Below, one piece after another: positions 1 through 64,000 of a DNA stretch of 64,000 bases. The notes below the pieces were generated by a model. It saw only the letters and a list, made by a program, of their open reading frames with translations. It searched no databases and was not told the origin of the DNA. The translations under genes and the position numbers were made by a program. Each line of letters begins with the position of its first letter. Positions within the stretch are counted from its first letter, which is position 1. Source of the stretch: Hymenobacter nivis (GTDB lineage: Bacteria > Bacteroidota > Bacteroidia > Cytophagales > Hymenobacteraceae); the NCBI RefSeq assembly GCF_003149515.1, contig NZ_CP029145.1, positions 2,542,001 through 2,606,000 on the forward strand, read 5' to 3'.

Positions 1-983
1 ATGCGCGCCAGCCCGCAAATGAGCGTCTGGCCGTAAAGGTCTTTGTAGGGCTCGAATTCGGAGTTGTCCACCAGGCGGTTGATGATTTCCATCATGTCGT
101 AGGGCTTGGCGCGGTCGGCGGGCAGCAGGCCGTAGATATCGGCCTCGGGCAGCGCGGGCGCCACGGGCGCCTTGCGGCTGAAGCCGGCCGTGGGCAGGGC
201 CCCCAGCTTGTCGAAAATGTTGCGGATGTGGTCCAGCGCCTCCTCGTCGGTATCGAACTTGTAGTCCGTCACGCCCGACACTTCCGAGTGCATGGCCGCG
301 CCGCCCAGGGCCTCGTTGTCGATGGTTTCGCCGATGGCCGACTTCACCAGGTACGAGCCGGCCAGGAACACCGAGCCCGTGCCGCTCACAATCATGGCCT
401 CGTCGCTCATGATGGGCAGGTAGGCGCCGCCGGCCACGCAGGGCCCCATGATGGCCGAAATCTGCACGATGCCCAGGCTGCTCATCACTGCGTTGTTGCG
501 GAAGATGCGGCCGAAGTGCTCCTTGTCGGGAAAAATCTCGTCCTGCATGGGCAGGTACACGCCCGCCGAATCGACGAGGTAGATGATGGGCAGGCGGTTT
601 TCGAGGCTGATTTCCTGGGCCCGCAGGTTCTTTTTGGCGGTGATAGGAAACCACGCGCCGGCCTTCACGGTGGCGTCGTTGGCCACCACCACGCACTGCC
701 GGCCCTGCACGTAGCCAACGACTACGACCACACCGCCGCCGGGGCAGCCGCCTTCTTCCTGGTACATGCCTTCGCCGGCAAAAGCCCCGATTTCCACCTG
801 GGCCGCGCCCTTATCCAGCAGGTAGGCAATTCGTTCGCGGGCCGTGAGCTTGCCCTTGGCTTTGTGGGCGGCGATGCGCTTTTCACCCCCGCCGAGGGCC
901 ACGCGGGCCAGCCGCTGGCGGAGTTGAAAGGCGAGTTGCTTGAGTTGGTCTTCGTTGCGGTTGAACTCGATGGTGGGCGACAT
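1..983 (-). CDS. Acyl-CoA carboxylase carboxyltransferase (beta) subunit, methylcrotonoyl-CoA carboxylase-like, 3' end outside window
   Basis: The minus frame opening with ATG at 983 stays open to the window edge (327 codons; the family is about 535-550 aa, so roughly 40% is missing at the C-terminus). The visible part has a basic N-terminal helix region, a Gly-rich stretch GGCPGGG near residue 78, DSAGVYLPMQ near 138, FPDKEHFGRIF near 151 and the crotonase-fold oxyanion region GPCVAGGAY near 180. The FPDKEHFGRIF segment is typical of methylcrotonoyl-CoA carboxylase rather than of propionyl-CoA carboxylase, which suggests a role in leucine breakdown; this substrate call is an inference. The enzyme transfers carboxylate from biotin to acyl-CoA and needs a biotin-carboxylase partner, which is not in view. 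Confidence 0.88.
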   Translation of the reverse strand, partial: MSPTIEFNRNEDQLKQLAFQLRQRLARVALGGGEKRIAAHKAKGKLTARERIAYLLDKGAAQVEIGAFAGEGMYQEEGGCPGGGVVVVVGYVQGRQCVVVANDATVKAGAWFPITAKKNLRAQEISLENRLPIIYLVDSAGVYLPMQDEIFPDKEHFGRIFRNNAVMSSLGIVQISAIMGPCVAGGAYLPIMSDEAMIVSGTGSVFLAGSYLVKSAIGETIDNEALGGAAMHSEVSGVTDYKFDTDEEALDHIRNIFDKLGALPTAGFSRKAPVAPALPEADIYGLLPADRAKPYDMMEIINRLVDNSEFEPYKDLYGQTLICGLAR

Positions 984-1011
984 GGGGCGGGATTTGGGGA
1001 GGAAATGGGCA

Positions 1012-1045
1012 CAAAAAATCCGCCCGGAGGCGGATTTCAAAGGTA
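1012..1045 (-). promoter_or_regulatory. -7 element followed directly by a terminator-like hairpin, upstream of the carboxyltransferase
   Basis: On the minus strand TACCTTTG lies at 1045-1038 and matches the Bacteroidota -7 element TAnnTTTG. It is followed at once by a 6-bp stem (1034-1029 with 1024-1019) and a T6 run (1018-1013). The hairpin could terminate the upstream amidase-mlaD transcript or act as a leader attenuator. No -33 TTG at 19-20 bp is visible, so the promoter part is tentative. Confidence 0.4.
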
Positions 1046-1074
1046 CGGCGGCGGGCACGGCAAGAAAGAGAGCT

Positions 1075-1128
1075 GTCATCCTGCACATCAGGCAGAGATG
1101 AAGGATAACAGGGCATAATCAGGATGAC
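1075..1128. repeat. Inverted repeat of the GTCAT family
   Basis: Arms GTCATCCTG (1075-1083) and CAGGATGAC (1120-1128) are perfect complements and lie between two minus-strand genes. The arm start GTCAT and the inner AGAGATG block resemble the stronger copies near 40.8, 49.3 and 53.5 kb. Confidence 0.5.
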
Positions 1129-1155
1129 GAATTCTTTATTGCCATTCCTGGGGCC

Positions 1156-2166
1156 CTACTTCAGCGCCGGCGTGCTTTCCACTTTTTTGGTTTCGGTGGT
1201 CACGGTGCCGTCGGGGCTTTTGGTGGTTTCCTTCTTGGTTTTGTCCTTGCCGCCGCCGAATACCGAAAAGTGCACGTAGCGCTTGGGATTGGCCTTAAAG
1301 TCTACCAGTAGCGAATTGGTGCTGGCCGAGGTAGTGGTCAGGTTATTGTAGAGCGTCGAGTCGTTGAGCAGCTTGCCAAGCGAGCCGTTCTGGTCGTTCA
1401 GGGCCTTGTTGAGGCTGGCCACGGTAGTTTGGGCCTCGGCCATGGTGGCGTTGAGGCGGCGCACGGCCGAACCCACGGGGGCCTTTTTCAGCGAATCAGA
1501 CAGCTGGCTGAAGTTGGTAGCGATGCGGTCGAGCTTGGTGCTGCTGCCGTTCAGGGCCCGGGTGAGGTGGGCCATATTGGTGGTGATTTCGTTGATGTTG
1601 CGCTGGTTCTGAATGATCAGGTTTTTCAGTGCCTCCGAGCTGCCCTGGGCGTTCAGCAGCGTGGCCTGGATGCTGACTTTGGCGTCCTTGCTCAGGAAGC
1701 CGTTCACGCGGGCCAGCGTCGAGTCCACGGTACCGAGCATGGGCAGCGCCTTGGCCTGGAAGGCGTCAGCGATGCTGGCCACAGTGAACGACTTCAGCTC
1801 CTCGCCGCCGCTGTATGTTTTGCTGTTTTTACCCATGAATAGGGTAATGGTCTTCGTCCCCAACAGCGAGCCCGCCAGGCTGGCCACCGTGGAGTCGCCC
1901 ACCACGAGGTCTTTTTTCAATTCAAAGGTGGCTTTCACCATATTGCCTTCCTTGGGCAGCAGCTCCAGGTTTTTCACCTGCCCCACTTTAATGCCGTTGA
2001 ACATCACCTGGGCCCCCACGCCGAGGCCGTCGACATTGGCGTACTTAGCATAGTAAGTGTGGCTGCTGGACAGCACGTTGGAACCACGCAAGTAGTTGAA
2101 GCCCACGAATAATACCACAAGGGCCACAAGGGCCAGCAAACCCACTTTAATTTCTTTGGACAGCAC
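1156..2166 (-). CDS. MlaD/MCE family protein (phospholipid-transport substrate-binding type)
   Basis: The protein has 336 aa with a GTG start at 2166. There is one N-terminal membrane segment (about residues 7-24, followed by the motif NYLRG), then an MCE domain (about 38-115) with the typical run VGAQVMFNGIKVGQV, then a long helical region and a charged Lys/Thr/Glu-rich tail. MCE proteins of this shape sit in the inner membrane and carry lipids across the periplasm together with an MlaE permease and MlaF ATPase; neither partner is in this window. It follows the amidase gene on the same strand with an 87-bp gap, so they may share a transcript. Confidence 0.85.
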   Translation of the reverse strand: MLSKEIKVGLLALVALVVLFVGFNYLRGSNVLSSSHTYYAKYANVDGLGVGAQVMFNGIKVGQVKNLELLPKEGNMVKATFELKKDLVVGDSTVASLAGSLLGTKTITLFMGKNSKTYSGGEELKSFTVASIADAFQAKALPMLGTVDSTLARVNGFLSKDAKVSIQATLLNAQGSSEALKNLIIQNQRNINEITTNMAHLTRALNGSSTKLDRIATNFSQLSDSLKKAPVGSAVRRLNATMAEAQTTVASLNKALNDQNGSLGKLLNDSTLYNNLTTTSASTNSLLVDFKANPKRYVHFSVFGGGKDKTKKETTKSPDGTVTTETKKVESTPALK

Positions 2167-2253
2167 GGAGGGGAGGGTTAGAATGCACAGAAAAACGGTT
2201 GATACGCAAATGCAGGCGCGGCGGTCAAATCCGGGCCGGGGCCCCAGCGCCCG

Positions 2254-3069
2254 TCAGTCGTCGGCCGCATCAGCCGACGAGCCCTCCAGTTCGCGCTTGT
2301 AGGCGCGAAAGGCGCGAAAGATGCCCGCGGCCATATACGTCTGGTTGGCTTTATCGTTTAGGTAGCGCTCCTCGGTGGGATTGGTGAGGAAACCGGACTC
2401 GATGAGCACCGAGGGCATGGTCGATTTCCAGAGCACGATGAAGCCGGCCTGCTTCACCCCGCGCGAGGCCCGGCCCACGTCGCGGCGCAGGGCCCCATCC
2501 ACGCGCTGGGCAAAGCGCAGGCTGTTGGTGACGTAGGCCGACTGAAACAGCGAAAACAGGATATGGCTCTGGGGCGAGCGGGGGTCGAAGCCATCGTAGT
2601 GGTCTTTGTAATCAGCTTCTTGCAGGATAACGGAGTTTTCGCGCTGGGCCACGCCCAGGTTGGCCGTCGATTTGTGGAGGCCCATCGTCCACACCTCGGT
2701 GCCGTGGCTGTCGCGGGGCCCCGCGTTGCAGTGGATGGAAATAAAAAGGTCGGCGTGGCGGCGGTTGGCGATGGCGGCGCGCTCGTCGAGTTCCACAAAC
2801 ACGTTGGTTTTGCGGGTGTAAATCACCTTCACCTCGGGCATGTGGTCCTCAATCTGGCGGCCCAGGGCCAGCACCAGGCCCAGGGCCACGTCGCTCTCGC
2901 GGGCCTTCAGGCCGTGGCAGCCGGGGTCTTTGCCACCGTGGCCGGCGTCGAGCACGACGGTGCGCAAGCGGTAGCGGGTCGGAGCCGGGGGGCCGGCCAC
3001 GGGCCGGGAAGGGGCCGGGGCCGCGGCCAGCAAAAGCGCGGCACCAGCCAGGGAAGCAATAATCCGCAC
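2254..3069 (-). CDS. N-acetylmuramoyl-L-alanine amidase (Amidase_3 type)
   Basis: I chose the GTG at 3069, which places a clean signal peptide (VRIIASLAGAALLLAAAP) at the N-terminus and gives 271 aa; the open frame continues upstream to 3519 but there it overlaps the divergent lptD-like gene and its promoter. Zinc ligands and catalytic residues of the family are visible: LDAGHGGKDPG near 45, a Glu in FVELDERA, FISIHCNA, and VLIESGFLTNP near the C-terminus. The enzyme cuts the bond between MurNAc and the stem peptide in the periplasm and probably helps daughter-cell separation. Divergent from the LptD-like gene. Confidence 0.88.
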   Translation of the reverse strand: MRIIASLAGAALLLAAAPAPSRPVAGPPAPTRYRLRTVVLDAGHGGKDPGCHGLKARESDVALGLVLALGRQIEDHMPEVKVIYTRKTNVFVELDERAAIANRRHADLFISIHCNAGPRDSHGTEVWTMGLHKSTANLGVAQRENSVILQEADYKDHYDGFDPRSPQSHILFSLFQSAYVTNSLRFAQRVDGALRRDVGRASRGVKQAGFIVLWKSTMPSVLIESGFLTNPTEERYLNDKANQTYMAAGIFRAFRAYKRELEGSSADAADD

Positions 3070-3077
3070 GGCGTTCG

Positions 3078-3107
3078 TTGAGGTCGGGTAGCAACCCGCT
3101 ACCTTTG
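3078..3107 (+). promoter_or_regulatory. Bacteroidota-type promoter for the LptD-like gene
   Basis: TTG at 3078-3080, a 19-bp spacer and TACCTTTG at 3100-3107 fit the -33/-7 consensus of Bacteroidota housekeeping promoters. The predicted start point is near 3113, leaving a leader under 20 nt before the TTG start at 3131. The promoter overlaps the start of the divergent amidase gene. Confidence 0.7.
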
Positions 3108-3130
3108 TAGAAGCCTCAAAAGTAACCGAA

Positions 3131-6100
3131 TTGCCCGCTATATCCCACGTTCTCCGTTGCTGTGCTGGGCTTTGCCGGCGGGCGGGCATTGCCGGCGGGG
3201 CCCTGCGCGGGCTGGCGCTGGCCTGGCTACTGCTGAGCACCGGCGCGGCCCTGGCCCAGCATGCGCCCACGGCCAACCCCGCCACCGTGCCCGGGCAGCG
3301 GCCGGGCAGCGCGCCCATGCCCCCGGTGCGCGTGATGTCGCCCGACCCAACCCTGCCCCAGGGGCCCCCACCGCCCGGCACCACCAACCCCGGCCAGCAC
3401 AGCATCCCAGGGGCCTCGCGCGAGCCCGTGGCCGGCATCCCCGACAGCATTCTGGTGAAGCAGGCCCGGCAAGATTCCCTCAAGCTGGCCGCCAAGCCCA
3501 AGGGGCCCATCGAAACCACCGTGCACTACGTGGCCAAGGATTCGATTCAGTTCGACGTGACCCGCAAGGAAGCCAGGCTCTATAATAAAGCCAACGTGAA
3601 CTACGGCGCGATGGACCTGAAGGCAGCCCTGATTACCATTGATTATGCCGCCCACGTGATGACGGCCGAGGGCCGGCGCGACACGCTGAAGCACAAGGTG
3701 GTGGACAAGCCTGTATTTAAGGACGCGGCGGGGCAGTACGCGGCGGGCAAAATTGCCTATAACTTCCAGAGCAAGCGCGGCAAGATTACCGAAACCGTGA
3801 CCCAGCAGGGCGAGGGCTACGTGAGCGCCCAAAGCATCAAGAAAGCCGCCAACAACGACCTGTTTGGGGTGCGCGGCCGCTACACCACCTGCAACCTGGA
3901 GCACCCGCACTTCTACATCCAGGCCAGCAAAATGAAGGTGATTCCGGGCGACAAGGTGGTGACGGGGCCCTTCAACCTGGTGATTGGCGACGTGCCCACG
4001 CCGCTGGGCTTCTTGTTCGGCTTCTTCCCCATGCCCAACAAAAGCCGGGGCTCGGGCGTCATCATCCCCACCTTTGGGCAGGCCCAAAACCGGGGCTACT
4101 ACCTCAGCAACGGCGGCTATTATTTTGCGCCGAACGACAACATCGGCGTGCGCCTCACCGGCGACATCTACGCCGGCAACGCCCAGACCTTCGGGGGCTG
4201 GGGCAGCACGGCCGACGTGAGCTACCTGAGCCGCTACAACTACCAGGGCAATTTTAACTTCCGCTACACCACGCAACCAACCAACCAAATCCTGTCCACG
4301 GCCTCGCTGAACACCAGCCTCGAATACATCAAGCCGCCCGCGGCCCAGACGTTCTGGATTAGCTGGAACCACACCCCCGTGGCCCGGCCCGGCGGGGGGC
4401 GCTTTTCGGCCAGCGTGCAAGCCGGCAGCAACAGCTACAACCGCACCAACAGCTTGTCGTCGCGCGCGTTTCTCTCGCCCACGTTCAGCTCCAGCTTGTC
4501 GTACACGAAGCAGCTGCGCTACCTACCCATCAACTACAGCCTGAAGCTGAGCCAGAGCCAGAACACCCAAACTGGCGTCATGGCCTTCACCCTGCCCGAC
4601 GTGAGCGTGGGCGTGGCCCGGCAGTACCCCTACCAATGGTTCAAGCTGAAGCCGCGGCCATTCTACGACCAGATCAGCATCAGCTACAACCTGGTGGCCC
4701 AGAACCTGATTACCAACACCGTGGCCGCCCGCTCCCTCGACGGCAGCGTGCCGCTGCTGGGCGGCACCACGGGCAGCAGCACGCTACCCATCGGCTTCAA
4801 AAACATTGGCTCGCTGCTGCGCAATGCCCAGAACGGCATGCAGCACCAGTTCGGCATCTCGCTGGGCTCCTACACCTACAAGTTCCTGCACATCAGCCCG
4901 GGCTTCAACTACGGCGAAACTTGGTACGCCCGAAGACTGGATTATAAGTACGTGGACCGCGCCCAGGCCGTGCGCGTCGACACTATACCAGGCTTCAGCC
5001 GCGCCTATTCATACTCGGCCAACCTCAACCTGAACACCACGTTCTACGGCACACTGGTGCGCAAGGGCAACCACAAAATCCAGGCTCTGCGCCACAAGGT
5101 TACGCCCAGCCTTAGCTACAGCTTCTCGCCTGATTTGACCGGGGGTTCGGCATACCAACAACTCAACTTTGGCCGCGAAGCCAACGGCACCGCTATCCCG
5201 GACGCCAACGGCAATTACATTGCCCCTTTGCGCGGCTCGAACGGCCAGTTCCTCGACCCCCGCAGCTACTCGCGCTTTCAGGGCTCTTTGTACGCCCCCC
5301 CCAGCTCGGGCGCGGTGCAACAGATTGGCTTCTCGCTACAAAACGCGGTGGAGATGAAGGTGCGCGACGACAAGGATACCACGGGTACCAACCCGGTGAA
5401 AAAGGTGAGCCTGATTGATGGGCTGGACTTCAACGGCTCCTACAACTTCCTGGCCCCGGCGTTCAACCTGTCGCCCCTCACGGCGTCGTTCCGCACGCAG
5501 GTGGCCCGCAAGCTCAGCCTCATTTCCAACGCCAGCTTCGAGGCCTACCAGCGCGACAGCTCCGGGCGCACCATCAGCCGCTACCTGTTCGACCAGCCGG
5601 GCCACCGCAAGCTGGCCCGGCTGGCAGCGGCCAGCTTCACCACCAGCTACGCCTTCAACCCCGTATCGGGCAAGAAGCGCAGCGTGGTGCCCCGCCAGGT
5701 GGCCCCGGCCAACGACCCCACCCTGGGCAGCGTGGGGCCCCTGGCCATGTACGCCGACTACGTGGACTTCGACATTCCGTGGGAGCTAAGCCTGAGCTAT
5801 ACCGCTGGCTACACCACCAACGCCATTCCCCTCCAACAGCGCATCTTCGATGCCCGGCTGCTGCCCACCAACGGGGTGCTGGTGCAGTCGCCGTTCCGGT
5901 CTTCGCTCACGGCCTCGGGCAGCGTCAAGCTCACCGAAAACCTTAAGCTGACCTACAACACGGGTTTCGATTTCAGCAGCATGCAGACCACGCTCACCAC
6001 CATCAGCTTTTTCCGCGACCTGCACTGCTGGCAGGTGGCCGGGCAGTGGACGCCCTTCGGCACGTACCGGGGCTACAACTTCACGATTTCGGCCAAGAGC

Positions 6101-6154
6101 AGCCTGCTGCAAGACCTGAAATACAACCGCAACCGCAACGTGCAGTACCAGTAG
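3131..6154 (+). CDS. lptD: LptD-like outer-membrane LPS assembly protein
   Basis: The protein has 1007 aa. A TTG start at 3131 gives a basic N-terminus and a hydrophobic segment ending ALAQH (cleavage near residue 43). After a Pro-rich linker comes an OstA/LptD-like N-terminal domain (about 120-270, with [22 protein letters not shown]-like strands and TAEGRRDT), then a long beta-barrel region rich in alternating Tyr/aromatic strands with [18 protein letters not shown] near 295-310, a conserved block of Bacteroidota LptD. In the family, LptD with LptE inserts LPS in the outer leaflet. It is longer than the about 780-aa proteobacterial form, as usual in this phylum. No adjacent lptE is seen. 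Confidence 0.85.
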
Positions 6155-6222
6155 GGCCCCGGGTTTGGGCGCGCGGTGCCACCTTTGCGGCCCCAACCCG
6201 CTTTCCACGCCCCGCCCCCGCC

Positions 6223-7038
6223 ATGTCGCAGCACAAAGAAATCAAGCTCGTCACCACCCACCAGATGCTGGCCATGAAGCAGCGCGGAGAGAAAATCTCC
6301 ATGCTCACGGCCTACGACTACTCAATGGGCCAGATTCTGGACGGGGCCGGCATCGACGTGCTGCTCGTGGGCGACTCGGCCTCCAACGTGATGGCCGGCC
6401 ACGAAACCACCCTGCCCATCACCCTCGACCAGATGATTTACCACGCCCAGAGCGTGGTGCGCGGCGTAAAGCGCGCCTTCGTGGTCGTCGATTTGCCGTT
6501 TGGCTCCTACCAGGGCAACAGCTCGGAGGCCCTGCGCTCGGCCATCCGCATCATGAAGGAAGGCGGCGGCCACGGCGTGAAGCTCGAAGGCGGCGCCGAA
6601 ATCAAGGATTCCATCACCCGCATCCTCACCGCTGGCATCCCCGTCATGGGCCACCTCGGCCTCACGCCCCAAAGCATCTACAAGTTCGGCACCTACTCGG
6701 TGCGCGCCAAGGAAGACGACGAGGCCCAGAAGCTGCTCGAAGATGCCCGCCTGCTCCAGGAAATCGGCTGCTTCGCGCTGGTGCTCGAAAAAATCCCCGC
6801 CGCCCTGGCCAAGCGCGTGGCCGAGGAGCTGACCATCCCCGTCATCGGCATCGGCGCGGGCCCCGACGTGGACGGCCAGGTGCTGGTGGTGCACGACCTC
6901 CTGGGCATCACCAAGGAGTTCCAGCCCCGCTTCCTGCGCCGCTACGCCGAGCTGCACGATGTGATGACCGAAGCCGTGCAGCACTACATCGCCGATGTGA
7001 AGAGCCGCGACTTCCCCAGCAAGGAGGAAGGCTACTAG
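6223..7038 (+). CDS. panB: 3-methyl-2-oxobutanoate hydroxymethyltransferase
   Basis: 271 aa starting at ATG 6223 (an upstream in-frame extension belongs to the end of the previous gene). PanB uses 5,10-methylene-THF to hydroxymethylate 2-oxoisovalerate to ketopantoate, the first committed step of pantothenate/CoA synthesis, in the cytoplasm. Signature segments are present: [29 protein letters not shown] (Mg-binding Asp), [35 protein letters not shown] (catalytic Glu) and [15 protein letters not shown]. Length is normal. A CACCTTTG near 6180 resembles a -7 box but lacks a properly spaced -33. Confidence 0.96.
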
Positions 7039-7192
7039 CCCGTTGAATAGCGTAGCGGCGCGGGTGCGTACCTTCGCCCTAGCAAAAGCAAAAGCGGGGT
7101 ATCCGATTGGTGTGGTCTGACGATGTGCGGTGGCCCCCGGGGCCCTAGCCTGCTTGCGCCGCTACTTCCCATTTTCCGCCCGCATTCGCCGC

Positions 7193-7903
7193 GTGAACCG
7201 TCCCAACATTTGGTCCGAAGGCAGAGAAATTCTGTTTGAAGACAACCACCTCCTCGTCATCAACAAGCCCGCCGGCCTGCTCGTGCAGGGCGACGCCACC
7301 GGCGACGAGCCCCTTTCCAAAAAAGCCGCCGAGTACCTGAAATTCAAGTACAAGAAGCCCGGCGAGGCTTTTGTGGGCGTGTGCCACCGCATCGACCGGC
7401 CCGTGAGCGGCATCGTGGTGCTGGCCAAAACCAGCAAGGCCCTGAGCCGCCTGAACGAGATGTTCCGCGACTCGCTGATGACCAAAACCTACTGGGCCCT
7501 CACCGGCAGGCCGCCTGTACCCGAAAGCGGCACGCTGGTGCACTGGCTGGTGAAGGACACGATTCGCAACGTGACCAAGGCCTACCCCGAAAAGCACACC
7601 CAGGGCCTACGCTCCGAGCTGCGCTACGAGCTGCTGGGCCCCGCCGCCAACCGCTTTCTGCTGAAAATAAACCCCGTCACGGGCCGCCCCCACCAGATTC
7701 GGACGCAGCTGGCCACCGGCCTGGGCACGCCCATCATCGGCGACGTGAAGTACGGCTACATTGCCCCGCTGCCCGACGTGAGCATTGCCCTGCACGCCCG
7801 CCAGCTCCAGCTCCAGCACCCCGTCACGAAAGAAGCCATGACCTTCGTGGCGCCCCTGCCCGACGCCCCGCACTGGGACCCGGCCCGCGAGCTATTCTGC
7901 TAA
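7193..7903 (+). CDS. RluA-family pseudouridine synthase
   Basis: Starting at GTG 7193 the protein has 236 aa; an earlier in-frame GTG at 7130 adds 21 residues without family similarity. It carries the RluA catalytic motif HRIDRPVSGIVVLAKTS (Asp is the nucleophile), the N-terminal LLVINKPAGLLVQGD and the C-terminal GRPHQIRTQLA with IIGDVKYG. There is no S4 domain, so it resembles RluA/RluC-like single-domain enzymes that isomerise uridine in rRNA or tRNA. Its exact target cannot be told from sequence. Confidence 0.9.
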   Translation: MNRPNIWSEGREILFEDNHLLVINKPAGLLVQGDATGDEPLSKKAAEYLKFKYKKPGEAFVGVCHRIDRPVSGIVVLAKTSKALSRLNEMFRDSLMTKTYWALTGRPPVPESGTLVHWLVKDTIRNVTKAYPEKHTQGLRSELRYELLGPAANRFLLKINPVTGRPHQIRTQLATGLGTPIIGDVKYGYIAPLPDVSIALHARQLQLQHPVTKEAMTFVAPLPDAPHWDPARELFC

Positions 7904-8053
7904 AGCTTACCCCCGCACCGAGCCCCGTTCAGGGCCCCGCGGCGGGCATCGCAAACGGTTATTGCTGAATAACCTTTGTTAATAATAACCGCGTTTTGTG
8001 CAAGATTTGGGGGTTTTTACCCCTGGGAAGTCCAAGCCGGGGCCCTAGCCGTA

Positions 8054-8061
8054 ATTTTGTA
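8054..8061 (+). promoter_or_regulatory. -7 element upstream of desaturase gene
   Basis: TAATTTTG matches TAnnTTTG and lies 64 bp before the ATG at 8126. No TTG is found at the expected -33 spacing. Confidence 0.4.
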
Positions 8062-8125
8062 GCGAAGCCGCTGAACCAACCGCCGGGTATTTTACTTGTG
8101 CGGGCAATTCACGCTCCCAACACCT

Positions 8126-8899
8126 ATGGCCATCCTCGTTTTCTTCGTTGCCCATTACTACTTATCGCTGTTCACGCAAACGTTCTACCTGCACCGCTAC
8201 GCGGCGCACAAGATGTTTACAATGAATAAGTTCTGGGAGAAATTCTTCTTCCTGTTCACCTACATCTGCCAGGGCAGCAGCTTCCTCTCACCGCGGGCCT
8301 ATGCCCTGCTGCACCGCATGCACCACGCCTACTCCGACACGGCGCTGGACCCGCATTCGCCGCACTTCTCGAACAACGCGTTCGACATGATGTGGAAAAC
8401 CAAGAACATCTATAACGACGTGGTGCACAACAAGCACGAGGAAGCCAAACGCTTCGATGGCGACATTCCGGAGTGGAAGTCGCTGGAGGCGTTCGGCGGC
8501 ACGGTGTACTCGCGCCTGGGCTGGGGCACGGCCTACGCGCTGTTCTACATCAACTTCGCCACGGCGTGGTGGCAGTACCTGCTCCTCCCGATTCACTTCC
8601 TGATGGGCCCCATCCACGGCGCCATCGTGAACTGGGGCGGCCACAAGTATGGCTACCAGAACTTCGACAACCACGACAAGAGCAAGAACACCCTGGCCCT
8701 GGACTTCCTGGCCTTCGGCGAGCTGTTCCAAAACAACCACCACAAGCTGCCGATGCGCGTGAACTTCGGCGTGAAGTGGTGGGAGCTGGACCCCACCTAC
8801 TCGGTCATCTGGACTCTGGACAAGGCCCGCATTATCAAAATCAAGCGCAAAAACGTGCAGCCCAAGCAGCGCACCAAGAAAATGGCCGTTTCGGCATAG
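8126..8899 (+). CDS. Acyl-CoA/fatty acid desaturase, delta-9 type
   Basis: 257 aa from ATG 8126. It is an integral membrane di-iron enzyme: hydrophobic helices flank the histidine boxes HRYAAH (about 24-29), HRMHH (about 61-65) and NNHHKLP (about 206-212). The third box is preceded by QNN rather than the HNxHH of many delta-9 enzymes. The enzyme introduces a double bond in acyl chains, tuning membrane fluidity. The basic C-terminal tail (KIKRKNVQPKQRTKK) is cytoplasmic. A second, different desaturase lies at 61274-62335. Confidence 0.9.
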   Translation: MAILVFFVAHYYLSLFTQTFYLHRYAAHKMFTMNKFWEKFFFLFTYICQGSSFLSPRAYALLHRMHHAYSDTALDPHSPHFSNNAFDMMWKTKNIYNDVVHNKHEEAKRFDGDIPEWKSLEAFGGTVYSRLGWGTAYALFYINFATAWWQYLLLPIHFLMGPIHGAIVNWGGHKYGYQNFDNHDKSKNTLALDFLAFGELFQNNHHKLPMRVNFGVKWWELDPTYSVIWTLDKARIIKIKRKNVQPKQRTKKMAVSA

Positions 8900-8916
8900 T
8901 TTGCTTGCTGACAGTG

Positions 8917-8957
8917 AAAAGAGAGGGTCCTTTCTGCGGAAGGGGCCCTCTCTTTTT
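8917..8957 (+). terminator. Intrinsic terminator after desaturase gene
   Basis: AAAAGAGAGGG (8917-8927) pairs with CCCTCTCTTTT (8946-8956), and the T-run lies at the 3' side, 18 bp after the stop codon. Confidence 0.75.
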
Positions 8958-9297
8958 GCATCTGGGACCCCGGCCCTGCTTCTGCCATACCAGCACGCCG
9001 TTATTCATTGGGCATGAGTGGGCGCGGGTTGGGTTGGGGCCCTCACTACTGCCACCGCGCAGCAGCCAGCCGGCGGCCAGCAAAGAGTTACGCATTCAGG
9101 AAAGGGAAAGAAAAACCAGCGCGGGGCCTATAATGCCCAACCCCTGCTGACTTCGACGTTTTCCGCTTTGCCCAGCCGTAGGAAACGTATTTATTATTAA
9201 ATAGCCCCACAGCTTGTCGCCCTTTCGTACGTACCTTTGCGGGCCCAAATAATTTTCAACCAAACGCACGAGTTGCGTTGCACAACCCCCAAGGTTT
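8958..9297. other. Spacer upstream of rpsP
   Basis: I see no credible gene here. Near its end TACCTTTG (9232-9239) fits a -7 element for the rpsP operon, with TTG at 9214 only 15 bp upstream, so the -33 assignment is doubtful. The predicted leader of rpsP would be about 55 nt. Confidence 0.5.
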
Positions 9298-9846
9298 ATG
9301 GCAGTTAAAATCCGCCTCGCCCGCCGTGGCCGTAAAAAAGCCGCGACTTACGACATCGTAGTAGCCGACGCCCGCTCGCCCCGCGACGGCCGTTTCATCG
9401 AGAAACTCGGTACCTACAACCCCAACACCAACCCCGCTACCATCAACTACGACGCCGACCGCGCGTTTTACTGGATGATGACCGGCGCCCAGCCCACCGA
9501 TACGGTGCGCGCCATGCTCTCGTACCGCGGCGTGCTCTACCGCCGCCACCTGCAGCTGGGTGTCGACAAAGGCGCCCTCACCCAGGACGTGGCCGACCAG
9601 CGCTTCGCTGATTGGAAAACCGATAAGGACACCCGCATCGAAGGTAAGCGCACCGGCTTAGTAGACGCCAAATCGGACGCCCGCACCGCTGCCCTGGCCG
9701 CCGAAACCAAGGTGAAAGAGGCCCGCAGTGAAGCCCAGCGCCAGAAGCAAGCCGCCGCCCTGGCCGCTGCTGCCCCGGCCCCGGCTCCCGCCGCCGAAAC
9801 CGAGACGACCGAAACCGCCGAGGTATCGGCCGAGGACGCCGCGTAG
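9298..9846 (+). CDS. rpsP: 30S ribosomal protein S16 (extended C-terminus)
   Basis: 182 aa. The first about 85 residues are canonical S16: [14 protein letters not shown], then [25 protein letters not shown]-type sequence split across strands, and [13 protein letters not shown]. The rest is a Lys/Ala/Glu-rich helical tail ending in Ala-Pro and acidic repeats, an extension common in Bacteroidota S16 and absent from the about 82-aa E. coli protein. First gene of the conserved rpsP-rimM-trmD-rplS group. Confidence 0.97.
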
Positions 9847-9938
9847 TTTTTGCCGCTTAGCGACTGAAAAGTCCGGCAGTTGTTGTCCGCCCGGGCAGCG
9901 GCTGCCGGATTCTTTTTTCACCCCCTTTTTCGCCCGCC

Positions 9939-10514
9939 ATGCTTTTCGACGAAACTTATCAGCTCGGCAAAATCATCAAGCCCCACGGCCTGCGCGGCTT
10001 CGTGGCCGCCGACTTTGACGTGGACGACACCACTGCCTACCAAAAGCTCAAAACCGTGTACCTGGCCCTGCCCGGGGCCCCCACCAAGCTCGTGGCCCAC
10101 GCTGTGGAGAAGGTGCAGCCCCAGTCCGGTACCCGCGTGCTGCTCAAGCTCCAGGGTATCGAGCGCATCGAGGAGGCCGAGCCGCTGCGCAACGCCACGC
10201 TGCACCTGCCCCTAGAGGCCCTGCCCGCCCTCGACGACGACCAGTTTTACTACCACGACGTCATCGGCTTCACCGTCATCGACGAAGCACTGGGCGAGTT
10301 GGGCGTAGTCGAGAACTTCTACGAGCTGCCCCAGCAAGATATGCTGGCCATGCGCTACCAGGACCACGAGGTGCTGGTGCCCGTGGTGGACGCAATCGTG
10401 CTGCGAGCCGACATGACTGCCCGCCAGGTATTTGTGCGCCTACCCGATGGCTTGCTCGACATTTACCTCGCCCCCACGACCCGCCAGCAGGACGAGGCCG
10501 ACGAACCCGTCTAG
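9939..10514 (+). CDS. rimM: Ribosome maturation factor RimM
   Basis: 191 aa. The N-terminal half has YQLGKIIKPHGLRGFV (family signature GxIxxxHGLxG) and the C-terminal half is a PRC-barrel (FYYHDVIGFTVID, LGVVENFYELPQQDMLAM, VPVVDAIV). RimM binds S19 during 30S head assembly. It lies between rpsP and trmD as in many bacteria, 92 bp after rpsP and 15 bp before trmD. Confidence 0.95.
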   Translation: MLFDETYQLGKIIKPHGLRGFVAADFDVDDTTAYQKLKTVYLALPGAPTKLVAHAVEKVQPQSGTRVLLKLQGIERIEEAEPLRNATLHLPLEALPALDDDQFYYHDVIGFTVIDEALGELGVVENFYELPQQDMLAMRYQDHEVLVPVVDAIVLRADMTARQVFVRLPDGLLDIYLAPTTRQQDEADEPV

Positions 10515-10529
10515 CCCCGGGGCCCCACG

Positions 10530-11219
10530 ATGCGCATCGACATCATCACCTGCCAGCCCGAGCTGCTGGCCAGCCCCTTCGCTCACTCCATTGTGAAGCG
10601 GGCCCAGGACAAGGGCCTGGCCGAAATCTACGTGCATGACCTGCGCCAGCACGCCATCAACAAGCACGGGCAGATTGACGACTACGTGTTTGGCGGCGGG
10701 GCCGGCATGGTGCTGCGCGTGGAGCCCATTGCGGCCTGGCTGGACGAGCTGCTGGCCCAGCGGGCCTACGACGCCGTGATTTACCTCACGCCTGACGGCG
10801 AAACCCTGCGCCAGCCGCTGGCCAACCGCCTCTCGCTGCTCACCAACGTCATCCTGCTCTGCGGCCACTACAAGGGTATCGACGAGCGCCTGCGGGCCGC
10901 CTACATCACCCACGAAATCAGCGTGGGCGACTACGTGCTGAGCGGCGGCGAGCTGGGGGCCGCCGTGCTGGTCGATGCTGTGGTGCGGCTGCTGCCCGGC
11001 GTGCTGGGCAACGAAGAGTCAGCCTTATCGGACTCTTTTCAGGACGATTTGCTGGCCCCGCCCGTGTACACGCGACCGGCCGAGTGGCGCGGCCAGGCAG
11101 TGCCCGCCATCCTGCTATCGGGCAACACACCGCTCATTGAAGAGTGGCGCCACGCCCAGGCCCTGGCCCGCACCCAGGCCCGCCGGCCCGATTTATTGAA
11201 TGGTTTTGAGGAAAAATAG
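10530..11219 (+). CDS. trmD: tRNA (guanine-N1)-methyltransferase
   Basis: 229 aa. TrmD transfers a methyl group from SAM to G37 of tRNAs and prevents frameshifting. The trefoil-knot SAM site is visible as [12 protein letters not shown] (about 110-121), followed by [16 protein letters not shown] (about 129-144). The early FGGGAGMV block and [16 protein letters not shown] near 168 are also typical. Only 15 bp separates it from rimM. Confidence 0.97.
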
Positions 11220-11280
11220 GGCCCCGGCCCCGGTTTTTCAGCAGATAACACCTTATCTATCCGCCTCTTCTGCCACGCAT

Positions 11281-11311
11281 TTGCTATCGTGCGCCAAAAT
11301 CCATATCTTTG
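11281..11311 (+). promoter_or_regulatory. Promoter for rplS
   Basis: TTG at 11281-11283, 20-bp spacer and TATCTTTG at 11304-11311 match the Bacteroidota consensus. The predicted transcript starts near 11317, so rplS can be expressed separately from trmD although it lies in the same cluster. Confidence 0.65.
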
Positions 11312-11372
11312 CGCTCCGTTTCGTAAAATCAATCCGGGCCGGCGGCGCCGTCCCTTCGCAATTTCTTTCGCC

Positions 11373-11756
11373 ATGAGCGTACTACTCGACTTTATTAATG
11401 CCGAAGCGCAGGAGCGCCGCGCCAGCTTCCCGCTCTTCGCCGCCGGCGACACCGTGAACGTGCACGTAAAAATCCGCGAGGGCAACAAGGAGCGCATCCA
11501 GCAGTTCCAGGGCGTGGTGCTCCAGCGCCGCAACCCAAGCTCGAACGGCGAAACCTTCACCGTGCGCAAGATCTCAAACCAGATCGGTACCGAGCGGATT
11601 TTCCCCCTGCTCTCGCCCAACATCGACAAAATTGAGGTGATCCGCCGCGGCAAGGTGCGCCGCGCCCGCCTGTTCTACCTGCGTGGCCTCTCGGGCAAGC
11701 AAGCCCGCATCAAAGAGCGTCGCTTGAACGCTCCCAAGCCCGCGGCCGCCGCTTAA
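11373..11756 (+). CDS. rplS: 50S ribosomal protein L19
   Basis: 127 aa from ATG 11373 (the frame is open from 11289, but the promoter falls within that extension). L19 features are [50 protein letters not shown] and [20 protein letters not shown]19 sits at the 30S/50S interface. The Ala/Pro-rich last residues are a short extension. Confidence 0.97.
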
Positions 11757-11775
11757 GGCGTTCTCGACTGCCAAG

Positions 11776-11810
11776 CCGGCCTTCTCTTCGCGGAGAAGGC
11801 CGGTTTTGTT
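11776..11810 (+). terminator. Intrinsic terminator of rplS
   Basis: A perfect 11-bp stem (11776-11786 with 11793-11803) with a 6-nt loop is followed by TTTTGTTT, 19 bp past the rplS stop. Confidence 0.85.
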
Positions 11811-11835
11811 TATGCCCGGCGCGGCCGATCCAGAA

Positions 11836-11932
11836 CTAGGGGCCCCGCGTGACAAGCTAGGGGCCCCGCATGATAAGCAAGAAGGCCAGCTCCTGTATGA
11901 GAGCTAGCCTTCTTGCTTGTCACGCGGGGCCC
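11836..11932. repeat. Two tandem 21-bp repeats and a 32-bp-arm hairpin between converging genes
   Basis: A 21-bp unit beginning CTAGGGGCCCCGC is present at 11836-11856 and again, with two changes, at 11857-11877. The second copy continues into a stem whose arms are 11861-11892 and 11901-11932 (29 of 32 positions pair) around an 8-nt loop. The right arm carries the sequence of the first copy's variant in inverted form. It lies between convergent rplS and the next gene and may be a bidirectional terminator. Confidence 0.7.
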
Positions 11933-11938
11933 GAGAGC

Positions 11939-12346
11939 CTAGTTATTGCTGGCCGAATCGGCTTGCAGGTCGCTGGCAGGGGTGCTCTTGTCGCTGTCCT
12001 GCACTTGCTTGGCGGCGGCAGTCAAGGCATCGCCCAGCTTCTCTACGCGGGGCTGGGTGTTGCCGTCGGCAAATACGGCCGCCTGGCTGGTATTCTTGCC
12101 GAGGCGTGCCAGCAGCTTGCTAATGGTATCCTTGTCGTAGCTACCGCTGCCGAAGTGGGCCTTTAGCTCCTGCAGGTCCACGATCAGCTGGTGCAGCTGG
12201 GGGTTGTTGACGGCCTTCAGGTCTTCAATCCAGCGTTGCAGGTGGTTGTCGAGGCCGGCGCGGCTGGCTTCTTCCACCAAGTCTTGCGACAAGATGTTTA
12301 CGGTGCCGTCGAGGTGGTTCTGGTGCTGAACTTCGGTCTTTTCCAT
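11939..12346 (-). CDS. Hypothetical protein, 135 aa, helical
   Basis: Start chosen at ATG 12346 (MEKTEVQHQN); the frame is open further upstream to 12415 but that part has no visible support. No signal peptide or membrane segment. The sequence is mostly amphipathic helix with short acidic/Ser-rich C-terminus (SDLQADSASNN). The block ELKAHFGSGSYDKDTISKLLARLGKNT looks like a small helical bundle. I do not recognise a family. It is downstream of, and on the same strand as, the 12473-13180 gene, but a strong terminator separates them. Confidence 0.6.
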   Translation of the reverse strand: MEKTEVQHQNHLDGTVNILSQDLVEEASRAGLDNHLQRWIEDLKAVNNPQLHQLIVDLQELKAHFGSGSYDKDTISKLLARLGKNTSQAAVFADGNTQPRVEKLGDALTAAAKQVQDSDKSTPASDLQADSASNN

Positions 12347-12413
12347 GGGTACTGAATCGTATGTAAAACGTCTGATCCAAACGCAGAAACGCCGCTCAGG
12401 GTTGGCCGAGGCC

Positions 12414-12447
12414 AAAAAAAGGGCCCCGCCAGCAGCTGGCGGGGCCC
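12414..12447 (-). terminator. Intrinsic terminator of the 12473-13180 gene
   Basis: Reading on the minus strand, a 12-13-bp perfect GC stem (12447-12435 with 12433-12421) is followed by seven T residues (12420-12414). The stem is built of GGGGCCCC-type sequence. Confidence 0.85.
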
Positions 12448-12472
12448 CGGCGGGGCGGGGCTGGCGGGGGCC

Positions 12473-13180
12473 CTACTCAATCTTGTTCATGCGGTCCTTC
12501 ACCGAATCCAGCGACAGGCGCATATTCACAATGTCGGCCCGGGCCGATTCCTGCTCTTTCAGGTTGGCGTCGACCAAGTTGTTGTATTGCAGCAACTCAG
12601 CCGCATTCTGGGCCAGCTGCTGCTGAATTTCCAGCTTGCGGACCTTGTTTTTGTCCACGTCTTTCTTGATAACCTCAACCTTGGCGATGATGGCCGCGTG
12701 ACTGTTCTGCGACTGCACCAAGGACTTCTCCGCCTCCGCAATCTGCGCTACCACGTCTTCGCGGTACATGCCGCGGGCAAAGTCCTTGAGGTATTTTTCG
12801 GCTGCTTTCCACTGCGCCGGGGTAGTTTCGCGGCCCAGGTAGGCGTTGCCCAAGTCAATGCTCCACCACACGGTGGTGCCCGTCGGGATGCCGTCGACCT
12901 TGGAAATAACGCGCACCGGTGTGGGAGAAACGTCGTCAACCACCACGCCATCGAGCTTGATGACGCCTTTGACGTTCTTCACCTTGCCAGGATATTTATC
13001 GCCGAGGTATTTAAGCCACGCGGCCTCCACGCGGCGGTTGTCGAGCTGGATGGAGACGCGCTGACCTTTGCGTGGAATGCCGTCGATGGTGTTGTCGGTT
13101 TCGTCCACCGGCGAGCGTTGCGCCAGGGCTCCAAAAGAAACCAGGCACGCAAACAGGAAGAAAAGTAAGCGTTGGGTCAT
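12473..13180 (-). CDS. Hypothetical secreted protein with C-terminal coiled coil
   Basis: 235 aa with a Sec signal peptide (MTQRLLFFLFACLVSFGALAQ, cleavage near 20). The middle part (about 35-120) looks like a compact beta/alpha domain with VEAAWLKYLGDKYPG and WWSIDLGNAYLG. From about 145 to the end the sequence is a heptad-like coiled coil rich in Lys/Glu/Gln/Asn. Such a layout suggests a periplasmic or envelope protein that oligomerises. I do not recognise a named family. The AT-rich sequence upstream (13181-13380) probably holds its promoter; a TATCTTTT at 13212-13205 on the minus strand is a weak -7 candidate. Confidence 0.75.
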   Translation of the reverse strand: MTQRLLFFLFACLVSFGALAQRSPVDETDNTIDGIPRKGQRVSIQLDNRRVEAAWLKYLGDKYPGKVKNVKGVIKLDGVVVDDVSPTPVRVISKVDGIPTGTTVWWSIDLGNAYLGRETTPAQWKAAEKYLKDFARGMYREDVVAQIAEAEKSLVQSQNSHAAIIAKVEVIKKDVDKNKVRKLEIQQQLAQNAAELLQYNNLVDANLKEQESARADIVNMRLSLDSVKDRMNKIE

Positions 13181-13450
13181 GGGAATAAATATTAGAAAAA
13201 GCTAAAAAGATAGGATTGAAAGCGCGTAAAGAATACGGGAATGGTTTTTCATTTCAAATTTATGCCTATTCCGTGAGCCCACACTATAAAGTACCAAAAA
13301 TTTAGCTTAAAAATGTATTTTTATTAGATAATTTAAATTTACTCGTCCTTCCATCATAGAATTACTCGTGCAAAACCGGGCCCGTTGGGCAGCATTCAAT
13401 ACCCGCCCGGCTGCCGAACAAAATTCGTGAAGGTCCGGTTAAGTGTGACT

Positions 13451-13858
13451 ATGTCCGTAACCGTCTGCCGCGTCGAACACTTTAATGCCGCCCACCGCCT
13501 CCACAACCCCGCCTGGGACGACGCCCAGAACCAGCGCGTGTTCGGGCCTTGCAACAACCCCAACTACCACGGCCACAACTACAACCTGGTGGTACGCCTC
13601 ACCGGCGCTGTGGACCCCGATACGGGCTACGTGTACGACATGAAGCGGCTGAGTGACCTTATCAAGCGCGAGGTGCTCGACCGCTACGACCACCGCAACC
13701 TCAACCTGGACGTGGAGGAGTTCCGCACCCTGAACCCCACGGCCGAGCACATCGCCGTGGCCATCTGGCAACGCCTGCGCCCGCACCTGGCGGCCGAGCT
13801 GGCGCTGTCGGTCACGCTCCATGAGACGGAGCGCAACTTTGTTGAATACCATGGATAA
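13451..13858 (+). CDS. 6-pyruvoyl-tetrahydropterin synthase / 6-carboxytetrahydropterin synthase family
   Basis: 135 aa from ATG 13451. Zinc ligands are seen in EHFNAAHRLHN (first His) and NYHGHNY (two His), and the catalytic Cys in FGPCNNPNYHGH. DMKRLSDLIK and LDRYDHRNLN supply the Asp/His pair. The enzyme acts on 7,8-dihydroneopterin triphosphate, giving either 6-pyruvoyl-tetrahydropterin or 6-carboxy-tetrahydropterin (queuosine pathway, QueD). Its stop overlaps the folE start by 8 bp, so the enzyme making its substrate is translated from the same message. Confidence 0.93.
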   Translation: MSVTVCRVEHFNAAHRLHNPAWDDAQNQRVFGPCNNPNYHGHNYNLVVRLTGAVDPDTGYVYDMKRLSDLIKREVLDRYDHRNLNLDVEEFRTLNPTAEHIAVAIWQRLRPHLAAELALSVTLHETERNFVEYHG

Positions 13859-14510
13859 TGACTCCGGGGCCCGCCCCGCCCCCGACGCGCACCTGCCCGC
13901 TGGCCTGCGCACCCCTTTGCGGCCCGACGCCTTTGACGCGTCGGACGAAACCAAGATTACGGCCATCGCGGGCCACTTCGCGGCCATCATGCGGGAGCTA
14001 GGCCTCGACCTAACCGATGACAGCCTGGCTGGCACCCCGCGCCGGGTGGCCAAAATGTACGTGCAGGAGTGGTTCCGGGGCCTCAACCCCGCCCACCGGC
14101 CCGACGTGAAGCTGTTTGAGAACCGCTACCAGTACCACCAGCTGCTGGTGGAGCGCGACATTACGCTGTTTTCGTGCTGCGAGCACCACTTCGTGCCCAT
14201 CATGGGCAAGGCCCACGTGGCCTACCTGCCGGCCGACAACGTGGTGGGCCTCAGCAAGCTCAACCGCGTGGTGCAGCACTACGCCCGCCGCCCGCAGGTG
14301 CAGGAGCGCCTCACCCGCCAGATTACTGCGGAGCTGCAGCAGAGTCTGGGCACGCCCGACGTGGCCGTGCTCATCGAGGCCGACCACCTGTGCGTGATGA
14401 GCCGCGGCGTGAACGACACCAGCAGCTCGACGCTCACCAGCGAGTACGGCGGCCGCTTTGCCACCGACGCGGCGCTGCGCACCGAGTTTCTGCGGCAAAT
14501 CGGGAAGTAG
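13851..14510 (+). CDS. folE: GTP cyclohydrolase I
   Basis: 219 aa from ATG 13851, which overlaps the end of the preceding gene by 8 bp (ATGGATAA), suggesting translational coupling. FolE converts GTP to 7,8-dihydroneopterin triphosphate. Zinc ligands are Cys and His of SCCEHHFVPI (about 110-119) and Cys of DHLCVMSRGV (about 181-190). LAGTPRRVAKMY and GLSKLNRVVQHYARRPQVQERLT-type segments are canonical (the latter in two overlapping motifs). Length is normal. Confidence 0.96.
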   Translation: MDNDSGARPAPDAHLPAGLRTPLRPDAFDASDETKITAIAGHFAAIMRELGLDLTDDSLAGTPRRVAKMYVQEWFRGLNPAHRPDVKLFENRYQYHQLLVERDITLFSCCEHHFVPIMGKAHVAYLPADNVVGLSKLNRVVQHYARRPQVQERLTRQITAELQQSLGTPDVAVLIEADHLCVMSRGVNDTSSSTLTSEYGGRFATDAALRTEFLRQIGK

Positions 14511-14649
14511 GTGGGTGGAGAGCTGGAAGTTAAATTGTTGCCCGTTCCGACGGAGTAGCGCGTATAGATATTGAGCTTGCGCTTGGCAGCTTTCATTATC
14601 GCAATACACCCAACAATTTGCTGTTCATCCCTTAAATCATTCCATTACT

Positions 14650-15552
14650 ATGAAAGTCCTCATCACCGGCGGCACGGGCCTCGTGGGCACCCGCCTGTCC
14701 CAATTGCTCACCGAGGCCGGCCACGAAGTGGCCCTGCTCAGCCGCGAGGCCAACAACGTGGGGCCCTACAAAACGTTCGTGTGGGCCCCTAGCGCAGGCA
14801 CCATCGATCCGGCCGCCGTACCCTTTGCCGACGCGGTGGTGAACCTGGCCGGGGCCAACGTGGGCGAAGGCCGCTGGACCGAAGCCCGCAAAAAAGAGCT
14901 TGCGGCCAGCCGCCTCGACAGCCTGGCCCTACTGCACCGCGAGCTGGCTAAGCCCGGCCACCACGTGCAAGCCGTCCTCTCAGCGTCGGCCATCGGCTAC
15001 TACGGCAACACCGGCGACCAATTGGATACCGAGAGTACGCCCCCGGCGCACGATTTCCTGGCCGAGCTGACCCAGCGCTGGGAGCAAGCCGCCGCTCCCA
15101 TCGCGGCGCTGGACATCCGGCTCGTCACGCCGCGCATCGGCGTAGTGCTCAGCACCAAAGGTGGGGCCCTGGTGCCACTGGCCGCCACCGTTAAGCGGGG
15201 CTTGGGGGCCCCCCTGGGTACCGGCCAGCAGTACCTGTCCTGGATTCACCTCGATGACCTGTGCCACCTTTTCATGGCCATACTGGCCGACGATGCCTGG
15301 CAGGGCCCCTACAACGCTGTGGCCCCCTACCCCGCTACCAACGAGGCCTTTACCGAAGTGCTGGCCGAAGTGCTGCACCGCCCGCTGCTGCTGCCCAAAG
15401 TACCCGGCTTCGCCCTCAAGCTGCTGCTAGGCGAGCAGAGCGAAATCGTGCTGGCCGGCCAGCGCGTGAGCGCCGAAAAGGTGATGGCACAGGGGTTTGA
15501 ATTTGATTACCCGGTGCTGCGCGGGGCCCTGAAGAAGCTGTATTCCAGCTAG
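14650..15552 (+). CDS. TIGR01777 family NAD(P)-dependent epimerase-like protein (SDR39U1 type)
   Basis: 300 aa. The N-terminal Rossmann motif is MKVLITGGTGLVGTRL. ADAVVNLAGANVGEGRWT, SRLDSLALL and SASAIGYYGNTGD identify the TIGR01777 (YfcH-like) group of extended SDRs. The C-terminal DUF1731-like part includes LKLLLGEQSEIVLAGQRVSAEK. Substrate is unknown for the family. It stands alone after folE (139-bp gap). Confidence 0.92.
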   Translation: MKVLITGGTGLVGTRLSQLLTEAGHEVALLSREANNVGPYKTFVWAPSAGTIDPAAVPFADAVVNLAGANVGEGRWTEARKKELAASRLDSLALLHRELAKPGHHVQAVLSASAIGYYGNTGDQLDTESTPPAHDFLAELTQRWEQAAAPIAALDIRLVTPRIGVVLSTKGGALVPLAATVKRGLGAPLGTGQQYLSWIHLDDLCHLFMAILADDAWQGPYNAVAPYPATNEAFTEVLAEVLHRPLLLPKVPGFALKLLLGEQSEIVLAGQRVSAEKVMAQGFEFDYPVLRGALKKLYSS

Positions 15553-15561
15553 TATCGGTTT

Positions 15562-16290
15562 ATGAACAGTAGGTTTTTACCCGTTTTACTGTTTTATACA
15601 GCCATTTTCGGGGCGCGGGGCCAAACTGCGAAAATGCGTTCATTACCAGAATTGATTAATGAGCAAGACCCGGGCTGGACGCTGGTTAGCAAATGGATTG
15701 CGGAGGCAAAGAATCCCGTTCAGATCCTTCCAAAAACAGCATCCAGGGCCGATAGTGCATTGCTGGCAGCTCAAGTTACCATGAGGTCGCCCTTGGGGGC
15801 TATCATCTACGAGACAGGTGGTGTGCTTATCGATAATGGCTGGCTGCGGATTCTTGGGTCTGGGTCACCAAGCCTTAACAGGGATATTATGGGCTGGAAT
15901 ACCGGCAAAAACGATGGTTTTCTACTTGTAGCCGACGACGCAGTCGGTGGTTTTTTTGCTATCAACGCGGGCGCATTTGGATCAGAGTCCATAGGAAAAG
16001 TTTTTTATCTTTCCCCTGATAACTTGGAATGGGAGCCAACTGATAAATCTTATTCGGATTTCCTAATCTTCTGCTTTTCTGGTAACCTCGAGAAATTCTA
16101 CCTAGACGCGCGCTGGAAGGATTGGGCCAAAGATGTAAGGCAGTTAAGTGGAATGCAGGGAATAGCCTGTTACCCGTACTTATTCACGAAAGAAGGAGGC
16201 GACATTGATAAGGTTACCCGCAAAACGGTACCAATTGCTGAACTTTGGACGTTTCAAAACCAAATGCGTCAGCAACTTAATATTCATTAG
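15562..16290 (+). CDS. DUF2625-like protein
   Basis: 242 aa. A hydrophobic N-terminus (FLPVLLFYTAIFGARGQ) looks like a signal peptide. The body matches my memory of the DUF2625 family: LINEQDPGWTLVSKWI, AAQVTMRSPLGAIIYETGG, WLRILGSGSPSL and WNTGKNDGFLLVADDAVGGFFAINAG. Function is unknown. Codons are visibly more AT-rich than in the genes on either side (many AAA, GAT, TTT, ATT), which suggests recent acquisition. Its TAG stop abuts, with no spacer, the stop codon of the convergent PBP gene. Confidence 0.8.
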   Translation: MNSRFLPVLLFYTAIFGARGQTAKMRSLPELINEQDPGWTLVSKWIAEAKNPVQILPKTASRADSALLAAQVTMRSPLGAIIYETGGVLIDNGWLRILGSGSPSLNRDIMGWNTGKNDGFLLVADDAVGGFFAINAGAFGSESIGKVFYLSPDNLEWEPTDKSYSDFLIFCFSGNLEKFYLDARWKDWAKDVRQLSGMQGIACYPYLFTKEGGDIDKVTRKTVPIAELWTFQNQMRQQLNIH

Positions 16291-18678
16291 TTAGCGCACG
16301 CTATCCGGCGGGCCGCCGGCGCCATTCATGCGCTCCAGCAGGTTGTCGGCGGCGATGGTATCCACGGCGGCTTCGCGGCGGCGGGGCTCGCTGGGCGATA
16401 CGCAGGTGTACTTTTTGTTGATTTTGACCGTGGGAGCGGGGAAGTGGCCGTAGTCGTAGCCTAGGGATTTGTCCTGGTAAATCTTCTCCATGTACTTGCC
16501 GAAGATGGGCAGGGCCGTGCGGCCGCCCTCCCCCTGCTGCGAGCCCACGAAGTGGATGCTGCGATCTTCGCCGCCCACCCACACGCCGGTTACGAGGTCT
16601 TTGGTGAGGCCCATGTACCAGCCGTCGGAGTAGTTGGAGGTGGTGCCGGTTTTGCCACCAATTTGATTGTCCTTGTGCCAGAGGTCGTAGTCCCACAGGG
16701 CCTGCGAGGTGCCGCCGGGCTCCTCCATGCCGCCGCGCAGCATATAGGTCATCAGCCAGGCCGTTTCGGGCGAAATGGCGCGGCGTTGCACGGGATCGAA
16801 CTGCTGGATGACGTTGCCGTGGCGGTCCTCGATGCGGGTGATGAGGCGGGGCGTGGAGCGAAACCCCGTGTTCATGAACGTGCTGTAGGCGTTCACCATC
16901 TCGTACACGCTCACATCGCCGGCCGAGCCCAGGCCAATGCTCGGCACCGGTAGCAACGGGCTGGTAATGCCCACCTTGCGGGCGTACACCGCTACTTTGT
17001 CCCAGCCCACCAGCTCCGTCAGCTGGGCTGTGACGGAGTTGACGGAGCGGGCCATGGCGTGGCGCAGCGTCATGTTGAGGCCCGTGTACTCGCGGGTCAC
17101 ATTGTCGGGCTGCCACTCCATGGGCTTGCCGTTTTCGACGTACTTAATGGTCACGCGCTGGTCCCGGATGCGGTCGCAGGGCGAGTAGCCGTTGTCGAGG
17201 GCCGTGAGGTACACGAAGGGCTTGAAGGTGGAGCCGGCCTGGCGGCGGCCCTGCTTCACGTGGTCGTACTGAAAAAAGCGGTAGTCCAGCCCCCCCACCC
17301 AGGCCTTGATAGAGCCCGTGTAGGGGTCCATCGTCATCATGCCGGCCTGCAAAAAGTGCTTGTAATAGGCCAGCGAATCGAGCGACGACATCACCAGCGT
17401 AGTGTCGCCGTCGTCGTGCTTCCAGGTGAACACCTTCATGGGGCGCTTCAGGTTCAGGGCCGCCTCAATCTGGGCCTGGTTGCCGTGGTAGCGGTTATGG
17501 AGGGTTTTATAAACCTCGGTGCGCTTGATTTGGGTATTGATGAAGTCGGGGATTTCCTCACCTTTTTCGTCCACCCAAGGGTTTTGGCCGCGGTTGCGCC
17601 AGAAGTTGTCGAAGCTACTCTGCAAGGCCTTCATGCGCTCGTGCAAGGCCACTTCGGCATGGTTTTGCATCCGCGAGTCGAGGGTGGTGTAGATGCGCAG
17701 GCCGTCGCGGTACAGGTCCAGGTCGTGGTCGTCGCACCACTTGGTAACGAGCTGGCCAATAGCCCCGCGGAAGTAGTTGTCGGGCCCGTCGATGTGGCGC
17801 TCCACGTGGTAGTCCAGCGCCACGGGCTGGGCTTGCAGGGGCCCTACCTCGCTGGCTTTCAGAATACCGGCCTGGCCCATGCGCTCCAGCACCACGTTGC
17901 GGCGGCGGCGGGCGGCTTCGGGGTGGAAGCGCGGGTTGTAGGCCGTGGGGTTGTTCAGCACGCCCACCAGCATGGCCGCCTGCACGACCGAGAGGCTGTC
18001 GGGCGAGGTATTGAAGTACGTTTTGGCCGCCACCTTGATGCCGTAGGCGTTCGAGCCGTACTCCACCGTGTTCAGGTACATGCGCAGGATTTCCTGCTTC
18101 GTGTAGCGGCGCTCCAACTCCACGGCCGTCAGCCACTCCTTGGTTTTGCTGATGAGCGTGCTCAGGCCGGGCACGTGGCCGAGGCCGCCGCGGGTTTCGC
18201 CGCGCCGGGTTTTGTACAAGTTTTTGGCCAGCTGCTGAGTGAGGGTCGAGCCGCCGCGCTTTTCGCCGCGCACGGCCGCCGCCAGGGCCCCCAGCAGGGC
18301 TGGCCCGTCGATGCCGGCGTGCTCGTAGAAGCGCACGTCTTCCGTCGCCACCAGGGCCTTGATGAGCACCGGCGAAATCTTACTCAGCGGCACCGGCGAG
18401 CGGTTTTCGCGAAAGTACCTGCCCATCAGCACCCCGTCGGAAGTGAACAATTCGGAGGCCTGCTCCACCTTGGGGCTTTCCAGCTCGGCCAAGCTCGGCG
18501 ACTTCCCAAACAGGAACAAAAAGTTGGTGCTGACCAGGATAGGATATACTAGAAAGAGCACCAAGCTCAGCCCGAACAGCGCCCAGGCCCACCGCACCAG
18601 GCGGCGCGGCCAGCGGCCGGAAGGGATGGGCACGCGCGCCGGCGACGCGGATGGAATTGGCGGGGAAGGAACGGCCAT
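16291..18678 (-). CDS. Class A penicillin-binding protein (PBP1A-like), transglycosylase/transpeptidase
   Basis: 795 aa. A Pro-rich cytoplasmic tail and one membrane anchor (about 28-50) precede a GT51 glycosyltransferase domain with the catalytic-Glu motif EDVRFYEHAGID (about 113), RGGSTLTQQLAKN (about 159) and RRYTKQEILRMYLN. The transpeptidase domain has GSTFKPF (Ser nucleophile near 483), SVNS (near 544) and GKTGTT (near 676). The enzyme polymerises and crosslinks peptidoglycan on the periplasmic face. Length is normal. Single gene; its upstream spacer (18679-18755) contains no strong promoter I can name. Confidence 0.95.
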   Translation of the reverse strand: MAVPSPPIPSASPARVPIPSGRWPRRLVRWAWALFGLSLVLFLVYPILVSTNFLFLFGKSPSLAELESPKVEQASELFTSDGVLMGRYFRENRSPVPLSKISPVLIKALVATEDVRFYEHAGIDGPALLGALAAAVRGEKRGGSTLTQQLAKNLYKTRRGETRGGLGHVPGLSTLISKTKEWLTAVELERRYTKQEILRMYLNTVEYGSNAYGIKVAAKTYFNTSPDSLSVVQAAMLVGVLNNPTAYNPRFHPEAARRRRNVVLERMGQAGILKASEVGPLQAQPVALDYHVERHIDGPDNYFRGAIGQLVTKWCDDHDLDLYRDGLRIYTTLDSRMQNHAEVALHERMKALQSSFDNFWRNRGQNPWVDEKGEEIPDFINTQIKRTEVYKTLHNRYHGNQAQIEAALNLKRPMKVFTWKHDDGDTTLVMSSLDSLAYYKHFLQAGMMTMDPYTGSIKAWVGGLDYRFFQYDHVKQGRRQAGSTFKPFVYLTALDNGYSPCDRIRDQRVTIKYVENGKPMEWQPDNVTREYTGLNMTLRHAMARSVNSVTAQLTELVGWDKVAVYARKVGITSPLLPVPSIGLGSAGDVSVYEMVNAYSTFMNTGFRSTPRLITRIEDRHGNVIQQFDPVQRRAISPETAWLMTYMLRGGMEEPGGTSQALWDYDLWHKDNQIGGKTGTTSNYSDGWYMGLTKDLVTGVWVGGEDRSIHFVGSQQGEGGRTALPIFGKYMEKIYQDKSLGYDYGHFPAPTVKINKKYTCVSPSEPRRREAAVDTIAADNLLERMNGAGGPPDSVR

Positions 18679-18755
18679 GCAGGAACGCAGGTGGAGGGCG
18701 AGGCCAGGGCCCCGCCACGCAGAAGTGCAAATATACCGCGGGCCAGGCCGGGGCC

Positions 18756-19184
18756 CTACGCCAGGCGCTGGCCCGGACCAGCGGGGGCCGCCGGCCGGCG
18801 GCGGCGCGGCCAGCGCCAGGTCAGCTCGGCCAATGCTAGCAGGCTAAGGGCGATGCCCAGGCAGTGGCTGAGGTGCAGGCGTCGGGCTGGCAGCGGGGCC
18901 CCCAGGTCGTGGTAGAGTAGCACGGCCCACAGCTCGTCGGCCAGCGTGAGCACCCAAGCGGCCAGGGCCAGCACGCGGCTGGCCCGCCCGCCCGCCAGGT
19001 ACAGGTGCAGCAGATACAACCCCAGCCCGGGCAAGGCCGACACCAGCACCAGCGGGGCCTCCAGGGCCAGCGGCAGCACCAGCAGCAGGAAGCTCAGGGT
19101 TTCCTTGGCGGCCTGGGCGGCGGCCAGCGCCCGGCCTAGGCGCGAGAGTTTGGGCGGGGCGGGCAGCGAAAGCGGAGGGAGCAT
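18756..19184 (-). CDS. Hypothetical multi-span membrane protein, 142 aa
   Basis: Start chosen at ATG 19184; the longer open frame to 19451 overlaps another small gene and reads as Arg/Pro-rich noise. Four hydrophobic stretches are visible (about 33-55, 58-76, 80-97, 107-125), with a basic, Pro/Ala-rich C-terminus. No family recognised. Next upstream on the same strand is another small membrane gene (19238-19498). Confidence 0.5.
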   Translation of the reverse strand: MLPPLSLPAPPKLSRLGRALAAAQAAKETLSFLLLVLPLALEAPLVLVSALPGLGLYLLHLYLAGGRASRVLALAAWVLTLADELWAVLLYHDLGAPLPARRLHLSHCLGIALSLLALAELTWRWPRRRRPAAPAGPGQRLA

Positions 19185-19237
19185 AAGCGGCGGCGAGGCA
19201 CAGTCGGCCCCGGCCCCAAGATAGGGCCCCCGCCGGC

Positions 19238-19498
19238 TTAGTGGCGCCGCAGCGGCATGCGGCCGTCCTGGCAGCGCCAGACCAACAGCATCAGCAGGGT
19301 CCCTTTGAGTGAGTCGGGCACCAGGTTGTCGGGCTTGCCGAACACGACGCAGATGCCCACGCCAATGCCAATCCACCAGGCCCCCAGCAGGTAACACAGG
19401 GCCGCAAAGTGCGGCCGCCGCAGGCCGGGCGTAGCCGCCCGGTCGCGCCACGAGAGCAAAAATTCAAAAGTAGTCAGGTCGCCCAGGCAGGCAGGCAA
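19238..19498 (-). CDS. Hypothetical small membrane protein, 86 aa
   Basis: ATG at 19498. It has two hydrophobic stretches (about 29-51 and 65-75) and ends in a basic RMPLRRH tail. No family recognised. Its upstream side directly meets the insertion sequence (left end near 19524), so the original promoter or even the 5' end may have been displaced. Confidence 0.45.
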   Translation of the reverse strand: MPACLGDLTTFEFLLSWRDRAATPGLRRPHFAALCYLLGAWWIGIGVGICVVFGKPDNLVPDSLKGTLLMLLVWRCQDGRMPLRRH

Positions 19499-19582
19499 AT
19501 TATTTGATTGTCATCTAATTAATAAAGCTAGTTCGGAAGAGTGTGCTAAGCTACTGCCCGTGGGCGAGGCGTAGTTTTGGAC

Positions 19583-20086
19583 ATGGATTATCTGACCCTT
19601 CGGGAGCGGCCTCGGCAGTTGTTAGCCCTGACCAGTCTGCGGCCGGCCGAGTTTGACGACTTGTTGACCGACTTCGCCCCAGCCTGGGAGTGCCACCACC
19701 ATTACCACACCCTGGAGGGGGCCAAACGGGCATTCCCCGCCCACCAGGAGCGGGCCAATGCCGTGCTGGCGGGCAGCGACACGAAGCTCTTTTTTCTGCT
19801 CACCTACCTCAAAAGCAACGCCTTGCAGCAGCACCAGGCCGCCAGCTTCGGCATTTCGCAAGCCCGCGTCAGCCAGTTGGCCACCGCCCTGCTGGGCGTA
19901 CTCAACCACGTGCTGGCCCGGCGCGGGCTGTTGCCTGTGCGCGACGGCGGCGGGTTAGCCCAGCGCCTGGCTAACCACCCGGAGCCGGTCTTTGCCTACG
20001 ACGGGGTCGAGCGGGGCGTACCACGCAACTGCGACCGCGAGGCGCAAGCCGAGGCATACAGCGCTAAAAAAAAGCGCACCGCGTGA
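19583..20086 (+). CDS. IS5-like transposase, upstream frame (HTH plus first catalytic Asp)
   Basis: 167 aa from ATG 19583 to a TGA at 20084. It contains a helix-turn-helix of the DDE_4-associated type (LTYLKSNALQQHQAASFGIS, SQARVSQLATAL) and the first catalytic region VFAYDGVERGVPR. The frame ends just after YSAKKK, which in this family continues as KKKxHxVKN. That continuation is found in the -1 frame, and the switch point holds A8 containing A AAA AAG (20066-20074), a classic slippery heptamer. Confidence 0.85.
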   Translation: MDYLTLRERPRQLLALTSLRPAEFDDLLTDFAPAWECHHHYHTLEGAKRAFPAHQERANAVLAGSDTKLFFLLTYLKSNALQQHQAASFGISQARVSQLATALLGVLNHVLARRGLLPVRDGGGLAQRLANHPEPVFAYDGVERGVPRNCDREAQAEAYSAKKKRTA

Positions 20087-20502
20087 AAAACATGACCTTG
20101 TGCGATTCCACGCAGTACGTGCATTTTCTCTCCGCCACGGAAAATGGGCGGGTACATGACAAAAAATTGGCCGACGAGTACGCCTTGTACTTGCCGGCGG
20201 GCTGCGTGTTGCGGCAGGATTTGGGGCTGCTGGGCCACGCCCCAGCCGGGGTCACGGTGGGGATGCCGCACAAAAAGCCGCCAAAACGGGAACTGACGTT
20301 TTCGCAAAAGATTTATAATCAGCTGCTGAGTCCGTTGCGAATCGTTATCGAACACGCCCACCGTGGCATCAAACGCTTGCACATGGTGCAGGGTACGCTG
20401 CGGTTGCGGGGCGAATGGATGCGCTATACAGTGATGGTCGTGGCCTGTGGCCTGCACAACCTGCGCGTCCGCAGCCCGCATCGGGCCTTCTCGCACCCGT
20501 AA
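20068..20502 (+). CDS. IS5-like transposase, downstream frame (DDE domain, -1 frame)
   Basis: This frame reads KKAHRVKNMTLCD immediately after the slippery run, then ENGRVHDKKLADE (second Asp), LPAGCVLRQDLG and RIVIEHAHRGIKR (catalytic Glu), the usual C-terminal layout of IS5-group DDE enzymes. A GTG at 20083 overlaps the upstream stop (GTGA), so it could also be translated alone. The fused product would be about 306 aa, normal for the group. It appears intact, so the element may be active. Confidence 0.85.
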   Translation, partial: KKAHRVKNMTLCDSTQYVHFLSATENGRVHDKKLADEYALYLPAGCVLRQDLGLLGHAPAGVTVGMPHKKPPKRELTFSQKIYNQLLSPLRIVIEHAHRGIKRLHMVQGTLRLRGEWMRYTVMVVACGLHNLRVRSPHRAFSHP

Positions 20503-20638
20503 AATTCGCCAACCACTCCGAATAAGCTCTAAAGTAAAAGGACAAAAAGAAACGTGCGGGTCAGGCACGGATGCAGCGGCCGGCGGACCAGGAAATTTCG
20601 TTTGCGGGCTCAGAGCGGTTTCCGAGCAACTGTATTTA

Positions 20639-20695
20639 GTTAAAAGTGAAGAGTTAAAAAACAGTCTAAAAGGGTTTTAACTCTTCACTTTTAAC
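20639..20695. repeat. Perfect 21-bp inverted repeat (GTTAAAAGTGAAGAG family)
   Basis: Arms at 20639-20659 and 20675-20695 are exact complements with a 15-nt spacer. A near copy is at 47201-47270. The hairpin lies between the IS and a convergent gene. Confidence 0.8.
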
Positions 20696-20758
20696 TCGCT
20701 TAGAACACGTACATTAACTGAAAAACAGCTTTGGGCCAGGGCCCCAGGCGACGACCTG

Positions 20759-21055
20759 CTAGTCGGGGCGCAACAGCTTCTCCAGAACCTCCAAATGCTG
20801 CTGGAAGGCGGCGCGGCCCTCGGCGGTGGCGGTGTAGGTAGTGTTGGGCTTCTTGCCGATGAACTGCTTGCTGATCAGCACGTAGCCCGCTTTTTCGAGG
20901 GCCGCTACGTGGCTGGCGAGGTTGCCGTCGGTGAGACCGAGCACTTCTTTTAAGTCGTTGAAGCTCACGGCATCGGTGGCCAGGAGCACGGCCATAACGC
21001 CCAGCCGCACGCGGTGGTCAAACGCTTTGTTGAGGGTGTGGATGAGGTGCTTCAC
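20759..21055 (-). CDS. Winged-helix transcriptional regulator (MarR/HTH_34-like)
   Basis: 98 aa from GTG 21055. Helices LNKAFDHRVRLGVMAVL, VSFNDLKEVLGLTDGNLASHV-type recognition segment (in FNDLKEVLGLTDGNL and ASHVAALEKAGY) and the wing ISKQFIGKKPNTTYTAT fit the one-domain winged-helix group that in Bacteroidota often sits next to a membrane protein. The GTG overlaps a TGA (GTGA at 21055-21052), so translation is probably coupled to the preceding cistron. Likely a repressor of its own operon; this is inferred. Confidence 0.85.
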   Translation of the reverse strand: MKHLIHTLNKAFDHRVRLGVMAVLLATDAVSFNDLKEVLGLTDGNLASHVAALEKAGYVLISKQFIGKKPNTTYTATAEGRAAFQQHLEVLEKLLRPD

Positions 21056-21230
21056 CGGCCCAATACGGATGCGGCGGGGGCCCCGGCAGGGCCGGCGGGC
21101 CACTCGTAGCGCTGGTACATCCGCAGGCCGTAGCCGATGAGGTGCTTCACCGGCCCAATACGGATGCGGCGGGGGCCCCGGCAGGGCCGGCGGGCCACTC
21201 GTAGCGCTGGTACATCCGCAGGCCGTAGCC
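21041..21230. repeat. Perfect 95-bp tandem duplication
   Basis: The 95 bp at 21041-21135 are repeated exactly at 21136-21230. The unit covers the junction of two overlapping minus-strand genes: the last 27 codons of the membrane protein and the first 5 codons of the regulator. Confidence 0.95.
21052..21150 (-). CDS. 32-codon hybrid relay ORF made by the duplication
   Basis: GTG at 21150 overlaps the stop of the membrane gene (GTGA), reads VKHLI (regulator N-terminus) and then GYGLRMYQRYEW and on to ASVLGR (membrane-protein C-terminus), and ends at TGA 21054-21052, which again overlaps the GTG of the true regulator. Because the unit is 95 bp (one short of 32 codons) the coupling geometry is preserved at both ends. 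Whether the peptide has a role is unknown; it may just pass ribosomes on. Confidence 0.5.
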   Translation of the reverse strand: MKHLIGYGLRMYQRYEWPAGPAGAPAASVLGR

Positions 21231-21827
21231 GATGTGGCCCAGCCCGATGCCCAGCCCGAAAAACACCACGCCCCAGCCCGGCAGCAGCATAGCTACCAGC
21301 CCCAGCCCAAGCTGCCTGAGCCCCAGCCAGCGGATTTCATCAAAGGTGTACTTGCTGGCGTTCAGCAGCGCCAAGCCGTAGAACACGAGCAGGCCGGGCA
21401 CCACCAGGCCCGCGTCGCCGCCCAGGTACAGGCGCAGGCAAAACAGCCCGCCCGCCCCCAGCGGCAGGGCCAGCGCCACCAGCAACCGCCGCGTCAGGCT
21501 GTTCCACAGCGGCTGGCCGGGGCCCTGCCGCTGCGTGAAGAACCAGGCCACGAGCAGCGCTGCCGCTACCATCGCGGCCGCCAGCAGCAGCAGAAACGAC
21601 AGCGCCGCCTGCCGCTCTTCGGCAGTGCTCGCCAGCAGGTGCTGGTAGCCGCTGGCGCCGTACTCGCTGGGATAGTAGGCCTGCAAGTAGAAATGGCCAG
21701 CCGCCGTGCCCAGCAGCGCCACCACGCCCGCCCCCACCCCGCTCAGGCCGGAGAGCGATAAAAAGCGCAAGCTGCGCTCCATGATGGCGCGGATTTCGGT
21801 GAGCTGGACAAGAGAGTAGGTCTGCAT
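21147..21827 (-). CDS. Membrane protein partner of the winged-helix regulator
   Basis: 226 aa from ATG 21827 (an ATG at 21851 would add 8 residues but lies inside the -7 box). N-terminal helix MQTYSLVQLTEIRAIMERSLRF is cytoplasmic; five to six hydrophobic spans follow (about 30-50, 78-100, 115-135, 140-157, 172-198). The run ERSLRFLSLSGLSGVGAG is seen in Bacteroidota membrane proteins paired with one-domain winged-helix regulators. Function unknown. The duplicated 95 bp contain its 3' end; the copy used here is the one at 21136-21230. Confidence 0.75.
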   Translation of the reverse strand: MQTYSLVQLTEIRAIMERSLRFLSLSGLSGVGAGVVALLGTAAGHFYLQAYYPSEYGASGYQHLLASTAEERQAALSFLLLLAAAMVAAALLVAWFFTQRQGPGQPLWNSLTRRLLVALALPLGAGGLFCLRLYLGGDAGLVVPGLLVFYGLALLNASKYTFDEIRWLGLRQLGLGLVAMLLPGWGVVFFGLGIGLGHIGYGLRMYQRYEWPAGPAGAPAASVLGR

Positions 21828-21848
21828 ATCACGAAGTTCTTTGTGACG

Positions 21849-21856
21849 CAAAGCTA
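21849..21856 (-). promoter_or_regulatory. -7 element for the membrane protein/regulator operon
   Basis: TAGCTTTG on the minus strand matches TAnnTTTG and leaves a leader of about 16 nt before ATG 21827. No -33 TTG at the usual distance. Confidence 0.5.
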
Positions 21857-22428
21857 ATACTCATTTATTGTTTCCGAGTATCATTGCAAAAAAAATTGGG
21901 TGCCGGTTTACCCCGATTTAGCTCGCAGGTACCTGTGGCTTTCTTTGCGCAACGGCTTGGTAATGCTGCTGCTGTCCACCACATTGATAGGCGCGCTGGT
22001 TTATTTTATACTCCAATCCCAAACCCCAGCATTAGTCTTCTCGCCCCTAAAGTTACCCTCCGGGTTGAGCGGGCCATGGCCAATCTGGTTGACATCGTGG
22101 GAACGTTCTGGTTGGGTACTTTTTTCTTCGGGGCCCTCTTCGTAGAGGTGTTGGCCGCGCTGTTTGGCCTGCTGCGGCTGTAGCCCATGCACTGGCTGCT
22201 GCGAATTTGCCTGGCCGAGTCCACAAATCCCAACGTAGAACTTGGCCTGACGGGTACCTTATTGCTTTTCGAAAGTCCGCTGCTAAGTAGGCCGAAGGAA
22301 TTAGTTTGATGCCAGCAACAAAAGCATAGGATTTTGCGCGTTAGTGAGCCTGCCCTTTCTAGCAAGTTGCTCTGGGCTACCCGGCAGTTGCTAAAGGCCA
22401 CGCGGCTGGAGGCAACAGAGTAATCCCG
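21857..22428. other. Gene-poor spacer with two hydrophobic reading-frame fragments
   Basis: Nothing certain. From GTG 21900 one plus frame reads a hydrophobic segment (LVMLLLSTTLIGALVYFIL), and near 22070-22183 another plus frame reads a second one (FWLGTFFFGALFVEVLAALF). Joined by a single frameshift near 22070 they would make a two-span protein of about 95 aa, so this may be a broken small membrane gene. No promoter or family supports it. Confidence 0.25.
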
Positions 22429-24570
22429 CTACAAACTCACCCCGATGCCGGGCCCCAGCAAAAAGAACCATTGGCCGGCCGACAGCTTATAGCCCCCGCC
22501 CAGGTAGAGCGGAAACGAGAGGCGCCCCGTGTGCAGCGGCGTCACCGATCCCAGCACCACCACCCCCAGGTCGCGCCCTGTAGCTTCCGCTGATAGGTTG
22601 AAGGCGTTCAGGGCCACGAAGCCCGCCCCTATTTTATAGGGCCGCAGGTGGTTGATGCGTCCGGGCGAGTAGAAGCTGAGCTGCGCCAGCGTAGCAATGC
22701 TGATGCCGCTGAAACTACCGTAGCCGGATTCGTTCTGGTTTTTGGTGAGCAGACCGGCCGGAAAACTGACGTCGATGTCGAAGCTAGTGCGGCGGCTCAG
22801 CACCAAATCCACCACCTGGGTGTAGCCGGGCTCGCCGTACTGGCTGGCATTATGCTTGATGGTGACGGTGATACGCGCCCAATCGTCGAGGTCATAGGTT
22901 TTGCGGCTCAGCAGCGTGTTCAGGCTGAATGGCCCGCTCTGGCACTGCTTGTCCTGGTAATAGGCGGCGCGGGGCGACGGGTCGGAGGGGCAAATTACCA
23001 AGTTATCGACGGTTTTTTGGTCGAGCAGGTTGTTTTTGGCGTCCACCACGCGCACATCCAGCGTCAGGTACTGCTTGCCGTAGAGCGTCGTAGCCCCGTC
23101 GATGGCGGCGGTGTTGAAGGAGAACACCACGTCGGGGATGCTGTGCTGGTAGAGCACTGGCCCGTTGAGGCGGGTAACGGGCAGGGGCCCCTCACCGTAG
23201 CTTACGCTCACGAAGTTGAGCGGGTGCGGGCGCTGGGCCTCGCGCACCGTCAGCACGAAGCCCGTGGGGTTGACCCCTTCCAGGATGGCCAGGCGGCGGC
23301 GCACCACGTTCAGGGGTACCTGCATGCGGTATATCAGTGAGTTATCGGAACGCACCGACGAGTCTGAGGGTATCGAAAGCAGGTCTTCGACGTGGAAACG
23401 GCCCTTGAGCAGCGACTCGCCTTCGAGGCGCACATCCACAATTTCGCCGGGGCCCACAGCCAGGTTCTGGGTCCAGTCGCCGCCGCGGTGCAGCACGCTT
23501 ACGGCCGTGATGCGGGGCCGCGGCGCAATGTCGAAGTTGGTGATGTAGCGGGCCACGTCGCCCTCCTTGATATAGAGGTAGCCCGCCGTTTGGCGGTGGG
23601 GGTTAAAGACGCGCAGCTGACATAGCACGCGGTTGTTGGTAAGGTAGTTGCGGGTGTATATCTCGGCCACCAGGGCCCCGCCGGGGTCTTGCTGGGCTTC
23701 CAGCCGGTAGGTGCGATGCAGGTCGAAAGACTGGCCGTCGTCCAAAATCAACTCCGTGCCCTGCAAGCGCCCGGCCTCGTCGAAGGCAATGTCCTTGCGG
23801 TCCACGCTCAGGAATCGCAAGCGGCTGGCTTTCACCACAAAGTCCTGGCGCAGCGGCGGGTACGCGTACGTCAGCTTGCCGTCGGGGCCCAGGCGCGGGC
23901 GCTCGGCCAGCAGGTTCAGCACCAGCGAGTGGAGGCCCGGGTCGTTGGGCAAAAGGTGCAGGCGCAGGCCGGGGCCCTCGCGGGTGATTTTGTAGTCGAT
24001 GTCCTGGCCGCGCGTCCAAGTGTTGGTCACGCGCACGTTGGCGGAGTTGTCGGTGCTGAGGTCGATGACGCGTTCCTCGCCCACGAACAGCTCGGCGTTG
24101 GGCACTCGCAGGCCGAGGCTGCTGCGGGTGAGGGGCAGCAGGCTCACAACTTGCTGCTGGCGCACGGGCCGCCCCGCCGAGTCGGCGGTGGCCACGAACA
24201 CCAGCTGCACAAAGGGCGTGGCCGTGAGGTTACGGAAGCGCACGGTGCCGCGGTAGCTGCCGTCGGCGGCGCGCACCAGCGAGTCTTGCAGCTTAAAATT
24301 GGCTGAGGGCAGCAGGCGCAGGCCCTGCACGGGGCCCGTGGGCGTGGCGCGCAGCTCGGCGGCCTGGTCATCAGTGCGGTAATAGAAGTACAGCCGCGGC
24401 TCGCCGGCCACCGTCAGCTGCTGGGCCGGCAGGGCGTAGCGGGTCGTATCGAGGGTGAGGGTAACGCCCCGCACCAGGGGCCCCGGCGCGGCGGCCTGGC
24501 CGCAGGCCGGGCCGGCCAGGGCCACTCCCAAGCCCAACAGCAACACTGCCCAAAGAAGAGATAAACGCAT
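22429..24570 (-). CDS. Hypothetical large envelope protein (713 aa)
   Basis: Signal peptide (LLWAVLLLGLGVALAGPACGQ). The mature part is beta-rich: an N-terminal domain with YFYYRTDDQAAEL, middle repeats of Ig-like strands, two Cys near 545 and 561 (ICPSD, KQCQSG) and a C-terminal region of amphipathic strands ending GQWFFLLGPGIGVSL, the terminal aromatic/hydrophobic pattern of an outer-membrane barrel. I do not recognise the family. It may be an envelope-anchored protein of Cytophagales. The gene is alone and divergent from the 24627 gene. Confidence 0.7.
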   Translation of the reverse strand: MRLSLLWAVLLLGLGVALAGPACGQAAAPGPLVRGVTLTLDTTRYALPAQQLTVAGEPRLYFYYRTDDQAAELRATPTGPVQGLRLLPSANFKLQDSLVRAADGSYRGTVRFRNLTATPFVQLVFVATADSAGRPVRQQQVVSLLPLTRSSLGLRVPNAELFVGEERVIDLSTDNSANVRVTNTWTRGQDIDYKITREGPGLRLHLLPNDPGLHSLVLNLLAERPRLGPDGKLTYAYPPLRQDFVVKASRLRFLSVDRKDIAFDEAGRLQGTELILDDGQSFDLHRTYRLEAQQDPGGALVAEIYTRNYLTNNRVLCQLRVFNPHRQTAGYLYIKEGDVARYITNFDIAPRPRITAVSVLHRGGDWTQNLAVGPGEIVDVRLEGESLLKGRFHVEDLLSIPSDSSVRSDNSLIYRMQVPLNVVRRRLAILEGVNPTGFVLTVREAQRPHPLNFVSVSYGEGPLPVTRLNGPVLYQHSIPDVVFSFNTAAIDGATTLYGKQYLTLDVRVVDAKNNLLDQKTVDNLVICPSDPSPRAAYYQDKQCQSGPFSLNTLLSRKTYDLDDWARITVTIKHNASQYGEPGYTQVVDLVLSRRTSFDIDVSFPAGLLTKNQNESGYGSFSGISIATLAQLSFYSPGRINHLRPYKIGAGFVALNAFNLSAEATGRDLGVVVLGSVTPLHTGRLSFPLYLGGGYKLSAGQWFFLLGPGIGVSL

Positions 24571-24596
24571 AGATCCAACTAAAAACTTAGTGCGAC

Positions 24597-24604
24597 CAAA
24601 AGTA
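24597..24604 (-). promoter_or_regulatory. -7 element upstream of the 713-aa envelope gene
   Basis: TACTTTTG on the minus strand fits TAnnTTTG and predicts a leader of about 20 nt. No clear -33. Confidence 0.4.
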
Positions 24605-24626
24605 AGCGCCCCCCCGGGCTGTTAAC

Positions 24627-25820
24627 ATGAAAACGGTACTTTTAGGCGTTTATTCTAATCGCGCCGTGCCCCAGTCCTACGATGTTGCCATTCTTGGCGC
24701 CGGCCCGGCCGGCACGGCCTGCGCCCTGGCCCTGCGCGGGGCCGGCCTGCGGGTGGCGCTACTGGACAAGGCCCGGTTTCCGCGCGATAAAATTTGCGGC
24801 GATGCCATCCCCGGCCCCGCCCTGAAGGCCCTGCGCCAGCTCGACCCCGCCTATGCCACCGAGCTGCTGGCCGGCCTGCACCCCAAGGCCGAAACCCGCA
24901 CCAGCCGCGTGGTGGCCCCCAACGGCCGCGGCCTGGGCGTGCGCTGGCACCTGCCCACCTTCAACAGCCCGCGCCTGCACTTTGACGCCGCCCTGCTGGC
25001 CCTGGTGCGCCGCCACACGGCCACCGACGTCCTCGAAAACTTCACCGTCAAAACCATCGCCGGGGCCCCCGACGCGGTAACGCTGACCGCCCCCGACGGC
25101 CAGCAGCTGCGCGCGGCGATACTCATTGCCTGCGACGGGGCCAACTCCGTGGCCGCCCGCCAGCTCGCCCACCGCCAAATCGACCGGGCCCACCACTGCG
25201 CCGCCGTGCGCGCCTACTACACCGGCGTGGCCGGCGCCGACGGCCGCACCACCGAGTTTTTCTTCCTGAAAAAGTACCCCGCCGGTTACCTCTGGGTGTT
25301 TCCGGTGGGCGGCGGCGTGTACAATGTGGGCTTCGGGATGCTATCAAAAGACATTGCCACCCAGGGCGTTGACCTGAAGAAAACGTTGCTGGAACTACTC
25401 GGCACGCACCCGCAGCTGGCCCCGCGCTTCGCGGGGGCCCAGTCGCTGGGCCCCGTTGCGGGCTTCGGGTTGCCGCTGGGCACTGGCCGGCCGGCCCACG
25501 CCCTGGCCGGCCCGCGCTGGCTGCTATGCGGCGACGCGGCTTCGCTCATCGACCCGTTGCAGGGCCACGGCATCGACACAGCCGTGCGCAGCGGCATTCT
25601 GGCCGCTGCCCAGGCGGTGATGTGCTTTGAAGCACAGGATTTCAGCGCCACCTTCACGCAGCAATACGCCCGCGCCGTGCAGGCCCGCCTGGGGCCCCAG
25701 CTGGCGCGCAGCTACCGCATCATGCGGTTTCTGGGCAACAAGCCGTGGTTGGTAAACGCTGGCGTGCGCCTGGCCCAGGTACCGCCCATCGGCCGCTGGC
25801 TGCAACGGCTGGTGGGCTGA
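24627..25820 (+). CDS. Geranylgeranyl reductase-like FAD-dependent oxidoreductase
   Basis: 397 aa from ATG 24627; a GTG at 24666 just before PQSYDVAILG is an alternative. The FAD-binding Rossmann motif is DVAILGAGPAGTACALAL, followed by LLDKARFPRDKICGDAIPGPAL (split over two motifs), typical of the geranylgeranyl reductase/halogenase-like group, and the second FAD motif LLCGDAASLIDPLQGHGID near 300. Such enzymes saturate isoprenoid chains or oxidise polyketide/quinone rings. It leads a run with a methyltransferase and a UbiA prenyltransferase, so a role in making a prenylated or lipid-soluble small molecule is inferred. Confidence 0.88.
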   Translation: MKTVLLGVYSNRAVPQSYDVAILGAGPAGTACALALRGAGLRVALLDKARFPRDKICGDAIPGPALKALRQLDPAYATELLAGLHPKAETRTSRVVAPNGRGLGVRWHLPTFNSPRLHFDAALLALVRRHTATDVLENFTVKTIAGAPDAVTLTAPDGQQLRAAILIACDGANSVAARQLAHRQIDRAHHCAAVRAYYTGVAGADGRTTEFFFLKKYPAGYLWVFPVGGGVYNVGFGMLSKDIATQGVDLKKTLLELLGTHPQLAPRFAGAQSLGPVAGFGLPLGTGRPAHALAGPRWLLCGDAASLIDPLQGHGIDTAVRSGILAAAQAVMCFEAQDFSATFTQQYARAVQARLGPQLARSYRIMRFLGNKPWLVNAGVRLAQVPPIGRWLQRLVG

Positions 25821-25825
25821 TTTTG

Positions 25826-25992
25826 GTTGTCAGTTGTTCGTTGGCAGGATTTAGAGCCCCCAGGCTATCTCTCTCCCGCAGTAGCAAATCAATCGTTCAA
25901 CGAAGCAGTAGCGGCACTTCACTACGTTCAGCACGACTGCCTGGGGCCCCCAAATCTTGCCAACGAACAACTACCAACGAACAACTGACAAC
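25826..25992. repeat. Long-loop inverted repeat of the GTTGTCAGTTG family
   Basis: Left arm GTTGTCAGTTGTTCGTTGGCA (25826-25846; 21 nt, written here in part as GTTGTCAGTTGTTCG) pairs with sequence at 25958-25992, where CCAACGAACAACT occurs twice in tandem before GACAAC. Relatives are at 33734-33811 and 46478-46554. Confidence 0.75.
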
Positions 25993-26002
25993 TTGTACCT
26001 CC

Positions 26003-26794
26003 ATGCGCCTACGGCTTCGGTTATTCGAATTTGAGGATCTATCCTGGTTCCCGGCCGTGGTGCGGGCCGGGATGATGGACTATTTGCGGTTCATGATTAC
26101 CGCCCTGGGCACCTACCGGCCCATTGTGCCGCTGCTGGCCGAGGCCCTGCGCCGCACCGGCCAAACCCACCTGCTGGAGCTGGGCGCCGGCGCCGGCGGC
26201 GGCACCGAAACCGTGCTGGCAGCCCTGCGCGCCCAGGGCCACCCCGCCGCCACCATCACCCTGACGGACCTCTACCCCCAGCCCGCCGCCTGGGCCGACA
26301 TCAGCCGGCGCACGGCCGGCGCCATTTCAGCCGAGCCGGGGCCCGTGGATGCGCTGGCCGTACCCGAGCACCTGCCGGGGCTGCGGGTTATTTTTTCGGC
26401 GTTTCACCACTTCCCGCCCACCGCGGCCGTGGCCCTGTTGCGCGACGCCGTACGGGCCGGCACCGGCATCGGCGTGTTTGAGGGCGCGGGCAAACACTGG
26501 GGCGAGCTGCTGCTAGCCGGCACCGCGCTGCCCGTGGCCCAGCTGCTGCTGACGCCATTTTTCCGGCCCTTCCGGTTCAGCCGCCTGGTGTTCACCTACT
26601 TGGTGCCCATCATCCCGCTCTGCACCATCTGGGACGGGGCCGTGTCGTTGCTGCGTATGTACTCGCCTGCTGAGCTGCTGGCCCTGGCCAGCCTGGCCGA
26701 CCCCGCCGGCTGCTACCACTGGCAAACTGGCAAAAAAAGCCACTGGTGGGGCCCCCAGGTCACGTACCTGGTGGGCTGGCCGGCCGCCGCGTAG
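26003..26794 (+). CDS. SAM-dependent methyltransferase (class I)
   Basis: 263 aa from ATG 26003 (the frame upstream to 25745 overlaps the previous gene and the repeat). Motif I is LLELGAGAGGGTETVLAAL (about 56-74); ITLTDLYPQ (about 89) gives the acidic residue that binds the ribose. IFSAFHHFPPTAAVALL corresponds to motif IV. A hydrophobic stretch near 170-210 suggests membrane association. In Bacteroidota such proteins accompany oxidoreductase and UbiA genes in polyketide/isoprenoid clusters; the substrate is not known here. Confidence 0.85.
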   Translation: MRLRLRLFEFEDLSWFPAVVRAGMMDYLRFMITALGTYRPIVPLLAEALRRTGQTHLLELGAGAGGGTETVLAALRAQGHPAATITLTDLYPQPAAWADISRRTAGAISAEPGPVDALAVPEHLPGLRVIFSAFHHFPPTAAVALLRDAVRAGTGIGVFEGAGKHWGELLLAGTALPVAQLLLTPFFRPFRFSRLVFTYLVPIIPLCTIWDGAVSLLRMYSPAELLALASLADPAGCYHWQTGKKSHWWGPQVTYLVGWPAAA

Positions 26795-26916
26795 CAGCCG
26801 TCACTCAACGGTGGAACATGATGGCTTTTCCCACTCGCAAGCCGTTGGGGGCCGCACAGGCGGGTTGTTCTCACCACCTTTGCCCACCTGCGTGCTCAAT
26901 AAACGCTGGCTATTCA

Positions 26917-27789
26917 ATGTTGACTGCTTACCGAAAAGCGCTGCCGCTGCTGCGCATCCCGTTTTCACTGTACCTGATGCCCGTGTTCTGGTTCGGGCTC
27001 AGCGCGTTACGGGGGCCCTGGAGCGGGGCGCGGGCCGCGGGCGTGTTCGTGGTACTGCACCTGCTGGCCTACCCGGCGTCGAACGGCTACAATTCCTATT
27101 ACGACAAGGACGAGGACAGCATCGGCGGCCTGAAAACCCCGCCCAAGGTCACGCCCGAGTTGCTGCACCTGGTGAGGCTGTTCGACCTGCTGGCGGTGGT
27201 AGGGGCGGCGCTGATTTCGGCCACTTTCGCGGTGCTGGTGGTGGTGTACCTGCTGGTTTCCAAGGCCTACAGCTACGACGGCATCCGCCTGAAAAAGTAC
27301 CCGCTGCTGAGCACGGCTGTGGTGGTGGTGTTTCAGGGCGCGTTCACGTTTTTGATGACGCAGGTGGGCGCCGGGGCCCTGCCGGCCCAGCTTTTTGAGA
27401 AAACCAACCTGCTGCTGGCCGTCGTCAGCACGCTGTTTTTATGCGGCTCCTACCCGCTCACCCAAGTGTACCAGCACGCCGAGGACGGCCGCCGCGGCGA
27501 CCGCACCCTGAGCCTGCGGCTGGGCATCCGGGGCACGTTTGGGTTTGCGGCAGTGGGGCTGCTGGCCGGCGCCGGGGCCCTGGCGCTCACCTACTGGCTG
27601 CGGGGCGAGCCGCGCAATATCCTGATATTTTTGGTGGCCACGGGGCCCGTAGTGGCGCTGTTTGGGCGCTGGGCCTGGCTGGCCTGGCACGATGCGGCCC
27701 ACGCCAACTTCGCCTGGACAATGCGCATGAACCAGGTATCATCGCTCTGCCTGAGCGCCGCATTTATCGCCATGCTGCTCTGGCGCTGA
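26917..27789 (+). CDS. UbiA-family prenyltransferase
   Basis: 290 aa from ATG 26917. Eight to nine hydrophobic helices. The first prenyl-diphosphate/Mg motif is NGYNSYYDKDEDSIGG (about 56-71) and the second region is YQHAEDGRRGDRTL (about 188-201), the usual two Asp-rich loops of UbiA enzymes. It attaches an isoprenoid chain to an aromatic or other acceptor in the membrane. Third gene of the cassette with the FAD enzyme and methyltransferase; gaps are 182 and 122 bp, so one transcript is possible but not shown. Confidence 0.88.
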   Translation: MLTAYRKALPLLRIPFSLYLMPVFWFGLSALRGPWSGARAAGVFVVLHLLAYPASNGYNSYYDKDEDSIGGLKTPPKVTPELLHLVRLFDLLAVVGAALISATFAVLVVVYLLVSKAYSYDGIRLKKYPLLSTAVVVVFQGAFTFLMTQVGAGALPAQLFEKTNLLLAVVSTLFLCGSYPLTQVYQHAEDGRRGDRTLSLRLGIRGTFGFAAVGLLAGAGALALTYWLRGEPRNILIFLVATGPVVALFGRWAWLAWHDAAHANFAWTMRMNQVSSLCLSAAFIAMLLWR

Positions 27790-27872
27790 GGCCGGCCGGG
27801 CCCCGGCCGCGGCAACGCGCGGGGGCCCCAGCTGCGTATTAAGCACCTATCTACCAATTCCTTTCCAGCTCC

Positions 27873-28514
27873 ATGCGCCTTTACCCATTCCTCGTGCTGC
27901 CGCTGCTGGCTGCCTGCAACACTGCCCCTACGGCCACCACCGAAACCGCGGCGCCGCCCGCTGCCCAGCCTACCCCCCCTCCCGCCGCGCCCACCGCCGG
28001 GGCCCTGCCCCCGCCCGATACGGCCCGCACCAAAGCTGTTTCGGCCCTCGGCGACACACTGCGCGTGGTGCGGCAGCAGCACAATTTCAGCCGTTCCGAG
28101 GGCCCGGCCGATGCGTTTCGGCTGGTATTTCGGGGCCCCTCGGTGCTCAAGGGCACCGCTGAATTCACGATTACCGACCCCAGCGGCCAGGTTATTTTCC
28201 GCGAAGTGCTAACCGAGCCCGACCTCGAAGCAGCCCTGGTGTACGAAATGAAAACCCCCACCGCCACGCCCGCCGAGCGCGCGGCCTACGTGCTGCGCCG
28301 CATCGACCAGTTTTTCCAGCCCGCGCAGTTCCAAACGCCCGCCGTGGGGCCCCAGGCCACGTTCCCCAGCAATATTGAAAATCTCAACCAGGCTACCTGG
28401 GCCGACCTCAAGCGGCGCCCCGGCACCATCGGCTTCGACTACCTTAAAGGCAAGGAAGACCGCCAGCGCCTCGCCTGGTCGCCCCTAAAAAAGCAGACCA
28501 TCCGCGTGCGCTAA
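27873..28514 (+). CDS. Hypothetical lipoprotein
   Basis: 213 aa. The N-terminus MRLYPFLVLPLLAAC contains a lipobox (LAAC, Cys15), followed by a Thr/Ala/Pro-rich linker to about residue 50. The folded part has beta-strand-like segments (FRLVFRGPSVLKGTAEFTI, GQVIFREVL) and a C-terminal part with IGFDYLKGKEDRQRLAWS. No family recognised. Follows ubiA-like gene by 83 bp. Confidence 0.75.
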   Translation: MRLYPFLVLPLLAACNTAPTATTETAAPPAAQPTPPPAAPTAGALPPPDTARTKAVSALGDTLRVVRQQHNFSRSEGPADAFRLVFRGPSVLKGTAEFTITDPSGQVIFREVLTEPDLEAALVYEMKTPTATPAERAAYVLRRIDQFFQPAQFQTPAVGPQATFPSNIENLNQATWADLKRRPGTIGFDYLKGKEDRQRLAWSPLKKQTIRVR

Positions 28515-28516
28515 GG

Positions 28517-28987
28517 CTATTTAGCAGTGACGAGGGCTACGCCAGCCGCCCCGCGGCTACCGTAGCGCGCCGCCGCCGAAGCCCCATCCAAGAACTCAAG
28601 CCGCCGTATTCTTTTGTGGGCCAGCAGCCGCCGCAATTCTGCCGGGGCCCCGGGCGCCACCAGCCGGCCATTCACCACGCATAGCAGCACGGCGGCGCGC
28701 GGCCGCGGATCAGCGGCTTCCGCCTGCCGGCATTTTTCTTCATACGCCTGCCGCTGCGCTGCCGAAAGCGGCAGGGTGCACACCGCCGGCTCCCAGCCCC
28801 GCACGCTGGCGTCGCAAACCACGCGCTGCTGCAAGGCCGCTACTTGCTGCTTTAGCGGCAGTTGTCGCACGTTGGCCACCCACGCCTGCGCGCTGGGATA
28901 GGTAGCCAATACCGGGCAGGCAGGAGCCGTTTGGGCCACGGCCGACCAGCCGGACAGGAGCAACAGCGCGAGAAAGGGCGTTTTCAT
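28517..28987 (-). CDS. Hypothetical secreted protein with TonB-plug-like C-terminus
   Basis: 156 aa with signal peptide MKTPFLALLLLSGWSAVAQ. Four Cys residues in the mature part (about 24, 58, 68, 85) could form disulfides. The last about 28 residues, with LEFLDGASAAARYGSRGA and AGVALVTAK, closely resemble the end of TonB-receptor plug domains (typically ASAAALYGSRAANG followed by VxLITTK). Only this short plug piece is present, with no barrel. Convergent with the preceding lipoprotein gene, 2 bp apart. Confidence 0.7.
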   Translation of the reverse strand: MKTPFLALLLLSGWSAVAQTAPACPVLATYPSAQAWVANVRQLPLKQQVAALQQRVVCDASVRGWEPAVCTLPLSAAQRQAYEEKCRQAEAADPRPRAAVLLCVVNGRLVAPGAPAELRRLLAHKRIRRLEFLDGASAAARYGSRGAAGVALVTAK

Positions 28988-29058
28988 GTGGCAGATTTAA
29001 CGCCTAAAGAAAGCTGGTTTTTTGGTAGGCGCCAGCCAACTCCCTTGGGGCCCCGACG

Positions 29059-29090
29059 CAAAAAGCCACCGCTTTTGGCGGTGGCTTTCA
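29059..29090 (-). terminator. Intrinsic terminator of rho
   Basis: On the minus strand a 10-11-bp stem around GCCACCGC (29088-29078 with 29072-29062) is followed by TTTTT, 30 bp past the rho stop. Confidence 0.8.
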
Positions 29091-29118
29091 GGTGCAAACG
29101 GAGCTTTTGCAGCCGGCG

Positions 29119-31377
29119 TTAGCCGTTCATCGAGAGCAGGAACTCGTGGTTGTCCTTAGTGCCTTTGATGCGGTCTTTCAGGAATTCCATGGCTTCGGTG
29201 GCGCTCATGTCGGTCATGAAGCGGCGCAGCACCCACACGCGCCCCAGCTCTTCCTTGCTCATCAGCAGGTCTTCGCGGCGGGTGCCGGAAGCCGGGATGT
29301 CGATGGCCGGGAATACGCGCTTGTTGGCCAGCTTGCGGTCCAACTGCAGTTCCATGTTGCCGGTGCCCTTGAATTCTTCGAAGATCACCTCGTCCATTTT
29401 CGAGCCTGTTTCGATCAGCGCCGTGGCGATGATGGTGAGCGAGCCGCCGCCTTCCACGTTGCGGGCCGCGCCGAAGAAGCGCTTGGGCTTTTGCAGGGCC
29501 CCGGCATCAATGCCGCCCGAGAGGATGCGCGAGCTGCTGGGCTGCACGGTGTTGTAGGCGCGCGCCAGGCGGGTGATGGAGTCGAGCAGAATCACCACGT
29601 CGTGGCCGCACTCCACGAGGCGCCGGGCCTTGTCGAGGGCCATTTCGGCAATTTTCACGTGGCGGTCGGCCGTTTCGTCGAAAGTCGAGCTGAGCACTTC
29701 GGCCTTCACGGTACGGGCCATGTCGGTCACTTCCTCCGGCCGCTCATCGATGAGCAAAATCATCAAATACACCTCCGGGTGGTTCTCCGAAATGGCGTTG
29801 GCAATTTCCTGAAGCAGCACCGTTTTACCGGTTTTGGGCTGGGCCACGATGAGGCCCCGCTGGCCCTTGCCAATCGGCGCAAACATATCGAGCACGCGGG
29901 TGCTGATTTGGCTCGGCTTGGTGCTCAGCTGCATCCGCTCATCGGCAAACAGCGGCGTGAGGTGGCTGAACGGCACCCGGTCGCGGACTTCCTCCACGGT
30001 GCGCCCGTTCATGCTGTCGATGCCCACCAAAGCAAAGTATTTCTCGCCTTCGCGCGGCGGCCGAATGGTAGCTACCACCGTGTCGCCGGGCTTTAGGGCA
30101 AACTGCTTCACCTGCTGCGGCGACACGTAAATGTCGTCCGGCGAGGTCAGGTAGTTGTAGAACGGCGAGCGCAGGAAGCCGTAGCCGCCGTCGGGCATCA
30201 GCTCAAACGTACCGTTGCCGGGCACCACCAGGTCGATTTCCTGGCGGGCAGGCCGCTGGTTTTGGTTTTGGCCCTGGTTTTGGCCCTGGTTTTGATTCGG
30301 GTTCTGGCCTTGGTTCGACTGGCCCTGGGGTTGGTCGGGGTTTTGGCCGTTGGCGCGCTGCTCGTCGCGGCGCTGCTGGCGTTGCTGGTCGCGCTGGGCC
30401 TGGCGCTCCTCGCGGGTCATGCGGGGCTGGTCCTGGCCGCTGCGGGGCTGATCTTGGCGGGCTTGGTCGTTGCGCGGTTGGTCCTGGCCCTGGCCGGTGC
30501 GGGGCTGGTCGCTGCGGGGCTGGTCGTTGCGGTACTCGCGGGGCTGGTCCTGGCTGCTGCGGGGCTGGTCTTGCCGGAAAGCGCGGGGCTGGTCGCGGTC
30601 GTTGCGGCGGTTGGCGTAGTCATCGGCGCCGTAGTCGCGCCGGGGGTTGTCGCGGGCAGGGCCCCCGGTGGGGCGGCCGGCATCGGCAGCCGAAGTTTCG
30701 GCGCTGGGCGCGGGCAGGGCCCCGTCGCCCTCGCTGCTTTCCACGGCTTCGCGGGCGGCGCGGGCCTGGTCGCGGACGGCCTGCACGGCTTGCTCAGCGG
30801 CGCGGTTCTCGCTGATGGGCCGGCCGTTGCGGCCCACCCGCTCGCGGCGGTGGCGCTCGGTAGGGGCCCCATCGGCCGCCGGGGCAGCTTCGGAACTTTC
30901 AGCAGCATTTTCGGCCGCAGGCTGCGCCGAAACGGGCGCAGTTTCAGCAGCTGGCGCCTCCTGGGTAGTTTCAGCAGCCGGTGCCTCCTGGGTAGCCGCG
31001 GCGGTGGGGGCAGCAGCAACCGTTTCGACTGGGATGGGGGCTATCTGCACGGCAGAGGGGCCCTCCGCGGCGGGCGGGGCCACATCGGAGAAGGGTTGCT
31101 CGGGCATTGTGGGCGCGACGCGGCGGCTGGTGCGAGCCACAGCAGGGGCCCCAGCGGCAGCAGCAGCGGCACGGGGGGCACGGGCCGGTTTGGCGGCGGG
31201 CGCAGCTTCAGCGGCCTCAGTGGCGGCTTCGGGGCCCGGTTGGGCGGCTTGCTGGTCCAGAATCTTGTAAATCAAATCCTGCTTGCTAAGCCGCTTGAAA
31301 TTACCAACGTTGAGCTGCTCGGCAAGTTCTTTGAGGTCGGGCAGCAAACGGTCCTTCAACTCGTTGAGGGTGTGCAT
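29119..31377 (-). CDS. rho: Transcription termination factor Rho with long disordered insert
   Basis: 752 aa from ATG 31377 ([18 protein letters not shown]). Residues 1-43 are the Rho N-terminal helical domain. Residues 44-373 are low complexity: first Ala/Pro/Glu-rich, then Arg/Asp/Gln/Asn/Pro-rich with repeated DQPR and finally NQGQ units. Residues 374-752 are the core: an RNA-binding cold-shock fold ([13 protein letters not shown]), P-loop PKTGKTVLL, Walker [18 protein letters not shown]-loop segment [19 protein letters not shown] and the secondary-channel region [12 protein letters not shown]-like end. The enzyme is a hexameric RNA translocase that ends transcription. Disordered inserts are known in Bacteroidota Rho and promote condensate formation in Bacteroides. 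Confidence 0.95.
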
Positions 31378-31712
31378 AGAAAAATTAGAGGGAGGGAATA
31401 TCGGGGAGGGGCCGGCGGGCGGGCCTTGGAGCCGCCAAAGGCGCGCGGGCGGCAACGGGGCGTGTACGCCGCCGGCCGAAGAACCGCGTCAGCGCGGCAC
31501 AACAACACTAATCGGATGGAGCAATACGAATGGGGGCAACCCGGCGCTACTTATGAAAAGGCAGGGATGGGTGCGGGCCGGCGGCACCCCCTGGGCCCGC
31601 GGCCCGGCCACGGGGGCCGGTTGCTACCGCAATGTTAGGACATTACGGGCAAACTGCCAAATCGGATGCCCGGCGGTCTACCTTTGCCGCCGATTCTAAC
31701 AACCCGCGCCCC
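31378..31712. other. Divergent spacer between rho and serS
   Basis: No gene is credible here. TACCTTTG at 31679-31686 is a good -7 element for serS (leader about 20 nt), without a -33 TTG at standard distance. I cannot assign a rho promoter; the rho leader may be long, which would fit autoregulation known for rho genes. Confidence 0.5.
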
Positions 31713-32987
31713 ATGCTGCAAGTTTCCGTCCTCAAAGAACAAACCGACCGGGTACTGGCCGGCCTCGCCAAGAAACACTACCCCACGGGCCCCGCCGATG
31801 TGGCCGCCATCCTCGACCTCGACCAGCGTCGCCGGGCCCTGCAAACCACCCACGACGCCGCCCAGGCCGAAGCCAACGACCTCGCCCGCCAGATTGGGGC
31901 CCTGATGAAGAGCGGCGACAAGGCCGGCGCCGAAACCCTGAAAATCCGCACCACGGAGCTCAAGCAGCACACCAAAACCGCCACCGACGAACTGACGCAG
32001 GTGGAAATTGCCATCCAGCAGCTGCTCTACAAGCTGCCCAACCTGCCCCATGCCAGCGTGCCCGAAGGCCGCGCCGCCGCCGACAATGAGCTGGTGCGCG
32101 CGCACGGCACTAAGCCTGACTTGTACGCCGGGGCCCAGCCGCACTGGGAGCTGATTAAAAAGTACGACATCATTGATTTTGAGCTGGGCATCAAAATTAC
32201 CGGGGCGGGCTTTCCGGTGTACAAGGGCCAGGGGGCCCGGCTGCAACGGGCACTGGTTAATTTTTTCCTCGACGAGGCCCGCGCCGCCGGCTACACCGAG
32301 GTGCAGCCCCCCATTGTGGTGAACGAGGCCAGCGCCACCGCCACCGGCCAGCTGCCCGACAAGGAGGGCCAGATGTACCACGATGCCAAGGACGACCTCT
32401 ACCTCATCCCGACGGCCGAGGTGCCGGTGACGAACCTCTACCGCGACGAGATTATTCCGGTCGAGAAGCTGCCCATCCGCAACGCGGCCTACACGCCCTG
32501 CTTCCGCCGCGAGGCCGGTTCGTGGGGTGCCGACGTGCGGGGCCTCAACCGCCTGCACCAGTTCGACAAGGTGGAAATTGTGCAAATCACGCAGCCCGAA
32601 AATAGCTACGCCGCCCTCGACGGCATGGTGGCCCACATCGAAAGCCTGCTCCAAAAGCTGGGCCTCCCCTACCGCGTGCTGCGCCTGTGCGGCGGCGACA
32701 TGGGCTTCACCAGCGCCCTGACCTACGATTTGGAGGTGTGGAGCGCCGCCCAGGGCCGCTGGCTCGAAGTGTCGTCGGCGTCCAACTTCGAAACCTACCA
32801 GGCCAACCGCCTTAAGTGCCGCTACCGCGCCGATGGCGGCAAAACCCAACTTCTGCACACGCTCAACGGCTCGGCCCTGGCCCTGCCCCGCATCGTGGCC
32901 GCGTTACTGGAAAACAACCAAACCGCCGACGGCATTGAGCTGCCCGAGGTGCTGCACAGCTACTGCGGCTTTAGCAAGATTGGTTAA
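31713..32987 (+). CDS. serS: Seryl-tRNA synthetase
   Basis: 424 aa from ATG 31713. The N-terminal coiled-coil arm (about 28-105) binds the long variable arm of tRNA-Ser. The class II catalytic core follows: TATGQLPDKEGQMYH, IPTAEVPVTNLYRDE, motif 2 PCFRREAGSWGADVRGL, HQFDKVEIVQI, and motif 3 NGSALALPRIVAALLEN near the end. It charges tRNA-Ser (and tRNA-Sec where present) in the cytoplasm. Length is normal. Confidence 0.97.
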   Translation: MLQVSVLKEQTDRVLAGLAKKHYPTGPADVAAILDLDQRRRALQTTHDAAQAEANDLARQIGALMKSGDKAGAETLKIRTTELKQHTKTATDELTQVEIAIQQLLYKLPNLPHASVPEGRAAADNELVRAHGTKPDLYAGAQPHWELIKKYDIIDFELGIKITGAGFPVYKGQGARLQRALVNFFLDEARAAGYTEVQPPIVVNEASATATGQLPDKEGQMYHDAKDDLYLIPTAEVPVTNLYRDEIIPVEKLPIRNAAYTPCFRREAGSWGADVRGLNRLHQFDKVEIVQITQPENSYAALDGMVAHIESLLQKLGLPYRVLRLCGGDMGFTSALTYDLEVWSAAQGRWLEVSSASNFETYQANRLKCRYRADGGKTQLLHTLNGSALALPRIVAALLENNQTADGIELPEVLHSYCGFSKIG

Positions 32988-32995
32988 CCGTCTAG

Positions 32996-33066
32996 CCTTG
33001 GCGGGACTTAATTTCCAACTTGGCGAAACTTCGCGCCAAAGCCGTTAGCAAAAATTTTCGCCAAGG
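32996..33066. repeat. Hairpin-rich spacer after serS
   Basis: CCTTGGCG (32996-33003) pairs with CGCCAAGG (33059-33066); inside it lies a second hairpin (TTGGCGAA...TTCGCGCCAA, about 33020-33039). Together they could fold as a compound terminator for serS, though there is no T-run. Confidence 0.4.
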
Positions 33067-33077
33067 TTTAATGCCGC

Positions 33078-33085
33078 TATCTTTG
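33078..33085 (+). promoter_or_regulatory. -7 element before the 44-aa gene
   Basis: TATCTTTG fits the Bacteroidota -7 box. It would give a leader of about 110 nt before ATG 33204. Confidence 0.4.
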
Positions 33086-33203
33086 GCCCAACGCACGGTA
33101 TCCACCTCGCCAACCCGGTTGCCTACAAACGGCGAACCCCCGGCCGTTGGACCGACCGAGGGTTCAAGAAGTAGGTGTTGAAGCACCTAATCTTCTCATC
33201 CAG

Positions 33204-33338
33204 ATGGAAAAGGAACGTGCGAAATCGGAGGTTAAGTTCAGGCTTGACGTCCGAATACCCGAAGGGCTAGTAAAATGGCTGCTTTGGTTTCTGGTGGGCG
33301 GCGGTGCCTTAACGGCCGCCGAACACTGGATTAAGTAG
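33204..33338 (+). CDS. Hypothetical 44-aa single-span membrane protein
   Basis: From ATG 33204. Charged N-terminus MEKERAKSEVKFRLDVRIPE, then one hydrophobic helix (LVKWLLWFLVGGGALTAA) and a short HWIK tail. It is flanked by a -7 box and a clear intrinsic terminator, which supports a real transcription unit. No family recognised. Confidence 0.55.
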   Translation: MEKERAKSEVKFRLDVRIPEGLVKWLLWFLVGGGALTAAEHWIK

Positions 33339-33341
33339 GGT

Positions 33342-33377
33342 AAGGGGCTGGGCCGCGAGGTTCGGCCCCTTATTTTT
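33342..33377 (+). terminator. Intrinsic terminator after the 44-aa gene
   Basis: AAGGGGC (33342-33348) pairs with GCCCCTT (about 33365-33371), followed by ATTTTTT. Confidence 0.75.
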
Positions 33378-33455
33378 TGTGTGGCAAATATACGGGTGCC
33401 GCGCAAAAAGTTTGCTTGGTTCTTTTTATGGCTCTGGCGGGCTCTCACTGGGGCC

Positions 33456-33723
33456 CTAATACTCCAGCGTTTGCTCGTCCACGTAGCACCAGAGCCACCG
33501 CTCGCCGGGCTGGGCAGAGGCAATGACGGGGTGCTGCGTGGCGTAGAAGTGCTTGGTGGCGTTGCTTGTTCTTCGAGTCGTCGCAGCAGCCGACGTGGCC
33601 GCACTCCTGGCAGGTGCGCAGGTGCACCCAGGCGTCGCCCAGGGCCACGCACTCGGGGCACACGTGCTTGGTATCCGGGATGATGTGGATGATGTGGGCG
33701 AGGTGCTGGCAGATGGCGGACAT
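33456..33723 (-). pseudogene. UBP-type zinc-finger protein with one-base frameshift
   Basis: From ATG 33723 the frame encodes MSAICQHLAHIIHII, CPECVALGDAWVHLR and CQECGHVGCCDDSKNK, the zinc ligand pattern of UBP (ubiquitin-hydrolase-like) fingers. It then goes out of frame; the neighbouring minus frame continues ATKHFYATQHPVIAS and ERWLWCYVDEQTLEY to the stop at 33456, the conserved second half. Dropping one A near 33561-33566 joins them into an 88-aa protein, the normal bacterial size. So it is either a recent pseudogene or a sequencing error. Confidence 0.8.
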
Positions 33724-33733
33724 GACGGCTTTT

Positions 33734-33811
33734 TAGTTGTCAGGTGCTCATTATCAGTTGTTAGGTGCGCAGGTGGTTTACTGAGAACTGCCAACGAGCA
33801 GCTGACAACTA
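33734..33811. repeat. Inverted repeat of the GTTGTCAGTTG family
   Basis: Left arm 33734-33757 (begins TAGTTGTCAG) pairs with 33788-33811 (ends CTGACAACTA) at 20 of 24 positions. Confidence 0.75.
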
Positions 33812-33822
33812 ACCCCGGGGCC

Positions 33823-34884
33823 CTAGCGGCCGTCGCGGGGCGGCGGCAGGTTCAAATCCAAATCCTGGTCGTTCATGCACTTGAAATGGCCCTGCGGGCA
33901 CTTTGCAAACCCGATTTTGGAGCAGGGGCGGCAACTCAGGTTCAGCACCTCCAGGGCCCTAAATTCGGTTTTGTAGGGGTACATGCCGAAGGCCGGCACC
34001 GTATTGCCCCACACGCTGAAAATCTCCTTCTTGAAGGCCGCCGCGATGTGCATCAGGCCCGTGTCGTGGCTCACCACCAGTTGCGCCTGCCGCAGCAGCG
34101 AGGCCGACTGGTGCAGCGAATATCGCCCGCAACCGTTGTGAATGAGCGGGTTGGAAAAGGAATGCAGGGATGATTTTTCGGGGAAATAATATGGGCTCTC
34201 GGGGATGCGGGCCGTGGGCTCGGCGCGGCCCGCACCCGCGTCAAACGCCAGCTCAATGACGTGACCGGTAGTCTCGTCCTCAGCCCCCCCGAGCAGCACG
34301 ATGGGGCGGTTAATCTTGGCGCACAGCGCAATAAGCTTCTCGACGGGCAGGCGCTTGGTGGCGTGCTGGGCCCCGATGGCCACCGCCACGTAGCCGCGCT
34401 GGAAGCCCGCGGGCAGGTCGCGCAGGTCGACTTCCTGGCCTTCGGGAATGAAGTAATCGAGGCCCTGGCCGTCGTTGCGTACACCCAGCGGCGCGGCGGC
34501 AGCCAGGTAGCGGTCCACGATGTGGATATCAGGCAGGGTGTTGACTTTAAAATTGACCAGCAGCCACTTCTGGCGGTTCAGCTTGTCGAAGCTGGCCGAT
34601 TTCACGTTGAGCTGCAACTTAATTAGCCGGGTGCGCAGGTTGTTGTGCAGATCGACGATGAAGTCGAACTTCTCCGCCCGCAACTCGCGCACCAAATCGC
34701 GCAGCGAGCCGCTGAGCACGTGCACTTTGGCAATGTACGGGTTGGGCTCCAGTAGGCCGCGGTAGGCAGGCTTGGTGGCAAAGTGCACCTCCGCGCCCGG
34801 CACCTGCTGCGCCAGGGCCCGCACCACGGGCGTGGTCAGCACAATGTCACCGATGGAGGAAAAGCGGAGAACGAGGATTTTCAT
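33823..34884 (-). CDS. Glycosyltransferase family 9 (heptosyltransferase-like)
   Basis: 353 aa. GT-B fold: N-terminal MKILVLRFSSIGDIVLTTPVVRAL, middle FDFIVDLHNNLRTR, C-terminal nucleotide-sugar site with IVLLGGAEDE, LVVSHDTGLMHIAAAF and SVWGNTVPAFGMYPY. A C-terminal Cys group (LSCRPCSKIGFAKCPQGHFKC) is common in this branch and is shared with the second GT9 at 49604-50656. The enzyme probably adds a sugar to lipopolysaccharide core at the inner membrane; donor is not known. Confidence 0.9.
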   Translation of the reverse strand: MKILVLRFSSIGDIVLTTPVVRALAQQVPGAEVHFATKPAYRGLLEPNPYIAKVHVLSGSLRDLVRELRAEKFDFIVDLHNNLRTRLIKLQLNVKSASFDKLNRQKWLLVNFKVNTLPDIHIVDRYLAAAAPLGVRNDGQGLDYFIPEGQEVDLRDLPAGFQRGYVAVAIGAQHATKRLPVEKLIALCAKINRPIVLLGGAEDETTGHVIELAFDAGAGRAEPTARIPESPYYFPEKSSLHSFSNPLIHNGCGRYSLHQSASLLRQAQLVVSHDTGLMHIAAAFKKEIFSVWGNTVPAFGMYPYKTEFRALEVLNLSCRPCSKIGFAKCPQGHFKCMNDQDLDLNLPPPRDGR

Positions 34885-34958
34885 TTATAGGACAGGGGCC
34901 CCGATAGAACAAGACATCGGCATTACAAGGCCGTCATGCTCAAACGAACAACGGCCCC

Positions 34959-36719
34959 CTACTCAAACAGCGACGTTTTGAAAACTTCCGGCGGCTTGAT
35001 GGCGGCTTTGCGGGCGGCGAAGTAGGCGGCGGCTTCGTCTACCGATTTGGTGTTAAACGTCATCTCCTTGGCTAGCATGCCTTTGCGGCCCATGAGCACA
35101 CCGTAGCGAGTGTCGGCGTAACCGTCGGTGTGGTGGGCGTCGGGGTTGATGCTGAGCTGCACGCCTTGGTCGAGGGCGTAGCGCACCCAGCGCCAGTCGA
35201 GGTCGAGGCGCCAGGGGTTGGCGTTGATTTCGATGATGACCTGGTGCTGGGCGCAGGCATCGATGACGGCCTTGTAATCAATGGGGTAGCCCTGGCGGCG
35301 CAGCAACAGGCGGCCGGTGGGGTGGCCCAGCATGGTGCAGTAGGGGTTGGCGATGGCGCGCAGCAGGCGGTCGGTGGCCTTGCGCTCGTCCATTTTCAGG
35401 TTGGAGTGCACCGAGGCCACGATGAAATCGAAGCTCGCCAGCACTTCGGGCGCGTAGTCCAGGGCCCCGTCGCTGAGGATGTCGCTTTCTATGCCCTTGA
35501 AAATGCGGAAGGGCGCCAGTTCCGCGTTGAGCTTGTCGATTTCCTGGTGCTGCTGGCGCACGCGGTCGGCGCTGAGACCGTTGGCGTAGTGGGCGGCCTG
35601 CGAGTGGTCGCAGATTCCGAGGTACTCGAAGCCGTGGTCGCGCAGCCAGATAGCCATTTCGCGCAGCGAGTGGTTGCCATCAGAGTAGGTGCTGTGGTTG
35701 TGCAGCGAGCCGCGGATATCGCCGTCTTCGAGCAGGCGGGGTAGCTTGTTTTCGGCAGCCAGCGCGATTTCGCCCAGGCCCTCGCGCAGCTCGGGCACCA
35801 GGTATTGCAGGCCAGCGCGCTCGTATAGAGCCTCTTCGCGCTCGAATTTCTCGCGGCGGGCCCACTGGCGCAGCGTAGCGGGCTGGCCGGGGCCCAGGCC
35901 GGCGGCGTTGGGCAGTAGCTCGGCGAGGTGCGTTTCGGTGGCGGTTTGGAGGAACAGCTCGTTCACGAAATCGGCGGGGGCCACTAGCAGCACTTCCACG
36001 GCCACGCCCGAGCCGGCGGCGGTGCCGCGCCAGGCGAAGGGCCCCGAGAGCGCCGGCGCGGGCACCAGGCCTTCGAGCGAATTGAGCAGGTCGTGGGCCA
36101 TTTCGGGCGCGTCGGTGGCGGCCACCAGGGCCACGGTTTCCACAGTTTCGAGGCGGCGGCGGGTTTCGCCGGCCACCGCCACCTGCTCGGTGCCAAGGGC
36201 TTCGCGGAGGCGGCGGGCCAGGGCCTCGGCCAGCTCCTCGGCCTGCGGGTAGAGCAGCTTGCCCTTGCTTTGGTCCGTGAATTCGAGGGCTTCCAGGATG
36301 CCCTGCTGGGTTTTCTGGCCGAAACCCTTGAGCTTGCTCACCTGGTCGGCCTCGGCGGCGGCGCGCAGCTGCTCGGCGCTTTCAATGCCTAGCTCGCGCC
36401 ACAGGGCCCTGATCTTTTTCGGGCCGATACCCTTAATTTTCAGTAGCTCCACCACGCCGGGCGGGGTGGCGGCGAGCAGGCGCTGCAAGTCGGAGAACGT
36501 GCCCGTGTCGAGCAGTTCTGCCACTTTGGCGGCGGCGGTTTTGCTCAGGCCGGTGCGGTCGGGCAGGCCGGAGCGCTCTACCTCGGCCACCGGGAAGCTC
36601 AGGGCTTCCAGGGCCGTAGCAGTGCCTTCGATGGCCCTGATTTTGAAGGGATTTTCGTCGTGCAGCTCCATGAGCTGCGCCGCTAGCCGGAAGGCGCGGG
36701 TAAGGGCGCGGTTGTCCAC
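34959..36719 (-). CDS. PolX-like protein: PHP exonuclease domain with degenerate polymerase site
   Basis: 586 aa, GTG start at 36719. Layout is that of bacterial PolX: helix-hairpin-helix 8-kDa and fingers regions (about 1-170, with LLKIKGIGPKKIRAL and KLKGFGQKTQQGI), nucleotidyltransferase palm (about 180-310) and a C-terminal PHP domain. The PHP metal motifs are intact: HNHSTYSDG (340-348), ICDHSQ, GIESDIL, ASVHSN, HPTGR and PDAHHTDG. In the palm, the position of the usual GSxRRG...DxD reads GETRRRLETVET (184-195) and the third carboxylate is VAVEVLL, so the catalytic aspartates appear lost. It probably keeps a 3'-5' exonuclease or phosphoesterase role in repair. Confidence 0.88.
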   Translation of the reverse strand: MDNRALTRAFRLAAQLMELHDENPFKIRAIEGTATALEALSFPVAEVERSGLPDRTGLSKTAAAKVAELLDTGTFSDLQRLLAATPPGVVELLKIKGIGPKKIRALWRELGIESAEQLRAAAEADQVSKLKGFGQKTQQGILEALEFTDQSKGKLLYPQAEELAEALARRLREALGTEQVAVAGETRRRLETVETVALVAATDAPEMAHDLLNSLEGLVPAPALSGPFAWRGTAAGSGVAVEVLLVAPADFVNELFLQTATETHLAELLPNAAGLGPGQPATLRQWARREKFEREEALYERAGLQYLVPELREGLGEIALAAENKLPRLLEDGDIRGSLHNHSTYSDGNHSLREMAIWLRDHGFEYLGICDHSQAAHYANGLSADRVRQQHQEIDKLNAELAPFRIFKGIESDILSDGALDYAPEVLASFDFIVASVHSNLKMDERKATDRLLRAIANPYCTMLGHPTGRLLLRRQGYPIDYKAVIDACAQHQVIIEINANPWRLDLDWRWVRYALDQGVQLSINPDAHHTDGYADTRYGVLMGRKGMLAKEMTFNTKSVDEAAAYFAARKAAIKPPEVFKTSLFE

Positions 36720-36741
36720 AGGAATAGGTCGTTTGGGTGAG

Positions 36742-36749
36742 CGAAGGTA
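36742..36749 (-). promoter_or_regulatory. -7-like element for polX
   Basis: TACCTTCG on the minus strand differs from TAnnTTTG at one base and would give a leader of about 17 nt. Confidence 0.35.
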
Positions 36750-36833
36750 CCGCTGAGCGTAGCTTGCAGCTGGCAGCCGGGGCCCTACCGGGGCGCCCGC
36801 TGTTTCTTGTTGCCTACGTTAATCTCCTTGCTC

Positions 36834-37235
36834 ATGGCCCTTTCCTTCCCCCGCTGGCTGGCGGTGCTGCCGCTGGCACTCGTGGCCGCCACGTGCCAGT
36901 CGCCCCGCCCCGACCGCCTACCCACTTCCCCCGCCGACTTGCAGGGCACGTGGCTGCAATCGAACGAAGAAAGCCGCGGCGACACGCTCGTGTACCGGCC
37001 CAACACCTACAAATTTCCGCCCAGCCGCGGCCGTACGGGCTTTGCCGTGGGGCAAGCGGGCCGCTTCACCGAGTTCGATATTGCGCCCACTGATGGCCTG
37101 GAAGGGCACGAGGGCACCTGGACGGCCCCCGACGCCGCCCACCTGCGCATCCACCTCAATGACAACAGCGCGCCCGACTACACCTTGGAAATCATTTCCT
37201 TGCATAACGGCGTGCTGAAGCTGCGGCGGCCGTAG
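36834..37235 (+). CDS. Hypothetical lipoprotein with lipocalin-like domain
   Basis: 133 aa from ATG 36834. The N-terminus MALSFPRWLAVLPLALVAATC has a Cys at 21 after a hydrophobic stretch, a non-standard lipobox (AATC). The mature part starts LQGTWLQSNEE, a GTW motif typical of lipocalin-like strands, followed by alternating strands to VLKLRRP. Function unknown; divergent from polX. Confidence 0.65.
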   Translation: MALSFPRWLAVLPLALVAATCQSPRPDRLPTSPADLQGTWLQSNEESRGDTLVYRPNTYKFPPSRGRTGFAVGQAGRFTEFDIAPTDGLEGHEGTWTAPDAAHLRIHLNDNSAPDYTLEIISLHNGVLKLRRP

Positions 37236-37282
37236 GGCCCCTGGCGTTGCCGGGGCATTATCTTCGCTGGCATTCCCGCCCA

Positions 37283-37345
37283 GCGCCAGGGCCGTGCGCG
37301 CCGCCGGGGCGTGCGGGGCCCCACCGGCGCGCACGGCCCTGGCGC
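37283..37345. repeat. Perfect 21-bp GC-rich inverted repeat
   Basis: Arms 37283-37303 and 37325-37345 (core GGGCCGTGCGCGCC) are exact complements around a 21-nt loop. It lies 48 bp after the lipoprotein stop and 46 bp before the GH13 start. Confidence 0.85.
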
Positions 37346-37391
37346 GCCGCGCCGGTGCGGTGGGTTTTCCGTCGATTACCTCGTCCTTCGC

Positions 37392-39284
37392 ATGAAATTT
37401 TTTCCATTATCCGTCCTGGCTTTGGCTGGGGCACTGGCCGTTTCGACGGCGCACACGGCCCCGCTGGGGGGCCCCAAAGCAGCCCCGGCCTACGGCCAAA
37501 AAGCCGGCGCGGCCATCGACCGCATCGACCCCACCTACTGGTTTGTGGGCATGAAGAACCCCCAGGTGCAGTTGCTGGTGCACGGCCCCGGCCTGGCCAG
37601 CAGCACGGTGGAGCAGCCCAACTACCCCGGCGTCACCCTCGACAAAGTGGAGAAGCTAACCAGCCCCAACTACTTGTTGCTCAGCCTCACAGTACGGCCC
37701 GATGCCAAGCCGGGCAAGATCAAGCTGCAATTCAAAGGTGCTAAGAACTTCACGTACAGCTACGAGCTGCGGGCCCGCAACCCCGACCCCGACCGCACCC
37801 AGGGCCTCACGCAGGCCGACTTCATTTACATGCTGATGCCGGACCGTTTTTCGAACGGCGACCCGAAGAACGACGTGGTGAAGGGCACCCGCGTGAACCA
37901 CGTGGCCCGCGACTCAATGTATGCCCGCCACGGCGGTGATTTGAAAGGCATCGAGAACCACTTCGGCTACCTCAAGCAACTGGGCGTCACGGCCGTCTGG
38001 CCCACGCCGCTCGTGGAAAACGACATGCCCAAGGCCAGCTACCACGGCTACGCCGTGACGGACTGCTACAAAATTGACCCGCGCTACGGCACCAACGCCG
38101 AATACGTGCAGTTTGTGAAAAAAGCGCACAAACAGGGCCTTAAAGTGGTGCAGGACATTGTGCTAAACCACTGGGGCAGCTATAATTACCTATTCCTGGA
38201 CCAGCCAGCGGCCGACTGGTTCCACGCCTTTCCCACCTTCACGCGCAGCAACTACAACGCCTACGTCCTCAACGACCCGCACGGGGCGGCCATCGACCGC
38301 AAGCTGGAAAACGACGGCTGGTTCGACACCACCATGCCCGACGTGAACCAGAGTAACCCACTGGTGGCGACGTACTTGATTCAGAACTTTTTGTGGTGGG
38401 TGGAGAGCACCGGCCTCGACGGATACCGCATCGACACGTACCCGTATTCGGAGCCGCAGTTCCTCATGGCCTGGGGCAAGGCCATTGCCGACGAGTACCC
38501 CAAGCTGGCTCTGTTTGGCGAGGCCTGGGAGGGCACCGAGGCCGAGCAAGCGTTCTTCGCGCAGAACATTTTCCCGCCCGTCAACGGCTTCAGGTCGAAC
38601 CTGCCGGGCGTACTCGATTTTCAGGTTTGCTTCGGTATCGGCGACGCGCTGAAAGGCGACGGCGGCGATTTGAACAAGCTGTACCGCGCCTTGCAGGGCG
38701 ACTGGATGTACACCGACGCCACGCGCAACGTGCCGTTTCTCGACAACCACGACATGAGCCGGTTCTATTCGGTGATTGGCGAAGACTTTGCGAAGTACAA
38801 GATGGGCCTGGCCTGGCTGCTGACGCTCCGCGGTACGCCGCAGCTGTACTACGGCACGGAGGTGCTGATGAAGAACTTCTCGGACCCTGACGGCAAGGTG
38901 CGCGAGGACTTCCCCGGCGGCTGGGCCGGCGACAAAACCGACTATTTCACGGCCCGCCCGGGGCCAGCCGGCGAGGCCTTCGACTACGTGAGCAAACTGG
39001 CCAACTACCGCAAAACCCACCCCGTGCTCAGCAGCGGCAAGCTCATGCAGTTCATTCCGCAGGACGGCGTGTACACCTACTTCCGCTACACCGATGCGGG
39101 CGAGTGCGTGATGGTCATCGCCAACAACACCAAGGACGCTAAGCAAGTGGATGGCAGCCGCTTCGCTGAGCGCACCGCCGGCTTTACTTCGGGCCAGGAC
39201 GTGGTGACCGGGGCCCCGGTGCCCGACCTGAAAACCCTCGCCGTGCCCGCCCGCACGGTCATGGTGGTCGAACTCAAAAAATAG
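37392..39284 (+). CDS. Alpha-amylase family GH13 enzyme (cyclomaltodextrinase/neopullulanase-like)
   Basis: 630 aa from ATG 37392, with signal peptide ending near AHTAP (about 24). An N-terminal beta domain (about 45-130, YWFVGMKNPQVQLLVHG) like the CBM34-type N-domain precedes the (beta/alpha)8 barrel: QADFIYMLMPDRFSNGD, AVWPTPLVEND, VVQDIVLNHWG, DGYRIDTY (nucleophile Asp near 347), LFGEAW (acid Glu near 377) and FLDNHD (Asp near 453). A C-terminal beta domain follows. It probably splits maltodextrins or cyclodextrins in the periplasm. The MFS sugar carrier 64 bp downstream is its likely partner. Confidence 0.93.
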   Translation: MKFFPLSVLALAGALAVSTAHTAPLGGPKAAPAYGQKAGAAIDRIDPTYWFVGMKNPQVQLLVHGPGLASSTVEQPNYPGVTLDKVEKLTSPNYLLLSLTVRPDAKPGKIKLQFKGAKNFTYSYELRARNPDPDRTQGLTQADFIYMLMPDRFSNGDPKNDVVKGTRVNHVARDSMYARHGGDLKGIENHFGYLKQLGVTAVWPTPLVENDMPKASYHGYAVTDCYKIDPRYGTNAEYVQFVKKAHKQGLKVVQDIVLNHWGSYNYLFLDQPAADWFHAFPTFTRSNYNAYVLNDPHGAAIDRKLENDGWFDTTMPDVNQSNPLVATYLIQNFLWWVESTGLDGYRIDTYPYSEPQFLMAWGKAIADEYPKLALFGEAWEGTEAEQAFFAQNIFPPVNGFRSNLPGVLDFQVCFGIGDALKGDGGDLNKLYRALQGDWMYTDATRNVPFLDNHDMSRFYSVIGEDFAKYKMGLAWLLTLRGTPQLYYGTEVLMKNFSDPDGKVREDFPGGWAGDKTDYFTARPGPAGEAFDYVSKLANYRKTHPVLSSGKLMQFIPQDGVYTYFRYTDAGECVMVIANNTKDAKQVDGSRFAERTAGFTSGQDVVTGAPVPDLKTLAVPARTVMVVELKK

Positions 39285-39348
39285 ATTTGGAAATGGGGCC
39301 CTGGGGCCCCATCTTCATCGCGCATCTTCCTAAATCCCACCTACTTCT

Positions 39349-40755
39349 ATGGCCGCTGGAGTCATCACGTCCGCCCATTCTACCCACGCCAAGCCGCGCC
39401 TTTCGTTCTGGCAAATCTGGAACATGAGCTTCGGCTTCCTCGGCATCCAGTTCGGCTTTGCGCTGCAAAACGCCAACGTGAGCCGGATTTTCGAGACGAT
39501 GGGCGCCAAAACCGATGAAATCGCCTTTTTGTGGCTGGCCGCGCCCGCCACGGGCCTCATCGTGCAGCCCATCATCGGCTACCTATCCGACCGCACCTGG
39601 AGCCCGCGCTGGGGCCGGCGCCGGCCCTACTTCCTGATTGGAGCCATTTTAGCGTCGATTTCGCTGCTCATTATGCCCAACGTGACGGCCCTGTGGATGG
39701 CGGCCGGCATGCTCTGGATCATGGATTCGAGCATCAACATCAGCATGGAGCCGTTCCGGGCCCTGGTGGGCGACTTGCTGCCCTCGGAGCAGCGCACTAC
39801 GGGCTTCGCGGCCCAGACGTTTTTCATTGGCGTGGGGGCCGTGGTGGCCTCGTCGCTGCCCTGGGTGCTCACCAACTGGTTCCATGTAGCCAACGTGGCA
39901 GCGGCAGGCCACATCCCGGCGTCGGTGCGCTACTCGTTTACGGCGGGCGGCGTGGTGTTTTTCCTGGCCGTGCTCTGGACGGTGCTGCGCACCCGCGAAT
40001 ACCCGCCCGCCGACCTGGCCGAGTTCGAGGCCGAAAAGGCCCGCACATCTGGCATCGCGCACGGCTTCAAGGAGTCGTTTGCCGGCATTTTCAAGATGCC
40101 CAAAACCATGCGCCAGCTGGCTGTGGTGCAGTTTTTCTCGTGGTTCGCGCTGTTTTCGATGTGGATTTACACCACGCAGGCCGTCACCAGCCACGTTTTC
40201 CACACCACCGATACTACTTCGGCGCTCTACAACAAAGGCGGCGACTGGGTGGGCGTGTGCTTTTCGGTGTACAACGGCTTGTCGGCCGTGATGGCGCTGC
40301 TGCTGCCCGTGGTGGCGCGCCGCACCAGCCGGCGCTTCACCCACATGCTGGCGCTGGTGCTGGGCGGGCTAGGGTTGATTTCCATTTACTTCATCCACGA
40401 CTACCACTACATTTTGCTGTCGATGGTGGGCGTGGGCATTGCCTGGGCCAGCATCCTGAGCGTGCCCTACGCCATGCTGGCGGGGGCCCTGCCGTCCAAT
40501 AAAATGGGCTACTACATGGGCGTGTTCAACTTTTTCGTGGTGCTGCCGCAGGGCGCGGCCGGCCTCATCTTGGGGCCCCTCACGAAGCACGTTTTCCACG
40601 GCCAGTCCATTTACACGCTGATGGTGGGCGGCGCCGCGATGATCATTGCCGGCCTGCTCACCCTCACCGTGGACGATGTGGACGACGTGCCCGTGGCCAC
40701 CACCGGCGAGCCAGCCGAGAACTTCGGCTACGGCACCCCCGCCACCCGGGCGTAG
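39349..40755 (+). CDS. MFS sugar transporter (SLC45/maltose-type)
   Basis: 468 aa with twelve hydrophobic helices. The MFS loop 2-3 signature appears as GYLSDRTWSPRWGRRRPYFLIG (in two halves, GYLSDRTWS and RWGRRRPYF), and helix 1 has FWQIWNMSFGFLGIQFGFALQNAN, typical of the GPH/SLC45 group found beside amylases in Bacteroidota. It likely imports maltose or short maltodextrins made by the GH13 enzyme. The C-terminal tail carries an acidic DDVDDV run. Confidence 0.92.
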   Translation: MAAGVITSAHSTHAKPRLSFWQIWNMSFGFLGIQFGFALQNANVSRIFETMGAKTDEIAFLWLAAPATGLIVQPIIGYLSDRTWSPRWGRRRPYFLIGAILASISLLIMPNVTALWMAAGMLWIMDSSINISMEPFRALVGDLLPSEQRTTGFAAQTFFIGVGAVVASSLPWVLTNWFHVANVAAAGHIPASVRYSFTAGGVVFFLAVLWTVLRTREYPPADLAEFEAEKARTSGIAHGFKESFAGIFKMPKTMRQLAVVQFFSWFALFSMWIYTTQAVTSHVFHTTDTTSALYNKGGDWVGVCFSVYNGLSAVMALLLPVVARRTSRRFTHMLALVLGGLGLISIYFIHDYHYILLSMVGVGIAWASILSVPYAMLAGALPSNKMGYYMGVFNFFVVLPQGAAGLILGPLTKHVFHGQSIYTLMVGGAAMIIAGLLTLTVDDVDDVPVATTGEPAENFGYGTPATRA

Positions 40756-40768
40756 TTTTTGCCTCGTT

Positions 40769-40837
40769 GTCATTCCGAGCGCAGGGAGGAATCTGGGCCA
40801 AACACAGCTTCAGATTCCTCCCTGCGCTCGGAATGAC
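40769..40837. repeat. Perfect 27-bp inverted repeat, GTCATTCCGAG type
   Basis: Arms 40769-40795 (starts GTCATTCCGAGCGCAG) and 40811-40837 are exact complements around a 15-nt loop, 13 bp after the transporter stop. It can act as a terminator hairpin, but the repeated sequence suggests a dispersed element. Confidence 0.9.
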
Positions 40838-40851
40838 GTTTTTCCTCCCCT

Positions 40852-41337
40852 ATGCTACTTCGCTTTGCCCTGCTGGCCGCCCTGGCCGCCGCTCCCTTCA
40901 GCCCCGCCGCGGCCCAAACCGCGCCGGGGGCCCCATCTGCTAAATTGGTGGCCAACTGGGGCCTCACCGACCTGGCCGCCGCGCAAGCCAAGGCCAAGGC
41001 CACCGGCCGGCCCATCGTGGCTGTGTTTTCGGGTTCCGACTGGTGCGCGCCGTGCGTGAAGTACGAGCGCGAGGTATTTGCCCAGCCCGCCTTCGTGGCC
41101 TACGCCAAGGACCGGCTGGTGCTGGCCCATTTCGACTTCCCGCAGAAGCCCCAGAACCAGCCCGCGCCCGCCCAAATCAAGCGTAACGACGCGGCCAAAG
41201 CGCAGCTTAACCGCGAGGGCGAGTTCCCGTTGGCCGTGGTGGTGGCACCCGACGGCAAAATCCTGGGCAAGATTGGCTACGTCACTGGGGGCCCCACGGG
41301 CTTCGAGGCGTACCTGAAAACGTTGCTGGGCAAGTAG
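40852..41337 (+). CDS. Thioredoxin-fold protein (secreted)
   Basis: 161 aa. Signal peptide (ALLAALAAAPFSPAAAQ, cleavage near 22). The thioredoxin fold is shown by PIVAVFSGSDWCAPCVKYE (CxxC near 63-66) and the cis-Pro region GEFPLAVVVAPDGKILGKIGY. The form FSGSDWCxPC is seen in Bacteroidota thioredoxin-like proteins of the periplasm. It may reduce or form disulfides; substrate unknown. Confidence 0.88.
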   Translation: MLLRFALLAALAAAPFSPAAAQTAPGAPSAKLVANWGLTDLAAAQAKAKATGRPIVAVFSGSDWCAPCVKYEREVFAQPAFVAYAKDRLVLAHFDFPQKPQNQPAPAQIKRNDAAKAQLNREGEFPLAVVVAPDGKILGKIGYVTGGPTGFEAYLKTLLGK

Positions 41338-41362
41338 TTATTTCTGAAGGAATAGAATAAAG

Positions 41363-41413
41363 AAAGGCCGTCATGCTCATCTGGCGTCCGCCTGTCGAAG
41401 CATGACGGCCTTT
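41363..41413. terminator. Bidirectional terminator, GTCATGCT repeat family
   Basis: Perfect 15-bp arms AAAGGCCGTCATGCT (41363-41377) and its complement (41399-41413), between the convergent thioredoxin and LLM genes. TTTT follows on the plus side. Confidence 0.8.
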
Positions 41414-41437
41414 TCTGGCTGCTTTCTCAACTACCGG

Positions 41438-42490
41438 CTAAGCCGACACCAACGCCTCCCGCACCAGCGGGGCCACGCGCGTACCGAGCAGCTCGATGGC
41501 GTGCAGCATTTTGGCGTGGGGCAGCAGCAGGTTAGTCATCTGGATGGAGATGCGCGCCAGGCCGCCCAGTGACTCGCTGACGGCCAGCAGCTTGGCGGCC
41601 ACCGTTTCGGGGTCGCCGATCATGAAGGCGCCGCGGGGGCCCCGGGTGGCGTCGTACTGCCCGCGGGTGGGCGCCGGGAAGCCGCGCTCCTTGCTGATGG
41701 TGGTGAACATTTGGGCGTAGCCGGGGTAGAAATCGTCGGCCGCCTGCTGGGTGGTGTCGCCCACGAAGCCGAAGACGTGGACGCCCACTTTCAGCTGCTC
41801 GGCGGGGTGGCCGGCGCGGCGGCCAGCCTCGCGGTACAGGTCCACGAGCGGGCGGAAGCGGTGCGGCTCGCCGCCGATGATGGCAATCATGAGAGGCAGG
41901 CCGAGGGTGCCGGCGCGCACGAACGACTCGGGCGTGCCGCCCACGCCGAGCCAGATGGGCAGCTTTTCTTGCAGCGGGCGCGGGTAAATACCCTGGTTTT
42001 TGAGCGGGGCCCGGTACCGGCCCGACCACGTAACGTTGGCGTTGTCACGGATTTTCAGCAGCAAATCCAGCTTCTCGGTGAAGAGCGAATCGTAATCGTT
42101 CAGGTTGAGGCCAAAGAGCGGAAATGCCTCCGTGAACGAGCCGCGGCCCACAATGAGCGCCGCCCGGCCCTGCGAAAGCAGGTCGAGCGTGGCAAAGTTC
42201 TGGAACACGCGCACCGGGTCGTCGGCGCTGAGCACGGTCACGGCGCTGTTGAGATGGATGCGCTTGGTGCGGGCCGCGGCGGCCGCCAGAATCATGGCCG
42301 GGGCCGCGTCGAGGAAGTCGCGCCGGTGGTGCTCGCCGATGCCGAAGGTGTCAAGGCCCACTTCGTCGGCCAGCGCAATTTCTTCCAGCAACTGCTGCAT
42401 CCGGTCGGCCGGGCCGATGGGTTGGCCCGTGGCCGGGTCAATGCCCGCCGCCACGAAGCTGTCGATGCCGATTAAGAGTTGGTTGCTCAT
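41438..42490 (-). CDS. LLM-class flavin-dependent oxidoreductase
   Basis: 350 aa. Luciferase-like TIM barrel: LADEVGLDTFGIGEHHRRDF, LNSAVTVLSADDPVRVFQNFATLDLLSQGRA-type block (in motifs SAVTVLSADDPVRV and FATLDLLSQGR), GRGSFTEAFPLFG and IWLGVGGTPES. Such enzymes use FMNH2 and oxygen or F420; the natural substrate is not predictable. Monocistronic between two GTCATGCT-family hairpins. Confidence 0.92.
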   Translation of the reverse strand: MSNQLLIGIDSFVAAGIDPATGQPIGPADRMQQLLEEIALADEVGLDTFGIGEHHRRDFLDAAPAMILAAAAARTKRIHLNSAVTVLSADDPVRVFQNFATLDLLSQGRAALIVGRGSFTEAFPLFGLNLNDYDSLFTEKLDLLLKIRDNANVTWSGRYRAPLKNQGIYPRPLQEKLPIWLGVGGTPESFVRAGTLGLPLMIAIIGGEPHRFRPLVDLYREAGRRAGHPAEQLKVGVHVFGFVGDTTQQAADDFYPGYAQMFTTISKERGFPAPTRGQYDATRGPRGAFMIGDPETVAAKLLAVSESLGGLARISIQMTNLLLPHAKMLHAIELLGTRVAPLVREALVSA

Positions 42491-42545
42491 GGGTTGTGTG
42501 GTTGAAAGTCTATACTGAGGGAGACGGGCCGTTCAAAGGAATCAG

Positions 42546-42609
42546 AACAGGCCGTCATGCTTCGGCTCCACTTCGTTTCGCGGACGCCAGATGAGCATGA
42601 CGGCCTGTT
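42546..42609. repeat. Inverted repeat, GTCATGCT family
   Basis: Arms AACAGGCCGTCATGCT (42546-42561) and its exact complement (42594-42609). It lies between two minus-strand genes and could terminate the upstream pirin gene. Confidence 0.8.
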
Positions 42610-42630
42610 CAACAACTAACTACCAACGAT

Positions 42631-43341
42631 TTAGTGGTTAACGGGAGCCTCAACCAGCAAAAACCGGGCGTCGGCGCTGGTTTCGAGGTGGATGGCGTCG
42701 GTATCCCAAATGCCCAGGCTGTCGCGGGTGCCTACCTCCTGGCCGGCTACGGTTACGGTGCCGCTAATGACGAACAGGAACACCATCTTATTCAACGGCT
42801 TGAGGGCGTAATCCACCGCGGTGGGCTGCTCGTAGTGGCCCAGCGAGAGCTTGGCGTTCTGGTTGATCCAGCAGTGGGCCTGGCCTTCCTCGTTGCTGAC
42901 GATGGTGGTGAGCTGGTTGCGGCGCTGCGCCTCCGGGAACTGGCGGCGCTGGTAGCGGGGCCCCACGTTTTGCAGCTTAGGCTCGATCCAGATTTGCAGG
43001 AAGTTCACCTCGTCCTCGCCCACGTTGTACTCCTCATGGCGCAGGCCCGAGCCGGCACTCATGATTTGCACGCCGCCGGGTGCTATCACCTCCGAGTAGC
43101 CCAGCGAGTCTTTGTGGTTCATGGAGCCAGCCAGCAGCACGGAAATGATTTCCATGTTGGCGTGCCCGTGGGTGCCGAAGCCGCCGCCGGGCTGCACAAA
43201 ATCGTCGTTAAACACCTTCAGCAGCCCGAAGCCGTTGCGCAGTGGGTTAGCGTATGAGCTGAAGCTCAGCGTGAAATTGCTTTGCAGCCAGCCAATGTCT
43301 TTGCGGCCACGGTCGGCAGCGCGGGTGAGGTGGGTTTGCAT
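42631..43341 (-). CDS. Pirin family protein (copy 1)
   Basis: 236 aa bicupin. The N-terminal cupin carries the metal motif GGGFGTHGHANMEIIS (His-x-His, about 53-68) and the later IMSAGSGLRHEEYN (His, Glu). NFLQIWIEPK follows. The C-terminal cupin (about 135-236) lacks obvious ligands. Pirins are iron-binding; some act as quercetinases, others as cofactors; the role here is unknown. It has a diverged paralogue just upstream (43414-44130). Confidence 0.93.
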   Translation of the reverse strand: MQTHLTRAADRGRKDIGWLQSNFTLSFSSYANPLRNGFGLLKVFNDDFVQPGGGFGTHGHANMEIISVLLAGSMNHKDSLGYSEVIAPGGVQIMSAGSGLRHEEYNVGEDEVNFLQIWIEPKLQNVGPRYQRRQFPEAQRRNQLTTIVSNEEGQAHCWINQNAKLSLGHYEQPTAVDYALKPLNKMVFLFVISGTVTVAGQEVGTRDSLGIWDTDAIHLETSADARFLLVEAPVNH

Positions 43342-43413
43342 GGGAAAAGCGTAGGTTATGGTAGAAATTAGGACCCCGGCGCGCGGCGCGGCCGGGGCGT
43401 TAGTGCCGGGCCC

Positions 43414-44130
43414 CTAGCCGAGCATGGGCACTTCCATCAGCAGCAGTTCGGCGTTGCTATCGGCCGTGATGGCCAGCGCGTCCACCTCCCACAGGCCGAA
43501 GCCGTCGCGGCGGTGCAGGGCCTGGCCGTTGATGGTCACGTCGCCGGCCAGCACGAAAGCGTACACGCCGTTGCCGGGCTGCTTGAGCCGGTACTCGGTG
43601 GCGAAGCCCTGGTCGAGGGTGCCGAGGTGAAACCAGGCATTTTGGTGCAGCCACACGCCAGCATCGTCGGGGCTCGGCGATGCCACTTGCAGCAGGCGGT
43701 TGTGGCGCGCTTCGGGCGAAAAGGTTTGCTGGCCGTAGCGCGGGGCCACGTTTTCTGCGTTGGGTATCACCCAAATTTGCAGGAACTTGACCGCGTCGTA
43801 CAGGCTGTGGTTTTTCTCAGAGTGGGCCACGCCAGTGCCCGCGCTCATCACCTGCACGTCGTTTTGGCGAATCACGGTTTTGTTGCCCAGCGAATCCTGG
43901 TGCTCCAAATCGCCGGCGAGCGGGATGGAAATGATTTCCATGTTTTGGTGCGGGTGGCGGCCGAAACCCCTGCCCTCGGCCACGGTATCGTCGTTCAGCA
44001 CGCGCAGGGCCCCAAAGTGCATGCGGGCCGGGTCGTGGTAGTTGGCGAAGCTGAAGGTGTGAAACGAGTCGAGCCAACCGTGGTTGGCGTGGCCGCGGGT
44101 GGCGGCCAAATGCAGAACGGAGCGGGCCAT
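43414..44130 (-). CDS. Pirin family protein (copy 2)
   Basis: 238 aa. Same layout as its neighbour: WLDSFHTFSFANYHDPARMHFGALRVLNDD-like N-terminus (seen in TFSFANYHDPARMHFG), metal motif GFGRHPHQNMEIIS, VMSAGTGVAHSE and FLQIWVIPN. Related to but clearly distinct from copy 1 (roughly one third identical by eye). The region upstream, shared with the divergent EVE gene, holds two short perfect palindromes. Confidence 0.93.
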   Translation of the reverse strand: MARSVLHLAATRGHANHGWLDSFHTFSFANYHDPARMHFGALRVLNDDTVAEGRGFGRHPHQNMEIISIPLAGDLEHQDSLGNKTVIRQNDVQVMSAGTGVAHSEKNHSLYDAVKFLQIWVIPNAENVAPRYGQQTFSPEARHNRLLQVASPSPDDAGVWLHQNAWFHLGTLDQGFATEYRLKQPGNGVYAFVLAGDVTINGQALHRRDGFGLWEVDALAITADSNAELLLMEVPMLG

Positions 44131-44202
44131 ACGAAAAGAGCGGGATAATTTTGAAGCCAGAACCGAGGCGGCGGCACAGTGCCGGGCGCAATCGGTCTAA
44201 AA

Positions 44203-44230
44203 ATGTATATACATCAAATGTACGTACATT
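44203..44230. promoter_or_regulatory. Twin palindromes, possible operator
   Basis: ATGTATATACAT (44203-44214) and AATGTACGTACATT (44217-44230) are both perfect palindromes, centred 15 bp apart, and share ATGTAyrTACAT. They lie in the divergent spacer between the pirin and EVE genes, 35 bp before the EVE start. Confidence 0.55.
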
Positions 44231-44264
44231 GTTCCACTACAACTCTTTTTCTCTCCTACCTCGC

Positions 44265-44675
44265 ATGAACTACTGGCTTGTTAAATCCGAACCCGAAGCT
44301 TACTCCTGGGCCGACTTCCTCCGCGACGACGGCACGGCCTGGACCGGCGTGCGCAACTACCAGGCCCGCAACAACTTGAACCTGATGCAGCCCGGCGACC
44401 AGGTGCTCTTCTACCACAGCGTGAGCGAGAAGGCCGTGGTGGGCCTGGCCGAAGTGGCCGCCCCCGCCGCCCCCGATGCCACCGCCGAAGCCGGCTCGCC
44501 TTGGGTGGCGGTGGCCCTACGCCCGGTGGGGCCCCTGGCCCGGCCCGTGGCGCTGGCCGCCCTCAAGGCCGACGCGCGGCTGGCCGAGCTGGCCCTGCTG
44601 CGGCAGTCGCGCCTGTCGGTGCTGCCGGTGCGGCCCGACGAGTTCGACCTGATTATGGCCCTGGGCGCGGCGTGA
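44265..44675 (+). CDS. EVE domain protein
   Basis: 136 aa from ATG 44265. Family signature MNYWLVKSEPEAYSW at the start, WTGVRNYQARNNLNLM and GDQVLFYHSVSEKAVVGLAEV. EVE is a PUA-like fold that binds modified bases in nucleic acids; in bacteria it occurs alone or fused in defence systems. Here it is stand-alone, which is the common housekeeping form. Its C-terminus is Ala/Leu-rich. Confidence 0.92.
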   Translation: MNYWLVKSEPEAYSWADFLRDDGTAWTGVRNYQARNNLNLMQPGDQVLFYHSVSEKAVVGLAEVAAPAAPDATAEAGSPWVAVALRPVGPLARPVALAALKADARLAELALLRQSRLSVLPVRPDEFDLIMALGAA

Positions 44676-44732
44676 GGCGAGGCCCCGGCCGAACGACTTG
44701 CCCGCGGCCCGCGTTAGCCAGCGCGGTGCGGC

Positions 44733-44763
44733 TTGCGTACTAGCGGCGCAGGACGTACCTTTA
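44733..44763 (+). promoter_or_regulatory. Promoter for the 44818 gene
   Basis: TTG at 44733-44735, 20-bp spacer, TACCTTTA at 44756-44763 (one mismatch to TAnnTTTG). Confidence 0.55.
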
Positions 44764-44817
44764 AAATACTACCGTTTCCAGGGCCTATCCCCTGGGCGGC
44801 TAACTAGCGGAACGGGC

Positions 44818-46455
44818 ATGAAAACACTGTACCCCTTGCTGTTGGCAGCGTGCTTGCTGCTGGGCCCCGGCGGGCCCCTCCGCGCCCAGGACCGGGGTGG
44901 CGCGCCCCTGCCGCCGCCTCCCGGGGCCCCCACCCAAGCGGCCCGCATCGAGCTGGACCTGGACCCCAGCACCAGCGAGGCCCACGTGCAGGCCCTGCCG
45001 GCCGATAGCTCGGTAGTAGTGCTGCTGGGGCGGCCCAACCGGCCGGGGGGGCGCGAAACGCTGTTTGCGTTTCAGCAGTACGACCGCGACCTGCGCCTGC
45101 GCACCGAGCAAGCCGTGGAAGTGCCCGACGAGTTCAGCTTCGTGCGCATTTGCGCCGAGCCGCGCATCGTGTACGCGCTGTTTGGCTCGACGCGGGTACC
45201 CGGTCGGTTTTTGGTGGCGGCCTACGACGCCCGGGGCGGCCAGGCCCTCACGCAGGTGTTTGAGACGAAAACCGCCCGCGACGTGCTGGACCTCAAGGCG
45301 ATGGACGGGCACTTGTTTGCCACCGTGACGCTCAACGACGGCCAGCACCTCACGGCGCTGCTACTGGACGTGGCTACCGGCCGGCTGCAATTTCTGGCTT
45401 CCGTGTACGAGCAGCTGCCTACCCAGCTCAGCTTCGTGGCCGACGCCGCCACCGGCCGCGCCGAGTACGTGCTCACCCAAACCAACGGCCGCAAGAGCCG
45501 CCTCCAGCTCAAGCAGCTCACCGGCCGCGGGCAGCTCGTCAGCTCCGAGTACGTGCAGGCCGAGAGCGACCGCAGCCTCATCACGGCCCAGCTCAGCCCG
45601 CCCCAGGACACGAGCACGCGCCTGCTGACGGGCACCTACTCGCTGCGCGACCCCGGCTACGCCCAGGGCCTATTTGCCACCGACCTGAGCGCGGCGGCCG
45701 TGGGGCAGTCGGCGCTGCGGTTTTATGATTTCCGGCGGCTGAAGCACTTTTTCGACTACCTCAACCCCGCCCACCTGGCCCGCCTGGAGCGCCGCAACGA
45801 GCGCATCGACGCTAAGGCCCAGGAGCCCCAGCGCTGGCGCTACCGCCTGCTGCTGCACGAGCTGCTGCCCCAGGCCGACGGCGGCTACGTGCTGGTGGCC
45901 GAGGTATACGCCCCCCACTACCGCAGCAGCGCCTACACCGGCAGCCGCTACTACGGCTCGGGCTACGGTGGCTACGGCCGCAGCCTACCCGGCTACGCTG
46001 GCCTGCCCCTCGACCTGCCCCTGGGCATGAACAGCGCCTATGGCAACCCGCGCGACGCCGACGGCTACCAAACCAGCCACGTCGTGGTCTGCGGCTTCGA
46101 CCGCGCCGGGGCCCTGCTCTGGGATAATACCTACGTGCTGAACGACGTGCACCGCCGCGACCTGGAGGAAACTGTGCGCCTCCAGTCGCTACCCGACGGC
46201 CGCCTGGCCCTGGCCTATCTGCGCGATGACCAGCTGCACTACAAGCTGGTGGACCGCGACGCAACGGGCCCCAACGACCTGGCCGTGCCCCTGTTCACGC
46301 CCCCCACCGGCTCGCCCTACAAAATATTAGACTCGGAGCCCGACGAGCTGCTGCCCTGGTTTGGCACGCGCTTCGTGGCCAGCGGCTACCAGCGCGTGCG
46401 CCGCCCCGGGGCCCCCGACCGCGACGTGTTTTTCCTGAACGCGGTAGCTTTTTAA
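44818..46455 (+). CDS. Hypothetical secreted protein, 545 aa
   Basis: Start chosen at ATG 44818, downstream of a promoter; the open frame to 44698 lies before it. Signal peptide MKTLYPLLLAACLLLGPGGPLRAQ. The body is beta-strand-rich with regular WxxxY-like repeats (for example FAFQQYDRDLRLR, VVCGFDRAGALLWDNTYVLND), reminiscent of a propeller-type protein. Around residues 365-405 there is a Tyr/Gly/Ser-rich loop (SRYYGSGYGGYGRS). Family not recognised. Confidence 0.7.
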   Translation: MKTLYPLLLAACLLLGPGGPLRAQDRGGAPLPPPPGAPTQAARIELDLDPSTSEAHVQALPADSSVVVLLGRPNRPGGRETLFAFQQYDRDLRLRTEQAVEVPDEFSFVRICAEPRIVYALFGSTRVPGRFLVAAYDARGGQALTQVFETKTARDVLDLKAMDGHLFATVTLNDGQHLTALLLDVATGRLQFLASVYEQLPTQLSFVADAATGRAEYVLTQTNGRKSRLQLKQLTGRGQLVSSEYVQAESDRSLITAQLSPPQDTSTRLLTGTYSLRDPGYAQGLFATDLSAAAVGQSALRFYDFRRLKHFFDYLNPAHLARLERRNERIDAKAQEPQRWRYRLLLHELLPQADGGYVLVAEVYAPHYRSSAYTGSRYYGSGYGGYGRSLPGYAGLPLDLPLGMNSAYGNPRDADGYQTSHVVVCGFDRAGALLWDNTYVLNDVHRRDLEETVRLQSLPDGRLALAYLRDDQLHYKLVDRDATGPNDLAVPLFTPPTGSPYKILDSEPDELLPWFGTRFVASGYQRVRRPGAPDRDVFFLNAVAF

Positions 46456-46477
46456 GTAGTCGTTCAAAAATAAACAG

Positions 46478-46554
46478 GTTGTCAGTTGCTCGTTGTCAGC
46501 TGTCAGTCAACGATTTATTAACAAACTAACAACTGTCAACGAGTAACTGACAAC
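46478..46554. repeat. Inverted repeat of the GTTGTCAGTTG family
   Basis: Arms 46478-46499 and 46533-46554 pair at 20 of 22 positions, 23 bp after the preceding stop codon. Left arm begins GTTGTCAGTTGCTCG. Confidence 0.8.
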
Positions 46555-46636
46555 TTAGGGCCCGTGGCCCGGCTTGGCCCGGCGTTTGCGAGGCGGCGCG
46601 GGCGGCGGGCCGTCATTTCCCCGCCGCCTTTTCGTC

Positions 46637-47200
46637 ATGCTGAAGCGCGTTATCGCTCCGTTTTCCTCGTTTTTCCTGTTGGGTTTGCTGTTGCTGGCGG
46701 GTTGCCGCGCCGGCGGGCCCGGCGGGGCCCCGGCCCGCACGATGGCCGCTTTTTTCAACAAGTACGACGGCCAGCCCGGCTTCCACACCACCCAGTGGTC
46801 GGCCGATTTGCTCCAGCGCCTGGCCCTGGTGCGGGCCGCCAAGCTGCTCGGCGGCTCCGAGCTGACGGACGGCATCACGGGCATCCGGTCGGCGCGGTTC
46901 ATCAGCTTCGTGCCCACGGCGGCCGCGCAGGTGGCCCAGCAGGGCCTGCGTAGCGAGGCAGCCGGCGTGCTGCAAAGTGAAAAGTACACTGCCTTGAGCG
47001 CGGGGGCCCCGGCGGCCAGCAGCTACCAGGTATCCACCCGCGGCAGCGGCGACAAGGTATCGGAATTTGCCGCCGTGGGCCAGCTGCCCGACGCGGCCAA
47101 CTCCTTCGTGCTTGTCTCGGTGCAGGGCAATTTCACCCAAGCCCAGGTGCAGGCCCTCAGCAAGTACCTGCCGGCGCTGGTGCAGGCCACGGGGAAATAA
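46637..47200 (+). CDS. Lipoprotein, DUF4252-like
   Basis: 187 aa from ATG 46637. Lipobox LLAGC (Cys about 23). The body starts AAFFNKYDGQPGFHTTQWSADLLQRL and ends NSFVLVSVQGNFTQAQVQALSKYLP, a layout I associate with DUF4252, a Bacteroidota lipoprotein family without assigned function; the match is from memory. Sits alone between two long hairpins. Confidence 0.65.
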   Translation: MLKRVIAPFSSFFLLGLLLLAGCRAGGPGGAPARTMAAFFNKYDGQPGFHTTQWSADLLQRLALVRAAKLLGGSELTDGITGIRSARFISFVPTAAAQVAQQGLRSEAAGVLQSEKYTALSAGAPAASSYQVSTRGSGDKVSEFAAVGQLPDAANSFVLVSVQGNFTQAQVQALSKYLPALVQATGK

Positions 47201-47270
47201 GTTAAAAGTGAGAAGTTAAAAATGCTCGCCTGATGCTTCAGATAGGCATTTTTAACTCCTCACTTTTAAC
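47201..47270. repeat. 25-bp inverted repeat (GTTAAAAGTG family)
   Basis: Arms 47201-47225 and 47246-47270 pair at 24 of 25 positions. The outer part is nearly the same as the 20639-20695 repeat. Located between convergent genes, beginning immediately after a stop codon. Confidence 0.85.
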
Positions 47271-47282
47271 TTTTAACTCCTT

Positions 47283-48572
47283 CTACCGCTGCATGAGGCG
47301 CTCGATGTCGTCGGCTTCGAGCGGGATGCTGGCCATCAGGTTTTCGTTGCCGTCGGCGGTGAGGAGGTAGTCGTTTTCGAGGCGGATGCCTAGGTTTTCG
47401 GCGGGGATGTAGATGCCCGGCTCGATGGTGTACACCATGCCCGGCTCGAAGGTGCGGTACTTGGCGCCCACGTCGTGCACGTCGAGGCCCAGGTAGTGGC
47501 TGGTGCCGTGCATGAAGTACTTTTTGTAGAGCGGCTGGTCGGGGTTTTGGGCGGCCACGTCCTCGGCTTTCAGCAGGCCAAGCTTGATGAGCTCCTGCGC
47601 CATTTTTTCGCCCACGCTCTTGTGGTAGGCTTCGATTTCGTTGCCGGCGCGCAGCTGGGTTTCGGCGTAGCGCATCACGGCCAGCACCGATTCGTACACC
47701 TCGCGCTGGCGGGGGCTGAACTTGCCGCTGACGGGGATGCTGCGGCTGAGGTCGGCGGCGTAGTTGGCGTACTCGGCGCCGAAGTCCATCAGAATCACGT
47801 CGCCGGCCTGGCACTGCTCGTCGTTGGTGGTATAGTGCAGCACGGTGGCGTTTTTGCCGCTCCCGATGATGCTGCCGTAGGCGGGGCCCCGGCTGCGGTT
47901 GCGCAGGAACTCGTGCACGATTTCGGCCTCAATCTCGAACTCCCACACGCCCGGCTGCACGAAGCCCAGCACCCGCCGCAGCGCTTTTTCGGTGATGGCG
48001 CAGGCCGTGCGCATCGCCTCAATTTCCTGGGGCCCTTTAATGGCGCGCAGCCGGTGTAGCAGCGGCGCGGCGCGGCGGTAAGTGTGCAGCGGGTACTGCT
48101 GCTGGATGGCTTTGATGAAGCGGGCGTCGCGCGTTTCCACGTCCACCACGGCGCGGATGTGCTCGTTCGTGTTCAAATACACCTGCTCGGCCTCGTTCAT
48201 CAGGGCGGGCAGCACGGTTTTGAAGCTCTCCAGCCACATAACGGTGGGAATGCCCGAATTTTGGCGGGCTTGCTCCTTGGTCAGCTTGTGGCCTTCCCAC
48301 ACCAGAATCAGGTCGGAGGTTTCCTTCAAAAACAGGATTTCGCGGTGGCCTTCGAGCCGAGCGTTGGGCGAAATTACCAGGATACTTTCCTCCTGGTCGA
48401 TACCCGCCAGGTAGTACAAGTCGCTGCTCTGCCGGAAGCCCATCGAGCCGTCGGCGTTGGTGGGCATGATATCGTTGGACTGGAAAATGGCCAACGAATT
48501 GGCCGGCAGCAACTCGCGGAAGCGGCGGCGGTTTTCAACAAAAAGCTCGGGGGCCAGGGGGGCGTAGCGCAT
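47283..48572 (-). CDS. Aminopeptidase P family (Xaa-Pro) metallopeptidase
   Basis: 429 aa from ATG 48572. N-terminal creatinase/AMP_N domain (about 1-150, with DLYYLAGIDQEESILV) and C-terminal pita-bread domain with dinuclear metal ligands: Asp in ILMDFGAEYANYAADLSR, His in FMHGTSHYLGLDVHDVG, Glu in VYTIEPGIYI and Glu in GIRLENDYLLT. It removes the first residue from peptides with Pro at position 2. Length fits PepP. Upstream frame to 48710 is unlikely coding. Confidence 0.94.
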   Translation of the reverse strand: MRYAPLAPELFVENRRRFRELLPANSLAIFQSNDIMPTNADGSMGFRQSSDLYYLAGIDQEESILVISPNARLEGHREILFLKETSDLILVWEGHKLTKEQARQNSGIPTVMWLESFKTVLPALMNEAEQVYLNTNEHIRAVVDVETRDARFIKAIQQQYPLHTYRRAAPLLHRLRAIKGPQEIEAMRTACAITEKALRRVLGFVQPGVWEFEIEAEIVHEFLRNRSRGPAYGSIIGSGKNATVLHYTTNDEQCQAGDVILMDFGAEYANYAADLSRSIPVSGKFSPRQREVYESVLAVMRYAETQLRAGNEIEAYHKSVGEKMAQELIKLGLLKAEDVAAQNPDQPLYKKYFMHGTSHYLGLDVHDVGAKYRTFEPGMVYTIEPGIYIPAENLGIRLENDYLLTADGNENLMASIPLEADDIERLMQR

Positions 48573-48730
48573 AGTGGAAGTGGGGTGGGTTAGGGGCCGC
48601 AAGTTAGCGGCGCGGCGGGTGCCGGGGCCCAGGCGGGCGGCCCGGGGGCCCCGGCACTCGGCGTTCCGGCAGTGGGCAGTAAGTTGCCGCCGCAAATAGC
48701 CCCTTCCCAAACCGCCGTTTACCGCTCCTC

Positions 48731-48928
48731 ATGAAAAAATTCGCCCTGCCGCTGGTGCTGGCTTCGTCGTTCGTGCTGCTCGGTTTGCGCACGTTCCTTC
48801 ACGCCCTGGCCACGGACCAGCCGTGGCGCATGGCCACGGCGGCGGCGGGTTTTGCCATTGCAGCCGGGCTACTGGTGGCGCTGGGGCTGGCCACGATGAA
48901 GCATTTCACCGCTAGCAAGGCAGATTAA
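48731..48928 (+). CDS. Hypothetical small membrane protein, 65 aa
   Basis: Two hydrophobic helices (about 5-27 and 36-56) separated by HALATDQPWRMAT, with a Lys-rich N-terminus and a short C-terminal ASKAD. No family. Divergent from the Xaa-Pro peptidase gene. Confidence 0.6.
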   Translation: MKKFALPLVLASSFVLLGLRTFLHALATDQPWRMATAAAGFAIAAGLLVALGLATMKHFTASKAD

Positions 48929-48959
48929 ATCTTTATAAACCAGACATTTGATATAATTC

Positions 48960-49199
48960 GTGAAAACTTTCTTGTTCTACGTGCTCATCATAGCACCGAT
49001 ACCCCTCCACATGCTTTTTAGCAGAGGAACAATGAGCCCAAACATTTCCTTGGCGTTGGTTTTCCTTTACGTTTTCGTGTACCATCCCACCCTCGTAGGC
49101 CTGCGGCTGCTGGATAAGCACGTTATCACCAAGGCTGATTTTGCCAAAACGTACATTCCGTTCTGGAACCAACGCTATTTTTCGCAAGCCTTCTTTTAG
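48960..49199 (+). CDS. Hypothetical small membrane protein, 79 aa
   Basis: GTG start at 48960. N-terminal hydrophobic segment (KTFLFYVLIIAPIPLHMLF), a second one (ISLALVFLYVFVYHPTLVGL) and a polar end KTYIPFWNQRYFSQAFF. The codons are AT-richer than those nearby. A strong hairpin follows the stop, supporting a real unit. Confidence 0.55.
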   Translation: MKTFLFYVLIIAPIPLHMLFSRGTMSPNISLALVFLYVFVYHPTLVGLRLLDKHVITKADFAKTYIPFWNQRYFSQAFF

Positions 49200-49216
49200 A
49201 AACATCAGGGGCCCCA

Positions 49217-49266
49217 GCAACGCAACAGGGCGCTTCTCCAGCCGGAGGGGCGCCCTATTGCGTTGC
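49217..49266. terminator. Hairpin after the 79-aa gene
   Basis: 17-bp arms 49217-49233 and 49250-49266 pair at 16 positions around a 16-nt loop. There is no T-run, so its role as terminator is only likely. Confidence 0.6.
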
Positions 49267-49305
49267 GCAGATCGTCTTGTTCCTGAATTAGAAAAAACGC
49301 AGCAC

Positions 49306-49393
49306 GTCATGCAGCGCGTAGCGAAGCATTTTTCCGGCGCCAGCAACCATGATTGATGCCGCGGTAGAGATGCTTCGCTGCGCGCTGCATGAC
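49306..49393. repeat. 24-bp inverted repeat, GTCATGC...GAAGCAT family
   Basis: Arms 49306-49329 (begins GTCATGCAGCGCG) and 49370-49393 pair at 23 of 24 positions. Confidence 0.85.
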
Positions 49394-49556
49394 ATTCTTT
49401 TTTACACACTTTTTATTTGGGGGACAACTCTAATACCCTCCTACCCTTCCTACCTCTTACAGGGCGGGCCAGTTGATGGGCACTTGGGCGACGGGCTGCA
49501 CGCAGTTGTCGAGCGTGTTGAGGGGCACGAAGCCAATAAGCTCTACCCGGGCGGCT

Positions 49557-49586
49557 TTGCTATAGCCGGGCGCGCCCGTAGTTTTG
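49557..49586 (+). promoter_or_regulatory. Promoter for the second GT9 gene
   Basis: TTG 49557-49559, 19-bp spacer, TAGTTTTG 49579-49586; leader about 12 nt before ATG 49604. A full match to the Bacteroidota consensus. Confidence 0.7.
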
Positions 49587-49603
49587 GGGCCCCGCCCGCC
49601 GCC

Positions 49604-50656
49604 ATGTCCCAGCCCAACCCGCCCATCCTGCTCATTCAAACGGCGTTCATCGGCGACGTAATTCTGGCCACCGCCCTGGTGGAGTACCTAGCCCAGCACG
49701 AGCCCGCTACGCCCGTGGACGTGCTGGTGCGGCGCGGCAACGAGGCCTTGCTCCAGGGCCACCCGCACATCCGGCAGGTGCTCATCTGGGACAAGAAGTA
49801 CCGCAAGTATGCCAACCTCTGGCAGTTGGTGCAGCAGGTGAGGGCCGGCGGCTACGGGCGCGTCGTCACGCTGCAGCGCTTTGCCAGCACGGGGTTCCTC
49901 ACGGCGTTTTCGGGGGCCCCCGAGCGGGTGGGGTTTGCCGAGAATCCTTTTAGCCGGTGGTTCACGCGGCGCGTGCCCCACATCATCGGCAACGGCACGC
50001 ACGAGGTGCAGCGCAACCTGGCCCTGGTGGCCCCCTCGCGCAGCACCAACCCGCGGCACCAGCGCCGGGGCCCCCGCCCGGCAGACCTGCCGCGCCTGGC
50101 CCCGCGCCTCTACCCCACCCCGGCCGACGAGGCGGCTGCCGCGCCCTACGCCGCCCCGGGGCCCTACATCTGCCTGGCGCCCACATCGGTGTGGTTCACC
50201 AAGCAGTACCCCGAAAGCAAGTGGCTGGAGCTGCTGGCCGCCCTGCCACCCGGCCTGCGCGTGTACCTGCTGGGGGGCCCGCCCGACGTACTGGCCTGCG
50301 ACCGCCTGGCCGTGAACAGCGGCCGCCCGAACGTCGTCAGCCTGGCCGGGCAGCTGGGCCTGCTGGCCTCGGCCGCCCTCATGCGCGGGGCCCGAATGAA
50401 CTACGTGAACGACTCGGCCCCGCTGCACCTGTGCTCGGCGGTGGGGGCCCCGGTGGTAGCGGTATTTTGCAGCACCGTGCCGGATTTCGGGTTTGGGCCC
50501 CTGGGGCCGGCCGCGGCGGTGGTAGAAACCGAGGAGCGGCTCGACTGCCGGCCCTGCGGCCTGCACGGGCACGCGGCCTGCCCGCTGGGTCATTTCCGCT
50601 GCGCCTACGGCATCGAGGTGGAGCAACTGCTTGAAACAATGAACAGTGGGCAGTGA
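49604..50656 (+). CDS. Glycosyltransferase family 9 (heptosyltransferase-like), second copy
   Basis: 350 aa from ATG 49604, set by the promoter just upstream. N-terminal ILLIQTAFIGDVILATALVEYL, donor-site part YICLAPTSVWFTKQYPESKW, VYLLGGPPD, MNYVNDSAPLHLCSAVGAPVVAVFCST and a C-terminal Cys set (LDCRPCGLHGHAACPLGHFRC) like that of the first GT9 copy at 33823-34884. It probably builds LPS core. The two copies are distant in sequence, so they likely act on different acceptors. Confidence 0.92.
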   Translation: MSQPNPPILLIQTAFIGDVILATALVEYLAQHEPATPVDVLVRRGNEALLQGHPHIRQVLIWDKKYRKYANLWQLVQQVRAGGYGRVVTLQRFASTGFLTAFSGAPERVGFAENPFSRWFTRRVPHIIGNGTHEVQRNLALVAPSRSTNPRHQRRGPRPADLPRLAPRLYPTPADEAAAAPYAAPGPYICLAPTSVWFTKQYPESKWLELLAALPPGLRVYLLGGPPDVLACDRLAVNSGRPNVVSLAGQLGLLASAALMRGARMNYVNDSAPLHLCSAVGAPVVAVFCSTVPDFGFGPLGPAAAVVETEERLDCRPCGLHGHAACPLGHFRCAYGIEVEQLLETMNSGQ

Positions 50657-50793
50657 ACAGTTATCGACGGTCAATGCGTTAGTCTACTCTCAAATCGTTT
50701 CTGCCGGTCCTGGAGAATTTCGGGGGCCGTTTAGTCGAAAGCTCCAGAAAATTCCTCCATCAAGGCTTGTTAACTGTTCACTGCTAACTGCCC
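50648..50793. repeat. Inverted repeat GGGCAGTGAACAGTTA flanking the GT9-M16 spacer
   Basis: GGGCAGTGAACAGTTA (50648-50663) pairs with TAACTGTTCACTGC...CCC (50771-50793, with a 6-nt interruption). The left arm overlaps the last codons of the GT9 gene and the right arm ends 9 bp before the M16 start. It resembles the GTTAAAAGTG and GTTGTCAG repeats in layout. Confidence 0.6.
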
Positions 50794-50801
50794 TTCCTTC
50801 T

Positions 50802-52040
50802 ATGATTGATTACGATATCCACGAGTACCCCAACGGCATCCGGCTGCTGCACAAGCAGGTACTGCACACCAAAATCGCGCACTGCGGCTTTTTGCTCGAC
50901 GTGGGCTCGCGCGATGAGGGGCCCCACCAGCAGGGCCTGGCCCACTTTTGGGAGCACATGGCCTTCAAGGGCACCCACAAGCGCAAGTCGTTCCACATCC
51001 TCAACCGCCTCGAAACCGTGGGCGGCGAGCTAAACGCTTACACCACCAAGGAAAAAATCTGCTTCTACGCCACACTCCTCAGCACGCACTTCGAGCGGGC
51101 CTTCGAGCTGCTGACCGACCTCACCTTCAACTCCACTTTCCCCGGCCGCGAGCTGGAGAAGGAGCGCGGCGTGATTCTGGAGGAGATGAGCATGTACCAG
51201 GACGCGCCCGAGGACGCCATCATCGACGATTTCGACACGGTGGTGTTTGGCGAGCATCCGCTGGGCGTCAACATTTTGGGCACCCGCGAGAGCGTAAGCA
51301 GCTTCTCGTCCAATGATTTTCACGCCTTCTATAGCGAGAACGTGCGCACCGACCGGCTGGTGTTCAGCTCCGTCAGCAACCTGCCGTTTAAGGAAGTGAA
51401 GCGGCTGGCCGACAAGTTTCTGGCGCCGCTGCCGGCCCGGCTGGGGCCCCGGGCGCGCCGCGGCGTGGGAACCTACGCCCGCAAAATGCAGCTCGAAAGC
51501 CGGCCCATCTCGCAGGCCCACTGCTTGGTGGGGGGCACCGCCTACCCGCTGGCCGACGCCCGCCGCATCCCGTTTTTCATGCTGAACAACATCCTTGGGG
51601 GCCCCGGCATGAACTCGCGCCTCAACCTGGCCGTGCGCGAGAAATACGGCCTGGTGTACACCATCGACAGCACGTACTCGCCCTACACCGACACGGGGTT
51701 GTTCGGCATTTACTTCGGCACCGAGGGCAAGCAGGTGAAGCGCACTCTGGGCCTGGTGCAGAAGGAGCTGAAACTGCTGCGCGACAAAGCCCTGACCACC
51801 ACGCAGCTGCACGTGGCCAAAAACCAGCTCATGGGCCAGCTCGCCATGAGCGAGGAAAGCAACTCGGGCCTGATGCAGCTGCTCGGCAAGAGCACCCTCG
51901 ACCTGGGCCGCGTGGAGCCGCTGAGCGAAATCTTCGGCCAAATTGAGCACGTGACGGCCGCCCTCCTGCGCGATATGGCCAACGAGCTCCTCACCGAGGA
52001 GCACCTGAGCGTATTGCAATACCTGCCGGAAGAAAAGTAG
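50802..52040 (+). CDS. M16 family zinc metallopeptidase
   Basis: 412 aa from ATG 50802. Inverted zinc motif HFWEH (about 48-52, context GLAHFWEHMAFKGT) and the distal Glu in GVILEEMSMYQD about 77 residues on are all present, so this is the catalytic half type rather than the inactive partner. The second half includes PFFMLNNILGGPGMNSRLNLAVREKYGLVYTI, seen as GGPGMNSRLN and REKYGLVYTI. It likely degrades peptides in the cytoplasm or periplasm; no signal peptide is visible. Confidence 0.94.
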   Translation: MIDYDIHEYPNGIRLLHKQVLHTKIAHCGFLLDVGSRDEGPHQQGLAHFWEHMAFKGTHKRKSFHILNRLETVGGELNAYTTKEKICFYATLLSTHFERAFELLTDLTFNSTFPGRELEKERGVILEEMSMYQDAPEDAIIDDFDTVVFGEHPLGVNILGTRESVSSFSSNDFHAFYSENVRTDRLVFSSVSNLPFKEVKRLADKFLAPLPARLGPRARRGVGTYARKMQLESRPISQAHCLVGGTAYPLADARRIPFFMLNNILGGPGMNSRLNLAVREKYGLVYTIDSTYSPYTDTGLFGIYFGTEGKQVKRTLGLVQKELKLLRDKALTTTQLHVAKNQLMGQLAMSEESNSGLMQLLGKSTLDLGRVEPLSEIFGQIEHVTAALLRDMANELLTEEHLSVLQYLPEEK

Positions 52041-52049
52041 CGCGGCGCG

Positions 52050-52949
52050 ATGGCAAAGCTCCCGTTCGTGTTTGGGCCCCTGCCCGGCGTGGCGCCCGGC
52101 CACGAGTTCCGCAACCGCCTGGAGCTATATGGCGCCGGCGTGCACACCCAAACGCAAGCCGGCATTAGCGCCCGGCAGGGCGAGGGCGCGGCGTCTATCG
52201 TGCTGTCGGGCGGCTACGAGGACGACGAGGATTGGGGCGGCGTTATCATTTACACCGGCCGCGGGGGCCGCAGCGCCGAGAGCAACCAACAGGTAGCCGA
52301 CCAAACCCTGACGGGTTCCAACCTGGAGCTGGCGCGCAACTGCACCACGGGGCTGCCGCTGCGCGTGATCCGCAAAGTAGAAGCCCGTAGCGGCAGCTTC
52401 TACCGCTACGACGGCCTCTACCGTGTGGCGGGCTATTGGGCGGAACCGGGCAAATCGGGGCCCCGCGTCTGGCGCTTCCGGCTAGAGCTGCTTCCCGACG
52501 ATGGCCCCCCCGGCTCCAATCCGGCAGCGGCGGCTTCCGTCGTGGCCGAAGAAATTGCGGCCTACGGCCCCGCGCCGCGCCGGGCCAGTACGGTGCTGCG
52601 CGTGGTGCGCGACACGGCCATCGGCCGCTCGGTGAAGGCACTGCACGACCACCATTGCCAGGTGTGCGGGGTGCAGCTCCGGGGCGCGTTGCCTTACGCC
52701 GAGGCCGCTCACATCCGGCCGCTGGGGGCCCCGCACCACGGCCCCGATACGTTGGCCAACGTGTTGTGCTTGTGCGCTAACCACCACGTTTTATTTGATT
52801 TAGGTGCCTTTGGCATTGCCCACGATTTCCAGCTATTGGGTTTGCCCGGGCGGCTCATCACCCAGAAAAAGCACCTCATTACCCCTGAGTTTCTGGCTTA
52901 CCACCGGGCCCATTTTTACGAGCCACAGACCAACGCCGGGCAGGAATAA
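52050..52949 (+). CDS. SRA (YDG) domain - HNH endonuclease, putative modified-DNA restriction enzyme
   Basis: 299 aa. Residues about 8-150 form an SRA/YDG domain: FGPLPGVAPGHEFRNR, GVHTQTQAGISA, ASIVLSGGYEDDEDWGG, YTGRGGR, the NLELARNCTTGLPLRVIR block and the name-giving YDGLYRVAGYW. Residues about 205-270 form an HNH nuclease: CQVCG, EAAHIRPLG, DTLANVLCLCANHHVLFD. SRA domains flip and read 5-methyl- or 5-hydroxymethylcytosine; SRA-HNH enzymes act as type IV-like restriction. It starts 9 bp after the M16 stop and is followed 13 bp later by an SRA-only gene. Confidence 0.92.
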   Translation: MAKLPFVFGPLPGVAPGHEFRNRLELYGAGVHTQTQAGISARQGEGAASIVLSGGYEDDEDWGGVIIYTGRGGRSAESNQQVADQTLTGSNLELARNCTTGLPLRVIRKVEARSGSFYRYDGLYRVAGYWAEPGKSGPRVWRFRLELLPDDGPPGSNPAAAASVVAEEIAAYGPAPRRASTVLRVVRDTAIGRSVKALHDHHCQVCGVQLRGALPYAEAAHIRPLGAPHHGPDTLANVLCLCANHHVLFDLGAFGIAHDFQLLGLPGRLITQKKHLITPEFLAYHRAHFYEPQTNAGQE

Positions 52950-52962
52950 GCCCCAACAAAGC

Positions 52963-53406
52963 ATGGCATTATTCCCCTTCGGCCACGTGGGCACCGCGCG
53001 GGCCGGCGACTTGTTCGACTCGCACCACGAGCTGGCCGAACGGGGCCAGCACCGGCCGCTGCGGGCGGGCGTGTGCGCCACGGCCCAGCACGGGGCCGAA
53101 AGCATTATTCTGGCCGACCAGTACGAAGACGACGATATCCACGACGACTACTTCTGGTACGCCGGACATGGCGGGCGCAACCCCAAAACCGGCCGCCAGG
53201 CCGACGACCAGGACCTGAACTACCACAACCAGGGCTTGGCCCGCAGCCAAACCACGGGTCGGCCGGTACGGGTGTTTCGACGCATTGCTTCGCCGCCGGC
53301 AGAACGGCAGTTATGCTACGAAGGGTTGTTACAAGTGGTGGCGCACGAATACGTAACGGGCAAGTCAGGCTACCAAGTGTGGCGCTTTCGGCTGGAATAT
53401 ATCTGA
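52963..53406 (+). CDS. SRA (YDG)-only protein, possibly truncated
   Basis: 147 aa from ATG 52963. SRA features parallel those of the gene before: FGHVGTARAGDLF, RAGVCATAQHGAESIILADQYEDD, YAGHGGRNPKTGR, NQGLARSQTTGRPVRVFR and YEGLLQVVAHEY (YDG changed to YEG), ending GYQVWRFRLEYI. In the upstream gene the same point continues into a linker and HNH domain. Here the TGA at 53404 is the first codon of the palindromic element, so a C-terminal nuclease part may have been cut off by that element. Alternatively it is a genuine stand-alone reader. Confidence 0.88.
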   Translation: MALFPFGHVGTARAGDLFDSHHELAERGQHRPLRAGVCATAQHGAESIILADQYEDDDIHDDYFWYAGHGGRNPKTGRQADDQDLNYHNQGLARSQTTGRPVRVFRRIASPPAERQLCYEGLLQVVAHEYVTGKSGYQVWRFRLEYI

Positions 53407-53727
53407 ACCACGGATTTATCGGATTGAGCAGATTAATCAGATTTCGGGGACGATTGCTTGGCTACTTTAATAATTAAGTACTTGACAATAATTGCTTTAC
53501 TTTATCAGGCCGTCATGCTGAGTGCAGCGCAGCGGAGTCAAAGCATCTCTAATGCTCAACTAATCTGGATTGCTGCCGCGGGAGAGATGCTTCAACTGCG
53601 CTCAGCATGACGTGCTACTGGCCTCGGCGTACAAGCCTGATTTATCAACCAATTTTGCTTTTCAGGGCCCTCCGAAATCGTCCCCAAAATCCGACCAATC
53701 TGCCAAATATGATGAATCCGTGGTTCA
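53404..53727. mobile_element. 324-bp palindromic (foldback/MITE-like) element
   Basis: Perfect 13-bp ends TGAACCACGGATT (53404-53416) and AATCCGTGGTTCA (53715-53727); similarity continues inwards for about 50 bp (AGCAGATT, GGGGACGATT and others in inverted order). Inside sits a GTCATGCT-type repeat: GTCATGCTGAG (53512-53522) with CTCAGCATGAC (53601-53611) and AAGCATCTCT (53541-53550) with AGAGATGCTT (53583-53592). No coding frame within. Its ends supply the stop of the SRA gene and the probable GTG start of the next gene. Confidence 0.8.
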
Positions 53728-54358
53728 AATAGATGCCTACGCCGCCGCCCACACGGCCCCCGAGCCGCCGCTGCTGGCGCAACTCACCCGCGAAACGCAC
53801 CTGCAACTGCTCCTGCCGCGCATGAGCAGCGGCCACGTGCAGGGGCGCTTTCTGAGCCTGCTGAGCCAACTGATGGGGCCCCGGCGGGTGCTCGAAATCG
53901 GCACGTTTTGCGGGTACGCCACGCTGTGCCTGGCCGAGGGGCTGGCCGCGGGCGGGCACCTGCACACCATCGAAATCAACCCCGAGCGGGAGGCGCGCAT
54001 CCGGCGCTACGTGGCGGCGGCGGGCCTGGCAGAGCGCGTGACGCTGCACATCGGCGACGCGCACGAGGTTTTGACCAGGTTGGCCGACGAAGTGTGGGAC
54101 TTGGTCTTTATTGACGCCGACAAGCGCGCCAACGCCGCTTACTTTGAAGCAGTTATCGGCCAGGTACGGCCGGGCGGGTTACTCATCGTCGACAATGTGC
54201 TGTGGAGTGGCAAGGTGCTGCCAGGCCACGCGCTGAAGCCCGGCGACAAGGATACGCTTGCTGTACAAGCATTTAACGACCAGGTGGCCCGCGACCCGCG
54301 CATCGAGCCCGTGTTTTTGCCCCTGCGCGACGGCTTGCTGCTACTGCGTAAGAGGTAG
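53720..54358 (+). CDS. O-methyltransferase (class I, SAM-dependent)
   Basis: 212 aa if it starts at GTG 53720, which lies in the right end of the palindromic element; the open frame to 53570 is within the element and unlikely. The start VVQIDAYAAAHTAPEP aligns with the usual beginning of this family (YAEAHSSPEP). SAM motifs: VLEIGTFCGYATLCLAEGL, HTIEINPE, DLVFIDADK (metal Asp) and GGLLIVDNVLWSG. It methylates a hydroxyl of catechol-like or other small substrates with a divalent metal. The original start codon seems to have been replaced by the element. Confidence 0.88.
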   Translation: MVQIDAYAAAHTAPEPPLLAQLTRETHLQLLLPRMSSGHVQGRFLSLLSQLMGPRRVLEIGTFCGYATLCLAEGLAAGGHLHTIEINPEREARIRRYVAAAGLAERVTLHIGDAHEVLTRLADEVWDLVFIDADKRANAAYFEAVIGQVRPGGLLIVDNVLWSGKVLPGHALKPGDKDTLAVQAFNDQVARDPRIEPVFLPLRDGLLLLRKR

Positions 54359-54429
54359 GGGCCCGCGCGGGACTCCGGGGCCCTAGCCTGCCTGTCCGCC
54401 TTTCCGCCGCCTGTTCCCACTGCTTGTTG

Positions 54430-57360
54430 ATGAAACGCTACTTACCGTTGCTATTGCTACTGGGCCCCGCCCTCGCCGCCCATGCCCAAACCGCCGTGAG
54501 CGGGCGCGTGGCCGACGGCAAGGACCAAAGCCCGCTCATCGGGGCCAACGTGCTGCTGATTCATTTGCCCGACTCGGTGCGCAGCGGGGCGGCGGCCGAT
54601 GCGCAGGGCGCGTTTCAGTTTGATAACGTGGCCCCCGGGCGCTACCTGCTCGACGCCTCGTTTGTGGGCTACCAGCGCCTGCGCCAGGCCGTGACGGTGG
54701 GCGCCGAGCCGGTGCGCCTGGGCACGCTGGCGCTGGCCGCGGGCGGCGTGCAGCTGAAGGGCGTGATGGTGACGGCCGCCGCCCAGCTGGCCTCGCAGAA
54801 GGGCGATACGACGCAGTTCAACGCCCGGGCTTTTAAAACCAACCCCGACGCCACAGCCGGCGACCTGCTCCAGAAGATGCCCGGCGTGACGGTGGGCACC
54901 GACGGCAAGGTGCAGGCCCAGGGCGAAACCGTGACCCAGGTGCTGGTGGACGGCAAGCCGTTTTTCGGCACCGACCCCGACGCAGTGCTCAAGAACCTGC
55001 CCGCCGATGCCATCGACAAAATCGAGGTGTTTGACCAGCGCAGCGAGCAGAGCCGGTTTTCGGGCTTCGACGACGGCAATACCACCAAAACCATCAACGT
55101 CATTACCAAGGCCGAGTACCGCAACGGCAGCTTTGGGCGCGTGGTGGGCGGCGTGGGGCCCGCCAGCCAGCGCGACGCGGCCAGCAACGACGCGGCCCGC
55201 TACCGCCTCAGCGGCAACCTGAACAACTTCCACGGCGAGCGCCGCATTTCGGTGCTGGCGCAGAGCAACAACGTGAACGAGCAGAACTTCGGCACCGACG
55301 ACCTGCTGGGCGTGGTGGGCAGCTCGAACCAGGGCGGCGGCGGCGGCGGCGGCCGCGGGGGTGGTGGCGGCGGTGGCGCATCCAACAACTTTTTGGTAAA
55401 CCAGAGCGGCGGCATCACCAAAACCAACGCGCTGGGCCTGAACTACTCCAACGCGTGGAACAAGAAAACCCAGCTCACGGGCAGCTATTTCTACAACCGG
55501 GCCGACAACCGGGTGCTGAGCAACACGCAGCGCTACTACGTGACGGCGGCGGGCAGCACCTACAACCAGGACGCCAACACGGGCAGCCTGAACACCAACC
55601 ACCGCTTCAACCTGCGCCTGGAGCACCAAATTGACTCGGCCAACTCCCTGCTCTTTATCCCGCGGCTGAGCTTCCAGCGCAACAACGGCAACAGCAGCTT
55701 GCAGGGCCTCACGGCCCGCAGCGGCGTGGTGCAGAGCCAGATTAACTCCGACTACGCGGCCCTGTACGACGGCGTGAATACGGGCGGCAGCTTGCTGCTG
55801 CGCCACCGCTACCGCCGCGTGGGCCGCACGCTCTCGCTGAACCTGAGCGGCGGCTACAACAACAAGGCCGGCAACTCGGACCTGCTCACCACCAACACCG
55901 GCTCGCCCCGCGCCAACCTCAACCAGCACAGCGACTTGACGCAGTACGGCAGCAACGTGGGGGCCAACCTCGCCTACACCGAGCCGCTGAGCAAAACCGA
56001 CCAGCTCCAGGCGAACTACAACATCAGCTACGCGCCCAACAACTCCGACAAGCGCACGCTGGACTACGCCGACGCTGGCCGCCTGAACCCGCGCCTCGAC
56101 TCGGCCTTGAGCAACGTGTTTCAGAACTACTACCTCACCCAGGCCGGGGGCGTCAGCTACCGGCACGTCACGCCCAAGTACCAGGCCAGCCTGGGCGTGG
56201 CCGGGCAGTATTCGGAGCTGATGAGCACCGCGCAGTTTCCGCGGCCGGGCACGGGCAACTATACCTTCGTGAACCTCCTACCCCAGGCCATGCTGAACTA
56301 CCGGTTTTCGCGCCAGAAAAACCTGCGCATCTTCTACCGAACCAGTACCAATCCGCCCAGCATCAACCAGTTGCAGGCCGTGGTAAACAACTCCAACCCG
56401 TTGCAGCTCACCATCGGCAACCCCAACCTGCGGCAGGAGTACGGGCACTCGGCGGTGCTGCGCTACTCAGCGTCTAACTTGCAGGCATCGAGCAACTTCT
56501 TCGCCCTGCTCTCGGGCTCGTTCACCCAGAACCCGATTTCGAACCGCACCCTGGTGGCCGCCCGCGACACGGCCGTGGCCCCCGAGGGCGCGGGCCTGGT
56601 GGCGCTGCCCGCCGGAGCCCAGCTTACGCAGCCCACCAACCTGAGCCAGCAGTACAATGTGCGCACCCAGGCCAGCTACGGCCGCCCCCTCAAGGCCCTT
56701 AAGAGCAACCTGAACGTGAACCTGAGCGCCAGCTACGCGCAAAACCCCGGCCTCGTGAACGGGGGCCTGAACTACGCCCGCACGCCGGCACTCGGCGCGG
56801 GCGTGGTGCTCAGTTCCAATATCAGCCCGCAGCTCGACTTCACGCTCTCGACCAACGCCACCCAGAGCTACGTGCGCAACACGCTGCAAACGCGCCTCAA
56901 CACCAACTACTATTCACAGGTCACGCGCCTACGCCTGGGCTGGATTGTAGGCCCCGGCATTAACATCCAAACCGACGTGGCCCACCAGGCCTACGCCGGC
57001 CTCTCAGCGGGCTACAACCAGCAGTACATCCTCTGGAACGCCAGCCTGGGCAAGAAGGTGTTTCCGGGCCAGCGGGGCGAGATTAAAATCTACGCCTTCG
57101 ACCTGCTGGGCCAGAACCGCAGCATCCAGCGCAACGTGACGGAGGCCTACTACGAGGACGTGCGCACCACCATTTTGCAGCGCTACTTCATGCTGATGTT
57201 CACCTACAACATCCGCAGCGGCAACGTGCAGGTGCCCCAGGGCCCCGGCGAGGGCCGCCCCGGGCGCGGCGAGGGCGGCGAGCGGCGCGGCGGCTTCGAC
57301 CGGCCCGACGGCGGGGGCCAGCGCCCCAGCGGTGGGGGCCCTAGCACGGACGGGGCGTAA
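54430..57360 (+). CDS. Outer-membrane beta-barrel protein with carboxypeptidase-regulatory and plug-like domains
   Basis: 976 aa from ATG 54430. Signal peptide (YLPLLLLLGPALAAHAQ). Residues about 23-105 are a CarboxypepD_reg-like Ig fold (VSGRVADGKDQSPLIGANV, SFVGYQRLRQ). About 125-235 is plug-like (TAGDLLQKMPGVTV, QVLVDGKPFFGTDPDAVLKNLPADAIDKIEVF in pieces). The rest is a 22-strand-type barrel of the OMP_b-brl_3 group. A Gly run with one Arg interrupts it near 301-317. The last about 40 residues are Gly/Arg/Pro-rich (GEGRPGRGEGGERRGG). It is probably a TonB-dependent or related transporter without a SusD partner; ligand unknown. Confidence 0.9.
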   Translation: MKRYLPLLLLLGPALAAHAQTAVSGRVADGKDQSPLIGANVLLIHLPDSVRSGAAADAQGAFQFDNVAPGRYLLDASFVGYQRLRQAVTVGAEPVRLGTLALAAGGVQLKGVMVTAAAQLASQKGDTTQFNARAFKTNPDATAGDLLQKMPGVTVGTDGKVQAQGETVTQVLVDGKPFFGTDPDAVLKNLPADAIDKIEVFDQRSEQSRFSGFDDGNTTKTINVITKAEYRNGSFGRVVGGVGPASQRDAASNDAARYRLSGNLNNFHGERRISVLAQSNNVNEQNFGTDDLLGVVGSSNQGGGGGGGRGGGGGGGASNNFLVNQSGGITKTNALGLNYSNAWNKKTQLTGSYFYNRADNRVLSNTQRYYVTAAGSTYNQDANTGSLNTNHRFNLRLEHQIDSANSLLFIPRLSFQRNNGNSSLQGLTARSGVVQSQINSDYAALYDGVNTGGSLLLRHRYRRVGRTLSLNLSGGYNNKAGNSDLLTTNTGSPRANLNQHSDLTQYGSNVGANLAYTEPLSKTDQLQANYNISYAPNNSDKRTLDYADAGRLNPRLDSALSNVFQNYYLTQAGGVSYRHVTPKYQASLGVAGQYSELMSTAQFPRPGTGNYTFVNLLPQAMLNYRFSRQKNLRIFYRTSTNPPSINQLQAVVNNSNPLQLTIGNPNLRQEYGHSAVLRYSASNLQASSNFFALLSGSFTQNPISNRTLVAARDTAVAPEGAGLVALPAGAQLTQPTNLSQQYNVRTQASYGRPLKALKSNLNVNLSASYAQNPGLVNGGLNYARTPALGAGVVLSSNISPQLDFTLSTNATQSYVRNTLQTRLNTNYYSQVTRLRLGWIVGPGINIQTDVAHQAYAGLSAGYNQQYILWNASLGKKVFPGQRGEIKIYAFDLLGQNRSIQRNVTEAYYEDVRTTILQRYFMLMFTYNIRSGNVQVPQGPGEGRPGRGEGGERRGGFDRPDGGGQRPSGGGPSTDGA

Positions 57361-57481
57361 CCGCCCGGCAGTGGGGCCCCAGCACGGACGGGGCTAGCCC
57401 GGCGAGAAGCGGGCGGCGCACAAGCAGCGCAAAGGCCGTTCTTTGTACTTTGCTAGTCTGCTACTTCCCTTGCGTTTATTG

Positions 57482-59620
57482 ATGAACACCCGCTTTTTGC
57501 TGCTGGGGCTACTGGCGCTGGCCGGGGCCCCGGCGGCGGCCCAGCGCCCGGGCGGGGCCCGCCCGGCCGTGCCGGCCGAGATGGACGCCCTGGGCCTGCA
57601 CCTGGTGCTGACGGCAGAAGCCCAGCGCCTGGTGCAGCTCCGGGCCGATGCGCTGCGCCGGCACCAGCCCTCGTTCCAGGCGCGGGTCGATTTGGCCGAC
57701 GCCGCGTTTCCGCTCATCGACCAAACCTTGCAGCAGGCGGGCGTACCGCGCGATTTCCGCTACCTCGCCTTGCAGGAAAGCGCCTTGCAGGCCGACGCCC
57801 AGAGCGCGCACGGGGCGGTGGGCTACTGGCAGCTCAAGCGCGAAACCGCCACCGGCCTGGGCCTGCGCGTGGACGGCGCCGTGGACGAGCGCAAGCACCT
57901 GGCCGCCAGCACCCGCGGGGCCGCCCGCTACCTCAGCCAGAGCAACGCCGCGCTGCGCAACTGGCTCGACGCGCTGCTGAGCTACTACACCGGCCTGGGC
58001 GGCGTGAAGCCCTATACCCTACCCACCGACGCCGGGGCCACCGAAATGGCCATCACCGCCGACACGTCGCCCTATGTGCTGATGTTTCTGGCCCAAAAGG
58101 TGGCCTACGAGCCCGCCTGCGGCCTGAACCCGCACCCGGCCCGGCTGCGCGAGCTGCCCGCCGTGCCGGGCCAGGGCCTGGCCCAGCAGGCGCAGGCCCT
58201 GGGCGTGCCGCCCGCCGCCCTGACCGCCCAAAACCGCTGGCTACTCGCCACCGCCGTGCCCACCGACGGCCGCGCCTACACTTTGGTAGTGCCCGTGGCC
58301 ACCGATGCGCAGGCCGCCGCCGTGCGGGCCCGCCAGGGCCTGGGGGCCAGCCCCGACCTGCCCGCCCGCCCCGTGGCCGACGCCCGCCACCCCGCCGAGG
58401 TGCGCGTGAACGGCCTGCGGGCCCTTATTGCCCTGCCCGGCGAAACCACCGCCGACCTGGCCCAGCGTGGCGGCCAGCACCTGCCCCGCTTCCTGCGCGA
58501 CAACGACTTACGGCCGTTCGACGCTGCCGTACCCGGCCGACCCTACTACCTCGAAGGCAAGCGCGACGATGCGGAGGTGGAGTATTACGTGGCGCAGCCC
58601 AACGAAACCTTAGCCGATGTGGCCCAGAAATTTGGGGTGCGCCGGCACGCGCTGTCCAACAAGAACCGCCTGGCTCCTTTTGAGGCCCTGCGCCCCGGCC
58701 GGGTGCTGTGGCTCCAGCACACACGGCCCCGCCACGTGGCCATCGAGTACCGCACCCCGCCCGAAACGCGGGCCCCCAGCCCCGCCGTGGGTGGCGCGGC
58801 GCCGCGCCCGGCCGTGCCCGCCGCCGCGCCACCCACGGCGGACCCGGCCAGCGACGACGATTCGGCGGATGCGCGGGCGGGCTGGCCGGCGCCGCTGCCC
58901 ACGCGCCCCCGGCGCCCGGCGCCGCTGCCCACGGCGGGCCCCTCCCCCACGCCCGCCGTGGTGTACCAGCCCGCCCCGCCGAAGCCCATTCCCATACCCG
59001 CCCCCATTCCCGAAGTGGCAAAGGAAGAGCCCACGCCGCCGCCCGCCCCAGCCGTGCCCGTGCGCCGGCCCGTGTTGCCACCCGTGGCCGAAACCGTCCC
59101 AGTAGTGGTGCGGGCCCCCACACGGCCTGGGGCTATCCTGGCCCCAGCGCCGGTGCGCGCGGTGGCACCCAAGCCAGCGCCCGCGGCCCCCGTAGCCACG
59201 GCCGCGCCCGCCGTGCCTAGCCACTATCAGGTGCAACCCCACGAGGGTGTGTATGCCATTGCCCGCCGCTACAACCTGCGCCCTGCGGACCTGCTGGCCT
59301 GGAACCAGCTGCCGCCCAACGCCGGCCTCACCGTGGGCCAAACGCTGCGCCTGACGCCGCCGCCCGCCGCCAGGGCCCCCAGCACCGTTAGCATTATTTA
59401 CCAGCCGCGGGCCACCGCCGCGCCGGTGGCAGGGGCCCCTAGCGCCTTGCCCGCCACCACGCCCGCCGTGTGGCACGCGGTGCTGGCCGGCGAAACCCTC
59501 TACAGCCTGGCAAAGCGCTACGCTTTGAGCGTGAACGACTTGCAGGCCTGGAACCACAAGCCCGACGCCAGCGTGCGCCTGGGCGAAGTGCTGCGCATGA
59601 ACGCCCCGCCCACCCGCTGA
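57482..59620 (+). CDS. Lytic transglycosylase with three LysM domains
   Basis: 712 aa from ATG 57482. Signal peptide (FLLLGLLALAGAPAAAQ). SLT-like catalytic domain about 75-200 with LALQESAL (catalytic Glu near 97), GAVGYWQLKRETATGLGL and LDALLSYYTGLGGV. LysM1 near 366 (YVAQPNETLADVAQKFGV), a long Pro/Ala-rich linker (about 420-575), LysM2 near 580 (YQVQPHEGVYAIARRYNL) and LysM3 near 663 (HAVLAGETLYSLAKRYAL). It cleaves peptidoglycan glycan strands in the periplasm (MltD-like). The GC-rich linker repeats PTP/PAP. Confidence 0.92.
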   Translation: MNTRFLLLGLLALAGAPAAAQRPGGARPAVPAEMDALGLHLVLTAEAQRLVQLRADALRRHQPSFQARVDLADAAFPLIDQTLQQAGVPRDFRYLALQESALQADAQSAHGAVGYWQLKRETATGLGLRVDGAVDERKHLAASTRGAARYLSQSNAALRNWLDALLSYYTGLGGVKPYTLPTDAGATEMAITADTSPYVLMFLAQKVAYEPACGLNPHPARLRELPAVPGQGLAQQAQALGVPPAALTAQNRWLLATAVPTDGRAYTLVVPVATDAQAAAVRARQGLGASPDLPARPVADARHPAEVRVNGLRALIALPGETTADLAQRGGQHLPRFLRDNDLRPFDAAVPGRPYYLEGKRDDAEVEYYVAQPNETLADVAQKFGVRRHALSNKNRLAPFEALRPGRVLWLQHTRPRHVAIEYRTPPETRAPSPAVGGAAPRPAVPAAAPPTADPASDDDSADARAGWPAPLPTRPRRPAPLPTAGPSPTPAVVYQPAPPKPIPIPAPIPEVAKEEPTPPPAPAVPVRRPVLPPVAETVPVVVRAPTRPGAILAPAPVRAVAPKPAPAAPVATAAPAVPSHYQVQPHEGVYAIARRYNLRPADLLAWNQLPPNAGLTVGQTLRLTPPPAARAPSTVSIIYQPRATAAPVAGAPSALPATTPAVWHAVLAGETLYSLAKRYALSVNDLQAWNHKPDASVRLGEVLRMNAPPTR

Positions 59621-59747
59621 CTTTTTCGTCTTTTCAGAAGCTGTTCGAGTTAATGAAAACAGTGATGCTTCGCTGTGCTCTACATAACGTGCTACTTTTT
59701 TCTAGCTCTGAGACCACACATTTACGCCTTTTTAGCCCAGTTGTCGC

Positions 59748-61208
59748 ATACGCTTTTTCTTCCGGTTGTTGGGCTTAGCACTGCTAGCGTTGGCGGTGGC
59801 ACTGGTGGTGAATACGTTGCGCGTGCCCCGGCACTAGCTGGGGGCCCAGCCGCCGCCCGCACCCGTGGCCGTACCCGATTCGGCGGTGGCGCGGCTGGCG
59901 GCGGCGGTGCGCATTCCCACGGTATCAACCAGCGATTTTGCGCAAACGGATACGGCGCAGTTTGGACGGTTCGGGGCGTTTTTGCGGCAGGCTTTTCCGC
60001 GGGTGCAGCAGGCGCTTACTTGCCAGAAATTCAACACTTACGGCCTACTTTACGAATGGAAGGGCCGCAACCCAGCTCTGCCGCCCCTGCTCCTGCTGGC
60101 CCACTACGATGTGGTGCCCATGCAGCCCGGCAGCGCAGCGCAGTAGCACCAGCCGCCCTTTGCCGGCCGCGTGGCCGATGGCTACCTCTACGGCCGCGGC
60201 ACGCTGGACGACAAACTGAGCGTACTGGGCCAGCTGGAAGCCGTTGACTACCTGCTACAAAGCAACTTCCAGCCCGAGCGCACCGTGCTGCTCGCCTTCG
60301 GCCAGGATGAGGAAACCTAGGGCCAGCGCGGGGCCGCCACCATTGCCGCCGCGCTGCAACGCCGCGGCATCCACCCCGCGCTAATTCTCGACGAAGGTGG
60401 CCTCGTCAAAACCGACGGCATGGCCGGCCTGGCCCAGCCCGTGGCGCTGGTCGGCATCAGCGAAAAAGGCTACGTAAGCCTGGAAATCAGCGCGATGGGC
60501 GTGGGCGGGCACTCGTCGATGCCGCCGGCGCACACCAGCATTGGCTTGGTGGCCACGGCTGTGGCGAAGCTGGAGGCCCACCCCTTCCCGATGCGGCTCG
60601 ACGGCGGCGTGGGGGCCCTACTCGACTATTTAGCCTCGGAAGTACCCTTCGGTAAGCGGCTGGTATTTACCAACCGCTGGCTGTTTGGGCCCCTGATTAA
60701 GCGCATGCTGGCGGCCACGGCCTCCGGCAATGCGGCGTTGCGCACTACCACGGCGCCCACCATTTTCCGGGCCGGCACCAAGGATAACGTGCTGCCCATC
60801 GGCGCCGCCGCCACCGTCAACTTTCGCATCCTACCCGGCGACTCGGTGGCCGGCGTGGTGCGCGAAGTCCGGCGCATCATCGACGACGAGCGGGTGCAAG
60901 TGCGTTTACTGAAAAAAGGTAACGAGCCGGCGCCGGTTTCCAGCACCGCGTCGGCGGCGTTTGGGGCCCTGCATCGCACCATCGGCAGCGTATTTCCGGG
61001 GGCCCTGGTAGCCCCCTACGTGCTGGTGGGCTCCACCGACGCCCGCAGTTATGCCGGCCTCAGCCCTAACACCTACCGCTTCTCGCCCCTGCCCATGGCC
61101 GAGGCCGATATCCAGCGCCTGCACGGCACCAACGAGCGGATTCGGGTGGCCGACTACGAGCGGGTGATTCAGTTTTACGTGGCGCTGATTAAGAATTTTC
61201 AGCCCTAG
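59748..61208 (+). pseudogene. M20 family peptidase with three in-frame TAG codons and lost start
   Basis: One frame reads through about 486 codons with no shift. It encodes a membrane anchor (RFFFRLLGLALLALAVALVV), then VRIPTVSTSD, LLLAHYDVVPMQPG (metal His-x-Asp), YGRGTLDDK (metal Asp), LLAFGQDEE (catalytic/metal Glu), SMPPAHTS dimerisation part, GTKDNVLPIGAAATVNFRILPG and a C-terminal GSTDARSYAGL. TAG interrupts it at 59835, 60144 (where the family has Trp before HxPPF) and 60318. The place of the start codon reads ATA CGC at 59748. Family: carboxypeptidase S/PM20D1-like exopeptidase. An internal ATG at 60420 could give a useless fragment. Confidence 0.85.
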
Positions 61209-61214
61209 TAAAAA

Positions 61215-61251
61215 GTTGGGCCCGCCCCGCGATGCGCGGAGCGGGCCCAAC
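61215..61251. terminator. Bidirectional hairpin between M20 pseudogene and desaturase
   Basis: Perfect 11-bp arms GTTGGGCCCGC (61215-61225) and complement (61241-61251). On the minus strand TTTTT follows, so it is a terminator for the desaturase gene. Confidence 0.8.
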
Positions 61252-61273
61252 GAAAATTAATAAAAACGCGGCG

Positions 61274-62335
61274 TTACGCCACCACCAGCACCGGCCGGGC
61301 AAAGCGCCGGCTGCGGGCGCGCAACAGGGCCACCACGTCGGCGTCGGAGCCGTAGCGGCCGCCCAGGTTCACGAAGTTCTTGGCCAGCAAGTCGTAGCGC
61401 TTCAGCATGAGGAAGGCGAAGATGTGCAGGTAGTGGATGCCATCGAACACGATGGCGTCGTTGGCGGCGTACTTGTCCACGTTTTGGCGGAAGTTGGCGG
61501 GGTGGTCAGTCCAGTGCAGGGCCGGGCGCAGGTGGTGGCTGATGTGGTAGCCGTCGTTCCAGCACTTGTGGTTGTAGGCTGTGTTAATGCACGTCACGCT
61601 GTTGGTGTAGCAGTTATCGGGAGTGTTGGCGTCGATAAAGGCGTGCTGGCTCCAGTTGCCGAGCATCATCACCGAGCGCGTGACGAGCACCGGCACCACG
61701 AACACGGCCAGCGTGGCCGGCAGGTTCACGAAGGCCAGCGCCACCACGGCCACCACATAGGCCACCTCGCCGCGCAGCAGCTGGCGGTGCAGGGTGCGCT
61801 TACGGGTGCGGCGCAGGTAGGCCCCCAGGCGCGGCAGGCCCATCACCAGGAAATCCGCCCAGTAGCGCAAAAAGCTCAGCGCCGAGTCGCGCTGGTAAAA
61901 CATGGTCGAGCTTTCGTCGTCGGGCATGTTGTTTTCCGGGTGGTGCATGCCCATGTGGTGGGTGAAGTACGTTTCCGGCGTCAGGCCAAACAGGGGCCCC
62001 ACCACCCAGGGCGTGTACTTATTGAGCCAACCATGCGTTTTCTTGAACAGGGGCCGATGCGTGATGCAGTGCATCATCAGCCCCAGGGGCCCCTTGAAGT
62101 AGAACGTGCCGAGGAAAAAGTATAACCCCGCCGCCATCCACCACGCCGTGCCCACAACGGCTGGCACGAACAGCAGCACTGCCAGCGGCAGCATGGTGAG
62201 CGAGATTTGTAGCAGCAGGTACACAAATGGCAGGTCGCGCTCATCCTGCACGTAGCGCCGCGCAAACCGGTGAAAGCGGGAAGGAAGCACCGCCGGGGTA
62301 TAACCGGGGTCGGTGCAGACGGCAAGGTCTTTCAT
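61274..62335 (-). CDS. Fatty acid desaturase family protein
   Basis: 353 aa from ATG 62335 (MKDLAVCTDPGY). Integral membrane protein with histidine boxes HCITH (about 89-93), HHMGMHH (about 122-128) and HISHH (about 273-277). QHAFID and NTAYNHKCWNDGYHISHHLRPALHW (in pieces) are typical of the FA_desaturase group outside the delta-9 acyl-CoA type. Substrate is unknown; a carotenoid or fatty acyl hydroxylase/desaturase role is possible. Divergent from dnaE, with a direct repeat in between. Confidence 0.88.
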   Translation of the reverse strand: MKDLAVCTDPGYTPAVLPSRFHRFARRYVQDERDLPFVYLLLQISLTMLPLAVLLFVPAVVGTAWWMAAGLYFFLGTFYFKGPLGLMMHCITHRPLFKKTHGWLNKYTPWVVGPLFGLTPETYFTHHMGMHHPENNMPDDESSTMFYQRDSALSFLRYWADFLVMGLPRLGAYLRRTRKRTLHRQLLRGEVAYVVAVVALAFVNLPATLAVFVVPVLVTRSVMMLGNWSQHAFIDANTPDNCYTNSVTCINTAYNHKCWNDGYHISHHLRPALHWTDHPANFRQNVDKYAANDAIVFDGIHYLHIFAFLMLKRYDLLAKNFVNLGGRYGSDADVVALLRARSRRFARPVLVVA

Positions 62336-62704
62336 GAAACTGAAATGAGCCCTTTTTCGCTGCTCAGCGCGCCAATGCGGCTTGTGAGGAGAGAACCCAC
62401 AGGCGACTAGACCCAAAGGAGGCAATGAGGAAATGTGCACCACGCCCGTGGCTAACAGTGCTTCTACTTATTTGTTGGTGCGCCCAAGTATTGGTTTTAT
62501 ACGCAGTGATGTAGGATCTATACGCAGTGGTGTAAAGCTAGTTTAAACGGTAGGCTCTGGCGGCGGCGGCGCAACTTTCAAGTTATCAAACGGCTGGCCC
62601 GCGCCCCGGCTTCCGGGGTCCCAAATCCAGTCCCGGCTGGCGAACCATCCCCGGGGCCCCGGCCTTATCTTTACCCATAACCCCGTTTTGCCCCGCCCGC
62701 CGCC
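62336..62704. other. Divergent spacer between desaturase and dnaE with a spaced direct repeat
   Basis: No gene. TATACGCAGTG[A/G]TGTA occurs at 62498-62513 and 62519-62534, 21 bp apart (two helical turns) with one difference. TATCTTTA at 62666-62673 is a near-consensus -7 box for dnaE. The repeat is 164 bp from the desaturase start and 171 bp from the dnaE start. Confidence 0.6.
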
Positions 62705-64000
62705 ATGCCCGTTTTCTCGCACCTCCACAGCCACACCCAATACTCACTGCTCGACGGCCAGGCCAGCATTGGAGCCCTCATGAAAAAGGCCCAGGCCGAC
62801 GGCATGCCCGCCGTGGCCCTCACCGACCACGGCAATATGTTCGGGGCCTTCAACTTCGTGGCCGAGGCCAACAAGTACAACGTGAAGCCCATCGTGGGCT
62901 GCGAATTTTACCTGGTGGAGGACCGCCACAAAAAAGCCTTCAGCCGCGAGAAGGGCGAGCGGGACGTGCGCCGCCACCAGCTGCTGCTAGCCAAGGACCA
63001 GGCCGGCTACCATAACCTGAGCAAGCTGTGCTCGCTGAGCTTCATCGAGGGCTCGTACTCGAAATTCCCGCGCATCGACAAGGAATTGCTGGTGCAGTAC
63101 CACGAGGGCCTCATTGCCACCAGCTGCTGCATCGGGGCCGAGATTCCGCAAACCATCCTGTTCCGCTCCGAAACCGAGGCCGAGGAAAAGCTGAAGTGGT
63201 GGCTCGACTTGTTCGGCGACGACTACTACATCGAAATCCAGCGGCACGGGCTGATGAACTTCGACGGTACCGGCAAAAGCCAGGAAGACGTGAACCAAGT
63301 GCTGCTGCGCCTGGCCCACAAGCACGGCGTTAAAGTCATCTGTACCAACGACTCGCACTACGTGGACCAGACCGACTTCGCGGCCCACGACCTGCTGCTG
63401 TGCGTAAACACCGGCGAGGAGCACAGCATCCCGGTCGGCGACATTCGCACGAATTACTACACCCTGCTCACCACCGACGGCCAGGTGCGCTACGACCTGC
63501 TCGATAACCTGCGCCAGAACCACGGCCGCGACGAGCGGGCCCAGAAGCAGTTGCGCCGCATCGACGAGGAACTGCAGAAGCCCAAGCCGCACACCCGCTT
63601 CGGCTTCGCCAACGACCAGTTCTATTTCAAGAAGCAGGCGGAGATGAACGCGCTGTTCGCCGACGTGCCGGAGAGCGTGGACAACACGAACGAGATTGTG
63701 GACAAAATCACGCCGCCCAAGCTGGCGCGCGACATCCTGCTCCCCAACTTCCCACTGCCCGTCCAGTTCGCCAACGCCGACGAGTTCCTGCGCGACCTCA
63801 CCTTCAAGGGTGCCTTTGAGGGGGCCCGGCCGCGCTACTCCGAGCGCACGCCCGAAGTGGAGGAGCGCCTGAACTACGAGCTGCGCATCATCCAGACGAT
63901 GGGGTTTGCAGGCTACTTTCTTATCACTCAAGATTTTATTAATCACGGCCGCTCGGTGGGCGTGGCGGTGGGCCCCGGGCGGGGCTCGGCGGCGGGCTCG
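62705..64000 (+). CDS. dnaE: DNA polymerase III subunit alpha, 3' end outside window
   Basis: Open frame from ATG 62705 to the window edge (432 codons of an expected 1150-1300). N-terminal PHP domain: MPVFSHLHSHTQYSLLDGQ, VALTDHGNMFG, KPIVGCEFYLVED, TSCCIGAEIP, TNDSHYVDQTD. The palm begins with MGFAGYFLITQDFI and GPGRGSAAGS at the last visible residues. It is the replicative polymerase. GC and codon use are as in the neighbours. Confidence 0.97.
   Translation, partial: MPVFSHLHSHTQYSLLDGQASIGALMKKAQADGMPAVALTDHGNMFGAFNFVAEANKYNVKPIVGCEFYLVEDRHKKAFSREKGERDVRRHQLLLAKDQAGYHNLSKLCSLSFIEGSYSKFPRIDKELLVQYHEGLIATSCCIGAEIPQTILFRSETEAEEKLKWWLDLFGDDYYIEIQRHGLMNFDGTGKSQEDVNQVLLRLAHKHGVKVICTNDSHYVDQTDFAAHDLLLCVNTGEEHSIPVGDIRTNYYTLLTTDGQVRYDLLDNLRQNHGRDERAQKQLRRIDEELQKPKPHTRFGFANDQFYFKKQAEMNALFADVPESVDNTNEIVDKITPPKLARDILLPNFPLPVQFANADEFLRDLTFKGAFEGARPRYSERTPEVEERLNYELRIIQTMGFAGYFLITQDFINHGRSVGVAVGPGRGSAAGS

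Follow-up and report, generated by a model that had tools for sequence, protein, structure and literature searches.

A 95-bp tandem duplication across a stop/start overlap in Hymenobacter nivis and the mini-ORF it places between two genes

Sequence and layout of the duplication

The junction between a predicted membrane-protein gene and an HTH_34 regulator gene of Hymenobacter nivis carries a perfect tandem duplication of 95 bp, so placed that a 32-codon open reading frame (ORF) lies between the two genes. Read along the minus strand, the membrane gene comes first, then the mini-ORF and then the regulator, and both junctions are 4-nt GTGA stop/start overlaps (Table 1). All coordinates refer to the window, the stretch of 64,000 nucleotides that was analyzed. 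Taking the evidence as a whole, we consider it likely that this is a recent, lineage-specific slippage duplication that fell on a gene overlap, that the new ORF can relay ribosomes by reinitiation, and that the present state, with a peptide that probably does nothing, is probably close to neutral.

The initial annotation had described a tandem duplication of a 95-bp unit, one base short of 32 codons, with an ORF starting in the stop of one gene and stopping in the start of the next. Both parts of this description are borne out. The copies adjoin, are 95 nt each and are 100% identical, and on the minus strand the geometry is exact, with the mini-ORF beginning inside the stop codon of the membrane gene and ending inside the start codon of the regulator.

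Table 1. Features at and near the duplicated junction (window coordinates)
Feature	Position	Strand	Details
Predicted membrane-protein gene	21147..21827	-	ATG 21827-21825, stop TGA 21149-21147; from the ORF list
First copy of the 95-bp unit (transcription order)	21136..21230	-	Membrane-gene 3' end, GTGA overlap and first regulator codons; 100% identity to second copy
Second copy of the 95-bp unit	21041..21135	-	Holds the GTGA overlap in which the regulator starts
GATG, 4-bp extension of the period	21231..21234		Same as bases 1-4 of the unit; period-95 identity spans 21041-21234
Relay mini-ORF	21052..21150	-	GTG start 21150-21148, 32 codons, TGA stop 21054-21052; peptide VKHLIGYGLRMYQRYEWPAGPAGAPAASVLGR
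Winged-helix regulator gene, HTH_34 (PF13601)	20759..21055	-	GTG start 21055-21053, 98 aa; Pfam E 1.6e-29
Perfect 22-bp inverted repeat, terminator-like	20638..20696		Downstream of the regulator, between regulator and transposase; z -7.6

The upstream gene is predicted to encode a membrane protein from its hydrophobic stretches, and it has no family match in Pfam or NCBIfam. An initial search of the genus matched it in 101 of 101 genomes, that of H. nivis included, and homology to the closest relatives begins at the methionine of the listed ATG. The regulator scores 102.3 bits against the HTH_34 profile, for which the curated cut-off is 27, and its homologs align starting at the GTG codon given in Table 1. 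We rejected a longer regulator start at GTG 21103 and a mini-ORF start at GTG 21198, because this codon arises from a TGG specific to the window, and the closest relatives read CGG at that place. The gene pair occurs in the same order in other Bacteroidota as well, and one Saprospiraceae bin has an ATGA overlap.

The repeat is not due to chance. In a base-rate sample of 464 kb from the same genome, comprising 20 stretches and the window, it is the sole perfect tandem duplication with a period above 24 bp, indicating that such events are uncommon in this genome.

Origin and age of the duplication

The unit plainly derives from the local gene ends. It opens with GATG, and GATG comes again right after its end, which provides 4-bp microhomology at a distance of 95 bp. 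Slippage between two such tetranucleotides yields exactly the observed product, and replication slippage between them is the most likely way in which the 95 bp came to be duplicated. The event would then have fallen on the conserved 4-nt overlap between the membrane gene and the regulator. A mobile element or dispersed repeat is ruled out by the confinement of the unit to this locus: a 190-bp query matches only itself and one further segment of the genome (46 nt, 83%), and a 19-mer pattern has exact matches in the two copies only, with near matches at control level.

We read the same junction in 97 other genomes of the genus. The two genes overlap by 4 nt in 52 of them and are separated by spacers of 15-217 nt in the other 45 (15-42 nt in 11 genomes, 67-217 nt in 34), while none of the 97 has a tandem duplication at this junction. 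In the four closest relatives (G052, G093, G103 and G105, the last of which matches H. coccineus) there is one copy and a single GTGA overlap, and so a duplication common to the relatives was discarded. At the level of species, the copy number is two here and one in every other species that has the overlap.

The 95-bp unit is 86-94% identical to its counterparts in those four relatives, with a 3-base gap. Both copies carry the changes specific to the window, and the duplication therefore arose after those changes. Furthermore, the alignment of the window with G052 contains 72 mismatches over about 990 bases; two copies that dated back to that split should by now differ at approximately 7 positions. 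The absence of any difference between the copies indicates an event much younger than the split, unless the copies have been homogenized. These sequence comparisons point to a recent duplication confined to this lineage; an assembly error is the less likely alternative.

If the assembly were at fault, the true sequence would be single-copy, as it is in every relative, and the identity of the copies would also be explained. However, the genome is a single 5.03-Mb contig that is 99.98% complete, and the extra copy is placed precisely at a GATG-GATG slippage site. Assembly errors collapse short tandem repeats more often than they expand them, which is a further point against this explanation, and we regard it as unlikely.

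Frame arithmetic, coupling and comparable repeats

To see what the ORF itself signifies, it is useful to consider the outcomes open to any duplication at such a junction. We simulated all duplications of 20-200 bp that span the overlap, starting from the one-copy sequence. A relay ORF that stops in the GTGA of the regulator resulted in 6515 of 6527 cases when the length was 2 mod 3. With lengths of 0 mod 3 the regulator was extended at its N-terminus in 6376 of 6390 cases, and lengths of 1 mod 3 mostly led to an out-of-frame overrun of the regulator start. In the 2 mod 3 class the extra copy is open because it is read first in the frame of the regulator and then in that of the membrane gene, both of which are already open. 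A length of 95 falls in this class, and the frame therefore stays open through the extra copy, all the way between the two GTGA overlaps. Both proteins remain intact because a duplication that spans the junction always leaves the full end of the first gene and the full start of the second. The general rule is that a tandem duplication across a 4-nt overlap spares both proteins, and that one length class in three retains the coupling geometry by way of a relay ORF.

Because the ORF is automatic for this length class, its prior is about 1 in 3 and it cannot serve as evidence of design or selection. The relay cistron proposed in the initial annotation is exact in its frames, but its ORF follows from the length alone. 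Nor is the idea new: the MIRUs of mycobacteria bring in ORFs with -4 nt coupling (PMC12548453), and their copy number varies (PMC2413405).

Other bacteria, and archaea too, are known to pass ribosomes on at -4 nt overlaps (PMC10666635), which makes a relay at this locus plausible. In E. coli and Haloferax, coupling is strong at overlaps and almost abolished at a distance of about 20 nt (PMC10666635). Ribosomes that end translation of the membrane gene would begin again on the 32-codon ORF and, once through it, a second time on the regulator, by termination-reinitiation at each overlap. A gap of 94 nt that lacked the relay ORF would be expected to break coupling; with the ORF in place, coupling could persist with some loss. 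Regulator output may consequently be unchanged or somewhat lowered, the latter because two hand-overs would be needed.

The folding of the regulator start region (-20 to +20) offers an additional indication. Its predicted energy is -7.9 kcal/mol in the window, as compared to medians of -6.0 in the overlap class and -1.3 in the class with spacers longer than 60 nt, and the difference between the two classes (p 7e-11) is indicative only, since the species are related and kinship is uncorrected. This pattern is consistent with regulator starts that rely on arriving ribosomes where the genes overlap, and that have an open start region of their own where they do not. Because the regulator GTG of H. 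nivis sits in structured RNA like that of the overlap class, coupled translation is plausible here. The start codon is GTG in 49 of the 52 overlapping pairs and TTG in 31 of the 34 pairs with spacers longer than 60 nt. Two other structural candidates were rejected: the extra copy does not alter the RNA fold within 60 nt upstream, where the sequence is identical, and changes it by 0.7 kcal/mol in a longer window, and the 95-bp unit has no special hairpin beyond what its composition gives (z 0.0).

The long spacers of some relatives show that the gene pair tolerates the loss of coupling, and the relay may therefore be of no consequence. Taken by itself, the locus most likely represents a young mutation without effect on fitness.

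The nearest known counterparts are the MIRUs of mycobacteria, which according to a 2025 review appear to insert at start codons, with the unit ORF coupled to the gene at -4 nt, and which are likely to have little effect on gene expression (PMC12548453). Intercistronic MIRU units of senX3-regX3 measure 77 and 53 bp (PMC4213456), and their copy number differs among strains, from 2 to 5 (PMC2413405). Our repeat shares several of these characteristics. It is a short repeat in tandem copies at a gene junction, its unit ORF stands at -4 nt to the next gene (a spacing read from the sequence), and its 95 bp, like 77 and 53 bp, is 2 mod 3. In contrast, MIRUs are dispersed over many loci and appear to be mobile, whereas the 95-bp unit is found at one locus, in an unrelated phylum, and arose by a single duplication of sequence already present at the junction. 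The duplication would function like a MIRU but is not one, as it is not dispersed and is built from local sequence. Junction-spanning duplications of 2 mod 3 length could explain in a simple way how MIRUs and similar repeats originate.

Two other arrangements are also comparable. Like gene pairs that overlap by 4 nt and use termination-reinitiation, the locus has GTGA at both junctions, and the overlap is kept in about half of the genus genomes; it differs in having two successive overlaps with a 32-codon intermediate. Like short upstream ORFs and those of bicistronic designs, the mini-ORF is a short frame whose role may be only to deliver ribosomes (PMC12548453), but it sits between two genes and is made of copied gene ends. 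Bacteroidota do without Shine-Dalgarno use (PMC6847099). With its two overlaps, the locus is a naturally occurring construct on which serial reinitiation could be measured in such a phylum.

Alternatively, the repeat might be a functional tuner, in which copies are gained and lost, the output of the regulator being lowered or altered with every further relay ORF. A perfect tandem repeat of 95 bp is expected to be unstable. There are precedents in M. tuberculosis, where the length of a tandem repeat upstream of fpg1 correlated with expression (PMC2734929), and in the range of copy numbers, cited above, of the senX3-regX3 repeat (PMC2413405). However, we have one genome with two copies and saw no variation, and the duplication is absent in every relative checked, which makes a tuner improbable. 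We would assign the same low probability to a broader proposal, namely that outside mycobacteria 2 mod 3 junction duplications insert relay ORFs into operons spontaneously and reversibly, that the output of the downstream regulator is set by how many copies there are, and that this locus shows such a repeat at the very beginning of its existence. It is highly improbable that a new and useful small protein, a hybrid of regulator N-terminus and membrane-protein tail, is made from the mini-ORF: the frame is open and starts and stops at coupled positions, but its openness is automatic, its product has no family match in Pfam or NCBIfam, and it is too recent for a test of selection.

Neighboring features

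A transposase at window 19577-20502 on the plus strand is split over two frames, HTH_Tnp_4 followed by DDE_Tnp_4, which likewise meet in a GTGA overlap. Eight consecutive A residues just upstream suggest frameshifting or coupling.

Upstream of the membrane gene, TAGCTTTG at window 21849-21856 on the minus strand fits TAnnTTTG, the consensus of the Bacteroidetes -7 element. Close relatives have nearly the same motif (TAACTTTG or TAGCTTTG) ahead of the gene. An inverted repeat in this region, ATACTC-N13-GAGTAT, was set aside as an operator candidate, being absent from the closest relatives.

In many other Hymenobacter genomes this junction has opened to 67-217 nt (for example L021, L042, L054 and L061), and these spacers often read as long inverted repeats. 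In H. coccineus (L033, 1922-1949), the membrane gene is flanked by inverted repeats, since the junction segment GCCCCCGCCGCATCCGTATTGGGCCGG recurs immediately ahead of it as an inverted near-copy (26/27 nt).
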